From an uncultured Clostridia bacterium (GTDB lineage Bacteria; Bacillota; Clostridia; Christensenellales; Borkfalkiaceae), in the NCBI GenBank assembly GCA_944336975.1, contig CALVLH010000008.1:17133-81132 (forward strand): a stretch of DNA of 64,000 nt, given 5' to 3'. Both the position numbers and the translations under genes were made by a program. Shown piece by piece: positions 1 through 64,000 of this stretch (positions are counted from its first letter, which is position 1; each line of letters begins with the position of its first letter). Below the pieces are notes generated by a model. The model searched no databases. It saw only the letters and a list, made by a program, of their open reading frames with translations, and was not told where the DNA came from.

Positions 1-131
1 ATCCCCTCGCCGATAAACGCGTCGTAACTGTCCTTCTGGATCTCTACGAGATTGGGAATGTCGATGACTTCGTTGATTCTGCCGAACTTTCTTCTTTCGG
101 TTTTACCGTACTTTTGGATGGGTAAGTTCAT
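1..131 (-). CDS. rpoB: RNA polymerase beta subunit, N-terminal fragment
   Basis: Only the first 43 codons lie in the window; the gene runs off the left edge. The N terminus (MNLPIQKYGKTERRKFGRIN and then a VIDIPNLVEIQKDSYDAFI-like stretch) matches the start of bacterial RpoB, the catalytic beta subunit of RNA polymerase. The ATG at 131 is preceded by an AAGGAG about 13 nt upstream. A strong promoter lies about 230 bp upstream, so rpoB is transcribed from its own promoter here, divergently from rqcP. Identification rests on a short but characteristic stretch. Confidence 0.85.
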   Translation of the reverse strand, partial: MNLPIQKYGKTERRKFGRINEVIDIPNLVEIQKDSYDAFIGEG

Positions 132-238
132 CGGTCAATTTTAACTCCTTTTTTCGTTGTTATCATTGGCGATCTACCGAGTATATCTTTTCATCGATAA
201 AAATCGAAATGTTCTTTTGAAATTTTCTTTTTCTCCCC

Positions 239-267
239 TTTACTTTCGCGCACGGATACGCTATAAT
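239..267 (+). promoter_or_regulatory. possible promoter for rqcP-ispDF
   Basis: TTTACT (239-244), 17-bp spacer and TATAAT (262-267), reading toward rqcP at 440. It lies inside the leader of the divergent rpoB transcript. If used, it gives a 5' leader of about 165 nt. The -35 is weak, so this is moderate support only. Confidence 0.4.
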
Positions 268-361
268 AGGAAGGAAAAAGCGGATTTTTCCGCCCGTTTT
301 GCCCCCGTTTCCGGCAAAATAGCGAAACTATCCAATCATAAACATAATGATACAGTATGTT

Positions 362-390
362 ATTATAAACCACGCGTGAAAAGATGTCAA
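362..390 (-). promoter_or_regulatory. promoter of rpoB
   Basis: Consensus sigma-A promoter on the minus strand: TTGACA (390-385), exactly 17 bp, TATAAT (367-362). The predicted start of transcription near 355 leaves a leader of about 220 nt before the rpoB ATG at 131. Confidence 0.8.
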
Positions 391-439
391 CCCTTTTTGC
401 GCGGCGAAAAAAATATTTTTCTTTTTTCGGGAGAAACAG

Positions 440-682
440 ATGAGAATCGACAAATTTTTGAAAATATCCCGCATCTTAAAACGGCGCACGCTGGCGCAGG
501 AAGCGTGCAACAAGGGCAAGATCGTCGTCAACGGGAAGGAGGTCAAGCCCGCCTACCGCGTGAAGGTGGGCGACGTCGTGGAACTGCAATACACGTCGGG
601 CACCGTGCGCTTCCGCGTGAAAGAACTGCGCGAGTTCGTCAAAAAGGACGACGCGCAGTCGCTCTTCGAGATCCTGCCGTGA
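440..682 (+). CDS. rqcP: S4-domain RNA-binding protein RqcP (YabO family)
   Basis: An 80-residue protein that is essentially one S4 RNA-binding domain. It starts MRIDKFLKISRILKRRTLAQ and continues with the GKIVVNGKEVKPAYRVKVGD loop typical of the Hsp15/RqcP group. In Bacillus subtilis RqcP works with RqcH on stalled 50S subunits in ribosome quality control; that role is inferred by family. The stop overlaps the GTG start of ispDF by four bases, so the two are translationally coupled. Length is close to the family norm of about 85 residues. Confidence 0.85.
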   Translation: MRIDKFLKISRILKRRTLAQEACNKGKIVVNGKEVKPAYRVKVGDVVELQYTSGTVRFRVKELREFVKKDDAQSLFEILP

Positions 683-1779
683 TCAGCGTCATCGTCTGCG
701 CCGCGGGCAGAGGCGCGCGCGCGGGATTTTCCCGCAACAAACTGCTCGAAGAATGTAACGGACTTCCCCTTCTCGCGCATACCCTTTCCGCCTTTTCGGG
801 GCAGGCGGACGAGATCCTCGTGACCTGTTCCGAAGAGGACGAGGCGGCGATCGGAGCGATCATCCGCACTTTCCCTCACGCCCGCACGGTGCGCGGCGGA
901 GCGACGCGCGGAGAAAGCGTGAAAAATGCGCTCGCCGCGGTCAGGGGCGAGATCGTGCTCGTACACGACGGCGCCCGCCCCTTCGTTTCCCCGAAAGTGA
1001 TCGGCGACTGCATCGAGAGCGTGCGCGCCTTCGGAAGCGGCGTATGCGCCCTTCCCGCGACGGATACGACCGTCATCGCGCGGGACGGGCAGATCGTCTC
1101 CACGCCCGACCGCGAAGAGGTGTTCACCGTGCAGACGCCGCAGGGATTTTATACCGAGGAACTGCGCCTTGCATACGAGCGCGCAGGGGAGCGCGTCTTT
1201 ACCGACGAAAGCTCGCTCTTTGCGGCGTATGTGCGCCCGCCCCGCCTGTTCCCGGGCGACCGCGCCAACCGCAAACTCACCTATCCCGAGGACTTCCGCT
1301 TTGCCGAACGCGTCGGCTTCGGCGTCGACACGCACGCATTCGGAGAAGGCGACCATATCCTGCTCGGCGGGGTGAAGATCCCCTCGGAGCGCGGGCTCAT
1401 CGCGCACAGCGACGGCGACGTGCTCGCCCACGCGGTGACGGACGCCCTTCTCTCGGCGGCGGGACTCAAAGACATCGGCACTTATTTCCCCGACACCGAT
1501 CCCGCCTATGCGGGCGCGGACAGTATGCAACTGCTCGGGACCGCCCTCACCCTTGCGGAGGAGAAGGGATACCGCGTAAAGAATCTCTCCGTTTCCGTAC
1601 TCGCGGAAACGCCCCGCCTCGCGCCCTATATCGACGCGATCCGCGCCTCCCTCGCTTCCGCGCTCTCCCTTCCGCCCGACGGCGCCGCCGTCGCCGCGGG
1701 GACCAACGAGAAGCTCGGATATGTGGGCGAAGGCAAGGGGATCACCGTATACGCGATGCTGCTTTTATGCGGGAAATGA
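679..1779 (+). CDS. ispDF: bifunctional IspD-IspF (MEP isoprenoid pathway)
   Basis: A 366-residue fusion for the methylerythritol phosphate route to isoprenoids. Residues 1 to about 210 are IspD (2-C-methyl-D-erythritol 4-phosphate cytidylyltransferase), with the nucleotide-binding AAGRGARAGFSRNK, VHDGARPF (about 94-101) and QTPQGF (about 152-157). Residues from about 212 are IspF (2,4-cyclodiphosphate synthase), with the metal-binding GVDTHAF and HSDGD (about 243). The GTG start at 679 is chosen because it gives the canonical IspD N terminus and a GTGA overlap with rqcP. The same frame stays open far upstream to 157, which is not coding. The intermediate IspE step is not in the window. Confidence 0.93.
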   Translation: MISVIVCAAGRGARAGFSRNKLLEECNGLPLLAHTLSAFSGQADEILVTCSEEDEAAIGAIIRTFPHARTVRGGATRGESVKNALAAVRGEIVLVHDGARPFVSPKVIGDCIESVRAFGSGVCALPATDTTVIARDGQIVSTPDREEVFTVQTPQGFYTEELRLAYERAGERVFTDESSLFAAYVRPPRLFPGDRANRKLTYPEDFRFAERVGFGVDTHAFGEGDHILLGGVKIPSERGLIAHSDGDVLAHAVTDALLSAAGLKDIGTYFPDTDPAYAGADSMQLLGTALTLAEEKGYRVKNLSVSVLAETPRLAPYIDAIRASLASALSLPPDGAAVAAGTNEKLGYVGEGKGITVYAMLLLCGK

Positions 1780-1859
1780 TTTTCCCGCCCCTCCTCGGGC
1801 GCCTGCGCCCGCTCGCATCCCGACCAATCCGACGGAAAATTCATCATAAGGAAACCGAT

Positions 1860-3251
1860 ATGGCGAAAACGACCACACAATTCGTATGCACGGAATGCGG
1901 CTACGCTTCCCCGAAATGGCTGGGGCGGTGCCCTTCCTGCGGCAAATTCAACTCGATGGCGGAAGAAGCCGTCGCGCCCGCGGCGCCCGCGAAAGGGACG
2001 GCGGCAAGGCGCTCCTCCCGCCCCGTTCCCCTCTCGCAGGTGCAGTTCGAAAAATACGAGCGCGTATCCAGCGGCATTCCCGAACTGGACGTCGTGCTCG
2101 GCGGCGGGATCGTGCGCGGCTCGCTCGTGCTCATCGGCGGCGATCCGGGCATCGGCAAATCCACTCTTTTGACGCAGGTCGCGGCGCATCTCGCGCGCGA
2201 ACATAAAGTACTGTATCTCTCCGCGGAGGAAAGCTGTTCACAGGTCAAGCTCCGCTGCGAACGATTACACCTTTCTTCCGATTCCCTGCTCCTGCTCAAC
2301 GAGACCTGCATCGACGACGCGGAAGAAGCGTTCGCGGAAGCGGAATACGTCGTCATCGACTCCGTTCAGGCGGTCTATACGCAATCGCTCTCCTCGGCGG
2401 CGGGCAGCGTGGGACAGGTGCGCGAATGCGCGAGCAAACTCATGCGCATCGCCAAGAGCCGCGGGATCACCTTCTTCATCGTAGGACACGTCACCAAGGA
2501 AGGCACGCTCGCGGGGCCGAAGGTGCTCGAACACATCATGGACACCGTCCTCTACTTCGAAGGCGAGCGCACGGAGAATTTCAAGATCCTGCGCGCCGTC
2601 AAAAACCGCTTCGGCTCGGTGCAGGAAGTGGGCGTATTCGAGATGACGGACGAAGGCATCTTCGGTGTGAGCGATTATTCGGGATTGTTCCTCTCGGACA
2701 GCCGCGGCGAAGCGGCGGGCGCGGTCGTCACGCCCAGCGAGACGGGCAACCGCTGCATGATGGTGGAGATCCAGACGCTGATGGCAAAGACGGCGTACGG
2801 ACTGCCCCGCCGTATGCCGCTCGGCGTGGATTTCAACAAACTCGTGCTCCTCATCGCCGTGCTGGAAAAGCGGTGCGGCATCCCCCTCGGCACGCAGGAT
2901 ATCTATCTCAACGCGATGGGCGGGATACGGCTGAACGAGCCGAGCGTCGATCTCGCGATCTGCGCGGCGCTCGCGAGCGCGGAACGCATGATCCCCGTCG
3001 ACAAATATACGGCGGTCTTCGGCGAAGTGGGTCTCACGGGCGAGGTGCGCGGCGTGAGCTATGCGGACAAGCGCGTGAACGAATGCCTGAAAATGGGATT
3101 CCGCCGCGTCGTCCTGCCCGAGAAGAACGCGAAACAGTGCGAAAAGTTCGCGGGAAAGATCGAACTCGTCCCCGTCCGCTATGTGAGCCAAATGGTCAGA
3201 GCGCTCTTCCCGTCCCGAAAGCCGACCGCGCCCGTGACAGACGCGGACTGA
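1860..3251 (+). CDS. radA: DNA repair protein RadA
   Basis: A 463-residue RecA-like ATPase that promotes branch migration in recombination. It has an N-terminal zinc finger (C10, C13, C24, C27 in VCTECGYASPKWLGRCPSCG), Walker A GGDPGIGKS (93-101), the RadA-specific KNRFG motif (in KNRFGSVQEVG) and a C-terminal Lon-protease-like domain with GGIRLNEPSVDLAI. Length is normal. The ATG at 1860 follows AAGGAAACCGAT. It lies 80 bp after ispDF and is probably cotranscribed. A strong hairpin terminator follows at 3422-3458. Confidence 0.96.
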   Translation: MAKTTTQFVCTECGYASPKWLGRCPSCGKFNSMAEEAVAPAAPAKGTAARRSSRPVPLSQVQFEKYERVSSGIPELDVVLGGGIVRGSLVLIGGDPGIGKSTLLTQVAAHLAREHKVLYLSAEESCSQVKLRCERLHLSSDSLLLLNETCIDDAEEAFAEAEYVVIDSVQAVYTQSLSSAAGSVGQVRECASKLMRIAKSRGITFFIVGHVTKEGTLAGPKVLEHIMDTVLYFEGERTENFKILRAVKNRFGSVQEVGVFEMTDEGIFGVSDYSGLFLSDSRGEAAGAVVTPSETGNRCMMVEIQTLMAKTAYGLPRRMPLGVDFNKLVLLIAVLEKRCGIPLGTQDIYLNAMGGIRLNEPSVDLAICAALASAERMIPVDKYTAVFGEVGLTGEVRGVSYADKRVNECLKMGFRRVVLPEKNAKQCEKFAGKIELVPVRYVSQMVRALFPSRKPTAPVTDAD

Positions 3252-3380
3252 CAGAGCGCAGAGCAAGACAGAACGGCAGTCAGACCGCGCTGAGATCGCG
3301 GAAAAGCCGACAGACAACAACGTCGGCAGAAAGATCGGAATCGCCGATACACGGCAAACGATAGCGTAAAAAGAACGGAA

Positions 3381-3413
3381 TTGCCGATACGCGGAACATA
3401 AACGTATCGGCAA
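3381..3413. repeat. 11-bp inverted repeat after radA
   Basis: TTGCCGATACG (3381-3391) and CGTATCGGCAA (3403-3413) form a perfect 11-bp stem with an 11-nt loop, just before the main terminator. A similar half-site (GAATCGCCGATACACGG) occurs near 3340. No T-run follows, so it may be a processing or pausing hairpin. No function is assigned. Confidence 0.5.
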
Positions 3414-3415
3414 AG

Positions 3416-3458
3416 CAAAAAAGCGCGCCCGCGGCAGTTGCCGCGGGCGCGCTTTTTT
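3416..3458. terminator. bidirectional terminator between radA and the glycosyltransferase
   Basis: A perfect 15-bp stem (3422-3436 with 3439-3453) is flanked by AAAAAA on the left and TTTTTT on the right. It can therefore end transcription from both converging genes. Confidence 0.9.
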
Positions 3459-3482
3459 CTGTCTTGTTTCAACTCCGGACGC

Positions 3483-4991
3483 TTAGCTTTCCCCGTTTTC
3501 CGACGGACCCGATCGGTCGGGAGTTGCCCCGCCCTCGGACGCGTTTTCTTCGGTGGACTCTTTCCCGTCCGACAGGCGCGCTTCGTCGGAAGTGTCCTTC
3601 CCGTCGGGCAAAGTCCCCTCTTCCGCTTCCGTCTGCGCGGCTCCGCCGTCGTCCGTCCCTGCCGCAGGCAGTTCGCCGACGGGCGGCAGATCGCCCGTAT
3701 TGCGGCGGATCTTCGCCCATTTGGGTTTGCAGAAGAGCCCGATCGCCATCGTCACACAATAGACGACGGTAAAGACGGGAAACAATAACGCGCCCGAGAG
3801 CAGATCTCTGCGCCGCCGTGCGCCCATCTTTTTATAGTCGAGCAGGATAAGGAGCAATCCCTGCGCGATCCCCGCGAAGAGGAAGAGCACGCCGAGGCAG
3901 ATCCCGACGATCGCGAGGAGTTCGTAGAGCCCTGCGCCCGCCAGCCCCGCCGCCGCCATGTCCGCCGCCGTAAACATCCCGTTCGCGCCGAGATAGGCGA
4001 CCGCATAGATATAGTATGCGGGGATCCAGGTGCAAAGAAGCAGGCAGATGATGTTGAACAAATAAGTGAGGATCTGTTCGATGAAGGAAAACCGAAGCTG
4101 ACGGACGGAATTCCAGAGCATTTTCAGGGTATATTTCCCGAGCAGGCGCGCATTTCCCGCGGCGATGCGCTTGTTTCGGTTCATCGTGTCGCGGAAGGAA
4201 GACGGCAGGTCTTCATAGACGACGGCGTCTTCCACATAATGACAGCGGTGCCCTTCCAGCATCCTCTTGAAACAGAATTCGGTATCTTCGCAGATGCTCG
4301 TCGTATCGTCTCCGCCGATCGCGCGGATGATCTTCATATCCGTCATGGAGCCGGGACCGTTGACGTGCGCGTCCAGATGCAGGCGCTCGCGCACGCGGCT
4401 GGAAAAACGCGAATCGAAGATATAATACAGCCCGCACGCGCGGGTAAATTGGTTCTGCGTCATATTCAGCGCGGACTCGTACGGGCGGGCGATCTCCGCG
4501 CCGCTCGAAAACGCGTCGTTCATGAGATCGAGAAACTCGTCGTTGACGTGATTGTCTGCGTCCAGACGGACAGAAAAATCGTAATCGATCTCCGTCGCGA
4601 GGATATGTTCGTACGCGTGTTTGAGCGCATACGAGACGATATGATGCGCGGGATCGGGATCGTCGCACACGAGCACGGTCGCCCCCGCTTTGCGCGCGCG
4701 GGCGGCGGTGTCGTCGTCGCAGTTGTGCGCGACCACATACACGTCGAAGAGTTCTTTGGGATACGTCTGCTTTTCGTACAATAAACGCACGGTATTATAG
4801 ATGACGTCCGCTTCGTTGTGCGCGGGAATGACCACACAGATGCGGTGCTTTTTGTCGCTCTTTGGAAACTTCTTTTTGGGGAGCCAGAAGAGAAACATGA
4901 AGATAAACTGCATGATGAACGGGATCCCGATAAAGATCAGGACCACGTTGTTGATGATCGTCAGGACATTATATAATTCGACGTGCCACAT
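3483..4991 (-). CDS. membrane-bound family 2 glycosyltransferase
   Basis: About 502 residues. An N-terminal membrane helix (residues 8-36) precedes a cytosolic GT-A domain starting ICVVIPAHNEADVIYNT, with the metal-binding DAD triad at 144-146 (VRLDADNHV) and a later CEDTEFC acidic motif. Several C-terminal helices follow (about 280-420). The last 75 or so residues are a low-complexity acidic Ser/Glu/Asp/Gly tail, unusual for the family. The ATG at 4991 is preferred over the one 24 nt upstream because AAGGAG lies 7-8 nt before it. It probably makes a polysaccharide or glycolipid; the product is unknown. It follows the Fe-alcohol dehydrogenase gene by 62 bp. Confidence 0.85.
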   Translation of the reverse strand: MWHVELYNVLTIINNVVLIFIGIPFIMQFIFMFLFWLPKKKFPKSDKKHRICVVIPAHNEADVIYNTVRLLYEKQTYPKELFDVYVVAHNCDDDTAARARKAGATVLVCDDPDPAHHIVSYALKHAYEHILATEIDYDFSVRLDADNHVNDEFLDLMNDAFSSGAEIARPYESALNMTQNQFTRACGLYYIFDSRFSSRVRERLHLDAHVNGPGSMTDMKIIRAIGGDDTTSICEDTEFCFKRMLEGHRCHYVEDAVVYEDLPSSFRDTMNRNKRIAAGNARLLGKYTLKMLWNSVRQLRFSFIEQILTYLFNIICLLLCTWIPAYYIYAVAYLGANGMFTAADMAAAGLAGAGLYELLAIVGICLGVLFLFAGIAQGLLLILLDYKKMGARRRRDLLSGALLFPVFTVVYCVTMAIGLFCKPKWAKIRRNTGDLPPVGELPAAGTDDGGAAQTEAEEGTLPDGKDTSDEARLSDGKESTEENASEGGATPDRSGPSENGES

Positions 4992-5053
4992 CGGTCTTTC
5001 TCCTTGCGTTTTCAAAAACAGGCGCTTTCCGCTTCCGCGGAACCGCGCGGCGG

Positions 5054-6160
5054 TCAGACGCCGTATCCGAACGATCTGAGATACAATCTCTCCGCTTCCG
5101 CCTGCGTGGGTTCATACGCAGACTTTTTGATGTTCTTGTTCTGCATCGCGTGCGCCGCATATCCGACGAGCGTTTCGCGCGGGATCTCCTCTTTTTCCCC
5201 GATCAGCTCCGCAAGACAGGAACAGAAATTCTCCACGCTCCCGCATCCGCACGCCGACACGATCTTCTTCACCTGCGGAAGTCCCTTTTCTTCGCACAGG
5301 CGCAGCATCTCGCCGAGCAGAAGCCCGTTCGCCCTGCCGTGATCGATGTGATGAAAATAGGTGAGCGCATATCCCATGCCGTGCACCGCCGTCGTCCCCG
5401 ACTGCGCGATGGTCATGCCCGCCAGCGCGGACGCATACAGCAGTGCGTCGCGGTCGTCCGCCGTGAGCGTCTCGGCGTGCGCCTTGGGAAGAAGCGGATA
5501 GAGGATGCGCATACTCTCGCAGGCAAGCGCGTCGGAGATCGGCGTCGCGTTGCGGGAAAGCATCCCCTCCACCGCGTGAGAAAGCGCGTCCATGGCGGTA
5601 TTCACCGTCGTCGCACGGGAGAGCCCGTTCATATATTTCCCGTCCAGAAAAGCGTAAACGGGAAACATCGCGGGGCTCGTGATGCTCGTCTTGGTCTGCC
5701 CCTTATCGTTGGTGAGAATGGAATAGGGCGTGACCTCGCTGCCCGTGCCCGCCGTCGTGGGGACGTGCGCCATCGGGAGCGCTTCCGCGCGATACCCGCC
5801 CGCAAAGATCTCCTCATCCGTGCGCGGCTGGACGCAGAGCGTCGCGATCGCCTTCGCCGCGTCCATGGGAGATCCTCCCCCGATCGCGACGACGAAATCC
5901 GCACCCGCGCTTTCCAGCAGAGCGATCCCTTCGCGCACGCAGCCGACCGTGGGATTGGGCGTCACGCGGTCAAACAGAGTAAACCCCTGCCCGTTTTGTT
6001 CCAGCGCGGCGCACACGTCCGCGAGCGCGCCGTTTTTCGCCGAGCTTTTGCCCGTGACGATGAGCGCATGCGTCCCGAGCGTGCGGAGCGCGTCCGCGTG
6101 TTTTGCGATGCAATCCCTTCCGCAAAAGATCTTCGTCGGCATATAATATGTAAATTCCAT
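5054..6160 (-). CDS. iron-containing (type III) alcohol dehydrogenase
   Basis: A 368-residue NAD(P)-dependent alcohol/aldehyde oxidoreductase. The dinucleotide-binding GGGSPMDAAKA is at about 94-104, and TTAGTGSEVTPY follows. The metal ligands expected for the family are present: D191 and H195 (MDALSHAVE), H260 (AVHGMGYAL) and H274 (HIDHG). The substrate cannot be told from sequence; ethanol, butanol or diol enzymes are all in this family. GGAGGG precedes the ATG. It sits 48 bp after trmB in a minus-strand series. Confidence 0.92.
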   Translation of the reverse strand: MEFTYYMPTKIFCGRDCIAKHADALRTLGTHALIVTGKSSAKNGALADVCAALEQNGQGFTLFDRVTPNPTVGCVREGIALLESAGADFVVAIGGGSPMDAAKAIATLCVQPRTDEEIFAGGYRAEALPMAHVPTTAGTGSEVTPYSILTNDKGQTKTSITSPAMFPVYAFLDGKYMNGLSRATTVNTAMDALSHAVEGMLSRNATPISDALACESMRILYPLLPKAHAETLTADDRDALLYASALAGMTIAQSGTTAVHGMGYALTYFHHIDHGRANGLLLGEMLRLCEEKGLPQVKKIVSACGCGSVENFCSCLAELIGEKEEIPRETLVGYAAHAMQNKNIKKSAYEPTQAEAERLYLRSFGYGV

Positions 6161-6208
6161 ACCGTTTTATCCCCTCCCCGAACGCGCCGTCCGATACGCG
6201 GCGTTTTT

Positions 6209-6895
6209 TTATTCCTCTCCCGTCCACGTCGCCACGGCGGCGTAGATAGGCAATCCCTGATCGGAAAAATGCTTTTCGTATTCGGTTACCACGTTGTCCG
6301 CGACGTACTCGCTCGCATGAAGATCGCGCGTGATCTCGGAACAGACGAACCCGTTCTCCGCAAACTGCTGCAAGGAGTATTCGAAAAACGCCTCGCTGTC
6401 CGTCTTCTGTCGGATGTCCCCGCCCTTTTTGAGCAACGCCTTGTAAATGGCGAGGAAGCGCGGCGACGTGAGCCGCTGTTTGACGTATCCCTGCTGAGGA
6501 AGCGGCGTGGAGAAATTGAGATAGATGCGCTCCACGCTCCCCTCGGGCAGATAACAGCATAAGATCTCGGCGGGCGTATTCAGAAACCGCACGTTGGGAA
6601 TGCGTTCTTCCTTGATCCGCTCCATCGCCGTGAGGATGACGTTGGAACAGACTTCCACCGCGATAAAATTGATCTCGGGATGCCGCTTTGCCATTTCCGC
6701 GACGAAACCGCCGTTCCCGCACCCCACTTCGAGATGGACGGGATTGCCGTTGCCGAACAGGTCGGAATAATCGACGAGCGCACGGAAGGTCTCCGCCGCC
6801 TCCTTGACATTGGGACAGGGCTTGCCGCGCGCGATCAAAAGATCCGCGCATGCCTGCATGCGCGGTTCGAGATTGCGTTTTTTATGCATCCTCAT
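6209..6895 (-). CDS. trmB: tRNA (guanine-N7)-methyltransferase TrmB, with altered motif
   Basis: 228 residues. The SAM-binding LEVGCGNGGFVAEMAKRHPE (55-74) and the flanking IAVEVCSN are typical of TrmB, which makes m7G46 in tRNA. The start at 6895 gives MRMHKKRN, like the usual MRMRxKP start, one base after the dut stop. The signature normally written as SDPWPKKRH reads STPLPQQGY at 129-137. The usual aspartate, tryptophan and basic residues are therefore replaced, although the following RLTSPRFL is kept. Activity may be altered, or this may be a clade variant. Identity as TrmB is still the best fit. Confidence 0.85.
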   Translation of the reverse strand: MRMHKKRNLEPRMQACADLLIARGKPCPNVKEAAETFRALVDYSDLFGNGNPVHLEVGCGNGGFVAEMAKRHPEINFIAVEVCSNVILTAMERIKEERIPNVRFLNTPAEILCCYLPEGSVERIYLNFSTPLPQQGYVKQRLTSPRFLAIYKALLKKGGDIRQKTDSEAFFEYSLQQFAENGFVCSEITRDLHASEYVADNVVTEYEKHFSDQGLPIYAAVATWTGEE

Positions 6896-6896
6896 G

Positions 6897-7334
6897 TTAC
6901 TGTTTCCCCGTAGAGCCGAAGCCGCCCTCACCCCGCACCGTCGCGGAAAGCTCTTCGCTCTCCGTAAACTCCGCGGTATAATAGGGTGCGACGATGAGCT
7001 GCGCGATGCGCTCTCCGTCCGCGATCGTCCTCGCCTCGACGCCGTGATTGTGCAGAGCGACTATGATCTCGCCGCGGTAATCGCAGTCGATCACGCCCAC
7101 TTTGTTCGCGGGCGCGAGATCGCGCTTGCAGGAAAGCCCGCTGCGCGCATAGACCAACCCTACCGTGCCCGCGGGCAGTTCTATCGCAATGCCCGTATGT
7201 ACGAATACCGTTTCGCCCGGCAGGATCTTCACTTCGCCGTCCGTGCAGGCATAGAGATCGGCGCCCGCCGCATAGGCGGAGCCGTAGGTGGGAAGATGCG
7301 CTTTTTCGCTGAGTTTTCTGACGTTCACGCGCAT
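6897..7334 (-). CDS. dut: dUTP diphosphatase
   Basis: A 145-residue trimeric dUTPase that hydrolyses dUTP to dUMP and keeps uracil out of DNA. All five family motifs are visible: AGADLYA, the substrate-binding YARSGLSCKRDLAP, GVIDCDYRGEI, GERIAQLIV and the C-terminal RGEGGFGSTG arm. Length is standard. It follows the FAD protein by 4 bp and is followed by trmB after one base, so the three form one operon. Confidence 0.95.
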   Translation of the reverse strand: MRVNVRKLSEKAHLPTYGSAYAAGADLYACTDGEVKILPGETVFVHTGIAIELPAGTVGLVYARSGLSCKRDLAPANKVGVIDCDYRGEIIVALHNHGVEARTIADGERIAQLIVAPYYTAEFTESEELSATVRGEGGFGSTGKQ

Positions 7335-7338
7335 AATC

Positions 7339-8742
7339 TTATTCCCTTTCCTCTTTGATGAGCTCGCGTCCCATGAGAACGCCCATGACGGACGCCATCA
7401 TCAGTCCGCGCGTCCAGCCGCTCGAATCTCCCAGGCAGTGCAGCCCTTTGACGTTCGTGTTGAAGTGTTCGTCCATCTTCACGCGGTTGGAATAGAATTT
7501 GAGTTCGGGCGAATAGAGCAGCGTTTCGTACGCCGCAAACCCGGGCACGACCTGATCCATCGCCTGGATGAACCCGATGATGTTGGTCATCGCGCGGTAA
7601 GGCATCCCCGCCGTGATGTCCCCCGCGACCGCGTCGGGAAGGGTGGGACGGAGATTGGAACGGGACAGCTCGTGCTGCCAGGTGCGCTTGCCTTCGAGGA
7701 TGTCGCCGAATTTCTGCACGAGGATCTTGCCCGCGCCCAGCATATTGGTGAGTTCCCCCACCTTCTGCGCATATTCGATGGGCTGATTGAAGGGCGTGGT
7801 GAAGTTATGCGAGCAGAGAATGGAAAGATTGGTATTCTGGCTTTTGAGGTCTTTATACGAATGCCCGTTGACGACGGCGAGATTGTTGTCGTAATTTTCC
7901 TGCGCGACGAACCCGCCCGGGTTCTGGCAGAAGGTACGCACCTTGTTGCAGAAGGGCTTGGGGTATCCGATGAGCTTGGACTCGTAGAGCACCTCGTTCA
8001 CCTTTTCCATGATCTCGTTGCGCACTTCCACGCGCACGCCGATGTCCACGGTGCCGGGCTCGTGCGCGATGTCGTGCTCCGCGCAGATCTTTTCCAGCCA
8101 GTCGGCGCCGCGGCGCCCCGTTGCGATGACGGTGTGTTTCGCGCGGATCTCGAGGCTCTCGCCTCCCTTGTGGATATAAACGCCCAGACAGCTGTCGCCG
8201 TCCAGAATGATATTGTCGCATTCGAAGCCGAAGAAGATCTCCACGCCGTTGATGAGCAGATACTGCTCGATCGCATAGTAAAGATCCTGCGCCTTTTCCG
8301 TGCCGAGGTGACGGATGGGACAGTCGACGAGTTTGAGCCCCGCCTTGATCGCGTTCTTGCGGATCTCCTTCTTCGCCTCTTCGTTGCCCAGCCCTTCGAT
8401 GTGCTGATCGGCGCCGAATTCGAGATAGATGGAATCGGTATAGCGGATGGTATCCTGCACGCGCTCCGCGCCGATGAGGTTGGGAAGATCGCCGCCCACT
8501 TCATAACTCAAAGAGAGCTTTCCGTCCGAGAACGCGCCCGCGCCCGAAAAGCCCGTCGTGATATGGCAATACGGTTTGCAGTTCACGCATTTTTGCGTGA
8601 CAGATTTGGGGCATTTGCGCTTTTCCACGGGCGCGCCCTTCTCCACCACCACGATCTTCTGCTTGCTTCCCTTTTTCAGCATCTCCATTGCGGTAAAGAT
8701 CCCCGCAGGGCCCGCGCCGACGATGACAACGTCACAATTCAT
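7339..8742 (-). CDS. COG2509-type FAD-dependent dehydrogenase
   Basis: 467 residues. The N-terminal Rossmann fingerprint VVIVGAGPAGIFTAMEM binds FAD. A conserved cysteine-rich stretch follows (KCPKSVTQKCVNCKPYC, then GFSGAGAFSDGKL), then a second nucleotide-binding block (HTVIATGRRGADWL) and a C-terminal CLGDSSGWTRGLMMA that closes the FAD site. This is the widespread uncharacterised FAD-dependent dehydrogenase family of Firmicutes. No substrate is known, and the cysteines suggest a metal or redox site (inference). It is first in the operon with dut and trmB. Confidence 0.88.
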   Translation of the reverse strand: MNCDVVIVGAGPAGIFTAMEMLKKGSKQKIVVVEKGAPVEKRKCPKSVTQKCVNCKPYCHITTGFSGAGAFSDGKLSLSYEVGGDLPNLIGAERVQDTIRYTDSIYLEFGADQHIEGLGNEEAKKEIRKNAIKAGLKLVDCPIRHLGTEKAQDLYYAIEQYLLINGVEIFFGFECDNIILDGDSCLGVYIHKGGESLEIRAKHTVIATGRRGADWLEKICAEHDIAHEPGTVDIGVRVEVRNEIMEKVNEVLYESKLIGYPKPFCNKVRTFCQNPGGFVAQENYDNNLAVVNGHSYKDLKSQNTNLSILCSHNFTTPFNQPIEYAQKVGELTNMLGAGKILVQKFGDILEGKRTWQHELSRSNLRPTLPDAVAGDITAGMPYRAMTNIIGFIQAMDQVVPGFAAYETLLYSPELKFYSNRVKMDEHFNTNVKGLHCLGDSSGWTRGLMMASVMGVLMGRELIKEERE

Positions 8743-8775
8743 AACTTTATCCGTCCTTTTCTGACATACGGAAAC

Positions 8776-8804
8776 AGCATACTACAAACTTTTCGATTTG
8801 TCAA
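8776..8804 (-). promoter_or_regulatory. promoter of the FAD dehydrogenase-dut-trmB operon
   Basis: TTGACA (8804-8799), 17 bp, TATGCT (8781-8776) on the minus strand, about 35 bp before the ATG at 8742. Confidence 0.7.
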
Positions 8805-8967
8805 CGGTTTCCGCCTCTTCCGCGGCGAAAGCCGCCCCGAAGCGGGGAAAGAAGCGCGAAGAATGCAGGAGCGCGGAACCCGCAGAGGCGCGGAACTCCC
8901 GCGCGTCGCCTTTCTTCATCCCGACGCGGCAAAAGAGAAGCGACGCGCGCGGATTTGCCCGAATATC

Positions 8968-8996
8968 TTGCGAAAAAAGAGATTTTATGTTATAAT
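8968..8996 (+). promoter_or_regulatory. promoter of the first DUF2188 gene
   Basis: TTGCGA (8968-8973), 17-bp spacer, TATAAT (8991-8996). The gene starts 32 bp downstream with a GAGGTG ribosome site. Confidence 0.75.
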
Positions 8997-9027
8997 GTGT
9001 GACAATCCGAAAAAAAGAGGTGTCGTC

Positions 9028-9273
9028 ATGACAGAAAAAAAGACAAAAACGCAAAAGAGCGCGGCTTCGGGCGATAAGGAAACGCGCAATTATCACGTTT
9101 CCACGCGCGCGGACGGCAAATGGCAGGTCAAATTCGCAGGCGGGGAAAAGGCGATCAAGCTGTTCGATACGCAGGCGGAAGCCATCGCCTATGCAAAAAA
9201 ACTCGCGCAAAATCAGGAAGGCAGCATTTCCATCCACAAAAAAGACGGAAAGATGCGCAAACAAAAATACTGA
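9028..9273 (+). CDS. DUF2188 domain protein, copy 1
   Basis: 81 residues. A lysine-rich N-terminal leader precedes the DUF2188 domain: NYHVSTRADGKWQVKFAGG, then a TQAEAIAYAKKLAQNQ helix and a basic C terminus ending HKKDGKMRKQKY. Function of the family is unknown. The ATG at 9028 has GAGGTG upstream. A second copy lies at 12202. Bases 9193-9276 are identical to 12370-12453 (84 bp), synonymous sites included, which points to recent duplication or conversion. Its own promoter and terminator make it monocistronic, convergent with the TIR operon. Confidence 0.85.
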   Translation: MTEKKTKTQKSAASGDKETRNYHVSTRADGKWQVKFAGGEKAIKLFDTQAEAIAYAKKLAQNQEGSISIHKKDGKMRKQKY

Positions 9274-9328
9274 CGCGCTCGCTTGCAAGCGCGAATTCCG
9301 CGCGGCGGCGGCAACGGAAAGGAAAAAC

Positions 9329-9358
9329 GGTCGGGGAGCGATCCCCGACCATTTTTTT
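9329..9358. terminator. bidirectional terminator after DUF2188 copy 1 and the TIR gene
   Basis: A GGTCGGGGA/TCCCCGACC stem (9329-9337 with 9342-9350) has a GCGA loop and a T7 run on the plus strand. AAAAAC on the other side supplies the minus-strand U-run. Confidence 0.9.
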
Positions 9359-9407
9359 GATTGTTATCTGCCGCGCACCGCGGGCGCGATCTCTCCCCCG
9401 CCATGCG

Positions 9408-10721
9408 TTAAAAACGCACCGTGTACATGAAATATCCGCTGTGGAAGAGGAAATTGTCGTCAAAAAATTTCTCTTCCAGATCGTCGTAATACTCGCCGAT
9501 CCATTTCAGCACGTCTTTCGCGACCTCGTCGGAGGGATTCTCCGCCAGCATCCGACGAAAATCGTTGGGAATGAACCCGAACCAACAGTCGAACAGCAGG
9601 CGGCGCTTGTTGAAATCCATAGACGCGGTGCTCAGCCCGCAGCGTTCCAGGCGGATATCCCTCGCGCCGAGCTTGCGCATGAGGTTGAAGACCTGCCGCG
9701 CGGAATGGCGCGAACCGCTCAGGAGATCCAGCTTATAAAATTCCTTGAACTGACCGAACAGGTTGTTCTCGTCGGGATAGGCGAACACCACCCCGTCGTC
9801 CACATCCCTGACGTATGCCACCGCGCCGGGATTGAGGAAACTTTTCAGTTTCTTCAACGTCTTGAAGGGATTTTCCAGATCCATGATCGCCATGGTAAGA
9901 TTGAGGAAATCAAATCCCTCGATCCCCATCTCCTTCATCGCGCATTCGATCTTATCCTCGATGTCGTCGCTTCGGTTATCCAGATGGAAAAAGCGAGTAT
10001 CGGGGTCTTCCGCGCACAGATCGTTCCCTTCGCGCACCATGTCCTCGTTATAGCAGAAACAGACGCGCTTGGCGATCTCGGGACGGTTCAGCCTGCGCAG
10101 GGAACCGCGCGGATTGAGCGAATCGAAATCCAGCGCCGCCAGCCCCGTCTTCCCGAACAGCAGCTTGTCGTAGAAGGGAAGCTCGTAATCGTAAAGCAGT
10201 TCGTCCTCCATCCTCAGCCGCTTGATCTCCACAAAGTCTTCGGGGGAATAGTACTGCACGTTCTTCCTTTGCAGATTGGTCTCGGGCGTTTTCTCCTTGG
10301 TCTCGGGCGTCTCCTCTTTCAGCCCGAGAATGGGGACGAGCTGATCGTACAGCTTATTGATGGACTGTTCCAGCGGCTCGCTGACCGCGTCGATCCAATG
10401 CAGACGCTTGACATAATATTCCATCGCCTTGGAGAGCATCCCCTCGTCCAGTTTGAAGGGCACGATCGTGATCTCCCCTTCCATGATGCGCTTATATGCC
10501 ATCTCCACTTCGTTGAGGACGTGCGGGGAATTGGACGCATTTTCGTTGAGGATGAGGATGAACACCTTGCACGCCTCGATCGCGTCCACGATGGACGTCG
10601 CATAGTCACCGTAGACGTCCCGCGGGGCATACCAACAGCGCACCCCTTTGGATTCCAGCACGGCGCAGATGTTGTCCGCCACCGATTTTGACTGATGTTC
10701 GTAACTGATGAAAACGTCCAT
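9408..10721 (-). CDS. TIR-domain protein with methyltransferase-like C-terminal half
   Basis: 437 residues. Residues 1 to about 130 are a bacterial TIR domain: DVFISYEHQSKSVADNIC, RCWYAPRDVYGDYATSI, LILNENASNSPHVLNEVEMA, with E71 in the position of the catalytic glutamate of NAD-cleaving TIRs. After a Glu/Thr/Lys linker (about 135-150), residues from about 165 resemble a class I SAM methyltransferase fold: FDFLNLTMAIMDLENP, then KSFLNPGAVAYVRDVDDG, and a final HSGYFMYTVRF strand. The glycine-rich SAM loop is not obvious, so it may be a degenerate sensor domain. The start codon overlaps the preceding GNAT stop (TAATG). It is last in a three-gene operon. NADase activity and any defence role are inference. 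Confidence 0.8.
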   Translation of the reverse strand: MDVFISYEHQSKSVADNICAVLESKGVRCWYAPRDVYGDYATSIVDAIEACKVFILILNENASNSPHVLNEVEMAYKRIMEGEITIVPFKLDEGMLSKAMEYYVKRLHWIDAVSEPLEQSINKLYDQLVPILGLKEETPETKEKTPETNLQRKNVQYYSPEDFVEIKRLRMEDELLYDYELPFYDKLLFGKTGLAALDFDSLNPRGSLRRLNRPEIAKRVCFCYNEDMVREGNDLCAEDPDTRFFHLDNRSDDIEDKIECAMKEMGIEGFDFLNLTMAIMDLENPFKTLKKLKSFLNPGAVAYVRDVDDGVVFAYPDENNLFGQFKEFYKLDLLSGSRHSARQVFNLMRKLGARDIRLERCGLSTASMDFNKRRLLFDCWFGFIPNDFRRMLAENPSDEVAKDVLKWIGEYYDDLEEKFFDDNFLFHSGYFMYTVRF

Positions 10722-11329
10722 TATCCTTCCCTCTTTTCTCGTTTTTCTCTTGTCATTTTATAGCACGGCACCGCGGTGAACCCGGGATACTCGTATTCCG
10801 TCCTGAATCCCGCCGACGTATAGACCGCAAACGCCGCTCCGTTCGCCTTGACCGTTTCGAGCTCGTAACGGCAATCGTCCGAAAGCACCGCCCCGAGCAT
10901 CTTCTTCGCGATCCCCATGCCGCGGTACAGCTTGTTCACGCATACGTTCGCGATATATACCCCCTCCGATCGGGTGTCGAGCAGGGCGTAATATTCGCGA
11001 TAGACCTTTCGGAACCGCTCGTCCACGATCGCTCCCGCCCGCACAAAACAGTCGATCATGCTCTCGGGCGTCACGGTAAACGGCTTTTCGATCGCCACGA
11101 CGATCCCGACGATCTTCTCGTCCAGCACCGCCACGGTGATGTTCTTGTAATGGTAGAGGGTGTCCGAGGCGATCATCTCGCAGAGCACCGCACGCGCGCG
11201 CTCCAGATCGTTGTCGTAAAGATAGGGAAATATATAATCGTCCGTATAGTAAATGAGTTCCGCGACCGCGCGGAAATCGTCCCTCGCGTTGAGTTTGCGG
11301 ACGATTACCCTGTCCCGTTCGTCTTTCAT
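10721..11329 (-). CDS. GNAT-family N-acetyltransferase (operon gene 2)
   Basis: 202 residues. The acetyl-CoA-binding core is visible as ITVAVLDEKIVGIVVAIE, then YIANVCVNKLYRGMGIAKKM, with the R-G-M-G-I-A pyrophosphate loop typical of GNAT enzymes. A C-terminal AVYTSAGFRTEYEYPG strand-helix follows. The acceptor substrate is unknown. It lies 12 bp after the upstream GNAT gene and its stop overlaps the TIR start by one base, so it is cotranscribed and probably translationally coupled with TIR. A short 5' remnant of a paralogue remains at 12522-12587. Confidence 0.88.
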   Translation of the reverse strand: MKDERDRVIVRKLNARDDFRAVAELIYYTDDYIFPYLYDNDLERARAVLCEMIASDTLYHYKNITVAVLDEKIVGIVVAIEKPFTVTPESMIDCFVRAGAIVDERFRKVYREYYALLDTRSEGVYIANVCVNKLYRGMGIAKKMLGAVLSDDCRYELETVKANGAAFAVYTSAGFRTEYEYPGFTAVPCYKMTREKREKREG

Positions 11330-11341
11330 CCTTTGCTCTCC

Positions 11342-11872
11342 TTATCCGTCGGACGGAAGATATTTTTCATGGTAAACGGTCTCGTACAGTTCCCCCGCAA
11401 GCCCGTCGAAATCCTCCGTCGGGGCGGGATAGGTCATCAGATACATCGGGACGCGCCCGCTGTCCGCCCGATAGGCGGGCTGCACGTAAGGATGAGGATT
11501 GATCTCAAACCCGTGACGGCGGTAAAACGCGATGCGGCGGCGTTTGATCTCGTCCTCCGGCTTTTCCACTTCCAGGACGACCCTGCCGAATTTGCGGCAG
11601 ACGCAATCGATCGCTTCTCCGCCGCACCCCTTGCCGCGGTAGGCGTCGTAGATGACGAAATGCTCGACGAATGCCGCCCGTCCGAGTTCCCAGATGCAGA
11701 TGAACCCAAGCCGCGCGCCGTCGTCGCCGAGAACATGATATACGGTATATTTCTCCTCGTCGAGAACGGCAAGCGCCGCGGCGGGATCGCGCAGTTCGTC
11801 GCCGATAAAATTTTGCTGCATGGCGGCGTAAATCTCCGCCATCTCCTCCCGTCTGATCGCTTCCAGCTTCAT
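11342..11872 (-). CDS. GNAT-family N-acetyltransferase (operon gene 1; duplicated)
   Basis: 176 residues, starting MKLEAIRREEMAEIYAAM. The ATG at 11872 is used because GGGAGG precedes it. An upstream in-frame ATG at 11896 has no such site and is absent from the paralogue. GNAT features: RLGFICIWELGRAAFVEHFV, then the YRGKGCGGEAIDCVCRKFG acetyl-CoA loop and FYRRHGFEINPHPY. It is nearly identical to the gene at 12600-13130, with ungapped alignment at an offset of 1258 bp. First gene of the GNAT-GNAT-TIR operon, behind a promoter and a long leader hairpin. The acceptor is unknown. Confidence 0.88.
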   Translation of the reverse strand: MKLEAIRREEMAEIYAAMQQNFIGDELRDPAAALAVLDEEKYTVYHVLGDDGARLGFICIWELGRAAFVEHFVIYDAYRGKGCGGEAIDCVCRKFGRVVLEVEKPEDEIKRRRIAFYRRHGFEINPHPYVQPAYRADSGRVPMYLMTYPAPTEDFDGLAGELYETVYHEKYLPSDG

Positions 11873-11919
11873 GATTCCTCCCTTTCCGTCCCGCACAGCA
11901 AAGCGAGCCGCGCGGACCT

Positions 11920-11964
11920 TTTTTACCGCTCCCGCGCCGCTTCACGGCGCGGGAGCGGTAAAAA
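11920..11964 (-). other. 5'-leader hairpin of the GNAT-GNAT-TIR operon
   Basis: A 20-bp stem (11920-11939 with 11945-11964), 15 bp of it GC-rich, has a 5-nt loop and lies about 12 nt downstream of the predicted transcription start. T and A tracts are on the wrong sides for a normal terminator and simply extend the stem. The same element precedes the paralogue at 13177-13219. It could stabilise the mRNA or bind a protein; function unknown. Confidence 0.65.
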
Positions 11965-11982
11965 GGCGCGGAAACACAATAT

Positions 11983-12011
11983 ATTATAACACAGCATTTA
12001 CGGTATTTCAA
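11983..12011 (-). promoter_or_regulatory. promoter of the GNAT-GNAT-TIR operon
   Basis: TTGAAA (12011-12006), 17 bp, TATAAT (11988-11983) on the minus strand. The same arrangement precedes the paralogous GNAT gene. Confidence 0.8.
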
Positions 12012-12153
12012 GTACTGTAATGAATTTTTTTAGCGCCGTTGCGCTCTTTTCCCGTTCTTTTTTGCGCAGCCGCGCTTTCCCGACCTCTTTCCGCGCGCTC
12101 CCCTCTTCCCGCCCGAACAGGCGCCCTTCCCCGAGCAAGAGACAAAAAAGATA

Positions 12154-12182
12154 TTGCCAATCCGCCCGCGGCGTGTTATAAT
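12154..12182 (+). promoter_or_regulatory. promoter of the second DUF2188 gene
   Basis: TTGCCA (12154-12159), 17 bp, TATAAT (12177-12182), followed by AAAGGAG and the ATG at 12202. Confidence 0.78.
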
Positions 12183-12201
12183 GGAGAAAAGGAGAAAGAA
12201 C

Positions 12202-12450
12202 ATGGCAGAAAAAAAGACGGCTCCGAAAAAAGACGGAGCGGCAGACGGACAGGAACGGGCGCGCAATTATCACGTCGCAAAGCGCGCGGACGGAAAATGG
12301 CAAGTGAAATTCGCGGGCGGAGAAAAGGCGATCAAGCTGTTCGACACGCAGGCGGAAACCATCGCCTACGCAAAAAAACTCGCGCAAAATCAGGAAGGCA
12401 GCATTTCCATCCACAAAAAAGACGGAAAGATGCGCAAACAAAAATACTGA
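12202..12450 (+). CDS. DUF2188 domain protein, copy 2
   Basis: 82 residues, with the same domain and C terminus as copy 1 at 9028. The N-terminal leader has diverged (MAEKKTAPKKDGAADGQERA), while the domain is almost unchanged. A good AAAGGAG site precedes the ATG. It sits divergently between the two GNAT copies, so the DUF2188 + GNAT pair appears to have been duplicated together. Function unknown; the basic, lysine-rich composition would suit nucleic-acid binding (weak inference). Confidence 0.85.
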   Translation: MAEKKTAPKKDGAADGQERARNYHVAKRADGKWQVKFAGGEKAIKLFDTQAETIAYAKKLAQNQEGSISIHKKDGKMRKQKY

Positions 12451-12521
12451 CGCACTCGCAAGAGCAACGCCGCGCGACGCGCGGCGGCAGAAACGAAACG
12501 GAAAGCGGACGGGGAATGCTC

Positions 12522-12587
12522 TCAGCATCGGAGAACCTCCGCAGTATTAAGTCTGCGGACGATCTCCTTTTCCCATACGCCTTTCAT
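12522..12587 (-). pseudogene. 5' remnant of a GNAT gene (paralogue of 10721-11329)
   Basis: An ATG at 12587 opens a 21-codon frame, MKGVWEKEIVRRLNTAEVLR then Cys and TGA. It aligns with the first codons of the intact GNAT gene at 11329 (MKDERDRVIVRKLNARDDFR). The neighbouring CTTTCATCCTTTGCT spacer and the downstream GNAT copy are also shared. The duplication therefore broke, or was later deleted, inside this gene. Part of the remnant now forms a terminator-like hairpin. Confidence 0.6.
12530..12571 (+). terminator. probable terminator of DUF2188 copy 2
   Basis: Two-part stem: GGAGA (12530-12534) with TCTCC (12563-12567), and CCGCAG (12539-12544) with CTGCGG (12553-12558), then TTTT. It is built from the GNAT remnant. 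Confidence 0.55.
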
Positions 12588-12599
12588 CCTTTGCTTCCC

Positions 12600-13130
12600 T
12601 TATCCGTCGGACCGAAGATATTTTTCATGGTAAACGGTCTCGTACAGTTCCCCCGCAAGCCCGTCGAAATCTTCCGTCGGGGCAGGATAAGTCATAAGAT
12701 ACATCGGAACGCGCCCGCCGTCCGCCCGATAGGCGGGCTGCACGTAAGGATGAGGATTGATCTCAAACCCGTGACGGCGGTAAAACGCGATACGTCTGCG
12801 TTTGATCTCGTCCTCCGGCTTTTCCACTTCCAGGACGACCCTGCCGAATTTGCGGCAGACGCAATCGATCGCTTCTCCGCCGCACCCCTTGCCGCGGTGC
12901 TCGTCGTAAATGACGAAGTGCTCCACGAACGCCGCCCGTTTCAGCGCCCAGATGCAGATAAACCCGATCCGCACCCCGCCGTCGGAAAGGATGTGATAGA
13001 TCGTATAGCGTCCGTCGTCGAGCACGGCCGTCGCCGCGTCGAAATCGCGCAGTTCGTCGCTGATAAAATTGCGCTGCATGGCGGCGTAAATGTCCGCCAT
13101 CTCTTCGCGTCTGATCGCTTCCAGCTTCAT
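12600..13130 (-). CDS. GNAT-family N-acetyltransferase, duplicate copy
   Basis: 176 residues, starting MKLEAIRREEMADIYAAM, with GGGAGG upstream. Near-identical to the gene at 11342-11872; differences cluster around residues 20-65 (for example FDAATAVLDDGRYTIYHIL). The acetyl-CoA loop HRGKGCGGEAIDCVC is intact, so it is probably functional. It has its own copy of the promoter and leader hairpin, but downstream only a truncated second GNAT and no TIR gene. Confidence 0.88.
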   Translation of the reverse strand: MKLEAIRREEMADIYAAMQRNFISDELRDFDAATAVLDDGRYTIYHILSDGGVRIGFICIWALKRAAFVEHFVIYDEHRGKGCGGEAIDCVCRKFGRVVLEVEKPEDEIKRRRIAFYRRHGFEINPHPYVQPAYRADGGRVPMYLMTYPAPTEDFDGLAGELYETVYHEKYLRSDG

Positions 13131-13176
13131 GATGCCTCCCTTTCCGCTCGCACGGCAAAGCGAGCCGCGCGGAACC

Positions 13177-13219
13177 TTTTATCGCTCCCGCGCCGCTTCA
13201 CGGCGCGGGAGCGGTAAAA
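13177..13219 (-). other. 5'-leader hairpin of the duplicate GNAT gene
   Basis: A 19-bp stem (13177-13195 with 13201-13219) has the same CTTCA loop as the copy at 11920. One C-to-T change in the left arm still allows a G-U pair, so pairing is retained although the surrounding leader has diverged. Confidence 0.65.
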
Positions 13220-13237
13220 GGAGCGGAAACACAATTC

Positions 13238-13266
13238 ATTATAACACAGCCTTTTCAGCCTTTCAA
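13238..13266 (-). promoter_or_regulatory. promoter of the duplicate GNAT gene
   Basis: TTGAAA (13266-13261), 17 bp, TATAAT (13243-13238) on the minus strand, equivalent to the promoter at 11983-12011. Confidence 0.78.
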
Positions 13267-13284
13267 GAGCCGAAAAATTGTTTT

Positions 13285-13319
13285 AAAAAAGACCGAAACG
13301 TTGCGTTTCGGACTTTTTT
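13285..13319. terminator. terminator after the small hypothetical gene
   Basis: AAAAAAGACCGAAACG, TTG, CGTTTCGGACTTTTTT: a stem with one A-A mismatch and A/T runs on both sides. It can act on the minus-strand gene ending at 13333. Confidence 0.8.
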
Positions 13320-13332
13320 ATCGGTTATGCCG

Positions 13333-13650
13333 TTACGAATCCAATTCCTGCAACCGTTTGAGCATCTGCGGGATAACCCCCTGAGATACCAGATCGGTCA
13401 AGATCCCTGGAATAAACATATCCTGCTGAACAAACGCGGAAAGACAGACGCAGATCTCCTCGCCCGACATCGTAGGCGCTTCGTTCTTCAAGGCTGTTTT
13501 GCTTGCCATCACGCGCGAACCCATCGCTTCCATGGCGTTGGGATTCATCAGTCCGGATTCCATGAAATCAGCAGCGAACGCTTTGATTTTATCCTCGGGT
13601 GCCGCCCCGGAAGAAAAAGTTTCAAGATAAGCCGTAATTTTTTCGTACAT
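13333..13650 (-). CDS. hypothetical helical protein, 105 residues
   Basis: I do not recognise this family. The product is a predicted soluble, mostly helical protein (start MYEKITAYLETFSSGAAPED, end MLKRLQELDS) without signal peptide or membrane segment. The ATG has a strong AAGGAGGAG site, and a consensus promoter and a terminator bracket it, so it is very probably a real monocistronic gene. Confidence 0.75.
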   Translation of the reverse strand: MYEKITAYLETFSSGAAPEDKIKAFAADFMESGLMNPNAMEAMGSRVMASKTALKNEAPTMSGEEICVCLSAFVQQDMFIPGILTDLVSQGVIPQMLKRLQELDS

Positions 13651-13670
13651 ATTCTCTCCTCCTTGCTTGA

Positions 13671-13699
13671 ATTATATCACCGGCACGACCAGAAGTCAA
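13671..13699 (-). promoter_or_regulatory. promoter of the 105-residue hypothetical gene
   Basis: TTGACT (13699-13694), 17 bp, TATAAT (13676-13671) on the minus strand, 21 bp before the ATG. Confidence 0.8.
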
Positions 13700-13789
13700 T
13701 AACTTAAATATAATCTCTTTCTCCGCCTTACGACCGATCAACGAAAGCTTTTTCAACATTTTTCTCTAAAAATCAAGGAGATCCCCGCG

Positions 13790-13915
13790 ATGTCGCTTCA
13801 CAGCAATGCCGCGAAAGAGAAATTTGACATATCTACTCATACTAGACGGAGCAAATTTTATGTGCCGCAACATGACCAAAATTACGCCGACATCGTATCG
13901 CTTAAATGGATATAA
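13790..13915 (+). CDS. possible small protein, 41 residues
   Basis: An ATG at 13790 is preceded by AAGGAG at good spacing and opens a 41-codon frame (MSLHSNAAKEKFDISTHTRR, then SKFYVPQHDQNYADIVSLKW and I). No promoter is evident and the surrounding 13.65-13.98 kb is AT-rich and otherwise empty. It may be a small gene, a remnant or chance. I recognise no family. Confidence 0.25.
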   Translation: MSLHSNAAKEKFDISTHTRRSKFYVPQHDQNYADIVSLKWI

Positions 13916-13929
13916 GAAAATTTTTATAT

Positions 13930-13961
13930 GAAAAAAGGTCAAAAACCGCAGTTTTTGACCT
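13930..13961 (-). terminator. terminator of the trpS-rlmCD operon
   Basis: AGGTCAAAAAC/GTTTTTGACCT stem (11 bp, loop CGCA or its complement). On the minus strand it is followed by TTTTTT, 20 bp after the methyltransferase stop. Confidence 0.85.
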
Positions 13962-13981
13962 AAAATTGCTTATTTTTACTC

Positions 13982-15373
13982 TTATTTTCGACATAGCAAA
14001 ACCAGAGTCTCGACGTGTTTTGTCTGAGGGAACATATCGTACGGTTGCAGGAACGAGATCTCGTATTGTCCGTCGGCGGGATCGCCCTTTTCCAGCTCGC
14101 CCGAAGGCGTTTCTTTCAGCGTTCCCGTCAGAATGCCCAGATCGCGGGCAAGCGTCGCGGGATTGCAGGAGATCATCACGACGCGCGCGATCTTCTGCGC
14201 GAGGATCGCCTTCAATACCGACCTGTCCGCGCCCGCGCGAGGCGGGTCGAGCACCACCGTCGCGTTGGGATGCCTTCCGATCAGTTCGGGAAGCACGTCT
14301 TCCACCCTGCCGCAAAGATTGGTCATCTTCTCCGAAAGCCCGTTCTTTTCTTTGAGCGAATCGGCGCAGGCGCTCGCTTCGGGCACGATCTCGATCCCGT
14401 AAGCGTGCGCGCATTTCTTGGCAAACATGGCGGTGAGAAGTCCACCGCCCGCATAACAGTCGATGATCACGCCGTTTGCGTCCGTGACCGCGAGGGAGAC
14501 CGCCTTGTCGTACAGCTTCCCCCGTACGCTTTCGTTGACCTGTACGAAGGTATTTGCGCCCGCCTCGAACGTAACGCCGCAATCGGTGCATTCATATATG
14601 CCGGGCCCTTTGAGAAGGAGAAACTCCTCGCCGAACACGACGTTGGTTTTTTTGTCGTTGATATTCAGATAGAACGAATATTCCGCAAAGATCTCGTCGA
14701 GCAGGAACAAAAAATAATCGATTCCCTTGAGATCGCGCTCCGCGGAGACGAGCGTGACGATGAACTTGCCCTTAAGTTCGCGCACCACAATATGGCGGAG
14801 CTGTCCCGTTCCATCCGTCTCGTCGTAGCCGTCCAGACCGCATTTTTCCATAAACCTGCCCAAAGCGTCAATAAGTTTTCCCGCCCAGGAAGGGTGGATG
14901 GGACAGTCGGCGACGGGTACGATGCGATGAGATCGCTCGGCATAAAACCCGACGACGTTCGCCCCGTCCTTCCTGCCGATGGGAAGCTGCAATTTATTGC
15001 GGTAGCCGTATTCCTTTTCGCTCCGCTCGCATGCGGGAACGGGATACTCTATGCCGCCGATCTTGCGCAGCGCCTCTTTGAGGATGTTGCTCTTGACTTT
15101 GAGCTGAAGGCGGTATCGCATGTGCTGCAACTGACAGCCGCCGCAGCGGAAAAACGCTTCGCACTGCGGGCGCACGCGATCCTCGGCGGGCGTATAGATC
15201 TCGACCGCTTTTCCGTAACACACCTTATCTTTGCATTTGAGTACGCGAATCTTTGCCTTTTCGCCCGGCAGAAGATAGGGCACGAAGACCGTTGCCCCGT
15301 CCGCTTTGACGATCCCCTCTCCGTTCGTGCCGAAGGATTCGGCAATTCCGTCAAAAATCTGATTTCTTTCCAT
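13982..15373 (-). CDS. rlmCD: 23S rRNA uracil-C5-methyltransferase, RlmCD/TrmA family
   Basis: 463 residues. An N-terminal TRAM RNA-binding domain (GEGIVKADGATVFVPYLLPG) is followed by the 4Fe-4S ligands C71, C77, C80 and C157. The SAM domain has CYAGGGLLTAMFAK, the DPPRAG motif, the nucleophile region ISCNPATLARD and the closing MFPQTKHVETL, all diagnostic of the RlmD/RumA type. In Firmicutes such enzymes methylate U747 and/or U1939 of 23S rRNA; which one cannot be decided here. Last gene of the operon beginning at trpS, 3 bp after the membrane protein. Confidence 0.92.
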   Translation of the reverse strand: MERNQIFDGIAESFGTNGEGIVKADGATVFVPYLLPGEKAKIRVLKCKDKVCYGKAVEIYTPAEDRVRPQCEAFFRCGGCQLQHMRYRLQLKVKSNILKEALRKIGGIEYPVPACERSEKEYGYRNKLQLPIGRKDGANVVGFYAERSHRIVPVADCPIHPSWAGKLIDALGRFMEKCGLDGYDETDGTGQLRHIVVRELKGKFIVTLVSAERDLKGIDYFLFLLDEIFAEYSFYLNINDKKTNVVFGEEFLLLKGPGIYECTDCGVTFEAGANTFVQVNESVRGKLYDKAVSLAVTDANGVIIDCYAGGGLLTAMFAKKCAHAYGIEIVPEASACADSLKEKNGLSEKMTNLCGRVEDVLPELIGRHPNATVVLDPPRAGADRSVLKAILAQKIARVVMISCNPATLARDLGILTGTLKETPSGELEKGDPADGQYEISFLQPYDMFPQTKHVETLVLLCRK

Positions 15374-15376
15374 TGT

Positions 15377-15907
15377 CTACCTCCCGATTCTGCGCACGAC
15401 GACGTCCACCGATCTCTGACACATAAAGATCATATAATCGTAGACGGCGAAAAAGAGCGTTCCCCCCACGATGATCACGGGAATGATATATTCGTTGATC
15501 CAATCGACGGCGACATTCATGTCGAACACGAAGCGCCAGCAAAGATACATGGCGGCGTCGAACCAGACCGCCTTGACCAAAAAGCAAACGATCTTGTTCC
15601 AACCGTATTTCTTCTGTAAAAAATTGACGAGCGGATGAAGTCCGAAAAAGACGAAAAAGGGCAAAAGGCGCCATGCAAACGCAAAGCCGCAAAAAATGCA
15701 CGCGAGCAGACCGGAAGCGATATAACAGAGCACGTCGCCGAGGATGAAGCCCTTGGACAACGGAAGCATGAGCGCGAAACAGCCGACGATATAACCCGTC
15801 GCGAGCAGGACGGGATTGAGCGAACCGAGCGAGAGAAACACGGTCGCGATCGCGCAGGAGACCGCGGAAAGCGCGATCTCAAACGCTTTGGACGGTTTCT
15901 TCTCCAT
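15377..15907 (-). CDS. uncharacterised integral membrane protein
   Basis: 176 residues with about five hydrophobic segments (roughly residues 10-30, 33-50, 58-95, 110-125 and 140-162) and a basic C terminus (VDVVVRRIGR). Size and topology recall substrate-binding (S) subunits of ECF vitamin transporters, but I see no diagnostic motif. The start abuts the stop of the J-like gene (TAA then ATG) and the end lies 3 bp from rlmCD. It is therefore translated as part of the trpS operon. Confidence 0.75.
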   Translation of the reverse strand: MEKKPSKAFEIALSAVSCAIATVFLSLGSLNPVLLATGYIVGCFALMLPLSKGFILGDVLCYIASGLLACIFCGFAFAWRLLPFFVFFGLHPLVNFLQKKYGWNKIVCFLVKAVWFDAAMYLCWRFVFDMNVAVDWINEYIIPVIIVGGTLFFAVYDYMIFMCQRSVDVVVRRIGR

Positions 15908-16516
15908 TTACCTGCAACCGCAGCACAGATTGAACAGGCAGTTCACGCAAAGATAGGTATAACAGCAGCTCGCGCAAGTGGAACACCAGTTCCCGCCCAT
16001 CTGCTCGGAGTCCGATTGCACGTTGGGATTGGTGTTGGGCGCGCCGCCCGTCTGGCTCTGATAATTGACGTGAGCGTTCAGCTTCTGATAGGCGTCCTGA
16101 TATTTGGAATTGACGGGATCCATCTGCATCGCGATCTCGAGCTGTTTCTTGCTCTCGTTCATCCAGTTCTTCTTATAAAAGACGACCGATTGCAGATAGT
16201 GCCATTCCGCATTGCGCTCGTTGAATGCGTCAAGCTTGGATTGTGCGGCGGCGATGTCGCCCTTGCGGATGAGATCGGCGACCTCTTCGAACGCGCTCTC
16301 TCCGTTCGTGTTCTGTTTGTTTTCTTTGCGCTCCGACGTGAGTTCCCGATATGCCGCTTCCAGCCTGTCGAGCATTTTTGCGGCGTTGTTGCCCTCTTCG
16401 CCGGGCAGCCAGCGCTCCTCGTTGTACTTGGCTTTCAGCGCGGCATAACTCGCGTCGATCTCCTCGTCCGTCGCGTCCTCCGCGACCTGTAAGATACGAT
16501 AATTTTCCTTATTCAT
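15908..16516 (-). CDS. J-domain-like protein with TPR and cysteine-rich tail; HPD missing
   Basis: 202 residues. Residues 1-70 look like a DnaJ J-domain (NYRILQVAEDATDEEIDASY, then a second helix LEAAYRELTSE). The loop that should hold the Hsp70-stimulating His-Pro-Asp reads EERWLPGEEG, so it probably cannot activate DnaK in the usual way. Residues 75-150 form helical TPR-like repeats. The last 28 residues hold nine cysteines (WCSTCASCCYTYLC, then CLFNLCCGC), suggesting zinc binding or membrane palmitoyl-like anchoring. It follows DUF5685 in the trpS operon. Function unknown. Confidence 0.8.
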   Translation of the reverse strand: MNKENYRILQVAEDATDEEIDASYAALKAKYNEERWLPGEEGNNAAKMLDRLEAAYRELTSERKENKQNTNGESAFEEVADLIRKGDIAAAQSKLDAFNERNAEWHYLQSVVFYKKNWMNESKKQLEIAMQMDPVNSKYQDAYQKLNAHVNYQSQTGGAPNTNPNVQSDSEQMGGNWCSTCASCCYTYLCVNCLFNLCCGCR

Positions 16517-16529
16517 TCTGTCGTCCTTG

Positions 16530-17396
16530 TCAGATTTTTTTCTCTATTTTTCCGCACTTTTCACAGCGCATCACGCGCGCGGTCTGCATCGGCACGCCGC
16601 GCAGGATGATATTGTCCGTGAGATCGCGGTTAAAGCTGAACCCGACCCCAGAGAGATTTTCCCGCATCGCGTAAAACGTCGTATCGAAGAGGAAGGAAAG
16701 GTCTTCCCCGTGCTCCGCGATCAGGCTCTTCTTATCCGCGCTGCCGTACGAAAGCACGAACGGGTTATAAGCGCCCTTCTTTTTGTCCTTATCGTAATCG
16801 TCCAGGGCGTCGATGAGGTAGATCCATTTCCCGAGCGCATAAAACAGTCCCGCGCTCGCCTCGCTCCTCTTTTCCCCGAGAAAATGATCGCTCAACTCGC
16901 GCATCATGTTCGCCGTGGCGTCCGCCGCGATGTCGGGAGAAGCCGTCTTCGCCCGCTCGCACGCCGCCTGAGCGCGCATATTCCGATCGACGATCTCCGT
17001 CAGCTCGGGATACCGCTTTTTTGCCCGAAGGAATCCGCGGCGGAACCAAAGCCGCGCCCCTCTGCCGCGCTTTTCGTCCTCGATGTCGTCGGTGAGTTTA
17101 TAATACACCAGCACGGTATTGAGCGCACCCAGTTCTTCGGTCAGTTCATCTACCGCCGCGATGGGACGGCGCACGATCATGTGTTCGAAACAATGCTGTT
17201 TCTCCACGCGGATGTCCTTCCCGCTCATATTATGCAACAGGGCGGACAAAAACGCCATATCGTAAGAAAGTCCCATGCGCGCGGCGTGCCCGCAGGATGC
17301 GCCGATGCCCTTGCACACTCCGCAGTACAGCGCCTTGTAGAGCATGAAGTCCTTGACGTAAAGGTTGGGCAGATCGTAACGGACATACCCGAACAT
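16530..17396 (-). CDS. DUF5685 family protein
   Basis: 288 residues, matching the DUF5685 pattern: N-terminal MFGYVRYDLPNLYVKDFMLY and LYCGVCKGIGASCG, a helical core with DDIEDEKRGRGARLWF and YLIDALDDYDKDKKKGAYNP, and a C-terminal CEKCGKIEKKI zinc-ribbon-like half. Aspartate clusters in helices resemble prenyltransferase-like folds, but this is speculative. It starts 3 bp after trpS and is followed by the J-like protein, a pairing I recall from other clostridia. Confidence 0.78.
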   Translation of the reverse strand: MFGYVRYDLPNLYVKDFMLYKALYCGVCKGIGASCGHAARMGLSYDMAFLSALLHNMSGKDIRVEKQHCFEHMIVRRPIAAVDELTEELGALNTVLVYYKLTDDIEDEKRGRGARLWFRRGFLRAKKRYPELTEIVDRNMRAQAACERAKTASPDIAADATANMMRELSDHFLGEKRSEASAGLFYALGKWIYLIDALDDYDKDKKKGAYNPFVLSYGSADKKSLIAEHGEDLSFLFDTTFYAMRENLSGVGFSFNRDLTDNIILRGVPMQTARVMRCEKCGKIEKKI

Positions 17397-17399
17397 CGC

Positions 17400-18395
17400 T
17401 TATTCTCCCTGATAAAATCCGATTTTTCTGTATACTTTGGAAAGCATCTTTCTCGCCGCCTTGTAAGCGCGTTCCGCGCCCTCTCTGAGCACCTGATTGA
17501 GGTATGCCTTGTCTGCGAGCAGGCGCTTCTGCTCTGCCTGCACGGGCGCAAGGACGTCCGCGACCGTCTCGCCGACGGCGAGCTTGAAATCGCCGTAGCC
17601 CTTGCCTTCGAACTGCTTTTCTGCCTCGGCGACGGTACAGCCCGAAAACGCCGAATAGATGTTGAGAAGATTGGTCACGCCCGGCTTGTCCTCGGCCGCG
17701 ACGATGCGGTTGTCGCTGTCGGTGACCGCGCGGCGGAATTTGCGCAGGATGGTATCCCTGTCGTCCGAAAGATAGACGGAAGCATTGGGATTTTCGTCCG
17801 ACTTGCTCATCTTTTTGGTCGGCTCCTGCAAAGAAGCGATCTTCGCGCCCTCTTTGAGGGTATAAGCCTCGGGAACGCGGAAGGTCTCGCCGTAGCGGTT
17901 ATTGAAACGGACGGCGATGTCGCGAGCGATCTCCAGATGCTGGCGCTGATCGACGCCCACGGGCACAATATCCGTCTGATAGAGCAGGATGTCCGCCGCC
18001 ATGAGGACGGGATAGTCCATGAGCCCCATGTTGATATTTTCCGCGTGTTTCGCGCTTTTATCCTTGAACTGCGTCATGCGCTCCATTTCGCCCACATACG
18101 TCATGGTATTGAGCACCCAGGTGAGTTCGGCATGCTGCGGGACCTGCGACTGCACGTACAGCGTGCAATGCGCGGGATCCACCCCGCAGGCAATATACAG
18201 CGCGAGCAATTCCACCGTCCTGCGGCGGAGTTCCGCCGGTTCCTGACGGACGGTGATCGCGTGCATGTTCGCGATCGCGTAATAACACTCGTATTCGTTT
18301 TGCAGTTTCACCCAATTGCGGATGGCTCCCGTATAGTTCCCGATGGTGAGATTTCCGCTCGGCTGGACCGCCGAATACAACACTTTCTTTTCCAT
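17400..18395 (-). CDS. trpS: tryptophanyl-tRNA synthetase
   Basis: A 331-residue class Ic synthetase that charges tRNA-Trp. The HIGH-equivalent is PSGNLTIGNYTG (12-23), the tryptophan-pocket region is MDYPVLMAADILLY, VGVDQRQHLE follows, and the KMSKS loop is KKMSKSDENP. Length is normal. It has a nearby promoter with a leader of only about 23 nt, too short for a T-box. First gene of a five-gene operon. Confidence 0.96.
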   Translation of the reverse strand: MEKKVLYSAVQPSGNLTIGNYTGAIRNWVKLQNEYECYYAIANMHAITVRQEPAELRRRTVELLALYIACGVDPAHCTLYVQSQVPQHAELTWVLNTMTYVGEMERMTQFKDKSAKHAENINMGLMDYPVLMAADILLYQTDIVPVGVDQRQHLEIARDIAVRFNNRYGETFRVPEAYTLKEGAKIASLQEPTKKMSKSDENPNASVYLSDDRDTILRKFRRAVTDSDNRIVAAEDKPGVTNLLNIYSAFSGCTVAEAEKQFEGKGYGDFKLAVGETVADVLAPVQAEQKRLLADKAYLNQVLREGAERAYKAARKMLSKVYRKIGFYQGE

Positions 18396-18424
18396 ATTCT
18401 TCCCGCTTAAAACAAATTTTAGTT

Positions 18425-18453
18425 ATTATACCACATTCTTTTGTAAATTGCAA
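18425..18453 (-). promoter_or_regulatory. promoter of the trpS operon
   Basis: TTGCAA (18453-18448), 17 bp, TATAAT (18430-18425) on the minus strand. Confidence 0.75.
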
Positions 18454-18535
18454 TGCGTAAAGCAAAACAATCGCGGCTGTTCACCGAGATATGCGGCAAT
18501 TTTCACCGCGATTGCACAATTTCGCACGGAAAAAG

Positions 18536-18560
18536 AAAAACAGGGAGTTCCCCTGTTTTC
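18536..18560 (-). terminator. terminator of thrC
   Basis: Stem AACAGGG (18539-18545) with CCCTGTT (18551-18557), with a T-run on the minus strand, 20 bp after the thrC stop. Confidence 0.75.
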
Positions 18561-18579
18561 ATTAACGCGCAGACGGCGT

Positions 18580-20073
18580 TCAGCCGACAAATTTGAGAAC
18601 TTCGTCGAAGAGCTTGTCCGCCGCGGACGTCTGCTTGAAGCGGATCGTCTTGTAACGGAGCGCTTTCAGGCTCTCGGGGACTTTCATCGCCGTGAGAAGA
18701 TTGATCCGCTTGATCCCCTTGAAGCTGTCCTTGACGTCGTTGCCCGTCAGGGCATACAACACGTCCTGCGGGAATTTATAAGGGCTCGCCGTGGACACGA
18801 CGACCATAGGGATCTCCTCCTTGTCGTGGCTGTCCTCGCGGTATTTTTCATACTGTTGCGCGACGTGCATCGCCACGCCCGTATGCGTATCCATCGGATA
18901 GCCGTATTCGGTGAAGAACTCGTACATACAGTCCACCGTCTCGTCCTCGCTCGTGCAGCCCGCAAAGAAATTTTCGCGGATGAGCGCGGCCTCCTTCTCG
19001 CTGACGCGGTATTTGCCCGTCTTGGAAAGCTCCTGCATCCTCTGCGCCGTCAGTTCGGCGTCTCTGCCCGAGATCTCGAAGATGAGACGTTCGAGGTTGG
19101 AGGAGATGAGAATATCCATGGACGGCGACATGGTCTTGTAGAAGGGGCGCTTCACGTCGTACACGCCGCTCGCGATGAAATCGGTGAGAATGTTGTTCTT
19201 ATTGGACGCGCACACAAGCGTGCCGACGGGAAGCCCCATCTGCTTGGCGTAATATGCCGCGAGGATGTTGCCGAAATTGCCCGTGGGGACGGTGAAATTG
19301 ACCTTGTCCCCCATTGCGATCTGTTCGGAAGAGACGAGATCGAGATACGCGGAGAAATAATAGGCGATCTGCGGGGCGAGCCGTCCGAAGTTGATGGAAT
19401 TGGCGGAAGAGAGAAGGAAATTCCGCTCTTTGAGCTTCGCCTGGCATTCCGCGGAATTGAAAATGCGCTTGACCGCGCTCTGACAATCGTCGAAATTGCC
19501 CTTGACCGCGACGACGTTGACGTTCTCCCCTTCCTGCGTGCACATCTGCAATTTTTGCATTTTGGAGACGCCGTCGTCGGGGTAGAACACCATGATGCGG
19601 ATGCCTTCCGCGTCCTTGAACCCTTCCAGGGCAGCTTTGCCCGTGTCTCCGCTCGTTGCGACGAGAATAAGGATATTTTCTTTGATGCCGCAAAGATCAC
19701 ACCCCTTTCTGAGGAGATACGGGAGCACGGTGAGCGCCATATCCTTGAACGCGCAGGTCGGACCGTGGAAGAGTTCGAGCATATACATCCCGTTTTCCAC
19801 CTTGACGAGCGGGGCGGGATCCCCGTCCTCGAACTGACCGTACGCCTTCCTCAACGCGGCAAGCAGTTCTTCTTTGTCATAATCGTCCAGATATTTGTGA
19901 AGGACGAACGCCGCGCGTTCGGGATAGTCCATGGCGAGCATCTCTTCCAGCTCTTCGCGCGAGACCGCAGGGAAGCGTTCGGGCACGAACAGGCCGCCGT
20001 CCGAAGCGATCCCCTGTACGATCGCATGTGCGCCCGTTACCCGTTCCTTTCCTCTTGTGCTTACGAAATACAT
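18580..20073 (-). CDS. thrC: threonine synthase
   Basis: 497 residues. Converts O-phosphohomoserine to threonine with PLP. The PLP lysine is K110 in FHGPTCAFKDMAL. The phosphate-binding region is VATSGDTGKAALEGF, and SANSINFGRLAPQ plus VPTGNFGNILAAYYAK are typical of the long (fungal/E. coli-like) class of ThrC. The ATG at 20073 (MYFVSTRGKE) is chosen for its AAGGAG at 9 nt; an in-frame ATG lies 24 nt upstream. A perfect 12-bp hairpin lies about 30 nt upstream. It is flanked by the unrelated small P-loop gene. Confidence 0.95.
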   Translation of the reverse strand: MYFVSTRGKERVTGAHAIVQGIASDGGLFVPERFPAVSREELEEMLAMDYPERAAFVLHKYLDDYDKEELLAALRKAYGQFEDGDPAPLVKVENGMYMLELFHGPTCAFKDMALTVLPYLLRKGCDLCGIKENILILVATSGDTGKAALEGFKDAEGIRIMVFYPDDGVSKMQKLQMCTQEGENVNVVAVKGNFDDCQSAVKRIFNSAECQAKLKERNFLLSSANSINFGRLAPQIAYYFSAYLDLVSSEQIAMGDKVNFTVPTGNFGNILAAYYAKQMGLPVGTLVCASNKNNILTDFIASGVYDVKRPFYKTMSPSMDILISSNLERLIFEISGRDAELTAQRMQELSKTGKYRVSEKEAALIRENFFAGCTSEDETVDCMYEFFTEYGYPMDTHTGVAMHVAQQYEKYREDSHDKEEIPMVVVSTASPYKFPQDVLYALTGNDVKDSFKGIKRINLLTAMKVPESLKALRYKTIRFKQTSAADKLFDEVLKFVG

Positions 20074-20100
20074 TGTATAAACTCCTTGTTGAAACAATCC

Positions 20101-20126
20101 AACTCTCGGGCGGTCGCCCGAGAGTT
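20101..20126 (-). other. hairpin in front of thrC
   Basis: AACTCTCGGGCG (20101-20112) and CGCCCGAGAGTT (20115-20126) form a perfect 12-bp stem. On the minus strand GGATTGTTTC follows instead of a U-run. It could be a weak terminator of the upstream P-loop gene or an attenuator-like leader element of thrC. Confidence 0.5.
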
Positions 20127-20158
20127 GACTTTGACCGTTTCAGATTGAATTGACTTCC

Positions 20159-20566
20159 TCAGAGATATTTTTTGATGAAATCGGGCAGATCTTCCTGCGC
20201 GCAGCTGCAGGTGATGTACATTTTGAGACTGCGCAATTCGGAGACCTTTTCCAGCATATAGAAGAAGGCGGACATTTCGCCGAGCCCCTTCCCCGCGATC
20301 CGCGCAACGCCGTCGACGAAGATGTACTCGTTATCGTAGTTCCCCGCGATCACGCCCTTGATGAAACCGCACAGCGCGTCCTCACCCGCGATCGCATAAT
20401 CGCTGACGTCGATGAAGCGCACCTCGCGTTTCAGATCGTACATATATCTCTTCGTATCCGTTATAAAAATCAGGTGTCCTTTTGCGTCGGCGACCGCCGC
20501 ATTTGCCGCGTCGATGATTCTCTTCGTTTTGCCGCTGCCCTTGGGTCCGCAGATGATTTTGATCAT
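20159..20566 (-). CDS. small P-loop NTPase-like protein
   Basis: 135 residues. Walker A is GPKGSGKTKRI at residues 7-17 and a Walker-B-like YIFVDGVAR follows (about 82-90). The rest is short compared with known kinases or ATPases, and I see no lid or sensor motifs. The nucleotide and partner are unknown. An AAGGAGG site precedes the ATG, and a plausible own promoter lies 50 bp upstream, so it may be expressed separately from the aminotransferase. Confidence 0.75.
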   Translation of the reverse strand: MIKIICGPKGSGKTKRIIDAANAAVADAKGHLIFITDTKRYMYDLKREVRFIDVSDYAIAGEDALCGFIKGVIAGNYDNEYIFVDGVARIAGKGLGEMSAFFYMLEKVSELRSLKMYITCSCAQEDLPDFIKKYL

Positions 20567-20617
20567 ATTGTCAGGTTCCTCCTTGCACGCCTTACGGCGA
20601 ATCTGTTTATTGATACT

Positions 20618-20646
20618 ATTCTACCAAGTTTTTATGCACAATTCAA
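20618..20646 (-). promoter_or_regulatory. promoter of the small P-loop gene
   Basis: TTGAAT (20646-20641), 17 bp, TAGAAT (20623-20618) on the minus strand. Confidence 0.6.
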
Positions 20647-20674
20647 GACCTTTTGCGAAAAAAAGATAAAATTT

Positions 20675-21874
20675 TTATTGCAAACTGCGCATAAACGCGT
20701 CGATTCGATTGAGTCCTTCCAGCATATCGCTCATGGAAAGCGAATAGGAGATACGCACGCATTCGTCGTCGCCGAAAGAAATGCCGGGCACGACCGCAAC
20801 TTTCGCCGCGTCGAGCAGAGCGTCCGCAAACGACACCGAACCGTCGATGACCTTGTTCCCGAATTTCTTGCCGTACGCCGAATCGACGATGAGCATCGCG
20901 TAGAACGCACCGTCGGGCACCACGCAGGACACCCCTTCCATCGTCGCGATGCGTTTGAGCATCGCCTCTCTGCGCTTGGCGAAGATGGCGACCATCTCTT
21001 CGACGGACGCCTCGGGCGAATTGAGCGCCTTGATCGTCGCATACTGCGCGATCGAGTTGGCGTTGGACGTCGCATGACTCTGGAAGGAGTCGATCGCCTT
21101 CGCTACGTCCTTGGGCGCCGCGAGATAGCCGATGCGCCAGCCTGTCATCGCATACGTCTTGGAGACGCCGTTGACGGTGATCGTGAGTTCCTTCATCTTC
21201 TCCGAGCTCGCCGCGAAGGAGAAGGGCTTCACGTTGCCGTAGACGAGTTTTTCATAGATCTCGTCGGAAAGGACAAAGATCTCCGCTTCCTCGCATACTT
21301 TCGCCAAAGCGCGCACTTCCGCTTCCGAATACACCGCGCCCGTGGGATTGGACGGGGAATTGAAGATGAGCATCTTCGTCTTGGGCGTGATCGCCGCTCT
21401 GAGCTGTTCTGGGGTGAGTTTGAAGCCGTTTTCGCGCGAAGTGCGCACGATGACGGGAACGCCCCCGCACACCTTGACCACTTCGGGATAGGTGAGCCAG
21501 TAGGGCGCGGGAATGATGACCTCGTCCCCTTCGTTCAGGAGCGCATAGCAGGCGTTGAAGATGGAATGCTTTGCGCCGTTGGAAACGATGATCTGAGAAG
21601 AATCGTAATCCAAATTATTGTCCCGTTTGAACTTTTCGCAGATGGCGCGACGCAGTTCGAGGAGTCCCGACGAAGGCGTATATTTCGTATGCCCCTTTTC
21701 GAGCGCGGCTTCCGCCGCCTCCACGATGTGCGCGGGCGTGTTGAAATCGGGTTCGCCGACGCCGAAGGAAATGACGTCTTCGCCCGCCGCCTTCATCGCC
21801 TTCGCCTTCGCGCTGATCGCGAGCGTCAGCGACGGAGAAATGGTGCGGATGCGATTTGCAAGTCTTTCTTTCAT
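20675..21874 (-). CDS. class I aminotransferase, aspartate aminotransferase type
   Basis: 399 residues, PLP-dependent fold type I. SFGVGEPDFNTP near the start, FNSPSNPTGAVYS (171-183), and the PLP lysine K239 in NGVSKTYAMTGWRIGY match the AspB/AspC-Ib group that interconverts aspartate and oxaloacetate. Related specificities, such as prephenate or broad-range enzymes, cannot be excluded. It follows prfA by 40 bp in the rpmE operon. Confidence 0.9.
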   Translation of the reverse strand: MKERLANRIRTISPSLTLAISAKAKAMKAAGEDVISFGVGEPDFNTPAHIVEAAEAALEKGHTKYTPSSGLLELRRAICEKFKRDNNLDYDSSQIIVSNGAKHSIFNACYALLNEGDEVIIPAPYWLTYPEVVKVCGGVPVIVRTSRENGFKLTPEQLRAAITPKTKMLIFNSPSNPTGAVYSEAEVRALAKVCEEAEIFVLSDEIYEKLVYGNVKPFSFAASSEKMKELTITVNGVSKTYAMTGWRIGYLAAPKDVAKAIDSFQSHATSNANSIAQYATIKALNSPEASVEEMVAIFAKRREAMLKRIATMEGVSCVVPDGAFYAMLIVDSAYGKKFGNKVIDGSVSFADALLDAAKVAVVPGISFGDDECVRISYSLSMSDMLEGLNRIDAFMRSLQ

Positions 21875-21914
21875 GGTTTTGCCTCCTGTATGGTTAAAAA
21901 AATCTCAGACGTGA

Positions 21915-22988
21915 TCAGTCTTCCTCGTCCGGACCCGCAAGCTGCGCTTCGCGGTCGGCGAGGGCAAGCGCCTCCACCATCTCGTCGATCTCGCCCATCA
22001 TGAACGCGTCGATGGAAAAAAGGCTGAGTCCGATCCTGTGATCGGTCACGCGGCTCTGCGGGAAATTATAGGTGCGGATGCGCTCGCTCCGATCGCCCGT
22101 GCCGACCAGGCTCTTCCTGTTTCGCGCCTCTGCGTTCGCCGCCATGCCGTTATAATAATCGTACAGACGCGTGCGCAGGACGCGGAACGCCTTTTCTTTG
22201 TTTTTCAGCTGGGAACGTTCGTCCTGACAGCTCACCACGATGCCCGTCGGGAAATGGGTGATGCGGATCGCCGTTTCCGTCTTATTGACCTTCTGCCCGC
22301 CCGCGCCCGAGGATCGGAAAAGATCCACGCGGATGTCCTTTTCGTTGATCTCCACTTCCACTTCTTCCGCTTCGGGAAGCACGGCGACGGTGACCGTCGA
22401 GGTATGCACCCTGCCCTGCGATTCCGTTTCGGGAACGCGCTGTACGCGGTGCACGCCGCTCTCGTATTTGAGCAGGCGGTAGGCGTCTTTCCCCGTCACG
22501 TTGACGATGACTTCCTTCATGCCGCCTAGTTCCGTCTCGTTCATGTCCACGACGTCCCATTTCAAACGATGACGTTCGCAGTAAGCCATATACATGCGGT
22601 ACAGTTCGTAGGCGAACAGCGCCGCCTCTTCCCCGCCCGCACCGCCGCGGATCTCCAGCGTACAGCCGCGGCTGTCGTTCTTGTCCTTCGGCAGAAGCAG
22701 GATCTTGAGCTCCTCTTTAATCGTTTCCAGGCGCTCCTTGCAGGCGTAACCCTCGTCGAGCAGCATCTGTTTCATCTCGCCCGTCTCCGTTTCCGCTTCC
22801 GCAAACGCCGCGTCCGCCTCCGCCTTCACGCGCAGGTAGTCTCGGTATTTTTCCGCCGTCTCTTCGATCTCCGCCCGCTCTTTAGAAAGCGCCGTCCACG
22901 TCTCCATGTCCGCCATCGTCTCCTGCGAAGAGAGCTGCTCGGACAGCGCGTCGAACCGCGCCAGAATTGCGTCGAGTTTCGAGAACAT
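21915..22988 (-). CDS. prfA: peptide chain release factor 1
   Basis: 357 residues. Recognises UAA and UAG and releases the finished peptide. The codon-reading P-x-T motif is PET (186-188, in RVPETESQGRVHTST) and the catalytic GGQ is at 230-232 (SSGAGGQKVN). The C-terminal NFPQSRVTDHRIG is typical of RF1. GGAGAGAT precedes the ATG. The gene follows the DUF1385-PrmC fusion by 8 bp; PrmC methylates the GGQ glutamine, so enzyme and substrate genes are adjacent. Confidence 0.97.
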   Translation of the reverse strand: MFSKLDAILARFDALSEQLSSQETMADMETWTALSKERAEIEETAEKYRDYLRVKAEADAAFAEAETETGEMKQMLLDEGYACKERLETIKEELKILLLPKDKNDSRGCTLEIRGGAGGEEAALFAYELYRMYMAYCERHRLKWDVVDMNETELGGMKEVIVNVTGKDAYRLLKYESGVHRVQRVPETESQGRVHTSTVTVAVLPEAEEVEVEINEKDIRVDLFRSSGAGGQKVNKTETAIRITHFPTGIVVSCQDERSQLKNKEKAFRVLRTRLYDYYNGMAANAEARNRKSLVGTGDRSERIRTYNFPQSRVTDHRIGLSLFSIDAFMMGEIDEMVEALALADREAQLAGPDEED

Positions 22989-22996
22989 ATCTCTCC

Positions 22997-24817
22997 TTAC
23001 AGCACGATCTTGACGATGCGCTCTTTTCCTTCAAGGTCCTTGACGACCATCGCATAGTCGCACTTGCTGAAGATCTTCAAAATCTCCTGCGCCTGATTTT
23101 CGCCGCATTCAAGGATGATCATCCCCCCGCGGACGAGATAGCGCGGTAACTTTTCCGCGATGCGGCGATAATAATCCAGCCCGTCCGTGCCCCCGTCGAG
23201 GGCAAGCCTCGGCTCGTGGTCGCGCACTTCGCGTTGGAGCCCTTCGATCTCCCCGCTGGGAACGTATGGAGGATTTGCCGTGATGAGGTTGAACCTGCCG
23301 CGGATCCCGTCGAACAGGTCCGCCTTCACAAAGGTGACCGAAGCCTTATTGATGCGCGCGTTTTCCCTCGCGACGTCGAGCGCGTCCTCGGAAATATCCG
23401 CCGCCGTCACCGTGACGTTCTTGTCTTTCGCCGCTTCGCAGGCGATCGCGACGGCGATCGCGCCGCTGCCCGTGCACAGATCGAGCACTTTGTCTCCGTC
23501 CTCCACCGTGCGCACCGCCTGTTCGACGAGCACTTCCGTTTCGGGACGGGGGATGAGCACGCGCTCGTCCACCTTGATCGTGTAACCGTAAAATTCCGTA
23601 TTGCCGAAGATATACCAAAGCGGTCTGCCCGTGAGGCGCTCCTCGAAAATATCGAGCACTTTGCGGCATTCCGACTGCGTGACGACGCGCTCTTCGGAGA
23701 GCTGGCTCCTCGGCACGTTGAGCGTGAGGCTCAGGATCCATTCCGCGTCCGATTCGTCGATCCCCTTTTCCGCAAACTGCTTTTTCATGATCGCGGAGAG
23801 CTTGGACAGCTTGGTCTCGGTCGCGAACAGCTTTTCGGGCGATTCGGGATCGGCGTCCATCTCGAGCACCTTCTCGAATGCCGTGATCGCGCATTCGATC
23901 ATTCCCTCGTCGGGTTCGCGCGTGGTGAGCATCTGAAGCGCCAGCCCGGGCGCTTTCAACGGGAATACGAGAGGAGACTGCGTCTTGGCGAGCAGTTTGA
24001 GGATCTCATACGAAACCCCCGCCACGACGGGCAACAGAATGAGTTTGAGCAGGAACTTCAACAAAAAATTGACCGCCGAATAGGGCGTGAAGATGATGTC
24101 CGCCACAAGGTAATTGGCGAGCGCGAACACGATGATGGAGATGACCATCACGAGAAAGAGAAAGGTCGTGCCGCATCGGTCGTGCACTCGCGTGCATTTT
24201 TTGACGTTTTCCACCGTGAGGGGAAGTCCGTATTCATAACAGGAAATGGTCTTGTGTTCCGCACCGTGATAGCAATACGTCCTGCGGATGCTCTTGGAAA
24301 GGAGCGTGCAGAGGATATAGAGGATAAAAATGATCAGACGGAACCCGCCCTCGATGAGATTATACCAGATCCCGTTGGCGGGGATCGCGTCGGGGAAAGC
24401 GCGGGAAATGAGCTCGGTCACATATTGCGGCAGGAACATGAACAAAACGATGGCGAGCACGACGCCGATCACCGTCGCGATGACGGCAGCCAACGAATTG
24501 AGGCTCACCTTCCATTTTTCCGCCATCCATTTGCCGAACTTGGAGGGGTTCTGCGTTTCCCCCATCGCCACTTCCGAACTGCGGAGCAATGTCTTCATGC
24601 CGACCACGAGAGACACGACGAAGTTGATGACGCCGCGCACGAAGGGCACACGCGTCCATTTGCTGCGCTTTTCGGGCGGCGTGATGCGGAGCGCCTCCGT
24701 CTGGATGACGCCGTTTTCGTCGCGCACGGCGGTCGCCATGCCGCTTTTGCCGCGCATCATGACGCCTTCGAGTACGGCTTGCCCGCCGATATAAGTACAG
24801 GTTTTCTTCTTTTTCAT
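22997..24817 (-). CDS. prmC: DUF1385 membrane protein fused to PrmC release-factor methyltransferase
   Basis: 606 residues in one uninterrupted frame. Residues 1 to about 315 are DUF1385: IGGQAVLEGVMMRGKSGMAT, several membrane helices, and the conserved CYHGAEHKTISCYEYG and CTRVHDRCGTTFLF. Residues from about 335 are PrmC/HemK: GRPLWYIFGNTEFYGY, VLIPRPETEVLVEQ, DLCTGSGAIAVAIA and NPPY (515-518). PrmC N5-methylates the GGQ glutamine of release factors. In many Firmicutes these are two adjacent genes. Here the enzyme is tethered to the membrane, unless the product is cleaved. Start has AGGGAAAG upstream. Confidence 0.92.
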   Translation of the reverse strand: MKKKKTCTYIGGQAVLEGVMMRGKSGMATAVRDENGVIQTEALRITPPEKRSKWTRVPFVRGVINFVVSLVVGMKTLLRSSEVAMGETQNPSKFGKWMAEKWKVSLNSLAAVIATVIGVVLAIVLFMFLPQYVTELISRAFPDAIPANGIWYNLIEGGFRLIIFILYILCTLLSKSIRRTYCYHGAEHKTISCYEYGLPLTVENVKKCTRVHDRCGTTFLFLVMVISIIVFALANYLVADIIFTPYSAVNFLLKFLLKLILLPVVAGVSYEILKLLAKTQSPLVFPLKAPGLALQMLTTREPDEGMIECAITAFEKVLEMDADPESPEKLFATETKLSKLSAIMKKQFAEKGIDESDAEWILSLTLNVPRSQLSEERVVTQSECRKVLDIFEERLTGRPLWYIFGNTEFYGYTIKVDERVLIPRPETEVLVEQAVRTVEDGDKVLDLCTGSGAIAVAIACEAAKDKNVTVTAADISEDALDVARENARINKASVTFVKADLFDGIRGRFNLITANPPYVPSGEIEGLQREVRDHEPRLALDGGTDGLDYYRRIAEKLPRYLVRGGMIILECGENQAQEILKIFSKCDYAMVVKDLEGKERIVKIVL

Positions 24818-24839
24818 GCTTCTTTCCCTATTTTGCGAT

Positions 24840-24861
24840 CCGCGCGGGCGCGCCCGCGCGG
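24840..24861. repeat. 22-bp perfect GC palindrome
   Basis: CCGCGCGGGCG followed by its exact reverse complement, all G/C, between rpmE and the DUF1385-prmC fusion. It may be a second half of the rpmE terminator region or a protein site. Function is not established. Confidence 0.6.
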
Positions 24862-24864
24862 AAT

Positions 24865-24892
24865 AACAAAACAGCCCCAGGGACCTGAGGCT
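24865..24892 (-). terminator. terminator or attenuator after rpmE
   Basis: On the minus strand AGCCTCAGG, TC, CCTGGGGCT (with one T-G pair) is followed by GTTTTGTT, 10 bp after the rpmE stop. Probably partial, letting some transcripts continue into the prmC-prfA genes. Confidence 0.65.
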
Positions 24893-24901
24893 GATGCTTT
24901 G

Positions 24902-25105
24902 TTAAATTCCGTATCTTTTCTTGAATTTATCGACGCGTCCGCCGGTGTCTACCAGCTTCTGTCTTCCGGTAAAGAACGGATGGCACTTGCTGCAGATGTC
25001 CACCTTCATCACTTCCACGTCTTTGGTGGTGCCCGTCTTGAACGTCTCGCCGCAAGCGCAGACGACGGTCACTTCATGGTACTTCGGATGAATGTCAGCC
25101 TTCAT
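24902..25105 (-). CDS. rpmE: ribosomal protein bL31, zinc form
   Basis: 67 residues from the ATG at 25105, which gives the usual bL31 start [20 protein letters not shown]. Zinc-ligand cysteines are present (CAC near the start and [10 protein letters not shown] later), so this is the zinc-containing (C+) type. The GAGGTGAG site supports this start. First gene of the rpmE-prmC-prfA-aminotransferase operon. Confidence 0.96.
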
Positions 25106-25149
25106 TATACTCACCTCGCTGTTATGTTCTTTATTTACAATGCTTCCTC

Positions 25150-25178
25150 ATTATATCCGTTTTTTTTTCGTTCGTCAA
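25150..25178 (-). promoter_or_regulatory. promoter of the rpmE operon
   Basis: TTGACG (25178-25173), 17 bp, TATAAT (25155-25150) on the minus strand. Confidence 0.78.
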
Positions 25179-25338
25179 CTGTTTTTCAAACCCAAACAAA
25201 AAAACTTGCCCCCCGAAAAAACTTTTTTTCGCGCCGTTTTCCCCTGCCGAAACGCGCCCGACGCTCCCTTTCCGCGGAATAATCGCAGCGTAAAAAACCT
25301 TTGTTACGCGCAAGACGGGCAAAACTTCCCCGAATTGC

Positions 25339-25367
25339 TTGCAAAATGCTTGCGCGTGCTGTATAAT
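25339..25367 (+). promoter_or_regulatory. promoter of the MDR reductase-cardiolipin synthase operon
   Basis: TTGCAA (25339-25344), 17 bp, TATAAT (25362-25367), 42 bp before the ATG at 25409. Confidence 0.78.
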
Positions 25368-25408
25368 ATAACGAAAGAAAGCAAACATTGTTTGAAGGAG
25401 TGCCTTTC

Positions 25409-26422
25409 ATGAACGTGTGGAAACTGGTCTCTGCCAACCGCCTCAACAGAGAAGAAGCGGAGATCCCCGAACCCAAAGAGGGCGAACTCAAGATCCGCGT
25501 CACCAAAGTCCTCGTCAACTGCATGGACGCTTCCATCTACAACGGCGACCTCAAAGTCACCTATCCCCTCATCCCGGGCAGATTTGCCGTGGGGATGATC
25601 GCGGGAGAAGACGGACCCGTCGGATTGGAGCACGGAACGCGCGTTCTTCTGCATACCTTCCGCCCCGCGCCCGACACCGGCACGGCAAAAAAGGACTTCA
25701 CCGAAGAGGACTACGAGATCGCGGGGCAGACCGCGAACGGCTATCTGCGCGATTTCGTCTGCCTGCCCGAGGACGAAGTTTCCGCCATTCCCGATTCGGT
25801 CAGCGACGACGCGGCGCTCCTCATCGAACTCGTCGCGCTCGCCAAGGCGACGCTGGACGCGCTCGACGTGCGCAAAGGTCAGCACGTCGCGGTCATCGGC
25901 GGGGATATGCTCGGCGTCATCCTCTGCCAGCTCCTCATCTATCAGCAGGCTTCCCCCATCCTCATCGACAACCACACCAACCGCCTGGAATTCGCAAAAC
26001 AGTGCGGCGTATATTATACCCTGTTTGCGGACGATAATCTCATCGAGAACGTCGCCCGTCTCACGGGCGGGAGATTCGCGGAGAGCGCGATCTACGTCAC
26101 CTCTTCGGGCACGCAGGATAAATCGCTGCCCTTCAAGGTGTGCGCGCCGCATACCGCCGCCGCCTATTCGGGCTTCCACGGCCGCGATCTCACCGTGAAC
26201 CTCGACCTCGCGCTCAAAAAGCAGATCACGATCTACGGCATGACGAACGGCGCGGATTACATCCCCGCCGCGATCAACCTTCTCGCCAATAAGGCGATCG
26301 ACGTTTCCCGATTCGAGCGTCGCGCGTTCAAAGCGGACGACTGCGAGGCGACTTTCGGCGAAATGGGCAAGAATCCCGCCGATCGCGACATCCGCGTCCT
26401 CAACATCGCGGAACTCATCTGA
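25409..26422 (+). CDS. medium-chain dehydrogenase/reductase without zinc ligands
   Basis: 337 residues. GroES-like N-terminal domain (IRVTKVLVNCMDASIYNGD) and Rossmann domain with HVAVIGGDMLGVILCQLL. Compared with zinc alcohol dehydrogenases, the catalytic PGHE stretch reads IPGRFAVGMI and the four-cysteine structural lobe is absent. It is therefore probably a zinc-independent reductase, or a protein with a non-catalytic role. Substrate unknown. Start at 25409 (MNVWKLVSANRL) is supported by GAAGGAGTG; the frame is open 21 nt further upstream. First gene of a plus-strand operon. Confidence 0.8.
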   Translation: MNVWKLVSANRLNREEAEIPEPKEGELKIRVTKVLVNCMDASIYNGDLKVTYPLIPGRFAVGMIAGEDGPVGLEHGTRVLLHTFRPAPDTGTAKKDFTEEDYEIAGQTANGYLRDFVCLPEDEVSAIPDSVSDDAALLIELVALAKATLDALDVRKGQHVAVIGGDMLGVILCQLLIYQQASPILIDNHTNRLEFAKQCGVYYTLFADDNLIENVARLTGGRFAESAIYVTSSGTQDKSLPFKVCAPHTAAAYSGFHGRDLTVNLDLALKKQITIYGMTNGADYIPAAINLLANKAIDVSRFERRAFKADDCEATFGEMGKNPADRDIRVLNIAELI

Positions 26423-26446
26423 TCGTGCGGCCGCCGAAAGGAGGCT

Positions 26447-27925
26447 ATGCGTAACTTACGACACATTTTTTTCGGGAGGCTGTTCCCGTGTGCGGCGGCG
26501 CTCTTCGCGTGCGCCGCGCTCGCCGTGTGCCTCCCTGTTTTTATGCCATCCGCCTTTCCCGCGATCGCGTGCGCGGAACGTGCGTTCGCGCTCGTATGCG
26601 CCTTTTTGCTGCTCAATTCCCCAGCATTGCCCGAAGCGCGTTCGGCATGGCTCATCCTCATCCTTGCCCTGCCCTGGGCGGGCTCGATCGCGTACATGGT
26701 ATGGGGACGACGTCCGTTTTTCGCCTATAAAGGCAAGACAAGGCGGGAAGAGAGCGCCTTACCTCGGACATGGTATGAAAAAAACCAGCCCGATCGCCTG
26801 CTCCTCGAATGCGCGGCACTGGCGCAATCCGAGGCATGCCCCTGCCATGCCGCGTCCGCGCATTACTTCGGCGACGGGAGTCAGTTTCTCGCCCCCTTCC
26901 TCGAAGACCTGCGGAAAGCGAAAAAGTTTTTGTGGCTGGAATTTTACATCGCCGCCGAAGGCGAATTTTTTGAAGAGACGCTCTCGGTGATGGAAGAGCG
27001 CGCCGCCGCAGGCGTGGACGTGCGCTTTCTCTACGACGACTTCGGCTGCGCCTCGCTCCCGCGAAATTTTACAGAGCGGCTTTCCCGCCGCGGGATCCGG
27101 GCCTGCGTTTTTAACCGTGCGCACCCGTTCCGTTTTTCCGCGCTCAACCGACGCGACCACCGCAAACTCGCGGTGATCGACGGCGAATGCGCCTACACGG
27201 GAGGATTCAACCTCGCCGACGAATACGTCGGAAAAAAGATCCGATTCGGACATTGGAAGGACGCGGCGCTCCGCGTCACGGGGGCGGCGGCGGCGCGATT
27301 GGCGGAGCTGTTCGCGCGGCAATGGGCGTACCGTCATCCTGAGCAATTGCAATCTGACCTGCACGCCATCCCGAGCGGAGACGGCGAAGGCGCGCCCTGC
27401 GTGCCCTTTGCGGACGATCCCTTTTTACCCGACGCGCGCGTCGGCGCGGAGATCTTCCGCACGCTTGCCGCGGGAGCGGAACGATCCCTCTACGTCTGCA
27501 CCCCCTATCTCATGCCCGATCGCGCCACGGCGGAAGCCCTGAAAACGGCGGCACGGGCTGGCAAAGACGTGCGCGTGCTCATCCCGCACATTCCCGACAA
27601 AAAGGCGGCGTTCGCGCTCACCCGCTCCTTTGCGCGGGAACTGGAAGAGGCGGGCGTCAAGATCCGAGAATATTTCCCCGGATTTCTCCACGCGAAAGCG
27701 ATCGTCTGCGACCGCACGCACGCCGCGGTCGGCTCCTATAATCTGGATTTTCGCAGTCTGTATCTCCAATACGAATGCGGCGCGCTCCTTGCCGATCAGG
27801 CGCTCGCCGAAGCGGTGCGGAAGGATTTTCTCGACGCATGGGAGCTATCCGTACCCCTTTCCCCGCCCTCGAAGGCGGAACGCGCGGCCGCCGCGATCCT
27901 GCGCCCGTTCGCGCCCCTTTTCTGA
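26447..27925 (+). CDS. cls: cardiolipin synthase (phospholipase D family)
   Basis: 492 residues. Two hydrophobic N-terminal segments (about 10-60) and a third (about 65-82) are followed by two PLD catalytic HKD motifs: DHRKLAVIDGECAYTGGFN and FLHAKAIVCDRTHAAVGSYN. The enzyme joins two phosphatidylglycerols to cardiolipin at the membrane. GAAAGGAGG precedes the ATG. It lies 24 bp after the MDR gene. Confidence 0.92.
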   Translation: MRNLRHIFFGRLFPCAAALFACAALAVCLPVFMPSAFPAIACAERAFALVCAFLLLNSPALPEARSAWLILILALPWAGSIAYMVWGRRPFFAYKGKTRREESALPRTWYEKNQPDRLLLECAALAQSEACPCHAASAHYFGDGSQFLAPFLEDLRKAKKFLWLEFYIAAEGEFFEETLSVMEERAAAGVDVRFLYDDFGCASLPRNFTERLSRRGIRACVFNRAHPFRFSALNRRDHRKLAVIDGECAYTGGFNLADEYVGKKIRFGHWKDAALRVTGAAAARLAELFARQWAYRHPEQLQSDLHAIPSGDGEGAPCVPFADDPFLPDARVGAEIFRTLAAGAERSLYVCTPYLMPDRATAEALKTAARAGKDVRVLIPHIPDKKAAFALTRSFARELEEAGVKIREYFPGFLHAKAIVCDRTHAAVGSYNLDFRSLYLQYECGALLADQALAEAVRKDFLDAWELSVPLSPPSKAERAAAAILRPFAPLF

Positions 27926-27961
27926 CGCAAAAGAAACTTCCCTCGGGAGTGAAGAACCGAT

Positions 27962-28792
27962 ATGATAAAATTTATCGCGTCCGACTTAGACGGGACGCTT
28001 CTCGACGACAACAAACGCCTCCCGGAGGAGATCTTCGGACTTATTGACGCGCTTTCCGAGCGCGGCGTGCTGTTCGCGCCCGCCAGCGGCAGGCAATATG
28101 CCAATCTGCGCACGCTGTTCGCGCCCGTCGCCGACAAGGTGCTCTTTATCTGCGAAAACGGCGCGCTCGTGCGTTACCGCGAAGAGATGCTTTACTGCAA
28201 CCCCATCGAAAACGTCTATCTTCCCGACGCATTGGACGAGATCCGCGCCCTGCCCCACCTCTATCCCATGCTGTGCGGGACGGACTTCGCGTACATCGAA
28301 AACAGCGAGATGCCCTTTTTTCAGTATGCTATGCTCTCGTATACCAACTGCCGCAAGGTGGAAAACCTGAACGACGTGATCGGACGGGAGAACATCTGCA
28401 AGATCGCCGTCTACGACGAGATCGCGGCGGCGGAGAACTGCATCAAGGTGCTTCCCGCCCGCCTGCCGCGGCTCAGGACGATCATTTCCGGTTTCGATTG
28501 GTGCGACGTGTCCTCCCCTTCCGCCAACAAAGGCGAAGCGCTCCGCTTCATCCGCAAGGAGTTTTCCTTCCGCAAGGAAGAATGCGTCGCCTTCGGCGAT
28601 CACATGAACGACTACGAGATGCTCATGCAGAGCGGCTATTCCTTCGTCACCGAAAATGCCTATCCCCCCTTGAAAAAACTCATCCGCCGCACCGTCCCCT
28701 CCAACGCGGAGGGAGGCGTATTGCAGGCGATCCGAAAGATCATAGATTGCATCGACAAAGGAGAACCTTATGAAATTGCTCATTGCGTCTGA
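27962..28792 (+). CDS. HAD-superfamily phosphatase, Cof type (IIB)
   Basis: 276 residues. Motif I is FIASDLDGTLLDDNKRLP (nucleophile Asp within DLDGT), motif II is PASGRQY, and motifs III/IV are the conserved ANKGEALRFI and VAFGDHMNDYEML. Members dephosphorylate sugar phosphates, FMN or other small molecules; the substrate is unknown. It overlaps the following phosphodiesterase gene by 23 bp. Confidence 0.9.
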   Translation: MIKFIASDLDGTLLDDNKRLPEEIFGLIDALSERGVLFAPASGRQYANLRTLFAPVADKVLFICENGALVRYREEMLYCNPIENVYLPDALDEIRALPHLYPMLCGTDFAYIENSEMPFFQYAMLSYTNCRKVENLNDVIGRENICKIAVYDEIAAAENCIKVLPARLPRLRTIISGFDWCDVSSPSANKGEALRFIRKEFSFRKEECVAFGDHMNDYEMLMQSGYSFVTENAYPPLKKLIRRTVPSNAEGGVLQAIRKIIDCIDKGEPYEIAHCV

Positions 28793-29303
28793 CATCCACG
28801 GCTCGGCATATTACTGCCGCCTGCTCCTGCAACGCCTGGAAGAGGAAAAAGCGGAAAAGCTTCTGCTGCTCGGCGATCTCCTCTATCACGGCGCGCGCAA
28901 CCCCCTCCCGCGGGAATACGATACGCTCGCCGTCGCGGCGATGCTCAACGGCGTCAAAGACCGCGTCGCCTGCGTGCGCGGAAACTGCGACAGCGAAGTC
29001 GATCAGATGGTGCTTGACTTCCCCATCGGCGCGGAATACTGCATTTTCCCCGTGGGCAAGCGCGTCGCCTATGCGACGCACGGGCATAAAACGCCCGCCT
29101 GCCTCAAAAAGGGCGATCTGCTTTTCAACGGGCATTTCCACGTCCCCGCCTTCGAGGAACGGGAGAACTGCACCTACGTCAACTGCGGTTCCGTCTCCAT
29201 CCCCAAAGAAGACTCCCCCCATTCCTATCTCGTGCTCGAGGGGGAAACGCTTTGTTGGAAGGACGTCGAAACGGGGCTTCCTTTCCGCACGGAAACGCTG
29301 TAA
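28770..29303 (+). CDS. metallophosphoesterase, YfcE/MJ0936 family
   Basis: 177 residues. Dimetal phosphoesterase motifs: ASDIHGSAYY, LLLGDLLYHG, VRGNCDSEVD, THGHKTP and NGHFHVPAFEE, ending NCGSVSIPKED. This matches the YfcE-type phosphodiesterases. The physiological substrate is unknown. AAAGGAG precedes the ATG, inside the end of the HAD gene. Confidence 0.92.
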   Translation: MKLLIASDIHGSAYYCRLLLQRLEEEKAEKLLLLGDLLYHGARNPLPREYDTLAVAAMLNGVKDRVACVRGNCDSEVDQMVLDFPIGAEYCIFPVGKRVAYATHGHKTPACLKKGDLLFNGHFHVPAFEERENCTYVNCGSVSIPKEDSPHSYLVLEGETLCWKDVETGLPFRTETL

Positions 29304-29464
29304 CGCGCCTTTCCGTTCCGAACGCCTTCGCCCGCAGTTCGTTTCCGCCTCCGAACGCGTCCGACAGCCCGAAACTCTTACCCGTCCCGTCCGCCTGCGC
29401 TCCGAACGCAGACGGCGATCTCCCGTCCTTTACATACCCCGCGCGGGAAAATTTTTCTCCCCTA

Positions 29465-29493
29465 TTGACAAATCGGACCGCACGGCGTATAAT
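29465..29493 (+). promoter_or_regulatory. promoter of the small membrane protein gene
   Basis: Perfect TTGACA (29465-29470), 17 bp, TATAAT (29488-29493), 34 bp before the ATG. The preceding 29304-29464 shows no other feature. Confidence 0.85.
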
Positions 29494-29526
29494 AAAAACA
29501 GATCAAAATAAAGGAGATCAAGAAAA

Positions 29527-29748
29527 ATGGCTGGTAAAAGAGACTATTTTGGTTTGGGGTATATCCTCAGCGTTATCCTCGCGATCATTCCCGTCACCTC
29601 CTGGATCCTCGGGTTCATGACTCGTTTCCTCGAAGGTAAGATCATCGCGGGCATCGTGCGTATCTTCTTCGGCTTCAACATCATCTGGATCTGCGACATC
29701 ATTTCCATGATCCTGAGAAAGAAGATCCTCCGCCTCATCCCCATTTAA
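29527..29748 (+). CDS. small membrane protein, 73 residues
   Basis: Two hydrophobic helices (about residues 10-32 and 38-61) with a KGRD-like basic start and a KKILRLIPI end. AAAGGAG precedes the ATG. A near-consensus promoter and a strong terminator suggest high, independent expression. I do not recognise a function. Confidence 0.8.
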   Translation: MAGKRDYFGLGYILSVILAIIPVTSWILGFMTRFLEGKIIAGIVRIFFGFNIIWICDIISMILRKKILRLIPI

Positions 29749-29761
29749 CGACTTCGACGAA

Positions 29762-29795
29762 AAAGCCGTCCGCATTTTCAGCGGACGGCTTTCTT
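29762..29795. terminator. bidirectional terminator between the small membrane gene and queH
   Basis: AAAGCCGTCCGC (29762-29773) with GCGGACGGCTTT (29781-29792), 7-nt loop, T-rich on the right and AAAA on the left. Confidence 0.88.
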
Positions 29796-29804
29796 CTTCT
29801 CCTT

Positions 29805-30428
29805 TTATTCTTTTTCTCCCTTGCCTTCCGCAAGGCACGCCGCCTTGGAAAAGCGGCACCCGCAGTAATTCTGACGGTAGAGGTCGTATTCTTTTGACAG
29901 GGAGACCGACTGCATATACCCGTTCTGCTTCTTGAAATCGGAAGGAAGATACTTCACGCCGTATTCCTCCTGCAAGGCAAAGCCGATCTCGTTGATCCAT
30001 TCCGCATTCTTCAAGGGGCTGACGGTGAGCGTGGTCGCAAAATAATCGAATCCCAGCTCCTTGGCCTTCTGCGCCGTCTTTTCCATGCGGAGCCGATAGC
30101 ACAGGCGGCAACGTTCCCCGCCTTCCTTCATCTTTTCTCGCCCGCTGGCAATTTTTTCGAAGTCTTCGGGCGAAAAATCGCAATCCAGCAGTTCTCCCCA
30201 ACCCGTTTCGTGCAGGAGGCGGATCTGCTCTCGCTTGCGGCGACGATATTCCTCCTCGCTGTCAAGATTGGGATTATAATACAGCACGGTCGTACGGAAC
30301 GTACCTTGCAACGTTTGCAGGCAATAGGTGGAGCAGGGCGCGCAGCAACTGTGCAGGAGCAATCTGCTTCCTTCGGGCGCCTTCGTCATCTCTTCGCGCA
30401 TGACCTTATCGTAATTGATCGCGTTCAT
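29805..30428 (-). CDS. queH: epoxyqueuosine reductase QueH
   Basis: 207 residues. Catalyses the last step of queuosine synthesis in tRNA anticodons. Diagnostic cysteine motifs: HSCCAPCSTYC (C28, C29, C32), GERCRLCYRLR, and YCGCRFS near the end, matching the 4Fe-4S and adjacent-metal ligands of QueH (DUF208). ATG at 30428. No other queuosine gene is in the window and no preQ1 riboswitch is visible in the short leader. Confidence 0.93.
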   Translation of the reverse strand: MNAINYDKVMREEMTKAPEGSRLLLHSCCAPCSTYCLQTLQGTFRTTVLYYNPNLDSEEEYRRRKREQIRLLHETGWGELLDCDFSPEDFEKIASGREKMKEGGERCRLCYRLRMEKTAQKAKELGFDYFATTLTVSPLKNAEWINEIGFALQEEYGVKYLPSDFKKQNGYMQSVSLSKEYDLYRQNYCGCRFSKAACLAEGKGEKE

Positions 30429-30481
30429 CCGTCGTTTTCACTCCCCGCCGCGTTCGCTCTCCTTGCGTTCGCGGGAATGTC

Positions 30482-30510
30482 ATTATACTATATTATATCC
30501 GTTCGGGCAA
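30482..30510 (-). promoter_or_regulatory. promoter of queH
   Basis: TTGCCC (30510-30505), 17 bp, TATAAT (30487-30482) on the minus strand; leader about 47 nt. Confidence 0.68.
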
Positions 30511-30537
30511 CCGATTTGCGCCCTCTGCGGCAAAAAC

Positions 30538-31374
30538 TTACTCGTTTTGCGCAAATTTTTGCAGGTTGCGGATGCATTCCTCGCTTGTTTCGGGGGTATG
30601 TTCCAGCGGGAACGGGATCCCCATGCGGCGGTACTTTTCCAGGCACAGCTTGCGGAACGGGAGCAGTTCGATCTTTTCGATGCAGGAAAACCTCTCCCGC
30701 AGGGCAAAAAGCTTCCTGACGTTTTCTTCCCCGTCCGTCAGCCCGCCGACGATCACCTGTCGGATCCAGACCGCCTTTTCCCGCTCTTGCAGGCGTTGCA
30801 GAAAGGCGTCCACTTTTTCCTTCTCGCAACGGGTATTCCTGCGGTATGCCTCCGCGTCCGTGAATTTATAATCGAGGATGACGAGATCGGTCACGTCCAG
30901 CACGCGCTCCGTCCCCTCGCCCGAGATACACCCGCTCGTATCCAGCGCGGTATGCAGCCCCGCGCCCTTACAGAGGGCAAACCACGCGCGGATAAACTCG
31001 GGTTGTAACAGCGGCTCCCCGCCCGAAAACGTGACGCCGCCCCGCTTGCCGAAATATTCGCGGCACCGCACCGCGCGGTCGAAAAGTTCTCCCGCCGTCG
31101 TCTCCTCGCCGCCCGAAAGTTCCCACGTATCGGGATTGTGACAGTACAGACAGCGGAGCGGGCAACCCTGCGCGAACGCGACGAAGCGCACGCCAGGTCC
31201 GTCCACCGTGCCCAGAGACTGCACCGAATGGATCCTGCCCGTCTGCCTGCGCAATGCCTCTTCCGACCCCGCCGTGTCCGAAGCCGCGGACACGGCGGGG
31301 CGCGCCGCGGCGCATCCTGCCGCCGCGGACACGGTATCTCCGTCTTTTTGTTTTTTTGTCTGATCTTCGGACAT
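30538..31374 (-). CDS. pflA: pyruvate formate-lyase activating enzyme
   Basis: 278-residue radical SAM protein. The cluster motif is in QGCPLRCLYCHNPDTW (CxxxCxxC); GGVTFSGGEPLLQ and LDTSGC follow. It installs the glycyl radical in PflB. An unusual N-terminal extension of about 45 residues (Ala/Ser/Thr-rich, before GRIHSVQSLGTVDGPGVRF) is encoded by DNA that can fold into a long CCCCGCCGTGTCCG hairpin (about 31274-31307). The start at 31374 is nevertheless supported by GGAGGGGACC just upstream. It lies 58 bp after pflB. Confidence 0.95.
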   Translation of the reverse strand: MSEDQTKKQKDGDTVSAAAGCAAARPAVSAASDTAGSEEALRRQTGRIHSVQSLGTVDGPGVRFVAFAQGCPLRCLYCHNPDTWELSGGEETTAGELFDRAVRCREYFGKRGGVTFSGGEPLLQPEFIRAWFALCKGAGLHTALDTSGCISGEGTERVLDVTDLVILDYKFTDAEAYRRNTRCEKEKVDAFLQRLQEREKAVWIRQVIVGGLTDGEENVRKLFALRERFSCIEKIELLPFRKLCLEKYRRMGIPFPLEHTPETSEECIRNLQKFAQNE

Positions 31375-31432
31375 GGTCCCCTCCGAAAAACGCAGAAAGC
31401 GGGCGTTCCGCCCGCCTTCCGTACCGTATGGT

Positions 31433-33664
31433 TTACATCGCGTCGTGGAAAGTCCTGAGAATGACTTCCCTCTGTTGTTCGCGCGAGAGTTTGTAGAAAT
31501 TCACGGCATATCCCGACACGCGGATGGTGAGGTTGGGATAATCCTCGGGATGTTCGTATGCCTTCATGAGCTGTTCGCGGTTCATCACGTTGACGTTGAG
31601 ATGATGCGCTTTGTGGCGGAAATACCCGCCGAGGATGCTGACGAGATTGTCGACGCGTTCCTCCTTCGTCTTGCCGAGCGCGTTGGGCGTGATGGAGAAG
31701 GTGTTGGAAATCCCGTCGCGCGCGTCGCCATAGGACAGCTTCGCGACCGAATTGAGGGACGCCACCGCACCGCTGTGTTCGCGGTTGTGCATGGGATTCG
31801 CGCCGGGCGCAAACGGTTCGCCCTTCTTCCTGCCGTCGGGCGTGGAACCCGTCTTTTTGCCGTACATCACGTTGGAGGTGATGGTCAGCGCGGACAGCGT
31901 ATGTTTCGCGCCGCGATAGGCGGGCGTCTTGCGCAGATTGCCGATCACCTCATGCAGGATCCCCTTCGCGATGAGATCGACGCGGTCGTCGTCGTTGCCG
32001 TATTTGGGGAAATCTCCTTCCGTCACGAAGTCGACGATGATGCCGTTCTCGTCGCGGACGGGTCTGACCTTCGCATATTTGATCGCGGAGAGCGAATCGG
32101 CGATGACCGAAAGCCCCGCCACGCCGAACGCCATCAGGCGCTCCACGTCCGTATCGTGCAAAGCCATCTGGATCTTTTCATACGCGTATTTGTCGTGCAT
32201 GAAATGGATGACGTTCATCGTGTTGACGTAAAGATTGCATACCCACGTCATATACAGGTGCAGACGGCGCATGACTTCGTCGTAATCGAGCGTATCGCCG
32301 CTCATCGGCTCCATCTGCGGGCCTAAACGCGTCCCCGTCGTGTTATCCACGCCGCCGTTGATCGCGAGCAGGAGCAGTTTGGCGAGATTGGTGCGCGCGC
32401 CGAAGAACTGCATCTGCTTGCCCACCTTCATCGCGGACACGCAGCAGGCGATCGCATAATCGTCGCCGTAGACGGGACGCATGATGTCGTCGTTTTCATA
32501 CTGGATGGAATCGGTATCGATGGAGACCTTCGCGCAGAACGCCTTGAAGGGTTCGGGAAGGTTTTCACTCCAAAGCACCGTGAGGTTAGGCTCGGGCGCG
32601 GGGCCGAGCGTATAGAGCGTGTTCAACACGCGGAAGGAGTTTTTGGTGACAAGCGGTCTGCCGTCGTCGCCGACGCCGCCGACGCTCTCCGTGATCCACA
32701 TGGGATCGCCGCCGAACAGTTCGTTATATTCTGGCGTGCGCAGATGACGCGCCATGCGCAGTTTCATGACGAAATCGTCCATCAGCTCCTGCGCCCCTTC
32801 TTCCGTCAGGATGCCCGCCTTCATGTCGCGTTCGATATAAATATCGAAGAACGTGCTCGTCCTGCCGAGCGACATCGCCGCGCCGTTCTGGTCTTTGTTC
32901 GCCGCAAGATACGCGAAATACGTCCACTGGATCGCCTCCCGCGCGTTCGCCGCAGGTTGAGAAATATCGTAACCGTAGCCGGCGGCCATCGTTTTGAGTT
33001 CTTCCAGAGCGCCGATCTGCGCGGTGAGTTCCTCGGAAAGGCGGATGTTTTCCTCGCTCATCATGCGGGTCCCGACTTCGCGCTTGTCCGCTTTCTTGCG
33101 CGCGATCAGTTCGTCTGCGCCGTAAAGCGCCACGCGGCGGTAATCGCCGATGATTCGCCCCCTGCCGTATGCGTCGGGCAGCCCCGTCAGCAACGCACAG
33201 TGACGCGCCGCCTTCATCTCGTCCGAATAGGCGCTGAATACGCCGTCGTTGTGCGTGGTGCGGTAGGTGAACAGCTTTTCGATCTCGGGAGAAAGTTCGT
33301 ATCCGTACGCCTTGCACGCCGAGCGCGCCATCCTCATTCCGCCGAACGGATTGACGCCGCGCTTTAAGGGCGCGTCCGTCTGCAATCCGACGATGAGTTC
33401 GTTTTCTCGATCGAGATAACCTGGCGCGTATGCGCAAAGTCCCGATACCGTTTCGGTATCGACGTCGAGCACGCCGCCCTTTTCGCGCTCCGCCTTCTGC
33501 AGAGCAGAGAGCTTGTCCATGCAAGCCTTCGTGCGGGCGGTCGCCCCCGCCAGGAAGGCCGCGTCCCCTTCGTAAGGCGCGTAATTGCTCTGGATAAAAT
33601 CGCGCACGTCGACGCTTTCTTTCCATTTTGTTCCGAGAAATCCTTCCCACTGCTTCGCTTCCAT
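31433..33664 (-). CDS. pflB: formate C-acetyltransferase (pyruvate formate-lyase)
   Basis: 743-residue glycyl-radical enzyme converting pyruvate and CoA to acetyl-CoA and formate under anaerobic conditions. The adjacent catalytic cysteines are in AIACCVSAM and the radical glycine is about G718 in [11 protein letters not shown] near the C terminus. The ATG at 33664 ([14 protein letters not shown]) has GGAGGG upstream; the frame stays open for another 54 codons but these are the promoter region. Strict anaerobic metabolism is implied. Promoter and a dyad lie just upstream. Confidence 0.97.
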
Positions 33665-33701
33665 ATCGCCCTCCTCTCCGCGCCTGATCTCTGCCGCAGA
33701 G

Positions 33702-33739
33702 TGTAGTACGATGATACTACATCTTGTGGTATCTGTCAA
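33702..33739 (-). promoter_or_regulatory. pflB promoter with overlapping dyad operator
   Basis: TTGACA (33739-33734), 17 bp, TATCAT (33716-33711) on the minus strand. A perfect dyad TGTAGTA-N6-TACTACA (33702-33721) covers the -10 and start region, the position expected for a repressor site. ATCTTG and CAAGAT also flank the -35. The regulator is unknown; the dyad does not match the Rex consensus. Confidence 0.65.
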
Positions 33740-33846
33740 GTGTTTTCCAAGATATTGTGCCAATAATTTATTTTTATTTTTTGCGCGGAAACATGAGCGG
33801 AAAGGAAAAGTTTTGCCTGCGGGCAAAGAAATTCACCCTTCCCCTC

Positions 33847-33875
33847 TTGTATCGCGCCCGTCGGTATGATATAAT
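33847..33875 (+). promoter_or_regulatory. promoter of the HEPN-like/CBS gene
   Basis: TTGTAT (33847-33852), 17 bp, TATAAT (33870-33875), then AAGGAGG and the ATG at 33894. Confidence 0.75.
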
Positions 33876-33893
33876 GCGATCAAGGAGGGATTT

Positions 33894-34634
33894 ATGGACG
33901 TAACCAATGCGGAACGATTTCTGAAAAGTTACAACAACATCGAAACCCAGCTCAAGATCCTCTACAACGCCAAGGCGACGCAGAACTTTACCGATCTCGT
34001 CAAGCGCTGTACCGAGCTAGACATCACCGTCCGCCGATACGAAAACGAGCTTATCGACTACGGGAAACTTCGCAACGCCATCGTGCATCGCTCGTCGGGC
34101 GGACGCGGGGAAACTGTCATCGCCGTGCCCTGCGACGAAGTCGTCGAACAGATCGAATTTATCGAAAAACTGCTCTGTCATCCGCCGGGGATCATGGATG
34201 CGATCAAGGTCAAGAAGATCGCCTCCGTCTTTGCGGACAAGCCGCTGATCACCGCCGTGGACGCCTTTGCGGAAAACTGGCAGAAGACGCTCATCGTCTA
34301 CGATCACGGCAGGATGTGCGGCGTGCTCAATTCTTACGGACTCTATCGCATTCTGGGAGAACGGGTGCGAGCGGGTGAGAACGTGACGCAATTTCTTTTG
34401 ACCGCCCTCTGCCGTGACGTCCTCGACGAAAACGAGCTCGCTAAATACCGACTCGTGGGAAGAAGCTCGACGGTGTTCGAGATCTTCAAGGCGTTTGAGG
34501 AGCGAAAGGGGCTGCTCGCCGTCATCGTGACGGAGAACGGGCAGTTGGGCGAAAAGGCGATCAACATCATCACCCCGTCCGATTTCCCCCGCATCAACCA
34601 TTATCTGGAAACGTACAACGTCAAGCCGTTCTGA
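33894..34634 (+). CDS. CBS-pair protein with HEPN-like N-terminal helix bundle
   Basis: 246 residues. The N-terminal 100 residues are helical and contain DYGKLRNAIVHR, an R-x4-H motif (R60, H65) of the kind found in HEPN nucleases and toxins. Residues from about 105 form two CBS repeats (IASVFADKPLITAVDAF ... FERKGLLAVIV in the second), which usually bind adenine nucleotides. It may be a nucleotide-gated HEPN protein, but HEPN assignment rests mainly on the motif. Strong ribosome site and promoter; it appears to be transcribed alone. Confidence 0.7.
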   Translation: MDVTNAERFLKSYNNIETQLKILYNAKATQNFTDLVKRCTELDITVRRYENELIDYGKLRNAIVHRSSGGRGETVIAVPCDEVVEQIEFIEKLLCHPPGIMDAIKVKKIASVFADKPLITAVDAFAENWQKTLIVYDHGRMCGVLNSYGLYRILGERVRAGENVTQFLLTALCRDVLDENELAKYRLVGRSSTVFEIFKAFEERKGLLAVIVTENGQLGEKAINIITPSDFPRINHYLETYNVKPF

Positions 34635-34737
34635 GTGGAAATGAGCGAAACTCACATTTTTCTATAACGGTTCACAGATATAATATGGTATAGATTTTAT
34701 TTTCCTACAAATTTTTAAAAAATTTTTCAGAAAACAG

Positions 34738-34765
34738 TTGACAAAGAAAAAAGTTATGCTATAAT
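34738..34765 (+). promoter_or_regulatory. strong promoter of the 34.77-35.45 kb transcription unit
   Basis: TTGACA (34738-34743), 16-bp spacer, TATAAT (34760-34765). An AAAGGAG follows at 34787-34793 but no ATG or GTG start is suitably placed after it. Confidence 0.75.
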
Positions 34766-34771
34766 AAAGGC

Positions 34772-35445
34772 ACAACAAAGGAGCAAACATAAGGGCGTTG
34801 ACCGAACTCGGAGGAAGTTCCCATTCCGAAGAAAAGCAATTCAAACGAACTTTTAAATGCCGATCGAAACAGCAAATTCTGCAGGACGAGATCCTTAAAA
34901 AAGAACTCGGCGCTCGGACGAAAAGCAAATAAAAGAACGGGAGAATCGCCTGACCGAAGAAGAAAGAACCGAATCGCGAAATAGGTAAACGAAAGCGATC
35001 CTATCTGCAGACGTCGATCTAAGAAAAAAATCGATGAGGAAAGCCTAGTTGAACCGGACAGCTCTTTCCGTTGGGTGGGTTTATCGAAACAGCGTTTCAT
35101 TCGCAGATAAGATGCTGATCTGCGAAACAAAAAACCGATCCCCTTTCCCCAAATACTACTACAAAATGTACAGGAAACGCGAAAAAAAACGTTTGATTTC
35201 CGAAAAGAGGGAGAGAGATACAGTCGAGAGATTGAAATCGAAGGCATGAATCGGAACAGCGAAACGGCCGATTGTAAAAAGGAAAGAAAATTCCATCAGG
35301 ATCGAAAATTTAACAGACGGAATGTCAAAAATGTTAAAAAGTGTAAGTACGATCCGAAATCGGAAACTTTTCAGAATCAGCAATCTGTAAAAACTTCATA
35401 AACGCCACAACAGGGCGGTGCGCTTACGAAGCGCACCGCCCTTAA
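34772..35445 (+). ncRNA. candidate structured RNA or decayed gene; no intact ORF
   Basis: A promoter at 34738 and a hairpin terminator at 35413 bracket about 670 bp that is visibly lower in G+C and purine-rich on the plus strand, unlike its neighbours. Stable local elements: TTCGCAGAT/ATCTGCGAA (35100-35108 with 35118-35126, perfect 9 bp), TTTAACA/TGTTAAA (35309-35315 with 35332-35338), and an H-type pseudoknot arrangement ATCGC, ATAGG, GCGAT, CCTAT (34973-35004). Alternatives are short basic frames from TTG at 34798 (44 codons), TTG at 35049 (66) and ATG at 35246 (51), the last two overlapping as ATGA. Their CGA- and AAA-rich codons differ from resident genes. I cannot choose firmly between RNA gene and remnant. 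Confidence 0.4.
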
Positions 35446-35451
35446 TAATTT
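35413..35451 (+). terminator. terminator of the 34.77-35.45 kb unit
   Basis: A GGGCGGTGCGCTT (35413-35425) and AAGCGCACCGCCC (35429-35441) stem of 13 bp is followed by TTAATAATTT. Confidence 0.75.
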
Positions 35452-35767
35452 CCCCTCCCCCGCCGCGTTCCGCCAAAACATAAAACGGCGTTCGGAACGG
35501 GCATGAACGGCGTCCCGCGCCTTGCAGACTTTGCGGCACGCCGAGAGCGAGCGACGGAATTGCGCCGCAAAGCGGCAGCCGAGACGTTTGAACGGGCGTG
35601 AAAAGATCGCTCCTGTTTGAAATATCCTGCGGCGTAAAGCTCAATCGCACGGCAGTAAGGGTGAACGGAGCCAAGCTCGCGGCGTAACGCGCGGTCTCCT
35701 CGCGGAATTCCCCTTTCGCCGTTTGTTCTTTTGTTCCGTGTGCGCAGGCACGGATCCCTTTATATAC
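35452..35767. other. non-coding stretch, no recognisable feature
   Basis: About 315 bp between the terminator above and the terminator of the MscS operon. Open frames here are short, without ribosome sites, and resemble no family. I see no promoter, tRNA or transposon end. It may be a remnant. Confidence 0.5.
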
Positions 35768-35804
35768 GAAAGCGCCCCGCGGTCAGATCCGCAGGGCGCG
35801 TTTT
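35768..35804 (-). terminator. terminator of the mscS operon
   Basis: GCGCCCCGCGG (35772-35782) with CCGCAGGGCGC (35789-35799), one mismatch. GAAAGC on the left gives a minus-strand T-run; GTTTTC lies on the right. Confidence 0.75.
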
Positions 35805-35829
35805 CTTATGAATGATCAGAACTTCTTCT

Positions 35830-36351
35830 TCACTGTTTTGCGTGGCGCGCCTTGAGATATGCGTCGCGTTCGAGGATACGGTCGAGCACTTCGACCGACT
35901 TGGTCAGTTTCTCCTCGGCGGCGGAAACGCCGCTCATATCGTCGCGCGCCTTCCCTCCGAATTTGTAAGGGGCAAGGTCGTTACGCGCACCCTCCAAAAG
36001 ATCGGAGATGTTGTCGATGTTCCCGTCCCGCTCCTTTTGCGCCATCCTGTCGGTGACGTATATGAGTTTGTCCGTGCGGTAAAGCAGTTTGGAGATCTTT
36101 TTGAAAAAGTCGTAACGCGACTTTCCCGACTGCGATTCCGCCTCGCGGAAACTGCGCAGATCGGCGCCGAGCGCTTCCAGACTCTTTTTCAGGTCAGAAT
36201 GTTTGGGCAGTTTGTCCTTCTGTTTCAACATCCACAGGATCGCCAATCCGATGACGATGACCGCCGCATAAATAACATATTCGAGGATGATCTTGCGGAA
36301 ATCCGCATCCTGCGTCTCCGCGATCGTTTCAAGCAAAAGCAGTCCGATCAT
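35830..36351 (-). CDS. single-pass membrane protein, 173 residues, partner of MscS
   Basis: One membrane helix (about residues 24-42, YVIYAAVIVIGLAILWML) follows a short N-terminal segment. The rest is charged, helical and probably cytoplasmic (LKKSLEALGADLRSFREAE and later long helices). I recognise no domain. The start overlaps the mscS stop (ATGA), so translation is coupled and a role with the channel is likely. Confidence 0.75.
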   Translation of the reverse strand: MIGLLLLETIAETQDADFRKIILEYVIYAAVIVIGLAILWMLKQKDKLPKHSDLKKSLEALGADLRSFREAESQSGKSRYDFFKKISKLLYRTDKLIYVTDRMAQKERDGNIDNISDLLEGARNDLAPYKFGGKARDDMSGVSAAEEKLTKSVEVLDRILERDAYLKARHAKQ

Positions 36352-37199
36352 TTTTTATCCGCTCCTTTTCCCCCTTGTTCCGCGTCGGAAAGCAAAGTGA
36401 CATCCAGACGGTTGAAGGGCATTTCGATCCCGTTCTCGCGCAAGGTGTTGAAAATAATGTCGCGCAAGTCGAAGAAAGTATCCCAGTAATATTCGTTCGG
36501 CGTCCATGCACGCGTGGAGAAAACCAAAGATCTGCTGGCGTAATCCGCCAGGACGACGGACGGCGCAGGCGTCTTGACAACGTATTTATAAGAAGAAATG
36601 CCGTCCAGCAGGAGTTTCTTGATTTGTGCGACGTCCGAGCGATACGGGATAGGCACTTCGATGACGACGCGGCGCAACGGCATGGAACTGTTATTGATGA
36701 GCTTGGAGCTGAGGATCTCGCTGTTGGGCACGATGATCTCTTCGTTGCTGTAAGTGATGATCTTGGTATTGAACAGGCGTATATCCTGCACAAGCCCGTC
36801 GATGCCGTTCAGTTCGATATAGTCGCCCTTTTTGAAGGGCTTGGTAAAGATGATGATGACGCCGTTCGCGAGGCTTGCAAGGCTGTCTTTGAGCGCGAGA
36901 GCGACCGCGAGGGCGACTGCCGAGAATGCCGCGATGATCCCCGTCGTGGAAAAGCCGAGAGAGCTGACCAGAACGACGGCGAGAACGATGTACAGCAGGA
37001 TCGTGACGACGGAAACAACGAACGTGGACGCCGATTTGTCGAGTTTGCTTTTGAGCGCGGTCGCGCGCACGACGTTCTGCACGATCTTGACGATCACGAG
37101 CCCCAACACGAGGAAGGCGATCGTCCTGACGATCATCAGTCCGCCCGTCTGCACAAATTCCGCTCCCATTTCTTTGAGAGTCTGCCAGAATTGATCCAT
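36348..37199 (-). CDS. mscS: small-conductance mechanosensitive channel, MscS family
   Basis: 283 residues. Three N-terminal membrane helices end in the pore helix AFSAVALAVALALKDSLASL. Then comes the MscS beta domain, FTKPFKKGDYIELNGIDGLV and IVPNSEILSSKLINNSS, and a C-terminal alpha/beta domain. It opens under membrane tension to release solutes after osmotic downshock. The ATG at 37199 (MDQFWQTLKEMG) is chosen for GGAGGATCGG upstream; the frame is open 63 nt further. Confidence 0.93.
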   Translation of the reverse strand: MDQFWQTLKEMGAEFVQTGGLMIVRTIAFLVLGLVIVKIVQNVVRATALKSKLDKSASTFVVSVVTILLYIVLAVVLVSSLGFSTTGIIAAFSAVALAVALALKDSLASLANGVIIIFTKPFKKGDYIELNGIDGLVQDIRLFNTKIITYSNEEIIVPNSEILSSKLINNSSMPLRRVVIEVPIPYRSDVAQIKKLLLDGISSYKYVVKTPAPSVVLADYASRSLVFSTRAWTPNEYYWDTFFDLRDIIFNTLRENGIEMPFNRLDVTLLSDAEQGGKGADKK

Positions 37200-37311
37200 A
37201 TTTTCCGATCCTCCGCGAAAACGAGCTCCTTGCCCGTCCGCTTTTCCTAAGCAGTATATCACATCTCGTCAAAAAAAACAAGCGTTCGCGCAAAATCCCC
37301 TTCCGCGCGGA

Positions 37312-37347
37312 CAAAAACGCCCGCCCTGCGTCTGTGCAGGGCGGGCG
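37312..37347 (-). terminator. terminator of the ribokinase operon
   Basis: CGCCCGCCCTGC (37318-37329) with GCAGGGCGGGCG (37336-37347), perfect 12 bp. AAAAA at 37313-37317 is the minus-strand T-run. 11 bp after the ribokinase stop. Confidence 0.88.
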
Positions 37348-37358
37348 CCTTTCCGCTC

Positions 37359-38240
37359 TCAGCCTTCGTTGCCGAAATTCAACACTTCTTCGCGCGCGGG
37401 CACGGACTGCGCCGCGCCGCGCCGCGTGCAGGCGATGCTCGCCGCTTTGCTCCCGAACGCCATCGCCTCTTCCAGGCTCTTCCCCGCCGCAAGCTGTGCC
37501 GCCAAACCGCCGCAGAGAGTATCCCCCGCCGCCGTCGTATCCACGGCTTTCACGCGGATACAGGGATACCGCACGCTCCCGTTGCTATGGGCGATCTCAT
37601 AGCCGTCGGCGCCGAGCGTCGTTGCGACCGTCCCTACGCCTGAGCGGAAGAGCTCCTCTTTGCCGCCGAGCAACTCCGCCTCGCTCTCGTTGGGGGTGAT
37701 GAGATCGACGTAAGGAAGAAATTCCGCGATCGCCCGATCGGCGGGCGCGGGATTGAGGATGGTGTACAGTCCCGCCTCCTTTGCCTTTCTGAGCCCGTAA
37801 CCGACGACGGGCACGGGATTTTCCAATTGCGTGAGATAGATGTCGCCCTCCCGCGCCTGAGCGAGAACGCGGTCGATGTCTTCCCTGCTCAGTTGCGCAT
37901 TTGCGCCCTTGTCGAGGATGATCCTGTTTTCCCCGCCCGTCACGAGGATGACCGCAATCCCCGTCGGGCAGTTTTGCGCGCGGCGGATACAGCGCGTATC
38001 CACGTTCGCCGCCCGCAGATTTTCCATGAGCTGCTCCCCGAACGCGTCGTCGCCGACGCATCCGCACATCAGCACGCGGGCGCCGAGTTTACCCGCCGCC
38101 GTCGCCTGATTGGCGCCCTTGCCGCCGCCGTTGGTCATGAACCCGCTTCCCGTGAGTGTTTCCCCGCCGCGCGGGCAATAGGGCGCGTTGATGACGAGAT
38201 CCATGTTCAGGCTTCCCGTCACGATCACCTTCCGTTGCAT
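37359..38240 (-). CDS. rbsK: ribokinase (PfkB family)
   Basis: 293 residues. N-terminal GSLNMDLVINAP and NGGGKGANQATAAGKLGA bind the sugar; ITPNESEAELLGG precedes the ATP site. The catalytic/anion-hole motif reads VDTTAAGDTLCGG, where the common form is DTTGAGD (one Gly to Ala). It phosphorylates ribose or a similar furanose to the 5-phosphate. It closes the locus that carries two ADP-ribosylglycohydrolase-fold proteins, which is the main hint that ribose is the released sugar. A terminator-like hairpin precedes its GGAAGGAGG site, so its expression is probably lower than upstream genes. Confidence 0.9.
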   Translation of the reverse strand: MQRKVIVTGSLNMDLVINAPYCPRGGETLTGSGFMTNGGGKGANQATAAGKLGARVLMCGCVGDDAFGEQLMENLRAANVDTRCIRRAQNCPTGIAVILVTGGENRIILDKGANAQLSREDIDRVLAQAREGDIYLTQLENPVPVVGYGLRKAKEAGLYTILNPAPADRAIAEFLPYVDLITPNESEAELLGGKEELFRSGVGTVATTLGADGYEIAHSNGSVRYPCIRVKAVDTTAAGDTLCGGLAAQLAAGKSLEEAMAFGSKAASIACTRRGAAQSVPAREEVLNFGNEG

Positions 38241-38257
38241 CTTTTATCCTCCTTCCG

Positions 38258-38305
38258 AAAAAAACGCTTCCCCTACCGCGCGGCTGACCGCCTTTCGGGG
38301 AAGCG
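38258..38305 (-). terminator. internal terminator/attenuator in front of ribokinase
   Basis: CGCTTCCCC (38265-38273) with GGGGAAGCG (38297-38305), a 9-bp stem with a nested GCGG/CCGC. The minus-strand T7 run sits directly before the ribokinase ribosome site. Since no separate ribokinase promoter is visible, the gene may depend on readthrough. Confidence 0.7.
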
Positions 38306-38320
38306 CCCTATGTTCAGTAC

Positions 38321-38362
38321 GTCGGAATGCGGCGGGGCGCCGCGTCAGGGGAGAATTCCGAC
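38321..38362 (-). other. second intergenic hairpin after the surface-protein gene
   Basis: GTCGGAAT (38321-38328) pairs with ATTCCGAC (38355-38362), with an inner GCGGCG/CGCCGC stem. It lies directly 3' of the surface-protein stop and may protect the upstream mRNA from exonucleases (inference). Confidence 0.55.
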
Positions 38363-38387
38363 GCCCTGCACGCACATCCGATCGGGC

Positions 38388-40610
38388 TTATTTGCTGCCC
38401 TTACCCTTCTTCTTCAAAAGGACGACGGCGACGATCACGCCCGCGACGACGACCACGCCGACCACGCTGAGAACGACGGGCAGCACCCATGCGTTATTCG
38501 CGTCGGGATCGGTGGGATCTGCGGGATCGGAAGGACCGTCCGTTCCGCCCGCATTGACCGTGACGGCGTAGGACGCGACTTCCGTTCCGTCCTTGACGAC
38601 GGACACCGTGTAACCGCTCTTCATATCGCCGGAGGTGACGGCATTGCCGTCCGCGTCTTTGATCGTCATGGTATAACCGGGTGCCGCATACACTGCGTCG
38701 GTAAATTCGGAGACCGTCATCGCCTTTCCGATCGTGATGCCCGTTGCGGTAACGGTGACGTCCGAACTCGTATTGACGATCGCCTGCGAATAATCGTCGT
38801 TATTTTCTTCCACGGAAAGTTCTTCCATGCTCGTCTTATACATGGACACGCCGCCGATCTGCACGCCGCCCTGGAATATGTTGTTCTCGACGCCGCCTTC
38901 GAAGCCGACAAACACCGAATACGTTCCCGCCGTTTCCGCCGTGAAGATGAGGTTGACGGGCATATAAGCGTCGTCGCGCTCGAAGCGCACGTTCTGTTTT
39001 GCGACAACGGTGAGGTTATCCGTCGAATCATCCGCGTAAAGCGCCTCGCTGACCGATTCGTCGTCCCCTTCGATCACCATGACCGTGACGGGAGAATACA
39101 ATCCGTCATAAGCCGCGGACGCGCCGGAAATGAGATAGGTGCGCATATATGCGGTGATCTTATACATCTGACCAGCTTCGAGCGTGACGCTCTGCACGAT
39201 GCCGTCGTAAGGCGACCACTGGCTCAGCCAAATATCGCCTTGGGAGACGTATGCCTTGCCGTCCGCGCCGCCCGCTTCCCAGCCGAGCTGGCTGGATCCG
39301 CCGACTTCCCACCAACCGTCGCTGTTCTCTTCCAGCGCTCCGTTCGTGAGCAGGTTGGTCTTTCCTTCGGGCAGATCGAGCGCCGTCTTGAAGAAATAAC
39401 ATTCGTCCACATACAGCCCCGCGCCGTAGGTGCCGAAGCCCTTGGTCTCTACCTTCACGAAGGGATAGACCGTCGTGTTCTCGCCGACGTTCGCCACGAC
39501 GGAAGCGAGCATATATCTCGCGAGGGAGATGTCCGAGCCGTCGATGGTCTTCACGGTGAGGACGTCCTCCTGATTCTCCGCGAGGATCCCGATCTGGACC
39601 TTCTGCACGCCCGCCGTCGCCTTGACTTCGCCCCACTTGGAGAAGTTTGCATAGAAGGCGTAATTGGAACCCGCCTCGACCGTAACGGGCTGTCCGACGG
39701 TCATGGAACCTTCCGCGCCGGACTGCGCGACGAGGTACAGCGTGTTGCAGCCTTCGATCTGTTTATCCTGCATATTCGAGCCGGGAACGTATGCGCTCGT
39801 CGTTCTCACGTCGTCGATTCCGGCGGAGAAACCCGTCGTCGTCTCGCCGATCTCCACCCAATCTTTGAGCGCGTTCGCGCTGGTGGAATCCTCGAAGCCC
39901 GCGTTTTTGAGCAGGTTTTCCGAACCCGTGGACACGATGTCCTGCGCATAGGTCACGGAAATGTCGTCGATGGTGACGTTCATCTTCTGTACGCGGACGT
40001 AGAAGCGGATGTTCGTCTCGTTGCCCGTCCTGATCCTCGCGCTGTACAAAGAATAGCCGTTGTGCGCCGACCAGCTCTCGTCCTCGTTCTGATAGATCTT
40101 GTCCTTATCGACGGAGTTATCCGCCCATCTGTGCTGTTCGCCGTAAATGGTCTCTTCCGCGCGTTCTTCGGACGCGAACCCGAAGAAGAGATTGGCGCTC
40201 GACATCGCCGTGTTGTTGTTCTTCACGCGGAGCGCGACATAGTACGTCGTGTTGGGAAGAACGGTGATCTTCTGCGAGATCTCGGGATAGCCGCTGTCGT
40301 TGCCCGCGCCTTTGAGCGTGATCGCCTGCGATCCGCTGTGCGCGTCCGTCGAGACCTCCCAGCTTCCCTTTTCTCCCGCCGCTTCGGACGTGACGTCCAT
40401 CGTCCATGCGCCCGTATCGTCCGCGGTCACGCCTTCGAAACTTCCGTCCTGAATGAGATTGGAAGTCAGAAGGGAATCTTCCGTTTCCTCGCTGACGCCC
40501 TGCGCAAACGCGGAAAGCGTCTGCGCGGCAGGGACTGCCGCGACCATCGCCGCCGCGAGCATCAAGCTCCCCGCGCCGAGTGCTGTCTTGCTCCGTTTCT
40601 TCGTTTTCAT
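38388..40610 (-). CDS. exported membrane-anchored protein with three carbohydrate-binding-like modules
   Basis: 740 residues. Sec signal peptide (MKTKKRSKTALGAGSLMLAA to about residue 36). Three similar beta-sandwich modules of the CBM4/9 type begin NLIQDGSFEG, NLLKNAGFED and NLLTNGALEENSDGWWEVGG. A bacterial-Ig-like or linker region follows, then a Pro/Asp linker, a C-terminal helix (VLPVVLSVVGVVVVAGVIVA) and a KKKGKGSK stop. It is thus displayed on the outer face of the membrane with no visible catalytic domain. Probably captures substrate for the importer. It follows the exported ADP-ribosylglycohydrolase-like gene by 15 bp. Confidence 0.82.
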   Translation of the reverse strand: MKTKKRSKTALGAGSLMLAAAMVAAVPAAQTLSAFAQGVSEETEDSLLTSNLIQDGSFEGVTADDTGAWTMDVTSEAAGEKGSWEVSTDAHSGSQAITLKGAGNDSGYPEISQKITVLPNTTYYVALRVKNNNTAMSSANLFFGFASEERAEETIYGEQHRWADNSVDKDKIYQNEDESWSAHNGYSLYSARIRTGNETNIRFYVRVQKMNVTIDDISVTYAQDIVSTGSENLLKNAGFEDSTSANALKDWVEIGETTTGFSAGIDDVRTTSAYVPGSNMQDKQIEGCNTLYLVAQSGAEGSMTVGQPVTVEAGSNYAFYANFSKWGEVKATAGVQKVQIGILAENQEDVLTVKTIDGSDISLARYMLASVVANVGENTTVYPFVKVETKGFGTYGAGLYVDECYFFKTALDLPEGKTNLLTNGALEENSDGWWEVGGSSQLGWEAGGADGKAYVSQGDIWLSQWSPYDGIVQSVTLEAGQMYKITAYMRTYLISGASAAYDGLYSPVTVMVIEGDDESVSEALYADDSTDNLTVVAKQNVRFERDDAYMPVNLIFTAETAGTYSVFVGFEGGVENNIFQGGVQIGGVSMYKTSMEELSVEENNDDYSQAIVNTSSDVTVTATGITIGKAMTVSEFTDAVYAAPGYTMTIKDADGNAVTSGDMKSGYTVSVVKDGTEVASYAVTVNAGGTDGPSDPADPTDPDANNAWVLPVVLSVVGVVVVAGVIVAVVLLKKKGKGSK

Positions 40611-40625
40611 AATATCCTCCTTATT

Positions 40626-42404
40626 TCATACGGTTTTCTGAAACGTAAAATCGTCCAGTCTGAGGTAATCGGTCGCGTTCGCGCCCGTGAGCACCGCCCC
40701 GATGCGGAGCGTATCGTTGTTGCCCGAGTTGACGGTCATCGTGATCTTCACCCAGCCGTCTCCCGTCTCGCAGGCCTTGCTGCGGAGCAGATCGCCCGAG
40801 GCGTTCCATACGGCGAGGGACAGTTCGGATGCAAACCCTTCGCTCGCCTGTACCATGCACGTCAGTTCGTAATTGGTGTTCTTTTCGACGGAAACGCTGT
40901 TGTAGAGGTTGACCTCCGCGCCTGGCTTTGCCGTGAGCTTCACGTTGGAAAGCCCCGTATACGCCGTCTGCGCCATCCATTCCACGGACGTGTTCGCCTT
41001 GCTGTCCGAACTCCATCCGTTCGCGATCTGATTGGTGCAGCGCTCGAAGCCGGGATCGGCGATGGTGCGCATGCGGTCCATCTCTTCCTCCGTATACGTC
41101 ATCAGTTCCATCGGTTCGGGATATTTGCTGTTCTTGTATTCTTCGATCTGCGCCGTCTTCGCTTCCTGCGGGATGACGAAGCTGAGCACGTCGTCCACAT
41201 AAGCCACCTTACCGCCCTCGCGGACGACGATCTCTTCGAGCAGCTTCACGCAAAGCTCCACCGTTTCGTCGATCGTGCTCGAACAGTACTTGAATTTCTG
41301 ATCCTCGATGAGCCCGTTTTTATAGCGGTCGTCCAATGCGGAATAGCCCTTGATCGCCGCGAGGATGCCGCCCGTCGCCGCCGCCGTCGAGTCGGAGTCG
41401 TTCGCGCAGGAGATGGTCAGCCGCATGGACTTGTCCATATCCTCTTCGCCGTACAAAAGCCCGATGAGGGTGAACGCCGAACACATCTTCGCGTCGAGCA
41501 GGATCCCGTCGTAAGGCCAGCCGATCCAGTTATATTCCTCGCTCAGGACATAGGTGGAATATACGTCGTTGAAGTTTTCCTGCGCGGTCATGCCTGCGTC
41601 GTAATTTTCGAGCACGTTGCGCACGACGAGCGCCGACCAGGAATCCTCGGGAATGGCATTGAGCCCCGCCTGAATGATCTCGCCGATGTCGTCGGTGAAG
41701 AACGCCGCGCCGTACATGGCAGAGATGAACTGCATGGAATAGATCCCGTCGCCGTAACAGCAGATCTCGGCGAATTTCTGGCACGTCTCGTTGAGGAAGC
41801 CCGTCATGTTCAGTCCCAGCAATCCGCTAAACGACGCACCGCACTGATAGCTGTTCCCGTCGGGGTACGCGCCCGTCAGATAACTCGTCGAATACTTGGG
41901 ATACCCTGAGAACGGAGGCGCGAACCCGCGCGCCAGGACGTCGTTGTTGGAGCCGTTCCAGAACTCGAAGTCCTTGTTGTACATATAGATGCCCAGCTCG
42001 CGGCTGGTCGCGTCCAGCCCGAGTTCGTTCAGCGCCTCGATCGCCGTCACCGTGAGGTAGACGTCGTCCTGCGTGTAAGCGTTCTGGATGATGTCGTCGT
42101 ACCACCTCGGCAGCGAACTGTCGGGGATCCACGTCTTGTACCAGAACTCCACGGGATACCCGTATGCGACGCCCGCCATCGTGCCGACGAGCGCTCCCTT
42201 CGCCTTATCGCGATAGGTATCGATCGAAAGCACGGACGTCGTCGCGGGCAGGTCAGCCGAAGAAAGTTTTTCGTATTTTTCCACGGGCGGATCCTCCTCT
42301 TCGGGCCGACAGGAAGCAAATGCCGCGCAACTTGCCGCGAGCATGGTCCCCGCCAAAGCCACACAAACTGTTTTTCCGATGTTTTTCATTCCCTTCTCCT
42401 TCAT
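40626..42404 (-). CDS. exported ADP-ribosylglycohydrolase-fold lipoprotein with binding module
   Basis: 592 residues. Signal peptide ending at a probable lipobox (FASC, C32; C26 is an alternative). Residues about 60-430 match the ADP-ribosylglycohydrolase (ARH/DraG) fold: AKGALVGTMAGVAYGYPVEF, QDDVYLTVTAIEA (D113, D114), and CANDSDSTAAATGGI (D336, D338), the acidic positions that bind two metals in the family. Residues from about 440 form a CBM-like beta domain (PGFERCTNQIANGW onward). The ATG overlaps the previous stop (ATGA); a second ATG at 42389 with AAGGAG is a possible alternative. Substrate is unknown; an external ribosyl bond is inferred from context. Confidence 0.82.
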   Translation of the reverse strand: MKEKGMKNIGKTVCVALAGTMLAASCAAFASCRPEEEDPPVEKYEKLSSADLPATTSVLSIDTYRDKAKGALVGTMAGVAYGYPVEFWYKTWIPDSSLPRWYDDIIQNAYTQDDVYLTVTAIEALNELGLDATSRELGIYMYNKDFEFWNGSNNDVLARGFAPPFSGYPKYSTSYLTGAYPDGNSYQCGASFSGLLGLNMTGFLNETCQKFAEICCYGDGIYSMQFISAMYGAAFFTDDIGEIIQAGLNAIPEDSWSALVVRNVLENYDAGMTAQENFNDVYSTYVLSEEYNWIGWPYDGILLDAKMCSAFTLIGLLYGEEDMDKSMRLTISCANDSDSTAAATGGILAAIKGYSALDDRYKNGLIEDQKFKYCSSTIDETVELCVKLLEEIVVREGGKVAYVDDVLSFVIPQEAKTAQIEEYKNSKYPEPMELMTYTEEEMDRMRTIADPGFERCTNQIANGWSSDSKANTSVEWMAQTAYTGLSNVKLTAKPGAEVNLYNSVSVEKNTNYELTCMVQASEGFASELSLAVWNASGDLLRSKACETGDGWVKITMTVNSGNNDTLRIGAVLTGANATDYLRLDDFTFQKTV

Positions 42405-44431
42405 AGTTCCTTTATTTCAAACCGACCGAAACGGACGACGCTGCCGTTTCCGACATACGCGCCGACGCACCCGTCGGTGATCGCCTCTTCGTCCGTGCAG
42501 ACGAACATGATCTCCCCGTCCACGGCGGCGGAGATCTCCTTCCCCCGCGCCGTCACCGATATGCGGCAGGGCTTGCCCGAGGGCGGCGTCGCTTCCCGCT
42601 CCGCGAGCAGCGTTTCTCCGCCGTACACGCGCACAAGGCGCAGTTTTCCTCCCTCATAGGCGAGACGGTAATGCCTCCGCGCCCCGCGGACGCGGAAGAG
42701 GATGCCGAAATCGCCGCCGGAAGCGGGCGTCATCTCCGCCGCGAAAGAAAGATCTTTCATCGGCAACGACGTATAAAGCTGTCCGTTGCCGAGACACCGT
42801 CCCGTGAGCTTGCCCTCTTCCAGCGTCCATACGCCGTCGTAATGGGTGCATTGCCGCACTTCCGTGTGTTCCAGCGAATACGCTTCCGTCTCTTCCGAAG
42901 AAAAGTCGATCTCGTAATCGGGTTTCCCCGTACAGGAGAGCTCTTCGAGGCGCACCTCGCCGCCCTCCTCCGTACGGACGGCGAGCCCGATCTTTCCGAT
43001 CAGCGCCGTCTTTGCGACTTCGATCTTCCACTCCGTCGCGCCCTCTTCGGAAAAATACGTCTTTCCGCCGTGCAGATCCTCGCAGAACAGGCGCACCCGC
43101 GCGCCGCCCGCCGTGCGGTAGCGGGCGCGGATGGTCTGTCCGTTATACGCCTTGGGGGAAAAGGCGGGGTCGTAGCGATTGTCGTACAGATCTTCTTTCC
43201 GATAATATGTCTTGTAAAATACCTTGCCTTCGCGGCCGTTTGCGGAGACGATCTTCAACGCGCCGTCCGTATGGGCGATACGGGCGTCCGCGTCCGCACG
43301 CATCCCGCTCACCGAACGGGGAAGCGCGAAATCCACGCGCATCTCGTCCGCGCCGAAGCGGAGCGAGGACGCATACTTTCCTTCGTACGTCTCCCCGCGC
43401 AGGCGGAGCGCCGAACGGAACACGTCGTAGGCGAAATTGGGGATGTTCACGATGTTGGCATAACCGAGCACGGAGGAACAGAGCGTTGTATCGCGGACGG
43501 GAGCGATCCAGGTATCGTAGTCAACCCCTTCCAGCGAGGTGAACACGCCCATGACCGTACCCAGGTTGCCGACGTTGCAGTCGGTATCGAAACCGCTGAA
43601 ATTGGCGATCTTCAGCGTGCGGAGGAAATCCCCTTCCCCGTACAGCAAGGCGTATACCATGATCGCCGCGTTCGGGATGATGTGACAGTTCCCGCCGTAT
43701 CGATCCTTCCAGTAATTGGCGCGGATGTAATCGAAGCACGCTTCCTGCGCGCCGCCTTCGCGGTAAAAGCGCATGAGATCGCGCACCGTTTTCGCATAAC
43801 CGCTCTCCTTCGGGATGACGGACAGTCCCGCGAGCAGGATCTCTTCCACGCTCTTCGCGCCGAACGCCGCGCTGATCATCGCCGCGACGAAGCGCCCGCC
43901 GTCCGCGGCGACGCCGTCGTGCGAGACTCTCGCCGCCATCTCCGCAAGATCCGCCGCCCTGCGCTGATCGTACGGGGAAACCAACCCCCACACGTCGCTG
44001 AAGATCTGCCCGCCGATCTGCTCCGCCATCGTCCTGCCGTTTTGCAGGATACTGCCGCTCATCGGCGGAAGGATGCCTTTTTGCAGGTTCAGATACGCCG
44101 TATGTTCTTCGGAAACTCCGTAGCCGCCCCACCAGTAAAAACCGTGCTGATACGGCACATAGTTGAGCCAGCATTCCGCAAGATCCGCGTACCCGTAACG
44201 GGAAAGATCGGGGCAGTCGCGCAGGGCGCGATAGAAGAAGACGGGACCGTTGCTGTCGTCGTCGGCGGCAAAGTCGTTGTAATCGACGAAGTATCCCTCT
44301 TTGCCCGCATATTTTTCGCGGATCTGCACATATTCCCACATCTCCACGGGAGCGCCGTAACGGATGCCGATCGTCTTGCCCAGCCAGCCGAAATATATTT
44401 TTTCCAGATCGTTGTCGTTTAACTTTTTCAC
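42401..44431 (-). CDS. cytoplasmic ADP-ribosylglycohydrolase-fold enzyme with C-terminal binding domains
   Basis: 676 residues, no signal peptide. Residues 1 to about 335 are the ADP-ribosylglycohydrolase fold: YFGWLGKTIGIRYGAPVEMW, FAADDDSNGPVFFYRAL (D57-D59) and FSGFDTDCNVGNLGTVMG (D282, D284), the last being close to the family's GxDTDCN. The remaining half is two beta domains, the final one (about 500-676) resembling a concanavalin-like or DUF1080-type sandwich. The start is GTG with only a weak ribosome site, 13 bp after the permease. It is likely to cleave the imported substrate in the cytoplasm. Together with the exported paralogue it is the enzymatic core of the locus. Confidence 0.82.
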   Translation of the reverse strand: MKKLNDNDLEKIYFGWLGKTIGIRYGAPVEMWEYVQIREKYAGKEGYFVDYNDFAADDDSNGPVFFYRALRDCPDLSRYGYADLAECWLNYVPYQHGFYWWGGYGVSEEHTAYLNLQKGILPPMSGSILQNGRTMAEQIGGQIFSDVWGLVSPYDQRRAADLAEMAARVSHDGVAADGGRFVAAMISAAFGAKSVEEILLAGLSVIPKESGYAKTVRDLMRFYREGGAQEACFDYIRANYWKDRYGGNCHIIPNAAIMVYALLYGEGDFLRTLKIANFSGFDTDCNVGNLGTVMGVFTSLEGVDYDTWIAPVRDTTLCSSVLGYANIVNIPNFAYDVFRSALRLRGETYEGKYASSLRFGADEMRVDFALPRSVSGMRADADARIAHTDGALKIVSANGREGKVFYKTYYRKEDLYDNRYDPAFSPKAYNGQTIRARYRTAGGARVRLFCEDLHGGKTYFSEEGATEWKIEVAKTALIGKIGLAVRTEEGGEVRLEELSCTGKPDYEIDFSSEETEAYSLEHTEVRQCTHYDGVWTLEEGKLTGRCLGNGQLYTSLPMKDLSFAAEMTPASGGDFGILFRVRGARRHYRLAYEGGKLRLVRVYGGETLLAEREATPPSGKPCRISVTARGKEISAAVDGEIMFVCTDEEAITDGCVGAYVGNGSVVRFGRFEIKEL

Positions 44432-44444
44432 ATTCTTAACCGCT

Positions 44445-45323
44445 TTATTTTATTCCCGTGATCTTGATGCCCTGCATGATGTATTTTTGCATGAGCATGA
44501 GGATCACCACGAGAGGGATGCAGGTGATCACGGTGGAAGCGAGGAGCATATCCCACGCCGTCCCCTGTGAATTCCTGAAATATGCAATTAACTGATTGAC
44601 CTGATACAGGTTCGCGTTGCCGTGCACCGTCATGGACGGCCAGATGTAGGAATTCCAGAAACCCTGGAATACGCTCATGCCCATGATGATGAAAGGCGTG
44701 ACGGACATCGGAAGAAAGATGCGGACGTATATCCCGAAACGGGAGCATCCGTCCATGAGCGCCGCCTCCTCCAACGAACGCGGCATGCCGAGATAATACT
44801 GACGGTAAAAGAAGATGGACCACACATACGTCACGCCCGGCAGAATGAGCACGAGGAGATTGTTGAGCATATTCAGCTTGCTGACGACGTAGTAACACGG
44901 GATGAGCGTGGCGATGCTCGGAACGAACATATTGACCGCATACATCGCCCACAGGAGCTTTTTCCCGGGGAATTCCAGACGGGCGAACGCATATGCCGCG
45001 AGGGAATTGACCGCCAGGCTCAGGACGAGCGCGATCACCGAGACGAGAAAGGTCATGCCCAGAGAACGCACAAAGGACACCCCGCGCGGGAAATAAACCG
45101 AATTGCCCGCAAACAGGTTGGCATAGTTTTCCGCCGTCCACTGTTTGGGGAAGAAATGGAAGGTGATGCTCTGGATCTCCGCCAACGGCTTGAACGAGGA
45201 GATCACCACCCACAAAAACGGAAACACGCTGCACACGAGAAGAATGATCCCCACGAGCCACATGAGCGCTGTTCCGACCGCCCGCATGACGACGGCTTTG
45301 TTCACTGTTTTGACGCGCTGCAT
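44445..45323 (-). CDS. sugar ABC transporter permease, MalG type
   Basis: 292 residues with six predicted membrane helices. The cytoplasmic coupling loop (EAA motif) is EEAALMDGCSRFGIYVRIFL. Pairs with the MalF-type permease upstream (11-bp gap). No ATP-binding subunit is encoded here, so a shared MsmX-like ATPase elsewhere is expected, as is common in Firmicutes. Confidence 0.93.
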   Translation of the reverse strand: MQRVKTVNKAVVMRAVGTALMWLVGIILLVCSVFPFLWVVISSFKPLAEIQSITFHFFPKQWTAENYANLFAGNSVYFPRGVSFVRSLGMTFLVSVIALVLSLAVNSLAAYAFARLEFPGKKLLWAMYAVNMFVPSIATLIPCYYVVSKLNMLNNLLVLILPGVTYVWSIFFYRQYYLGMPRSLEEAALMDGCSRFGIYVRIFLPMSVTPFIIMGMSVFQGFWNSYIWPSMTVHGNANLYQVNQLIAYFRNSQGTAWDMLLASTVITCIPLVVILMLMQKYIMQGIKITGIK

Positions 45324-45333
45324 ATTCCCCTCC

Positions 45334-46302
45334 TCAGTCGAGCGATTTTTCCGAACTCGTCAGTCGGAAGATGACGGACGAGAGCGCCGTGAGCACCACC
45401 GCGACGACGAGCGACGCCGCATACACTTCGCCCATGTTCTTGCTGTAATTGAACTGATAGTACAGATAATAGATCGGGCCTTCCGTCGCGTGCATCGCAC
45501 CGCTCCCGACGATCACGAGCGCGATCTCGTAAAGCTGGAAGGAACTGACGACGAGCGAGATGAGAAGATACATCCCGATGTTTTTCAGGCACGGCAGAGT
45601 GATATACACCGTCTGTTGCCACCAGTTCGCGCCGTCCAGCTTCGCCGCCTCATAATAGTCGGAGGGAATGTCGTGCAGCCCGCCGAGCATGATGAGGGTG
45701 GTATACCCCAGACCGTTCCACACCGCCGCGATACACACGGAGAACACCGCCCATCCGGGTTCGCCCGTCCAGTTGACTTTGGACAGCCCGAACATCTGCA
45801 AAACGCTGTTGAACAGCCCGCCGTCGTAATTGTAGAGGAAGGAAAAGATCGCCCCTACCACGATGCCTGAGATCAGACAGGGCAGATAAATGCAGACCTT
45901 GATGACCGCGGAGAATTTTGGATTGATCTTGACGATCAGATTCGCGATCAAAAAGGATAAAACGAGCTGCAAAGGAACGATGATCGCGATGTATTCCACC
46001 CCGACGAGGATGGAGCGATAGAACTCCGCGCTGATGCTCCCCGCCAGGATCTTGTGGTAATTGTCGAACCAGACAAATACGTTTCCGAGATAATAGTTGA
46101 CGTCGAACAGACTGAAATAGGCGGAAATGATGAGCGGAACGGTGATGAACAGCATCATGAGCACGAACGACGGCAACAAACAGACATAAGCCGTGATCGC
46201 TTCGCCCTTCTTATATTTCCGTTTTTTCCGCGGCGCCTGCGCCGCTTCCGTCTGCGGCGCTTCGGCGATGACGTCGGTATCGCGCACTTTCGATTGCGTC
46301 AT
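45334..46302 (-). CDS. sugar ABC transporter permease, MalF type
   Basis: 322 residues, six predicted helices after a basic, Ala-rich cytoplasmic N terminus. The EAA loop is YYEAAKLDGANWWQQTVYIT. AAGGAGG precedes the ATG; 12 bp after the binding-protein gene. Member of the oligosaccharide (CUT1) importer class. Confidence 0.93.
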   Translation of the reverse strand: MTQSKVRDTDVIAEAPQTEAAQAPRKKRKYKKGEAITAYVCLLPSFVLMMLFITVPLIISAYFSLFDVNYYLGNVFVWFDNYHKILAGSISAEFYRSILVGVEYIAIIVPLQLVLSFLIANLIVKINPKFSAVIKVCIYLPCLISGIVVGAIFSFLYNYDGGLFNSVLQMFGLSKVNWTGEPGWAVFSVCIAAVWNGLGYTTLIMLGGLHDIPSDYYEAAKLDGANWWQQTVYITLPCLKNIGMYLLISLVVSSFQLYEIALVIVGSGAMHATEGPIYYLYYQFNYSKNMGEVYAASLVVAVVLTALSSVIFRLTSSEKSLD

Positions 46303-46314
46303 GGCGTGCCCTCC

Positions 46315-47664
46315 TTATTTGTTGAACGGATTGGTTCCCTGCATGACCTCCGCTTCGATGAGGTTGTTCAGATCTTTTTCCAACGTTGCGAGCGTCGCGT
46401 CAACTTCCTTTCCGAGCTGCGTGACCGTTTCCAACGCGTCCGCATATTTCCTGGAAATCTCCCAGATGTATGCGGGTTCCGCCTTCGCATAGGGCAGGAT
46501 GCTGTCGGAGACGAAATTATAGAACGGATCGGCGGACGCCTCCTCGTTGTTGCCGAGCGCTTCTTCCACGCTCTTTCTCGCCGCAAACTTGGAATATCCG
46601 AGATCGCTCATGAATTCTTCCAGATGCGCGGTATCGCCGCCGAGCAGCCATTCGATGAACTGCCCGCACTCTTCGGGATGCTTCGCGTTGCCGTCGATCG
46701 CCATGCCCCAGCCGCCCATCGCCGCGGTCGTCTTGCCTTCCGTCACGCCGTCGATCGTCGGGCATACCACATAGCCGATGTCGGAAAGGATCTCGGGATA
46801 GTTGTTCTTGATCTGCCCGATCGACCACGAGCCGCCGAGCGCCATCGCGACGTGCCCTTCGGCAAGCGGAGTGATCTCGTTATAGCTGGAAAGCGCCACC
46901 GCGGGCGTGAGTTTTTCCGTATACATGGTCCGGAACATCGTAAAGAGTTCTTTATGAAATTGCGTGTTCACCGACGCATGTGACCAATCGTCATTGAGAA
47001 GGTAATATCCTTGCGAATTCTCGTCCTGTGCCTGGAACCCCCAAAGCACCCAGCCGAGCTGGCTGGAATTGGGCATCGCGATGCCGTAACGGTCTGTCTT
47101 GTTCAGCTTTCGCGCGTATTCCACCATCTCGTCCCAGGACGCAGGACCGACTTCGGGATCCAGCCCGACCTCTTCGAACGCGCTCTTGCGATAGAAGAGG
47201 ATGCTGTACGGCTCGATGAACCAGGGATAGATATAATGGCTCCCGTTGACGTCCGTCATCTCGTTCACGTTGTCCAGAAGATCGGTGAAGCACGATTCCG
47301 ACATATAATCGTCCAACGGTTTGTAATATCCCTCCACGGAATTGAGCGCCACTTCCGCGTAGTTCAGGACGGTGATCTCGGGCGCGGTGCCGTTGCCCTG
47401 CGCCGCTTTCAGCGTCTGCTCCCACGCGTCTTCGGGAACGAACGTCAGCTCGATGAGGTAATTCCCCTCCGTCGCCGCGTCCGTCGCGTTGAATTCGTCC
47501 ACTTTATTCTGCAACCAGGTGCGCGTTTCCACTTCCGGGAACGTCTGACACCAGATGCGCACCGGCGTCTTTCCGTCATAATCGTCCCCGCCGCACCCTG
47601 CGAGCGCCACGGCGGATAACGCCATGACCGTGCCTACTGCGATTGCCGCGATCCGTCTTTTCAT
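46315..47664 (-). CDS. sugar ABC transporter substrate-binding lipoprotein
   Basis: 449 residues. Lipoprotein signal MKRRIAAIAVGTVMALSAVA with lipobox LAGC. Mature part is a CUT1 extracellular solute-binding protein (family 1), with EITVLNYAEVALNS, HVAMALGGSWSIGQ and GGWGMAIDGNAKHPEECGQF. Delivers substrate to the two permeases. CAAGGAGG precedes the ATG. The promoter's -10 abuts a LacI operator. Confidence 0.94.
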   Translation of the reverse strand: MKRRIAAIAVGTVMALSAVALAGCGGDDYDGKTPVRIWCQTFPEVETRTWLQNKVDEFNATDAATEGNYLIELTFVPEDAWEQTLKAAQGNGTAPEITVLNYAEVALNSVEGYYKPLDDYMSESCFTDLLDNVNEMTDVNGSHYIYPWFIEPYSILFYRKSAFEEVGLDPEVGPASWDEMVEYARKLNKTDRYGIAMPNSSQLGWVLWGFQAQDENSQGYYLLNDDWSHASVNTQFHKELFTMFRTMYTEKLTPAVALSSYNEITPLAEGHVAMALGGSWSIGQIKNNYPEILSDIGYVVCPTIDGVTEGKTTAAMGGWGMAIDGNAKHPEECGQFIEWLLGGDTAHLEEFMSDLGYSKFAARKSVEEALGNNEEASADPFYNFVSDSILPYAKAEPAYIWEISRKYADALETVTQLGKEVDATLATLEKDLNNLIEAEVMQGTNPFNK

Positions 47665-47681
47665 CTCAATATCCTCCTTGA

Positions 47682-47700
47682 TGTAAACGTTTACATTATA
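47682..47700 (-). promoter_or_regulatory. operator O1 and -10 of the importer operon
   Basis: TGTAAACGTTTACA palindrome (47682-47695) directly follows TATAAT (47700-47695, minus strand). A repressor bound here would cover the transcription start. No convincing -35 is visible in the AT-rich upstream DNA. Confidence 0.85.
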
Positions 47701-47854
47701 AAAAATAAAAAATCAAATAATCTTTATTCTTTTTTTCGAATGCGCTCCCGTGCGATCTGCGGGATCCGCCGCGCGTTCCCGCACATAGCGCTCCCCTCTC
47801 TCCGATCACGCCGTCCGTGCGCATATCGGCAGATCCGCATCCTTTCCTCCATGG

Positions 47855-47868
47855 TGTAAACGTTTACA
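47855..47868. promoter_or_regulatory. operator O2 between lacI and the importer operon
   Basis: Identical TGTAAACGTTTACA palindrome, 15 bp after the regulator stop codon and 173 bp (centre to centre) from O1. An auxiliary site for looping is possible. Confidence 0.82.
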
Positions 47869-47882
47869 TCATGGAACAAGGA

Positions 47883-48914
47883 TCAGATCCTGCGTACGGA
47901 ATCGCGTTCGACGAGCTTACGCTCGCAAAACGCCTCTCGCGCCGCGCCGTCGTAATCATAGAGGATCCTGTCGAAGAGCAGACGCGCGGCCTTCTCGGCA
48001 AATTCGGCGCTGTCGTTGATCACCGTCGTGAGCGCGGGTTTGACGATCTCGGACATGGCGATGTTATCCATGCCGACGACGGAAATATCCTGCGGGACCT
48101 CGATGCCCGCCGTTTGGAAATACTGAATGATGCCGATGGCGATCATATCGTTCGCGCAGGCGATCGCCGTCGGACGGTCGGAAAGCGAAGCGAAGTACGC
48201 TCCCGCGCGGTAGCCCCCTTCCAGCGTGAAGGAATCGGAAAAACAATATTCCTCTCTCCCCTCCACGCCGTATTCCGCGATCGCGCGGCGATACCCGGAA
48301 AGGCGGCGGTCGTTGAGGATGGACTTGGGATTCCCGCCCGCAAACGCGACTTTGCGATGTCCGTTTTCAAGAAGATGGGACGTCGCGAGATAGACGCCCT
48401 GCCCCGGTTTGATCCCGTGGACGGTATCGAAGATCTTATTGTCGAATCCCGACGAGGCGACGACGGGCTTGTTCAGTTCTTTTAAGCTCTCGATGATCTC
48501 CCGATCGTCGGAAACGGAACAGAATACGACGCCGTCGCAATTGAGTTCGGAAACCAGCTTGATCGCGTGGATCTCCTCCGCTTCCGACTCGTTGGTATTG
48601 AAAAGGATGACGACGTAGCCTTCCGCATGCGCGATGCTCTGCAATACGTCGTACAGTTTGGCATAATAGGGATTTTTGATGTCGGGGACGATGAGCATGA
48701 TCTGCATAGAGCGACTGGTCTTCAAGCCGCGCGCAAACCGATTGGGCATATAGTGGAACTTCTCGATCGCCTCTTTGATGCGCTTTGCCTTCTCCTCCCC
48801 GACGTAGACTTCGTGATTGATAAACCGCGAAACCGTGGCAACGGACACGCCCGCTTCCCTTGCGATGTCGTTCATAGTGATCGATTTTTTAGTTTTGTAA
48901 ACGTTTACATCCAT
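47883..48914 (-). CDS. LacI-family transcriptional regulator
   Basis: 343 residues from the ATG at 48914. Helix-turn-helix and hinge: TMNDIAREAGVSVATVSRFI then YMPNRFARGL. The effector domain is periplasmic-binding-like (IMLIVPDIKNPYYAKLYDVL, VVGMDNIAMSEIVKPALTTV). It probably represses the importer and itself through three identical 14-bp operators and is released by a sugar or metabolite of the pathway. The start is uncertain. The ATG at 48914 is only about 3 nt from the predicted transcription start, and codons 3-6 lie in operator O3; the next ATG at 48875 would trim the N terminus. Confidence 0.93.
   Translation of the reverse strand: MDVNVYKTKKSITMNDIAREAGVSVATVSRFINHEVYVGEEKAKRIKEAIEKFHYMPNRFARGLKTSRSMQIMLIVPDIKNPYYAKLYDVLQSIAHAEGYVVILFNTNESEAEEIHAIKLVSELNCDGVVFCSVSDDREIIESLKELNKPVVASSGFDNKIFDTVHGIKPGQGVYLATSHLLENGHRKVAFAGGNPKSILNDRRLSGYRRAIAEYGVEGREEYCFSDSFTLEGGYRAGAYFASLSDRPTAIACANDMIAIGIIQYFQTAGIEVPQDISVVGMDNIAMSEIVKPALTTVINDSAEFAEKAARLLFDRILYDYDGAAREAFCERKLVERDSVRRI
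48896..48909. promoter_or_regulatory. operator O3 at the regulator's own start
   Basis: Identical TGTAAACGTTTACA palindrome, overlapping the first codons of the regulator and about 10 bp downstream of its predicted transcription start, consistent with autorepression. Confidence 0.85.
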
Positions 48915-48923
48915 TGCAAGTTC

Positions 48924-48952
48924 ATGATAACACAGCATTTCCGCTTTGTCAA
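48924..48952 (-). promoter_or_regulatory. promoter of the LacI-family regulator
   Basis: TTGACA (48952-48947), 17 bp, TATCAT (48929-48924) on the minus strand. Confidence 0.75.
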
Positions 48953-49042
48953 CCCCTTTGGAAAAAAATTCCCTTATTTTTTTGGGGCTCTTTGAATCAA
49001 GAACACGGGCAAAATTGTTCTTTTCCGTTTCAACAAAGCGTC

Positions 49043-49073
49043 AAAGGCGCTTCCGCTGTTCGGAAGCGCCTTT
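49043..49073. terminator. terminator of the surface cluster
   Basis: AAAGGCGCTTCCG (49043-49055) with CGGAAGCGCCTTT (49061-49073), perfect 13-bp stem, 27 bp after the last gene. The T-run is short. Confidence 0.7.
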
Positions 49074-49099
49074 GCGTATCTGTGCCGACGATCATATTT

Positions 49100-49264
49100 T
49101 CACTCTTCCTCGTCCTCCTCGTCGGCGAACGGAGAAACGTAATTCTTCTCTTCCCGCTCTTCCCCTTCGTCGCCGAAAGGATCGTCGCCGTCAAAGAGAT
49201 CCATGCGCTCGAGCGCCTTTTCGTCCTCCTTCGTAAAACCCAACAGCTTAGACAGAAGCCCCAT
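49100..49264 (-). CDS. tiny acidic protein, 54 residues
   Basis: Begins MGLLSKLLGFTKEDEKALER and ends in an acidic tail rich in Asp and Glu. The ATG at 49264 has GGGAGG upstream and overlaps the end of the nuclease-like gene by 17 bp, so it is coupled to it. The frame is open upstream, but without a better start. Function unknown; a DNA-mimic or partner of the nuclease is only a guess. Confidence 0.65.
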   Translation of the reverse strand: MGLLSKLLGFTKEDEKALERMDLFDGDDPFGDEGEEREEKNYVSPFADEEDEEE

Positions 49265-49919
49265 TTTTTTCCTCCTCCCGATGACAGTACTCCCAATACC
49301 AACAGCGATACGGCGTTTCACACTGTTCGCCCGTCGGCGCAAAGACCTCGTCTTTCTGTCGTTTGACCGCTCCCAGACGACGGATGTTTTCGTATACCGT
49401 GCGCCAATACGCAACGGCATACGCCGTCACATCCTCGATCGCGTATCCTTTTCCTTCCGCACCGCGCGTCACCACATAACAGCGGACGACGTTGACGCCG
49501 CATCCGCGCACGAGATAGCGCTGAAACGCAACGTCTTTTTTGAACTGCTCCTTTACTCCGTCGCTGTCCTTGACCTCGTAGATCTCGTATCCGTCCTCCG
49601 CGCGGCGCAGAAGATCCACAGCGCAGTAATCGCCGTATCGGCTGAACGCCGCTTCGCAGATGACCGGCGTGCCCGCTTCCAGGCATTCCTGCGTCCTGCG
49701 GATCATCGCCGCGTAGTCGAGCCGTCCGTCCTCGCGGTATGCGGTCGTCTCCTCATACGGTCCGAACATCCCCATCGCGCGGTCGCCGAATTCGTTTCCC
49801 TCGTCCAGCCGCTGTTGTACTTCGGGCGGGATGATCTTCTCCTGCGGGCGGTGCGCGTCCAGCCACAGCATCCGCGGGCATTGCATCCCGCGCATAAAAT
49901 CCGTTTTCGTGACTCCCAT
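49248..49919 (-). CDS. PD-(D/E)XK nuclease-like protein, Cas4/RecB-type, with Fe-S cysteines
   Basis: 223 residues. TKTDFMRGMQCPRMLWLDAH at the start, the AFSRYGDYCAVDLLRR aspartate, and YEIYEVKDSD (E-x-K) form the nuclease core. One N-terminal cysteine (in QCPRM) plus three near the end (CETPYRCWYWEYC) can bind a 4Fe-4S cluster as in Cas4/AddB-like proteins. It resembles the N-terminal part of DUF2779 proteins but lacks their second domain. No cas gene or CRISPR array is nearby. GGAGGGC precedes the ATG. Confidence 0.82.
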   Translation of the reverse strand: MGVTKTDFMRGMQCPRMLWLDAHRPQEKIIPPEVQQRLDEGNEFGDRAMGMFGPYEETTAYREDGRLDYAAMIRRTQECLEAGTPVICEAAFSRYGDYCAVDLLRRAEDGYEIYEVKDSDGVKEQFKKDVAFQRYLVRGCGVNVVRCYVVTRGAEGKGYAIEDVTAYAVAYWRTVYENIRRLGAVKRQKDEVFAPTGEQCETPYRCWYWEYCHREEEKNGASV

Positions 49920-49974
49920 AATGCCCTCCTCTCCCGCAGTTTAACGGCATAAATATGACATACGCCTGCGCGTT

Positions 49975-50382
49975 TTAATTTTTTCTTGAAAGCATTTCGC
50001 GGAGCGCATCCACGACAGGCGCGTCCGCGGGCGCCCATTCTTCGGGATCGAGCGCCTCCGCCGCCAGCCAGCGGGCTTCTTCGTGTTCGTTGAGCGCGTA
50101 ATCGGAGCGCATCTCGCACAAAAAGGTATGCAGGGTGATGCAAAAATCGGGATACTCGTGCTCGACCGTCATAAAGGGCGCGATCACGCGCACGGCCATC
50201 CCCGTTTCCTCTTTCAGTTCGCGCACGAGCGCGACTTCCGCCGATTCGCCCTCTTCCAGCTTCCCGCCGATAAATTCGTATTTGTGCGCGACGTAGGGAT
50301 ATACGCTCTCCCCGCGCCTCGCCGCAAAGACGCGGCCGTCGCGGACAAAAATCGCGCCCGAGACTTCCAGACGCTTTTTCAT
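49975..50382 (-). CDS. Nudix hydrolase, MutT-like
   Basis: 135 residues. Complete Nudix box GGKLEEGESAEVALVRELKE followed by ETGM. The N-terminal LEVSGAIFVRDGRVFAARRG and size fit the MutT/8-oxo-dGTP group, but the substrate is not certain. The start overlaps the O-antigen-ligase-like stop by four bases. Confidence 0.9.
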   Translation of the reverse strand: MKKRLEVSGAIFVRDGRVFAARRGESVYPYVAHKYEFIGGKLEEGESAEVALVRELKEETGMAVRVIAPFMTVEHEYPDFCITLHTFLCEMRSDYALNEHEEARWLAAEALDPEEWAPADAPVVDALREMLSRKN

Positions 50383-51881
50383 GCGCGTTCCCCCTTTCCG
50401 TCAGACGGAGCGCCGTCTGCTGCCTCTTCAGCCACATTGTCTTCCGTCGCTTCTTCCGCCGTGCGGGGCGGCTCGGCCGCTTTTGCCTGCGCGAAGTCCT
50501 TTTCGCAGAAGGCAAGCAACATAGAATAGACGAGCGCGGGAAAGACATGGACGATGTGATTGTCCGCAAGACTCATTCCCGAAAGGATCGCGATGACAAA
50601 GAAAAAGAACAGGCGTTCGGACGTGGGTTTGCGGAAACAGAGATACAGCCCCTGGCAGACATGGAACGAGTAAGCCGCCGCGCCGAGGATGCCGCAACTC
50701 GCCAGCATCTGTACGAAGGTGTTGTGATACATATCGGGGAACAGCCAGTTTTCTATGTTATAGGACCAATCGGGCGCAATGGGAGTATAAAAACCCACGC
50801 CGAAGAGAGGCGCCTTGAGGAAGTTGTTCCAGCCGTGCGCCCAGATCTCGAATCTGCCGGTATCGTCAAAGCCGCGCTCGATATAATGCTCGAACAGTTC
50901 GGCGAGCTTGTCACGGAACACGACGCACGCGACCACAGCGCAGACGGCGAGAACGACGTCGATGATGCGGATCGCACACACGTTTTTCCCGCGGATGGCG
51001 AGAAGGACGAGGATGACGAGCAGGATGATCGCCCCTACGAGCACGGAGGTGCGGCTGCACGTCAGCACGACGCCGAGAAAGACGAGCAATCCGAGCAGAT
51101 AATAGAGCCAGCCGTGTTTTTCGCGATAAGCGAGATAGAAGGGCGCGGGCAGGAACATGGCGAGCATCCCGCCCACGTTGTTGCTCATGCCCCAGCCGAG
51201 AATGATCTTATCCTTGTCGATGGAGCCGTCCACGATCACGCCGTCGAAGAGATACATTTCGGCGAGTTGCAACATGATCACCGCGCAGGCGAGCGTGAGC
51301 ACGCGCGCGACGGAAAGCGCCGTCGTATCCCGCCATATCAGCGTATGATAAAAATAGACGTAGAAAAACACGAACGAGAAGGCGATCGCCGCGCCGAGCA
51401 GGAAATCGGAGAAGGTATATCCGCTGTAAAACGCCCCGTTGAGCAGGAGCGCCGCCGCGAGCGCGAGCAGTCCCCACCGCATGACGGGCTTCCCCTTGAT
51501 CACGCTGTCCGTCGAAGGATAGACGATCAGCCGGAACAAAAAGAGCGCGAAGGTGATCGCCGCGAGCGTGCACGACGTCGCAAGAAAGGGTACGCCGTAC
51601 AAAAAATCGGACGAATACGGCGGCTGAGAGGTATGCCGTTGGCTGATCGCATAGATGAACAGCACGAGCGGCGCGATGACTGGTTTGGAATCCTTCCCGA
51701 ACAGCGTGACGAACCAGAAGATCACCGCCGTGAGCGCGAAAAAAGCGATCTCAACGCCGAGAAAGGAACAAAGCAACGTCAGGAACGCATAGACGACGGG
51801 AAAGATCTCCCCGTCGAAAAAGGCGAGCAATGTTTGTACGGCGGGATATTCCCGCGCTTTGCAAATCTTTTCGTAGATCAT
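50379..51881 (-). CDS. O-antigen ligase-like membrane protein
   Basis: 500 residues with about twelve predicted membrane helices and the large extracytoplasmic loop characteristic of the Wzy/WaaL (O-antigen ligase, PF04932-type) family. A conserved run around VVLTCSRTSVLVGAIILLVI precedes the loop with GRFEIWAHGWNNFLKAPLFG. In Gram-positives such enzymes polymerise or attach surface polysaccharide. The last 40 or so residues are an acidic, Ala-rich tail. GAGGAG precedes the ATG. Confidence 0.85.
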   Translation of the reverse strand: MIYEKICKAREYPAVQTLLAFFDGEIFPVVYAFLTLLCSFLGVEIAFFALTAVIFWFVTLFGKDSKPVIAPLVLFIYAISQRHTSQPPYSSDFLYGVPFLATSCTLAAITFALFLFRLIVYPSTDSVIKGKPVMRWGLLALAAALLLNGAFYSGYTFSDFLLGAAIAFSFVFFYVYFYHTLIWRDTTALSVARVLTLACAVIMLQLAEMYLFDGVIVDGSIDKDKIILGWGMSNNVGGMLAMFLPAPFYLAYREKHGWLYYLLGLLVFLGVVLTCSRTSVLVGAIILLVILVLLAIRGKNVCAIRIIDVVLAVCAVVACVVFRDKLAELFEHYIERGFDDTGRFEIWAHGWNNFLKAPLFGVGFYTPIAPDWSYNIENWLFPDMYHNTFVQMLASCGILGAAAYSFHVCQGLYLCFRKPTSERLFFFFVIAILSGMSLADNHIVHVFPALVYSMLLAFCEKDFAQAKAAEPPRTAEEATEDNVAEEAADGAPSDGKGERA

Positions 51882-51913
51882 GATTTCTCCTCAAGGACGG
51901 ACGCCCGTCCGTG

Positions 51914-54900
51914 TCAGCCTTTTATGGCGGAAAGCGCACGGATGCCGAGATATTTGCTCCCCGACGCCTCGTCCGCCGCCTGTTTCGCGCTGTTGTTCGC
52001 ACTGTCCGATCCGTACATATAGAAACGGAAATCCTGCGATCCCGCCGCCGCGGGGAGGAACGTCCCCTGCTGTCCCGTTTCGCCGCCCGCATCCGCCAAC
52101 ATGGAGAGATTGACGAGGTATTCGTGACAGTCGGCAAGCGATGCGTCCAGTCCGCGCAGATCCACCTGCGAATAGTTTTTCCCGCCGCCGTACAGCGCGA
52201 TCCCGCCGTGGACATATTCCACGTCGCCGCGGCGATCGATCAGCTCCCCGTATCCTTCGTACGTATTGCAGACGTAGTCGAGCATGGCGGCGATGTCCAG
52301 CTTGAACATCGCGCGGTCAGAATCGATGAGCGTGCTGCTGTCGACGAGGGAAAGGTCCTTCCAGTCGTACAGCCGCACGTCCCCTTCCAGCCGAAGCACG
52401 GCAGGGAAGGACGTTCCGCCCGTCCCGGGCCAGCCCTCGAAATTGAGGCTGGACTCCTCTTCGTAGAGCACACCGCCCGCGAAGTTGGTCTCTACGCCCA
52501 CCGAGAACAAGCCGCTCGTTTCCAGCACGCTGTCTTTGAGCGTGAGATCGGTCATCACATAGGTATGATAGAAATAATCGTCGTCCAGATAATCGTTCGT
52601 CTGCACCGAATACGCCTTCCCGTTTTCGTCAAAGAGACAGGGTTCGGGAAGCGCCTTTCCGCTATCGGTGAAGTCGAGCGTCGAACCGTTCGCGCGAAGG
52701 GCGCGGTTGGAACCCGTCTTGACGATAAATTCCCGCGCCTGCGAGAAAATACATCCCTCGACGGTCACGACGATGCGCTCTTCGTCCGTCCCGCGGTTTT
52801 CGGAAAGATGTTCGATGAAATAGGAATTCCCGTCGCGGTTGCCGCCGTAAACGCGGACGACGTTGCGCCCGTTGCGCACGCGGCAGTTGATCAGTTCGGC
52901 GTCGGCGTTGATCTCGAGCGTCGTTCCTGTCTCGTTGAGATGGGACAGATCGTACGTTCCGTCGTCCGTCAGGAGCGCTTCGTCCGAACATCCCAAAAGG
53001 GTGAGATTGTAGAGCATGACGCCGTCCGTGCGGATGAGAAAAGCGATGTTGTCCTGTCCCGCGACGGAGGCGATCTGTCCGTAATCGACAAAATACAGCG
53101 GACCGCGGAAGATCTGACTCACGCCCGAAGCGTCCTTCGCGGCGGTAAAATAACCGGCGTTGACGGTATGCCCGTTCCCGTAGACGTCGCCTCGGAATTC
53201 GAGCGCAAATTTGACGTACGCCTCCGATTCCCTGCCCGTGTTCTTATAGTATTCCGTATTGTAGGTGGATTTCATCGAACCGAGCATATTGATGCGCTCG
53301 CCGACCGAATAAAGAGAACCGTCCGCTTTCGTCCCGAGCATGATGTCTGCGTCGAGCACCGCCGCCCGCCCCGCCTTGGATACGGCGTACAGCTCATCGC
53401 TCGTCGTGACGCGGATGGCGTCCGCGACAGCGGTCAGCGTGACCGCCGCGCTCACGCTCTGCGCGAAGGAATCGTTCCCCTTCCAGCTCGCGCGGACGGT
53501 CGCTTCGCCGGTGCCGATCGCGCGGACGTATACGCGCCCCCCTTCCTCCGATACCGAGAGCACGGAGGGATCGGAAACGGTAAATTCCAGATCGGAGACG
53601 GCGTCGACCGTCTCGGTATTGTAATAAGTGACGAAATTCAGCTCGTAACGGAAGGCGGTGAGCGAGCCGCCCGCCGAATATTGCCATCCCGCAAACGCGG
53701 TGCGCCGCGCCAATCCGACGTCCGTCTCGTTGATCGCCTGCACCGAGGTGACGGGACGCACGACGTTTACCGAGAGGCTGACGGGAAGCACGTCCAGCGC
53801 GTTCCCGTTGCGATAGGGCAAAACGCGGAGGGTGAACGAATCTTCCGAAGCGGAAAGGACGGTGCACGTCCTTCCGCCCTCGCCGACCGAGAGCGAGACC
53901 GCTTCGGGCGAAGTACAGTCGCGCACTTCCCACACATAGCTGATCCCGCCCACGGCGACGGAGGGCACCGCATAGAAGGTGACCGGCTCGCCGAGCAGAA
54001 CGGCAAGCTGATCGCCGCCCTGTGCGGGAAGATCGGAACGGACGGTAAAGGCAAATTCCTCGAAGGAGAAGCGAATCTCGTCCCTTCCCCCGCCCGCCGC
54101 GATCTGCGCGGTGAATTCTTCGGCGCGGTCTTGCGCAAAAGTCACGGTCACGACATAACATCCTTCTCCCGCGCCTTCGGCGCGTTCGACGGTATAATCG
54201 GAAATGTTGGCGTCGGGCAACAGTACGGGCTCTTCTTCCGCTTCGACGTAAAACGCCGCCTGCGCGCTTTCCCGTTCCAGCACGATCGACGCGTCCGTGC
54301 CGCCGTTGACGGTAAACCCGGACACGGTATGCGGCTTTTCCGCAAAGAGCGTCACCGTGCGCACGATGTCGCCGAACGCGCCGTCTTTTACGGTAAAGGA
54401 GACGACCGCCTCGCCGCCGAAGGGAAGCAGAACGGTCCCCGCCGCGGCGTCCACCGCGGCAAAGCCCTCCGTGACCGCCGCCGAGACTTCGGAAAACCCG
54501 CTCGGCAGGATCTTGCTCTTATACGCGTATAGCCCCGTGTCCACGCGGGCGGAATACCCGTCCTCCCGCTCTTCGAGCAGGCTGTCGCCGTCGGGATCGT
54601 TCGCGGGATAAAGGGAGAGTTCCAGTCCGTACGGCTTGGAAGAGCTCACGATGACGGTAATGCTGTCTTTATATCCCCCGTCGTTGCTGACGGCGGAGAC
54701 GCGGGCGGAGCCCACGGAAGACGCGTGAAGGAAGCCCTCTTCGTCCACGGAGACGGAGGCGAACTCCGTCCCCTCCACCTCCTCGACGAGGAAGGAATAC
54801 GCCTTGTTGGAGGCGTTTTCGGGATATACCTTGGCGACGATCCGATAATCGTCCCGATAGGTCGCGAGGTCGATGCGGAGCGTATCGCCCTCGGGCGGAT

Positions 54901-55024
54901 TCATAATCTCGACGGAATTGGCGGAGACGGAAACGCCCAGGCTCGCCACATTTCCCGAGGAAAAGACGGTGAACACGAACAGCAGCGGAAGAACGAGCAT
55001 GAGCGCGATGATATTTTTTCTCAT
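51914..55024 (-). CDS. large secreted protein with Ig-like repeats
   Basis: 1036 residues. Sec signal (MRKNIIALMLVLPLLFVFTV to about residue 35). Ig-like (BIg2-type) domains follow: VSVDEEGFLHASSVGSARVS near residues 90-110 and a later SVSEEGGRVYVRAIGTGEAT. The C-terminal half holds a long beta-rich region with polymorphic-repeat character (GNGHTVNAGYF, LINCRVRNGRNVVRVYGG), possibly a right-handed beta-helix. No LPXTG motif or anchor helix is visible. GGAGGTG precedes the ATG. Next to an ABC transporter and a polysaccharide enzyme; probably a surface protein. Confidence 0.75.
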   Translation of the reverse strand: MRKNIIALMLVLPLLFVFTVFSSGNVASLGVSVSANSVEIMNPPEGDTLRIDLATYRDDYRIVAKVYPENASNKAYSFLVEEVEGTEFASVSVDEEGFLHASSVGSARVSAVSNDGGYKDSITVIVSSSKPYGLELSLYPANDPDGDSLLEEREDGYSARVDTGLYAYKSKILPSGFSEVSAAVTEGFAAVDAAAGTVLLPFGGEAVVSFTVKDGAFGDIVRTVTLFAEKPHTVSGFTVNGGTDASIVLERESAQAAFYVEAEEEPVLLPDANISDYTVERAEGAGEGCYVVTVTFAQDRAEEFTAQIAAGGGRDEIRFSFEEFAFTVRSDLPAQGGDQLAVLLGEPVTFYAVPSVAVGGISYVWEVRDCTSPEAVSLSVGEGGRTCTVLSASEDSFTLRVLPYRNGNALDVLPVSLSVNVVRPVTSVQAINETDVGLARRTAFAGWQYSAGGSLTAFRYELNFVTYYNTETVDAVSDLEFTVSDPSVLSVSEEGGRVYVRAIGTGEATVRASWKGNDSFAQSVSAAVTLTAVADAIRVTTSDELYAVSKAGRAAVLDADIMLGTKADGSLYSVGERINMLGSMKSTYNTEYYKNTGRESEAYVKFALEFRGDVYGNGHTVNAGYFTAAKDASGVSQIFRGPLYFVDYGQIASVAGQDNIAFLIRTDGVMLYNLTLLGCSDEALLTDDGTYDLSHLNETGTTLEINADAELINCRVRNGRNVVRVYGGNRDGNSYFIEHLSENRGTDEERIVVTVEGCIFSQAREFIVKTGSNRALRANGSTLDFTDSGKALPEPCLFDENGKAYSVQTNDYLDDDYFYHTYVMTDLTLKDSVLETSGLFSVGVETNFAGGVLYEEESSLNFEGWPGTGGTSFPAVLRLEGDVRLYDWKDLSLVDSSTLIDSDRAMFKLDIAAMLDYVCNTYEGYGELIDRRGDVEYVHGGIALYGGGKNYSQVDLRGLDASLADCHEYLVNLSMLADAGGETGQQGTFLPAAAGSQDFRFYMYGSDSANNSAKQAADEASGSKYLGIRALSAIKG

Positions 55025-56712
55025 AATGCACCTCCACCGTCGAACGCGCGATATTTTTTATCCAACCGATGCGCGAGCAGAAAATACCCCGCCGCGGCGG
55101 CGCCGAGCGCGATGACGCCCGTGATCAGATAGGTCAGATATGCATACTGATCGGCAAGCCCGCGCAGGGAGAGCATCATGCGGACGAGGAGCACCGCGCC
55201 CCCGATGAGGAAGGACGCGAGAAGTCCCAGCACGACCACCGTGCTCACCGTATTGCCCGACTCGCGGATCTCTCCGTCCGCCTCGGCGGAAAAATCGGGA
55301 TGGCGGAAATCGATCTTCGTCGCGACGCACACCTGGGCGAAACCGCACAACACGCCCGAAGCGAAGAGGAAGAGCGCCGCCCAGACGTTCAGATACCCCG
55401 TCGCCAGGAGCAGGACCGCCGAAATGAGTTGCGACACGGCGGTCACGATCATACACAGGATGACCTTGGACAAAAACACGGTACGCGCGTCGACGGGCAT
55501 CGCCTTGACCGAAAAGAACATCTTCCCGTCGCGGCTGATGTTGGTCGTGCAGAACATATTGGCGAGCGAGCCGAACAGGAGCGTCAAAAAGACGGCGAGT
55601 TCGGCGTTGCACTGAATGCCGATGAGTTTGACCGCGAGCGACGAGCCGACGGACATACAGAAGTAGACCATGAGCGGCATGACGACGGCAACCGAAAAGT
55701 AAGAGAAAGTATAATTCGGCGTGCGGAAAATGGTGAGAAACTCCTTTTTGAGGAGCGCAACGAAGGGCGAATGCGGCCTTCTGAGCGTTTTTCTCCTGCC
55801 GATGAAATTGGACGCGCCCGAAATGCGCGATTGCAGCGCGCGCATCAGCAACAGACGGATGGCGATCAGAGAGACCGGCGCCGAGCCCGCGAGCAGGACG
55901 GCGATGAAGATCGCATTTCGCGCCGCGTCCTGACCGAGCAGGAAACGCGCCATCCAGTTGGCGGGATAAAGCGCGGCCGCCGCCGCGGCGATCTTGTCCA
56001 TGACGGCTTCGTTGAAGAAATATTTGAGATCGTCGCCGAGAAGCAGTTCCTTGACCGCTTCCAATACCGCCGCATAGACAAACAGCAATGCCGCCGTGAG
56101 AAGCGTGACGACGATGAAATGGAGCGCGAAGCGGTTTTTCAGCGCCGTGCGCACCGCATGATACGGAAGCGCAAGCACGGACGCGATCGCAATGGACACG
56201 AGCGGCAGGACGAGGCAGGTGAGCGCCGTCATGCCATAAAACCACGCGCCCTGCGGCGCGTGCACGGCGACCGCTATGTTGACGGGGAGCACCGTGAGGA
56301 GGGCAAATCCGATCTGCCCGACATAGATGACGATGAGTTTGGACAGGTACAACGTCTTTGCCCCCACGGGAAGCGCGGCGAGAATGCGCATATCGTCCGC
56401 GGCAAAGAGCGCGTGGTTGATCTGCGACACCGCCCCCACCGTCATGAGCACGAGCACGAGCGTATACGCCGCCGTCAGGATCTCGAAGAGCCGTTCGGAA
56501 GGATTGAGGACGTAATCGGTCTTGACCTGAAGGTATATTTCGAGAAAGCGCCCGAAAAAGACGACGAAGCAGACGAGGAAGGCGAGGATGAGCACGACGC
56601 GCATCCCGAAGCCGACAAAGTCAAATTTCCCCTTCCCGATCCGCGAAAACTGCTCCTGCCTCTGTTTGCGGAGCAATGCGCCGAGCAGGCGAAAATCAAT
56701 CTTGTCTTTCAT
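55021..56712 (-). CDS. ABC transporter permease, ABC-2-like
   Basis: 563 residues with about twelve predicted membrane helices in two similar halves, typical of ABC-2 export permeases. The ATG at 56712 (MKDKIDFRLLGALL) is taken; the frame is open 21 nt further and the ribosome site GAGGAG is 14 nt upstream. Overlaps the ATPase end by 17 bp and the Ig-like gene start by 4 bp. Substrate unknown. Confidence 0.85.
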   Translation of the reverse strand: MKDKIDFRLLGALLRKQRQEQFSRIGKGKFDFVGFGMRVVLILAFLVCFVVFFGRFLEIYLQVKTDYVLNPSERLFEILTAAYTLVLVLMTVGAVSQINHALFAADDMRILAALPVGAKTLYLSKLIVIYVGQIGFALLTVLPVNIAVAVHAPQGAWFYGMTALTCLVLPLVSIAIASVLALPYHAVRTALKNRFALHFIVVTLLTAALLFVYAAVLEAVKELLLGDDLKYFFNEAVMDKIAAAAAALYPANWMARFLLGQDAARNAIFIAVLLAGSAPVSLIAIRLLLMRALQSRISGASNFIGRRKTLRRPHSPFVALLKKEFLTIFRTPNYTFSYFSVAVVMPLMVYFCMSVGSSLAVKLIGIQCNAELAVFLTLLFGSLANMFCTTNISRDGKMFFSVKAMPVDARTVFLSKVILCMIVTAVSQLISAVLLLATGYLNVWAALFLFASGVLCGFAQVCVATKIDFRHPDFSAEADGEIRESGNTVSTVVVLGLLASFLIGGAVLLVRMMLSLRGLADQYAYLTYLITGVIALGAAAAGYFLLAHRLDKKYRAFDGGGAL

Positions 56713-57457
56713 GTTGTAAAAAATACTCCTCAAAATCGAAATGGGGATCGTTCTTTCTGATCTCTCGCACGTTCACGTCCGAAATCTGTTCCCCTTTGCG
56801 GATGAGAACGACGCGGTCGCAGATCTTCGCGACGGTCGCGAGCGCGTGCGAGGAAAAGAGAATACAGTTGCCCGCCGCCGCATATTCCGCCATATATTCC
56901 TGCACGGCGCGCATGGTGCGCGGATCCAGGCCAGTCATCGGCTCGTCGAGGATCCACAGGCGGGGACGGTGGATGAGCGAACCCATCATGCAGATCTTCT
57001 GTCGCATTCCGTGAGAATAGGAAGAAATGAGATTGTAGATACTTTCCCCCAGGGAGAACACCTTTTCGAGGGCGTCCAGCCGCTCCTTGCGGACGTTTGC
57101 GGGAACTTTATAGACGTCCGCCATGAACTCGACGTATTGCAGTCCCGTCATCTTGACGAACACGGCGTGATCGTCGGTGACGAAGCCCATATTGGACTTC
57201 GCGGCGACGGGATTTTTTGTGACGTCGAACCCGCAGACGGCGATCGTCCCCTCTTCGAACGGGAGCATCCCTTCGAGGCATTTGAGGATAGTGGACTTCC
57301 CCGCGCCGTTGTGCCCGAGAATGCCGACGATCTCCCCCGCATGGCAGGCGAAACTCACGTCGCGGACGGCATAGTCCGCCTTTTTGGAATATTTTTTGCA
57401 CAAGCCGCGGATGTCGAGAACGACTTCGGGCTCATTGGGCTTTTGAGTGTCTTCCAT
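56696..57457 (-). CDS. ABC transporter ATP-binding protein
   Basis: 253 residues. Walker A is GHNGAGKST, the signature is SSYSHGMRQKICM (SHGMR in place of LSGGQ), Walker B is LWILDEPMTGLDP, and the H-loop is SSHAL. Start at 57457 (MEDTQKPNEPEV) is chosen; a GTG lies 21 nt upstream without a ribosome site. Forms an exporter with the permease just downstream. Confidence 0.93.
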   Translation of the reverse strand: MEDTQKPNEPEVVLDIRGLCKKYSKKADYAVRDVSFACHAGEIVGILGHNGAGKSTILKCLEGMLPFEEGTIAVCGFDVTKNPVAAKSNMGFVTDDHAVFVKMTGLQYVEFMADVYKVPANVRKERLDALEKVFSLGESIYNLISSYSHGMRQKICMMGSLIHRPRLWILDEPMTGLDPRTMRAVQEYMAEYAAAGNCILFSSHALATVAKICDRVVLIRKGEQISDVNVREIRKNDPHFDFEEYFLQHERQD

Positions 57458-57538
57458 ACTTTTATTTTCCTTTTTCACAGAAATATGCGTTTGCCTGCGG
57501 AGAAAAAATCCCCCGCAGGCTTCCGCCGAATTGTTTTG

Positions 57539-60500
57539 TCATTGAACGGTCCATCCGCCCTCGCCGTAGAGATAAGTCTTGCCGACTTCGAGCTTGGATT
57601 CGCCCCCTCCGAGAAGTTTTGCCGTCAGATATACGGTGAAATATGCCTCACCGCCGGAAGGAGAATAATCTTCCTGGAAAGAACCTAATACTACCGTATA
57701 AAGTGTTTCCGTAGTATATTTTGTAGAACCCCAAGAATAACTTCCGGATACTTTTATTTCTCGACCAGTCGCATCCGTACTGATCGTAGCCCCTTCTTCC
57801 GCTGTGATCTCCACCGTCAAATATGCCGCCGTCTTTATTTCCAGATTACCTTTTAGCAAAAACACTGCCGGCGTTGTTGCATCATAATCGAATGTCGGCG
57901 TAATCCGGTATACTTTTGCAAGATTGGTGTATGGATAACTTTTAATCAGCTGACCATCCTGCCATTGCGTAAGCGAATCGCTGAAAGAATAATTATCCGT
58001 GCCGTAGGAGCTGATCCCGCCAGGGAAGTATTTTGTCGAACGATTCAAAAAGCTTGTTGCAGGCGCATCTTTTGCCCCTTCCACAACCAAGGTCGCCTCT
58101 TTTTCGACTACTAAAGCGGCTCCCGGCAGCAACTTCATCTGAGTTCCCTGAGATACAGTGGTGGTTCCGCTCATAATTGAAATGTGGAAATTCCCAGGGA
58201 TTGGAACCTGAACGCCTTCTGTGCTCATATTGAGTCCGGCTATAGCTGCTATGCTTCCCAGATCTACCGTAATATTGTTCAATGCAATCGTACCACTCAA
58301 CTCAAAATGAATTTTTCCGTTATCTTCGTCAATCCACTTGTAAATACTTCCATCGGTCAATTGCATGAAAGAAGCAGACGCAGTAGAAATAAATTTCACA
58401 TCGCTGTTGACATTTTGGCTGGCCCCTGTTACAAATGCCTTAACATAATATGCGGAACCGCTTTGAAACTCTGTTCTGCATATTATTCCCGTCAATGCAT
58501 ACTGATTGACCGGGAACACAGTTCCGACGATGTTGCCTGAAATAGTACCACCTTTATATGCGGGAAGCGCAAAAGGTTCATAGGCAGTTGCTCCTGTTTT
58601 CACAACGATGTTCCCTTCGCCAAAGGTGAATCCCATGCTTTCAAAGTTTGCACCGCTTTCGAACACGATCAAGGAACCGATCTGCACATCCATTTGTCCG
58701 AAGTTTCCGTTCACGCTTGAAGTAGACGGCGCCGACGCCGTTGTAACAGCCGCATTGACAACTATTTCTCCATATACCGTGATCGACGTTCCGCTCGTTA
58801 CAGTCAATGTGACATACGCCTTCCCCACGGCAGCAAAACCCTCTACAACATCTTTGCGATTGGCGCTGTAAGCATTGCTGTACGGGACCAAAAGCGTCAC
58901 GCCCGACTTTACGGTATAATATCCCGTTCCGCTGTAAGGCGTTTGGTCTGCGGGCGCAAATGCCGTATCATGCTGTACAATGATCGTACCGCTTGAAACT
59001 TCGTTCAGCGCGTCCTCAATGGTATATTTCTCGGCATTGTCGCCCGTTCCTGTTCCGACAGACAAGACTTTCAGCCATAACCAATTCGGGTTCGCATTGC
59101 CGTTATTTTGGAACACGACGTCGAAATAAGGATTGTTTTCGTTGACGATCGTATAAGTTACCAGGTATGTGCTGCCCACGGCGGCATTGACGTTGCTTGC
59201 ATCGGCATTGACGGAGAACATCGCCCTTTCCTCTGCCGACAACGTCCTGCCTTCGCCAAATATCTGCACATCGGGCAACTGATAAGAGCTCATTTCGGAA
59301 TATTTGACGCTGTATTCCTTTTCAAGGAGGACCGTCACGGTCTCCTTACGGGCAGTGATCGAGATCTGCGTAAGGATCGCGTTGTAATTGACGGGGTCTC
59401 CGCAATAGTATGCGTCAAAAGTTCCCGATTCAAGCGCAGTATCCTTATCTGCCCAGGAAAATCCGTCGTTCAGCGCCACGTCCGTGAGCGTTTTGTTGTA
59501 TCCCATCACGATATCCGTATCCTTTACCGCGTTTTCGGGAATATCGCCCGCGGTATAATCCGCCTTGTTTACCGTGACCGTGACCGTTGTGCTTGCCGCC
59601 TTGTAATTTTCCGTTTCCGCGACCGAAAGCTGTACCGTATAGCTTCCCGCATTGGTGAACGTATTGTCCGAATAGACCACATCGCCGAACAGAGCGCTCG
59701 CGCCCGAATTGACGGTGATGAGTTCTCCCGTATAGGTGTACTCCGTCCTTACCCCGCTCACATCGATGTAATTGGATACCTTTTCGATGGTGACGGTAAA
59801 CGTCCCCGAAACCGTCTCATAGTTCTTGCCCGAAACGGTATAGGTGATGACGTATTCGCCCCTGTCGGTAAACTGTACCGATCCGATCGTCTCGCCGTTG
59901 CACCGATACGTCACGGTATAGCCGTCGTCAAACGCGCCCGAGACGGTCACGCCCGTGCCGAACGGCTCGCCGTCGTATTCCTTCGTCTGATCGCCGGGAT
60001 TTTCTACCGTGAGCTGTGCCTGCGCGATGATGACGGTATAACTTCCGTTGGTCTCTGCATAGTTTTGGGAAGCCTTGACCGAATAGCTGACCGTATAGGT
60101 GCCCGCGTCCTTGAAGAGCGGCGCCGTGTCGTACGTCCCGCCCGCATACGAGAAGGAGATCTCGTACGTCGAATCGGGCGCGTTCACGGAGATCGCTCCC
60201 TGCGCCTGTCCGTTATAGGTATACTGATAGGAACTTCCGATCTTCACTTCCGCTTTGTTCACGGTGACCTTGAACGTTGCGCTCGCACTCTTATAGTTTT
60301 CCGTTTCCGCGACCGAAAGCTGTACCGTATAGCTTCCCGCATTGGTGAACGCATTATCCGAATAGACCACATCGCCGTATGTCGCACTTGCGCCCGAATT
60401 TACGATGATCTCCTTTCCCGTATAGTCATATTCGCCCGTCATGCCCGCCGTCGAAATGACGTTTTCCGCCTTCGCGATGACGATATCGTATTCGCCCGAG

Positions 60501-63500
60501 ACGTCGTTGTAGTTCTCGTTGCCGCTGACGGTATACCCGACCGTATGCGTGCCCGCGTTCGTATACTGCGCGACCGCCGCCTGTCCGTCGTACAGAACGG
60601 TGAACTCATCCTCGCCGAACGCCGTGACCGAGATCGCCGCGCCCTGCGCCGTCCCGTTATAGGTGTAATTCTGCTGTGCCGCGCTGACGGTATAATCCGC
60701 CTTCTGCACGGTAAGCGTGATCTTCGCTTCTGCGGCAAGATAGTTTGCCCCTTCCGACGCGCTTACGGTGATCACATGACCGTTGCCCTCCGCGACTGTC
60801 GTAAAGGTATAATCTTCCGCCGTCAATACGCCGTCGCCCGTATACGTCACTTTGCCGCTGACAAAGACCGTCTGCGCCGCGCCCGTGTAGGTGTATTCCG
60901 TCTGCACGTTGTCCGTGCCGATCGTCGCCTGCGCCTTTTTGATGGTGACGGTATAGGAGTCCGTCTTTTCCTTATAGTTTGCGCCCAAGACGGTGTAAGT
61001 GATGACATACGTCCCCGCATTCACGAGATCGGTTTCGGGGTTGATCGGCTTGTCGTTGCACTGATAGGTTACGACATAACCGCTGTCCGCCGCCGAAACG
61101 GATACGGGCGCGGAGAACGACGTCCCGTTATACGTCGAGGACGTATTTGAGGGTAGTTCAATCGATACTTCCGCTTTGTTGATCGTGACGGTATAACTGC
61201 CGCTCGCGTCGTTGTAATTCTGATTGCCGCCGACGGTATACTCGACCGTATAAGTGTCCGCGTTCGTGTACTGCGCAACGGCTGTCTGCCCGTTGTACTT
61301 GACGGTGAACTTATCGTTCCCGAACGCCGTGACCGAGATCGCCGCGCCCTGCGCCGTGGCGTTGTAGGTATACTCCTGATCGGGAGCGGTGACGGCATAA
61401 TCCGCCTTTTTGACGGTCACCTGAACTTCCGCGCTTCCCGCAAGGTAATTATCCGATTCCGCAACGGAAAGTCTGACGGTATGATCCCCCGCATTCGTGA
61501 AGATGTTGTCCGAATAGACCACTTCGCCGTATGTCGCGCTTGCGCCCGAGTTGACGGTGATCTGCGTTCCGTTATAGGTATATTCCGTCTGCACCCCGTC
61601 CGCCGAGATGACGTTTTTCGCCTTTGCGATGACGATCTCGTATTCGCCCGAAACGTCATTGTAGTTCTCGTTTCTGCTCACGGTATACTTGACCGTATAA
61701 GTCCCTGCATTCGTATACTGCGCGACCGCCACCTGTCCGTCGTACATAACGGTGAACTCATCCTCGCCGAACGCCGTGACCGAGATCGCCGCGCCCTGTG
61801 CCGCGCCGTTATAGGTATAATCCTGCCGTTCCGCGCTGACGGTGTAATTTGCCTTCTGCACGCTGAGCGTGATCTTCGCTTCCGCGGCGAGATAGTTCTT
61901 CCCTTCCGACGCGCTCACGGTGATCACATGTCCGTTGCCCTCCGCGACCGTCGTGAAGGTGTAATCTGCCGCCGTCAGAACGCCGTCGCCCGTATACGTC
62001 ACCTTATCGCGGACGAGAACCGTCTGCGCTTTGCCCGTGTAGACATATTCCGTCTCCACGCCGTCCATGCCGATCGTCGCCTGCGCCTTTGCGATCGTGA
62101 CCGTATAGCTTCCGTCTTTCCCTTCATAATTTTCCGCCGTAATAAAGTATCTGACGGAATAAACTCCCGCGTCGGTCAGGAGGGGCGCCGTCTCCGAAAG
62201 CTCCCCGCCGTTGACGGAATATTCCACTTTATATTCGGTTCCTTCCGCTCCGCGGATCTCGATGCCGAACGTCCGCTCTTTTCCGTCATAAGTGAGTTCT
62301 CTTTGCGAAGGCAACGTTATGGTGCCGGGGAACGCCTGAACGGAAAGGGTAAAGGAAAGATCGTAAGAGAACGCGAAATTTTCCGTGACTTCTTCGTCCG
62401 TACCTTTGACCTTGATCGCGCAAACGCCGTCTTGCCAGAAGAAGTATTTTGCAAAGCTCTCTTCGTCTTTTGCGATATACTCCCCTTCTTCCGTCGTATT
62501 GAGCACCACCGTTCCGACGAACTCGAACAGATCGTCTGCCTCGAAGAAGGAAATCGTCTTGGAGAGTTGCGTTCCGCTCGGCCCGCTGACAAACGCGTAG
62601 ACGACGAACTGCCGCTTTTCTACCGTAAAAGTATCGCTTTGCGCGGTCACGTTATAGTTTTCATTTGCAAACCCTTCCGCGCCGACGGTATAACTTCCCG
62701 CCGCGAACAATTTACTCTCGGAATATCCCGTGTATGCCTGCCCGTCCCGATAATAAACGAGCGAGACCGCGCCGAGTGCGCTCTTGTCGTCGTCGAAGAC
62801 GAGCCCGCTCGCTTCCCATTCCGCGGAAACCGTCTCTCCGAACGTATAGCTGTCCTTTTCCGCCGTGACGGTCACGGTGAGGTCCTTCTTCGCGACCGTG
62901 AACGAAGCGGATACGATGGCGATGTCATAGTTTTCCGACTCCGCCTCCGTCGTTGCCGTATATTCGCTCTCGCTCGCGGGGAATTGCGTCACCCGTTCGC
63001 CTTCCGCGTTCAGATAGAACACCGCGGGATAACCGAGCGTTCCGAGCGATTCCCCCAACACGAACCCCTCCGCGTTCACATAGCCGACGACGGCGTCGCC
63101 ATAGACGAGCGCGGCGCTCCTCATGATAACGTTCAGCGTGAGTGCCTTCTTTTCCACCGTGAAGGAAACGGGAGCTTCATACGAGATCTCATAGTTCTCC
63201 GACGTATAGCCGCTCACCGCCACCGTATAGCTTCCCGCGCCGAAGTTCCCGTCCGCCGTGTAGGGCGCTCCGTTCTTCGTGTAGGTGAATTCCGCCCTTC
63301 CGCCCAGCGCGCTCGCGCTCTCGTCCCATACCAGACCTGCGATCGCCGTTTTTATCGTCGGCACGTCGCCGTAGGTATAGGTCTTTCCCGCCGACGCTCC
63401 CACCGTAAGCGCCGCCTTTGCGACCGTGAAGGAAGCCGCGTTCACCGTAAGATCGTAGTTTGCCGCGACATATCCGTCCGCAAACGTCGCCGTCAAGGAA

Positions 63501-64000
63501 TATTTGCCCGCGCCGAGTTTTTCCGTAAGCACAGGCTCGTTGCCCTTCGTGACGGAATATGCGGGAACAAATTTCGCCTCGTCCCCTTCGACCACGCCCG
63601 TAAGGGCAAAGCCGAACTGCGCCGCCTCGCCGTAAGTGATGTTTTCCGCCGTCAAAGTCGCGCTCGCGCTCTTCTTTGCGACCGTAAACGTATCGCCCGT
63701 ATATGCGATCTCGTAATTGTCCGAGGCATATCCCGAGACGGATACCTCGTATTCGCCCGCCGTAAACCGCTCTTCCGCGTATTCCGCGCCCTCCTTCGTA
63801 TAGCTGTAAACGAGGGCGCCGCCGAGGGCATCTTCCCCCTCGCTGTACGCGAACCCTTCGAACGTTACGGACGGCGACGCGCTCTCCCCGTAAGCGAACC
63901 CCTCTGCGGCGACCTTCACCGTCAGCGCCGCCTTTGCGACCGTGAAGGAAGCTGCGGTCACGCTCAGTTCGTAGTTCGCCGCGACATATCCGTCCGCAAA
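57539..64000 (-). CDS. giant repeat adhesin-like surface protein, partial
   Basis: More than 2150 residues; the N terminus (and any signal peptide) is beyond the right edge, where the frame is still open. The N-terminal visible third consists of MBG-type beta repeats of about 85 residues (for example TFTVAKKSASATLTAENITY; GAGSYTVAVSGYTSENYEI). The middle consists of shorter YTYNGTAQGAAISVTAFG- and NYNDVSGEYDIVIAKA-containing repeats. From about 59050 down to 57540 a distinct non-repetitive beta domain follows, in DNA that is visibly less G+C-rich. No LPXTG or membrane helix ends it (last residues YLYGEGGWTVQ). Probably a cell-surface stalk and adhesive tip. Confidence 0.82.
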   Translation of the reverse strand, partial: FADGYVAANYELSVTAASFTVAKAALTVKVAAEGFAYGESASPSVTFEGFAYSEGEDALGGALVYSYTKEGAEYAEERFTAGEYEVSVSGYASDNYEIAYTGDTFTVAKKSASATLTAENITYGEAAQFGFALTGVVEGDEAKFVPAYSVTKGNEPVLTEKLGAGKYSLTATFADGYVAANYDLTVNAASFTVAKAALTVGASAGKTYTYGDVPTIKTAIAGLVWDESASALGGRAEFTYTKNGAPYTADGNFGAGSYTVAVSGYTSENYEISYEAPVSFTVEKKALTLNVIMRSAALVYGDAVVGYVNAEGFVLGESLGTLGYPAVFYLNAEGERVTQFPASESEYTATTEAESENYDIAIVSASFTVAKKDLTVTVTAEKDSYTFGETVSAEWEASGLVFDDDKSALGAVSLVYYRDGQAYTGYSESKLFAAGSYTVGAEGFANENYNVTAQSDTFTVEKRQFVVYAFVSGPSGTQLSKTISFFEADDLFEFVGTVVLNTTEEGEYIAKDEESFAKYFFWQDGVCAIKVKGTDEEVTENFAFSYDLSFTLSVQAFPGTITLPSQRELTYDGKERTFGIEIRGAEGTEYKVEYSVNGGELSETAPLLTDAGVYSVRYFITAENYEGKDGSYTVTIAKAQATIGMDGVETEYVYTGKAQTVLVRDKVTYTGDGVLTAADYTFTTVAEGNGHVITVSASEGKNYLAAEAKITLSVQKANYTVSAERQDYTYNGAAQGAAISVTAFGEDEFTVMYDGQVAVAQYTNAGTYTVKYTVSRNENYNDVSGEYEIVIAKAKNVISADGVQTEYTYNGTQITVNSGASATYGEVVYSDNIFTNAGDHTVRLSVAESDNYLAGSAEVQVTVKKADYAVTAPDQEYTYNATAQGAAISVTAFGNDKFTVKYNGQTAVAQYTNADTYTVEYTVGGNQNYNDASGSYTVTINKAEVSIELPSNTSSTYNGTSFSAPVSVSAADSGYVVTYQCNDKPINPETDLVNAGTYVITYTVLGANYKEKTDSYTVTIKKAQATIGTDNVQTEYTYTGAAQTVFVSGKVTYTGDGVLTAEDYTFTTVAEGNGHVITVSASEGANYLAAEAKITLTVQKADYTVSAAQQNYTYNGTAQGAAISVTAFGEDEFTVLYDGQAAVAQYTNAGTHTVGYTVSGNENYNDVSGEYDIVIAKAENVISTAGMTGEYDYTGKEIIVNSGASATYGDVVYSDNAFTNAGSYTVQLSVAETENYKSASATFKVTVNKAEVKIGSSYQYTYNGQAQGAISVNAPDSTYEISFSYAGGTYDTAPLFKDAGTYTVSYSVKASQNYAETNGSYTVIIAQAQLTVENPGDQTKEYDGEPFGTGVTVSGAFDDGYTVTYRCNGETIGSVQFTDRGEYVITYTVSGKNYETVSGTFTVTIEKVSNYIDVSGVRTEYTYTGELITVNSGASALFGDVVYSDNTFTNAGSYTVQLSVAETENYKAASTTVTVTVNKADYTAGDIPENAVKDTDIVMGYNKTLTDVALNDGFSWADKDTALESGTFDAYYCGDPVNYNAILTQISITARKETVTVLLEKEYSVKYSEMSSYQLPDVQIFGEGRTLSAEERAMFSVNADASNVNAAVGSTYLVTYTIVNENNPYFDVVFQNNGNANPNWLWLKVLSVGTGTGDNAEKYTIEDALNEVSSGTIIVQHDTAFAPADQTPYSGTGYYTVKSGVTLLVPYSNAYSANRKDVVEGFAAVGKAYVTLTVTSGTSITVYGEIVVNAAVTTASAPSTSSVNGNFGQMDVQIGSLIVFESGANFESMGFTFGEGNIVVKTGATAYEPFALPAYKGGTISGNIVGTVFPVNQYALTGIICRTEFQSGSAYYVKAFVTGASQNVNSDVKFISTASASFMQLTDGSIYKWIDEDNGKIHFELSGTIALNNITVDLGSIAAIAGLNMSTEGVQVPIPGNFHISIMSGTTTVSQGTQMKLLPGAALVVEKEATLVVEGAKDAPATSFLNRSTKYFPGGISSYGTDNYSFSDSLTQWQDGQLIKSYPYTNLAKVYRITPTFDYDATTPAVFLLKGNLEIKTAAYLTVEITAEEGATISTDATGREIKVSGSYSWGSTKYTTETLYTVVLGSFQEDYSPSGGEAYFTVYLTAKLLGGGESKLEVGKTYLYGEGGWTVQ
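59607..61798 (-). repeat. in-frame DNA repeats inside the adhesin gene
   Basis: Exact copies: 59607-59661 equals 60297-60351 (55 bp, 690 bp apart), and 60596-60646 equals 61748-61798 (51 bp, 1152 bp apart). Both distances are multiples of three, so recombination would add or remove repeats without a frameshift. Confidence 0.88.

Follow-up and report, generated by a model that had tools for sequence, protein, structure and literature searches.

A LacI-controlled clostridial locus with two predicted ADP-ribosylglycohydrolase-fold hydrolases, a candidate ribose-scavenging system

Organization of the locus

The window analysed here is a 64-kb stretch of DNA from an uncultured Clostridia bacterium. 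It harbors eight genes, all on the minus strand, in the order, strand and coordinates given in a preliminary description: a LacI-family regulator, a solute-binding lipoprotein (SBP), two CUT1 permeases, a cytoplasmic (ARHcyt) and a secreted (ARHsec) protein of the ADP-ribosylglycohydrolase (ARH) fold, an anchored protein with CBM-like modules and a ribokinase-type kinase.

48924..48952, minus strand: promoter-like site TTGACA-17-TATCAT with a TG before the -10, just upstream of O1 (11/12 consensus matches)
48896..48909, unstranded: operator O1, TGTAAACGTTTACA, at the start of lacI (motif search)
47883..48914, minus strand: LacI-family regulator (Pfam LacI and Peripla_BP_3)
47855..47868, unstranded: operator O2, between lacI and the SBP gene (motif search)
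47682..47695, unstranded: operator O3, before the SBP gene, with one base in common with TATAAT (motif search)
46315..47664, minus strand: ABC solute-binding lipoprotein, CUT1 type (SBP_bac_1, lipobox LAGC)
45334..46302, minus strand: CUT1 permease 1 (BPD_transp_1, 1.1e-16)
44445..45323, minus strand: CUT1 permease 2 (BPD_transp_1, 4.7e-13)
42401..44431, minus strand: ARHcyt, predicted cytoplasmic ARH-fold hydrolase, 676 aa (ADP_ribosyl_GH, 3e-48)
40626..42404, minus strand: ARHsec, predicted secreted, probably lipid-anchored ARH-fold hydrolase, 592 aa (ADP_ribosyl_GH, 3.6e-18)
38388..40610, minus strand: surface protein with CBM_4_9-like modules (Pfam, sequence features)
37359..38240, minus strand: ribokinase-type PfkB kinase (PfkB, 1.3e-63)

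The gaps are 12 nt between the SBP and permease genes, 10 nt between the permeases, 13 nt from permease to ARHcyt and 15 nt from ARHsec to the CBM-like protein, and the ARHcyt and ARHsec ORFs overlap by 4 nt. The lacI to SBP gap of 218 nt contains two operators, and 147 nt separate the CBM-like protein from the kinase. No importer ATPase is encoded within the eight-gene locus; a single MalK-type ATPase gene lies elsewhere in the genome. By Pfam, none of the eight proteins has a classical glycoside hydrolase domain, and the predicted hydrolases among them are all ARH-fold.

Operators and regulator

The three operators are perfect copies of one sequence (at 47682, 47855 and 48896). Nothing else in the window matches even when up to two mismatches are allowed; the mean expectation is 0.09, and none of 100 shuffles reached three sites. 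The one-direction, tightly spaced gene set with three identical operators that had been described thus holds. Three promoter-like sites were found in the region and a mean of 5.3 in shuffles; since shuffles give more sites, it is only the position beside O1 that argues for the promoter call. The longest lacI ORF starts at 48938, and the ATG at 48914 yields MDVNVY..., the same start as at locus L191 of a congeneric species. The best NCBIfam model for the regulator is RbsR (NF047341), whose name we withhold because the score of 215.6 bits lies below the equivalog cut-off of 382.

Conservation of the block

Two congeneric species (loci L191 and L192) carry all eight genes and the operators, with 43-79% identity. 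A third (L190) has six genes without the kinase, on a contig that starts 55 nt before the SBP gene, so that the lacI side falls off it. A species of another family (L143) has the first six genes at 42-57% identity before its contig ends. O1 keeps its position in L191 (at 3160, no mismatch), L192 (1588, one mismatch) and L143 (2887, one mismatch). Two operators also occupy the lacI to SBP interval of L143 (3994, 4056) and L191 (4309, 4328), and one operator-like site precedes the SBP gene in L190 (at 25, no mismatch) and L192 (2727, one mismatch). This joint conservation of block and operators bears out the earlier view of a single regulated unit. As read from translations, the genes on either side of the block are not the same in the window, in L191 and in L192.

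Within the genus the distribution of the block is patchy. Of 101 genus genomes, 4, the locus's own genome included, have an SBP orthologue of at least 65% identity, and three more match the SBP at 28-33%; the one of these that was looked at (L193 of genome G1142) has importer-like genes and no ARH or kinase match. None of the nine same-genus genomes listed gave an ARHcyt match. A search for further loci in the family of genome G215 returned one of six genomes, G215 itself. Base composition gives no support for recent transfer: GC content is 0.55-0.60 over the locus, inside the 0.52-0.61 spanned by the remainder of the window.

The two ARH-fold proteins and the surface protein

ARHcyt and ARHsec both pass the gathering score of PF03747 (26.2), with 165.4 and 66.7 bits, respectively. 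ARHcyt comprises an ARH domain (residues 15-303), a middle beta domain and a CBM66-like C-terminal module. Its AF2 model (pLDDT 94.5) displays the ARH fold together with this furanoside-type module and resembles MJ1187 (TMt 0.75) and ARH3 (up to 0.69) in the PDB. The C-terminal module superimposes on CBM66 structures with TMt values of 0.78-0.84, best with 4azz (0.84, rmsd 1.6), and also matches CBM66, whose founding member is the SacC module, by profile (E 6e-6). CBM66 has been characterised on fructans and is described as a binder of terminal fructose.

Residues D57-D59, D282 and D284 are invariant in all 82 aligned cytoplasmic ARHs, and the upstream E30 is conserved in 81 of them; in ARHsec, E86, D113, D114, D336 and D338 are invariant in five of five secreted ARHs, the window's included. 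The acidic residues named in the preliminary description are correctly placed. Proteins of the PF03747 fold have two acidic motifs that bind metal, together with an upstream Glu. The ARHcyt pocket segment, AEQIGGQIF, differs from that of E. coli YegU, which has an NGxxMR motif. This difference suggests that ADP-ribose itself, which had been among the compounds proposed, is an unlikely substrate of ARHcyt.

ARHsec is probably exported and lipid-anchored, as judged from its hydrophobic N terminus and a nearby Cys. A fold search with its low-confidence model (pLDDT 65.4) returned DraG, MJ1187, ARH3 and CBM4-2, which supports a CBM4-like C-terminal module. Carbohydrate-binding-like domains, as first described, are therefore predicted on both ARHs.

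The surface protein has a signal-peptide-like N terminus, an acidic/proline linker, a C-terminal transmembrane helix and a basic tail. The helix agrees with the membrane anchoring proposed for it, whereas its binding-module assignment is weak: the CBM_4_9 match scores 23.5 bits against a cut-off of 25.9. Among its orthologues, that of L190 passes (36.4), that of L191 falls below (25.2) and that of L192 has no CBM_4_9 match. The protein is present at these three congeneric loci; among 299 phylum genomes sampled, its own genome alone matched.

The ribokinase-type kinase

The window kinase scores 293.2 bits, narrowly under the TIGR02152 ribokinase equivalog cut-off of 299.65; the L192 orthologue passes (317.7) and that of L191 is clearly below (257). 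Because the window and L191 scores miss the cut-off, we call the kinase ribokinase-type only. Among solved structures, those nearest to it are ribokinases (best 2.2e-57). A paralogue with 54% identity in the same genome adjoins a GH31 gene, so that this type of kinase may serve other sugars. Genomes G1208 and G1211 have no strong ribokinase-type match besides the locus kinase, the next matches having E values of 5e-4 and 1e-5. In G1172 the locus has no kinase and a 53% paralogue lies elsewhere in the genome.

Gene neighbourhoods of ARHcyt relatives

We surveyed the best 80 of 86 ARHcyt relatives. Genes on the fetched loci were called by a home-made ORF choice, Pfam names were given to cluster representatives only, and gene runs followed a 400-nt gap rule that misses some neighbours, such as the L107 nucleoside genes just past the gap. 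Locus counts exclude the window and gene counts include it; a shadow ORF broke the window's run, and its kinase is absent from the in-run kinase count.

A ribokinase-type PfkB gene lies in the run of 35 of these best 80 relatives, five of which also have a LacI-PfkB fusion, and nucleoside genes lie in that of 19; no run holds both. Of eight kinase domains tested from these neighbourhoods, five pass the ribokinase cut-off. Kinase genes account for 40 of 622 genes inside runs versus 2 of 593 outside, a contrast whose p of 3e-10 is not literal as the loci are related by descent. On a quick tree, in which the window row has a long branch, one clade has adenosine deaminase, IUNH and BMP importer genes in the order ADA-ARH-IUNH-BMP, and four members of another have a PNP and two deoxyribosyltransferases (ARH-PNP-NDT-NDT). 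GH65 genes occur at 4 of the best 80, three without kinase or nucleoside genes and the fourth with a BMP importer as well; L060 also has GH38. No GH32 was seen among the annotated neighbours, which are not all the neighbours.

The comparison of neighbourhoods that had been suggested thus gave a divided answer. For ARHcyt, 54 of the best 80 of 86 relatives have kinase or nucleoside genes in the run, in line with the ribosyl-type substrate first proposed, and 26 have neither, three of them with GH65. For distant ARHsec relatives the answer was negative: 16 stretches were fetched, picked from the better matches, and none had a ribokinase-type gene. Among those examined, one adjoins GH2, GH3 and ROK genes and another GH39.

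Proposed function

Argued from context, the locus is fairly probably a LacI-controlled, Gram-positive-type utilisation locus that scavenges ribose or ribosides from a ribofuranosyl-containing nutrient, with a nucleoside, an O-riboside or a ribose-bearing polymer as candidate substrates. Outside the cell, ARHsec, as a probable lipoprotein, and the anchored protein with CBM-like modules would hold and trim the substrate. The CUT1 importer, with an ATPase encoded elsewhere, would take in a ribose-bearing fragment, the CBM66-like module of ARHcyt would grip its furanoside end, and the metal centre would hydrolyse the ribosyl bond, removing the aglycone. The kinase would then convert the released ribose to ribose 5-phosphate. 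We favour ribose because block and operators are conserved while the flanks differ, and because PfkB or nucleoside genes lie near ARHcyt relatives. This reading is weakened by the missed kinase cut-offs, the kinase-less G1172 locus, the 26 of the best 80 relatives with neither gene type, the GH65, GH38 and ARHsec-kin glycoside hydrolase neighbours, and the characterisation of CBM66 on fructans.

A bolder and tentative extension is that both ARHs found a new family of ARH-fold, metal-dependent ribofuranosidases and are the only hydrolases of the locus, the outer one attacking a ribose-bearing polymer (ribofuranose of bacterial capsule or O-antigen, or eukaryotic poly(ADP-ribose)) and the inner one finishing the fragments. 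If so, the wider cytoplasmic family would supply a step that the ADA-ARH-IUNH and ARH-PNP-NDT operons lack for handling O-ribosylated nucleosides.

The same CBM66 likeness to a levanase module described as a terminal-fructose binder, the kinase just below its cut-off with a paralogue beside GH31, and the GH65 genes at 4 of the best 80 relatives would fit a locus for the breakdown of a furanoside or glycan built from a sugar other than ribose, such as a fructofuranoside, with a fructokinase-like PfkB. We find this unlikely given the nucleoside genes at 19 of those relatives, the ribokinases as closest solved kinases and the lack of GH32 among the neighbours annotated. Quite unlikely, too, is a role in nucleoside or NAD/ADP-ribose breakdown, in which the ARHs would act on N- or O-ribosyl linkages in free nucleosides or in ribosyl-adenosine derived from poly(ADP-ribose): the two nucleoside gene orders and the fold relationship of ARHcyt to ARH3, which acts on ADP-ribosyl O-bonds, speak for it, but the importer is CUT1 and not BMP, surface binding modules are present, kinase and nucleoside genes share none of the best 80 runs, the pocket segment is unlike that of YegU, and two IUNH genes lie at other places in the genome. 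That the ARHs reverse protein ADP-ribosylation and adjoin sugar genes by chance is highly improbable: the ARHs have their fold and metal ligands in common with DraG, ARH1 and ARH3, but the sugar genes are co-conserved, ARHsec bears a carbohydrate-binding-like module, and Pfam found no ADP-ribosyltransferase or toxin family in the eight proteins. ADP-ribosylation control or toxin immunity was also considered and rejected, since the matches to Tri1-type hydrolases were all weak and partial.

The usual names of ARH-fold proteins refer to ADP-ribosylation, and some unexplained ones may be nutrient enzymes. Should nutrient ribose be released by the DDD / (W/F)DTDC subfamily that carries a CBM66-like module, many annotations would be misleading and the carbohydrate-active enzymes would need a new metal-dependent ribosidase family; the conserved eight-gene block offers a compact protein set for settling the question.

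Comparison with known systems

The predicted folds and acidic metal ligands of the two proteins are those of DraG, ARH1, ARH3 and MJ1187, from which they differ by the added CBM66-like or CBM4-like modules, the AEQIGGQIF segment (ARHcyt) and a catabolic operon. ARHs had been thought unusual in catabolic loci, yet E. coli yegTUV already pairs a transporter, an ARH and a PfkB kinase. With its ARH YegU, putative nucleoside transporter YegT, putative sugar kinase YegV and the repressor YegW (GgaR), it is a small cousin of the locus, differing by a GntR rather than LacI regulator, MFS rather than CUT1 transport and the lack of a secreted ARH and binding modules. YegU, whose function is still unclear (PMC10819704), has the motifs TDDT / GGDTDT and NGxxMR, unlike ARHcyt. 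Novelty can thus be claimed at most for the particular combination; among the matches listed in the open-licence literature no comparable ARH ribose-scavenging system was found, and absence from print is not claimed.

A Gram-positive polysaccharide utilisation locus (gpPUL) is defined by a regulator, a transport system and a degrading enzyme in one locus (PMC5320581). The LacI regulator, SBP and two permeases correspond to the first two, with the ATPase missing from the locus; it differs in having no classical glycoside hydrolase, its only candidates for the third being predicted ARH-fold hydrolases. Across phyla, its counterpart would be the ribose utilisation system (rus) of Bacteroides thetaiotaomicron. 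Glowacki 2020 is reportedly the paper that defined rus, which we take to be the BT2804 locus, and some rus variants are reported to encode ARHs. A table covering BT2804 gives a ribokinase, TonB receptor, SusD, DUF4969, nucleoside hydrolase and permease (PMC10434189). As far as that table goes, rus resembles the present locus in combining a ribokinase (here ribokinase-type), a dedicated importer and a ribosyl-releasing enzyme (here predicted), with TonB/SusD transport and a nucleoside hydrolase in place of the ABC importer and ARHs. The proposed function, if correct, would provide a Gram-positive parallel to the ribose scavenging of Bacteroides.

Organization of the locus

The locus comprises the following features.

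37359-48938, minus strand: eight-gene block with lacI, SBP, two permeases, ARHcyt, ARHsec, surface protein and PfkB kinase
SBP, minus strand: CUT1 solute-binding lipoprotein, with the two permeases
ARHcyt, minus strand: cytoplasmic ADP-ribosylglycohydrolase (ARH)-fold protein, 676 aa
ARHsec, minus strand: second ARH-fold protein, 592 aa, hydrophobic at its N terminus, with a Cys close by
Surface protein, minus strand: membrane helix at the C terminus and CBM_4_9-like modules, which score above the Pfam cut-off in one orthologue out of four
PfkB kinase, minus strand: last member of the block

There are three identical 14-base palindromic operators, as claimed in the preliminary description: one where lacI starts and two in the gap between lacI and the SBP gene. 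They are the sole sites in 64 kb at two or fewer mismatches, and none of 100 shuffles gave three. A promoter-like site stops 14 bases ahead of the first operator, and the third operator overlaps a TATAAT by one base; promoter-like sites are not commoner in the region than in shuffles. A promoter-like site so near the lacI ATG would leave the mRNA almost leaderless from that ATG, or would imply a later translation start. At 48875-48914, the operator doubles as VNVY codons near the start of LacI (MDVNVY), likewise in the related locus L191.

Conservation of the block

The binding protein was used to search 101 genomes of the genus. SBP orthologues at 65-100% identity are present in four of these, the window's own counted, and three further genomes match at 28-33%. 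Two loci, L191 and L192, retain all eight genes in unchanged order, with identities to the window of 60-61% for ARHcyt, 58-68% for ARHsec, 43-75% for the surface protein and 46-66% for the kinase, and with operators (0 or 1 mismatch) ahead of lacI and ahead of the SBP gene. This retention of gene order and operators bears out the earlier claim that the locus is a single unit, as predicted from its sequence. A third locus, L190, begins 55 bases ahead of the SBP gene, with the lacI side off-contig; the other six genes are kept, and the kinase is absent between the surface protein gene and an MscS-like gene (interval 9183-9830). In this nearest relative, the kinase gene either was deleted naturally or fell into a gap of the assembly; a 53% kinase paralogue lies elsewhere in the same genome. 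L193 has importer-like genes at 30-47% identity but lacks ARH and kinase matches. Since the flanking genes vary between loci (hem, SerRS and sporulation genes, read off translations alone), the block looks self-contained.

In G215, a genome from another family of the same order, LacI-SBP-permease-permease-ARHcyt-ARHsec is found at 42-57% identity up to the contig end, with operators at positions matching those of the window locus. Among 396 genomes sampled from the order and 391 sampled from the class, full-length ARHsec matches were found only in G000 and G215. Upstream of lacI in G215 (L143:1-2780), there are genes for a GH2-family hydrolase and for a protein that matches no Pfam family.

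Predicted structure of the ARH-fold proteins

The metal-site residues initially assigned to both proteins are correctly positioned. In ARHcyt, D57, D58, D59, D282 and D284 are identical in 82/82 aligned members. Residue 281 of the metal motif is Phe in the window, G215, L190, L191 and L192, and Trp in 79/82 aligned members. In the predicted model (63 aligned sequences, pLDDT 94.5), the N-terminal domain matches MJ1187, ARH3, DraG and ARH1, and the C-terminal domain resembles levanase CBM66 (4azz, TMt 0.84, rmsd 1.6), in agreement with a profile search. Multi-domain matches, galactocerebrosidase among them, ranked better by E-value but superposed poorly (rmsd about 16).

In known ARHs, the region corresponding to N131-G132 of ARHcyt accommodates the diphosphate of ADP-ribose. 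This segment reads NGxxMAEQIGGQIF in ARHcyt versus NGAAMRVSPLG in E. coli YegU, from which we infer a substrate other than ADP-ribose. Invariant ARHcyt residues are common to members found with kinase, nucleoside or GH65 genes, which suggests one common sugar-binding site.

The ARHsec model is weaker (pLDDT 65.4); among PDB structures it is closest to DraG, MJ1187 and ARH3, and its C terminus gives CBM4-2-like matches. The metal ligands are invariant in 5/5 sequences, window counted, and the NGxxM motif is not recognisable. No ribokinase-type neighbour of distant ARHsec relatives was found in 16 stretches compared; two such relatives lie beside GH3, GH2 and ROK genes and beside GH39, respectively, which makes the sugar of ARHsec less sure than that of ARHcyt.

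Gene neighbourhoods of ARHcyt relatives

The best 80 of 86 ARHcyt relatives from species genomes were kept, and their neighbour genes were called, clustered and named from Pfam matches of cluster representatives. Gene runs were defined by same strand and gaps <400 nt; nucleoside genes comprised BMP importer binding protein, nucleoside hydrolase, adenosine deaminase, nucleoside phosphorylase and deoxyribosyltransferase. Among these best 80 of 86, runs contain a ribokinase-type PfkB in 35 (five also with a LacI-PfkB fusion), nucleoside genes in 19, either in 54, both in none and neither in 26; GH65 occurs in four, one also with a BMP importer. With the window added to these 80, kinase genes account for 40/622 genes inside runs versus 2/593 outside, the four nucleoside enzymes for 29/622 versus 9/593, and BMP binding protein for 16/622 versus 4/593. 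In an ARHcyt tree built by a quick method, contexts split by clade.

Gene contexts in the ARHcyt tree
Bacilli and others: kinase, CUT1, further ARHs, AtuA, DUF4387
Neglectibacter-type: LacI-kinase fusion, kinase, CUT1
Lachnospiraceae-type: ADA, IUNH, BMP
Erysipelotrichaceae-type: BMP and IUNH; PNP and two NDTs in 4 members
Window and G215: own branch

Because these contexts lie in separate clades, the tie of ARHcyt to ribose chemistry is a feature of several lineages and not of a single inherited operon.

Individual loci vary. L060 combines a kinase with GH38 and an MFS transporter. Most loci of L063-L099 have one to three extra ARH proteins, usually beside AtuA, DUF4387, CUT1 importer and kinase. 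In L103:11988-13828, L107:12491-14426, L108:11953-13792 and L110:11992-13806, the ARHcyt homologue is followed by nucleoside phosphorylase and two deoxyribosyltransferases; a BMP importer follows directly in L107 and L110 and at a greater distance in L103, but was not seen in L108. A LacI regulator is fused to a ribokinase-type PfkB domain, giving a single chain of about 650 aa, in L042-L045 and L047 (e.g. L043:4852-6813), possibly as a regulator sensing via its kinase domain.

Kinase identity

The window kinase scores 293.2, below the NCBI ribokinase cut-off of 299.65; its L191 and L192 orthologues score 257 and 317.7, respectively, and 5/8 neighbouring kinase domains tested exceed the cut-off. 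Two more close ribokinase-type genes in the window genome (54% and 42% identity) adjoin, in one case, GH31 and lie, in the other, near ribulose-phosphate-3-epimerase-family, DUF6259 and DUF2961 genes; kinases of this type may thus act on sugars other than ribose, which counts against the ribose reading. The genomes G1208 and G1211, however, have no strong ribokinase-type match besides the kinase of the locus.

Proposed function and comparison with known systems

Riboside scavenging is a reasonably likely role for the locus. The substrate would be captured and trimmed outside the cell, carried inward by the CUT1 importer, then hydrolysed and phosphorylated inside. The importer and surface modules make an oligomer or a glycoside a more likely substrate than a free nucleoside, whereas the relatives' nucleoside operons argue in the opposite direction. 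Gene context makes a good argument that one ARH subfamily has a role in nutrition.

B. theta rus is a functional analogue of the window locus, the gene list used being presumably that of rus. That list comes from PMC10434189. If an ARH counts as a degrading enzyme, the block falls within the gpPUL definition, as worded in PMC5320581. E. coli yegTUV, with its transporter, ARH, kinase and repressor (PMC10819704), is a small version of the window locus. What stands out is a two-ARH ribose locus that would span surface to cytoplasm.
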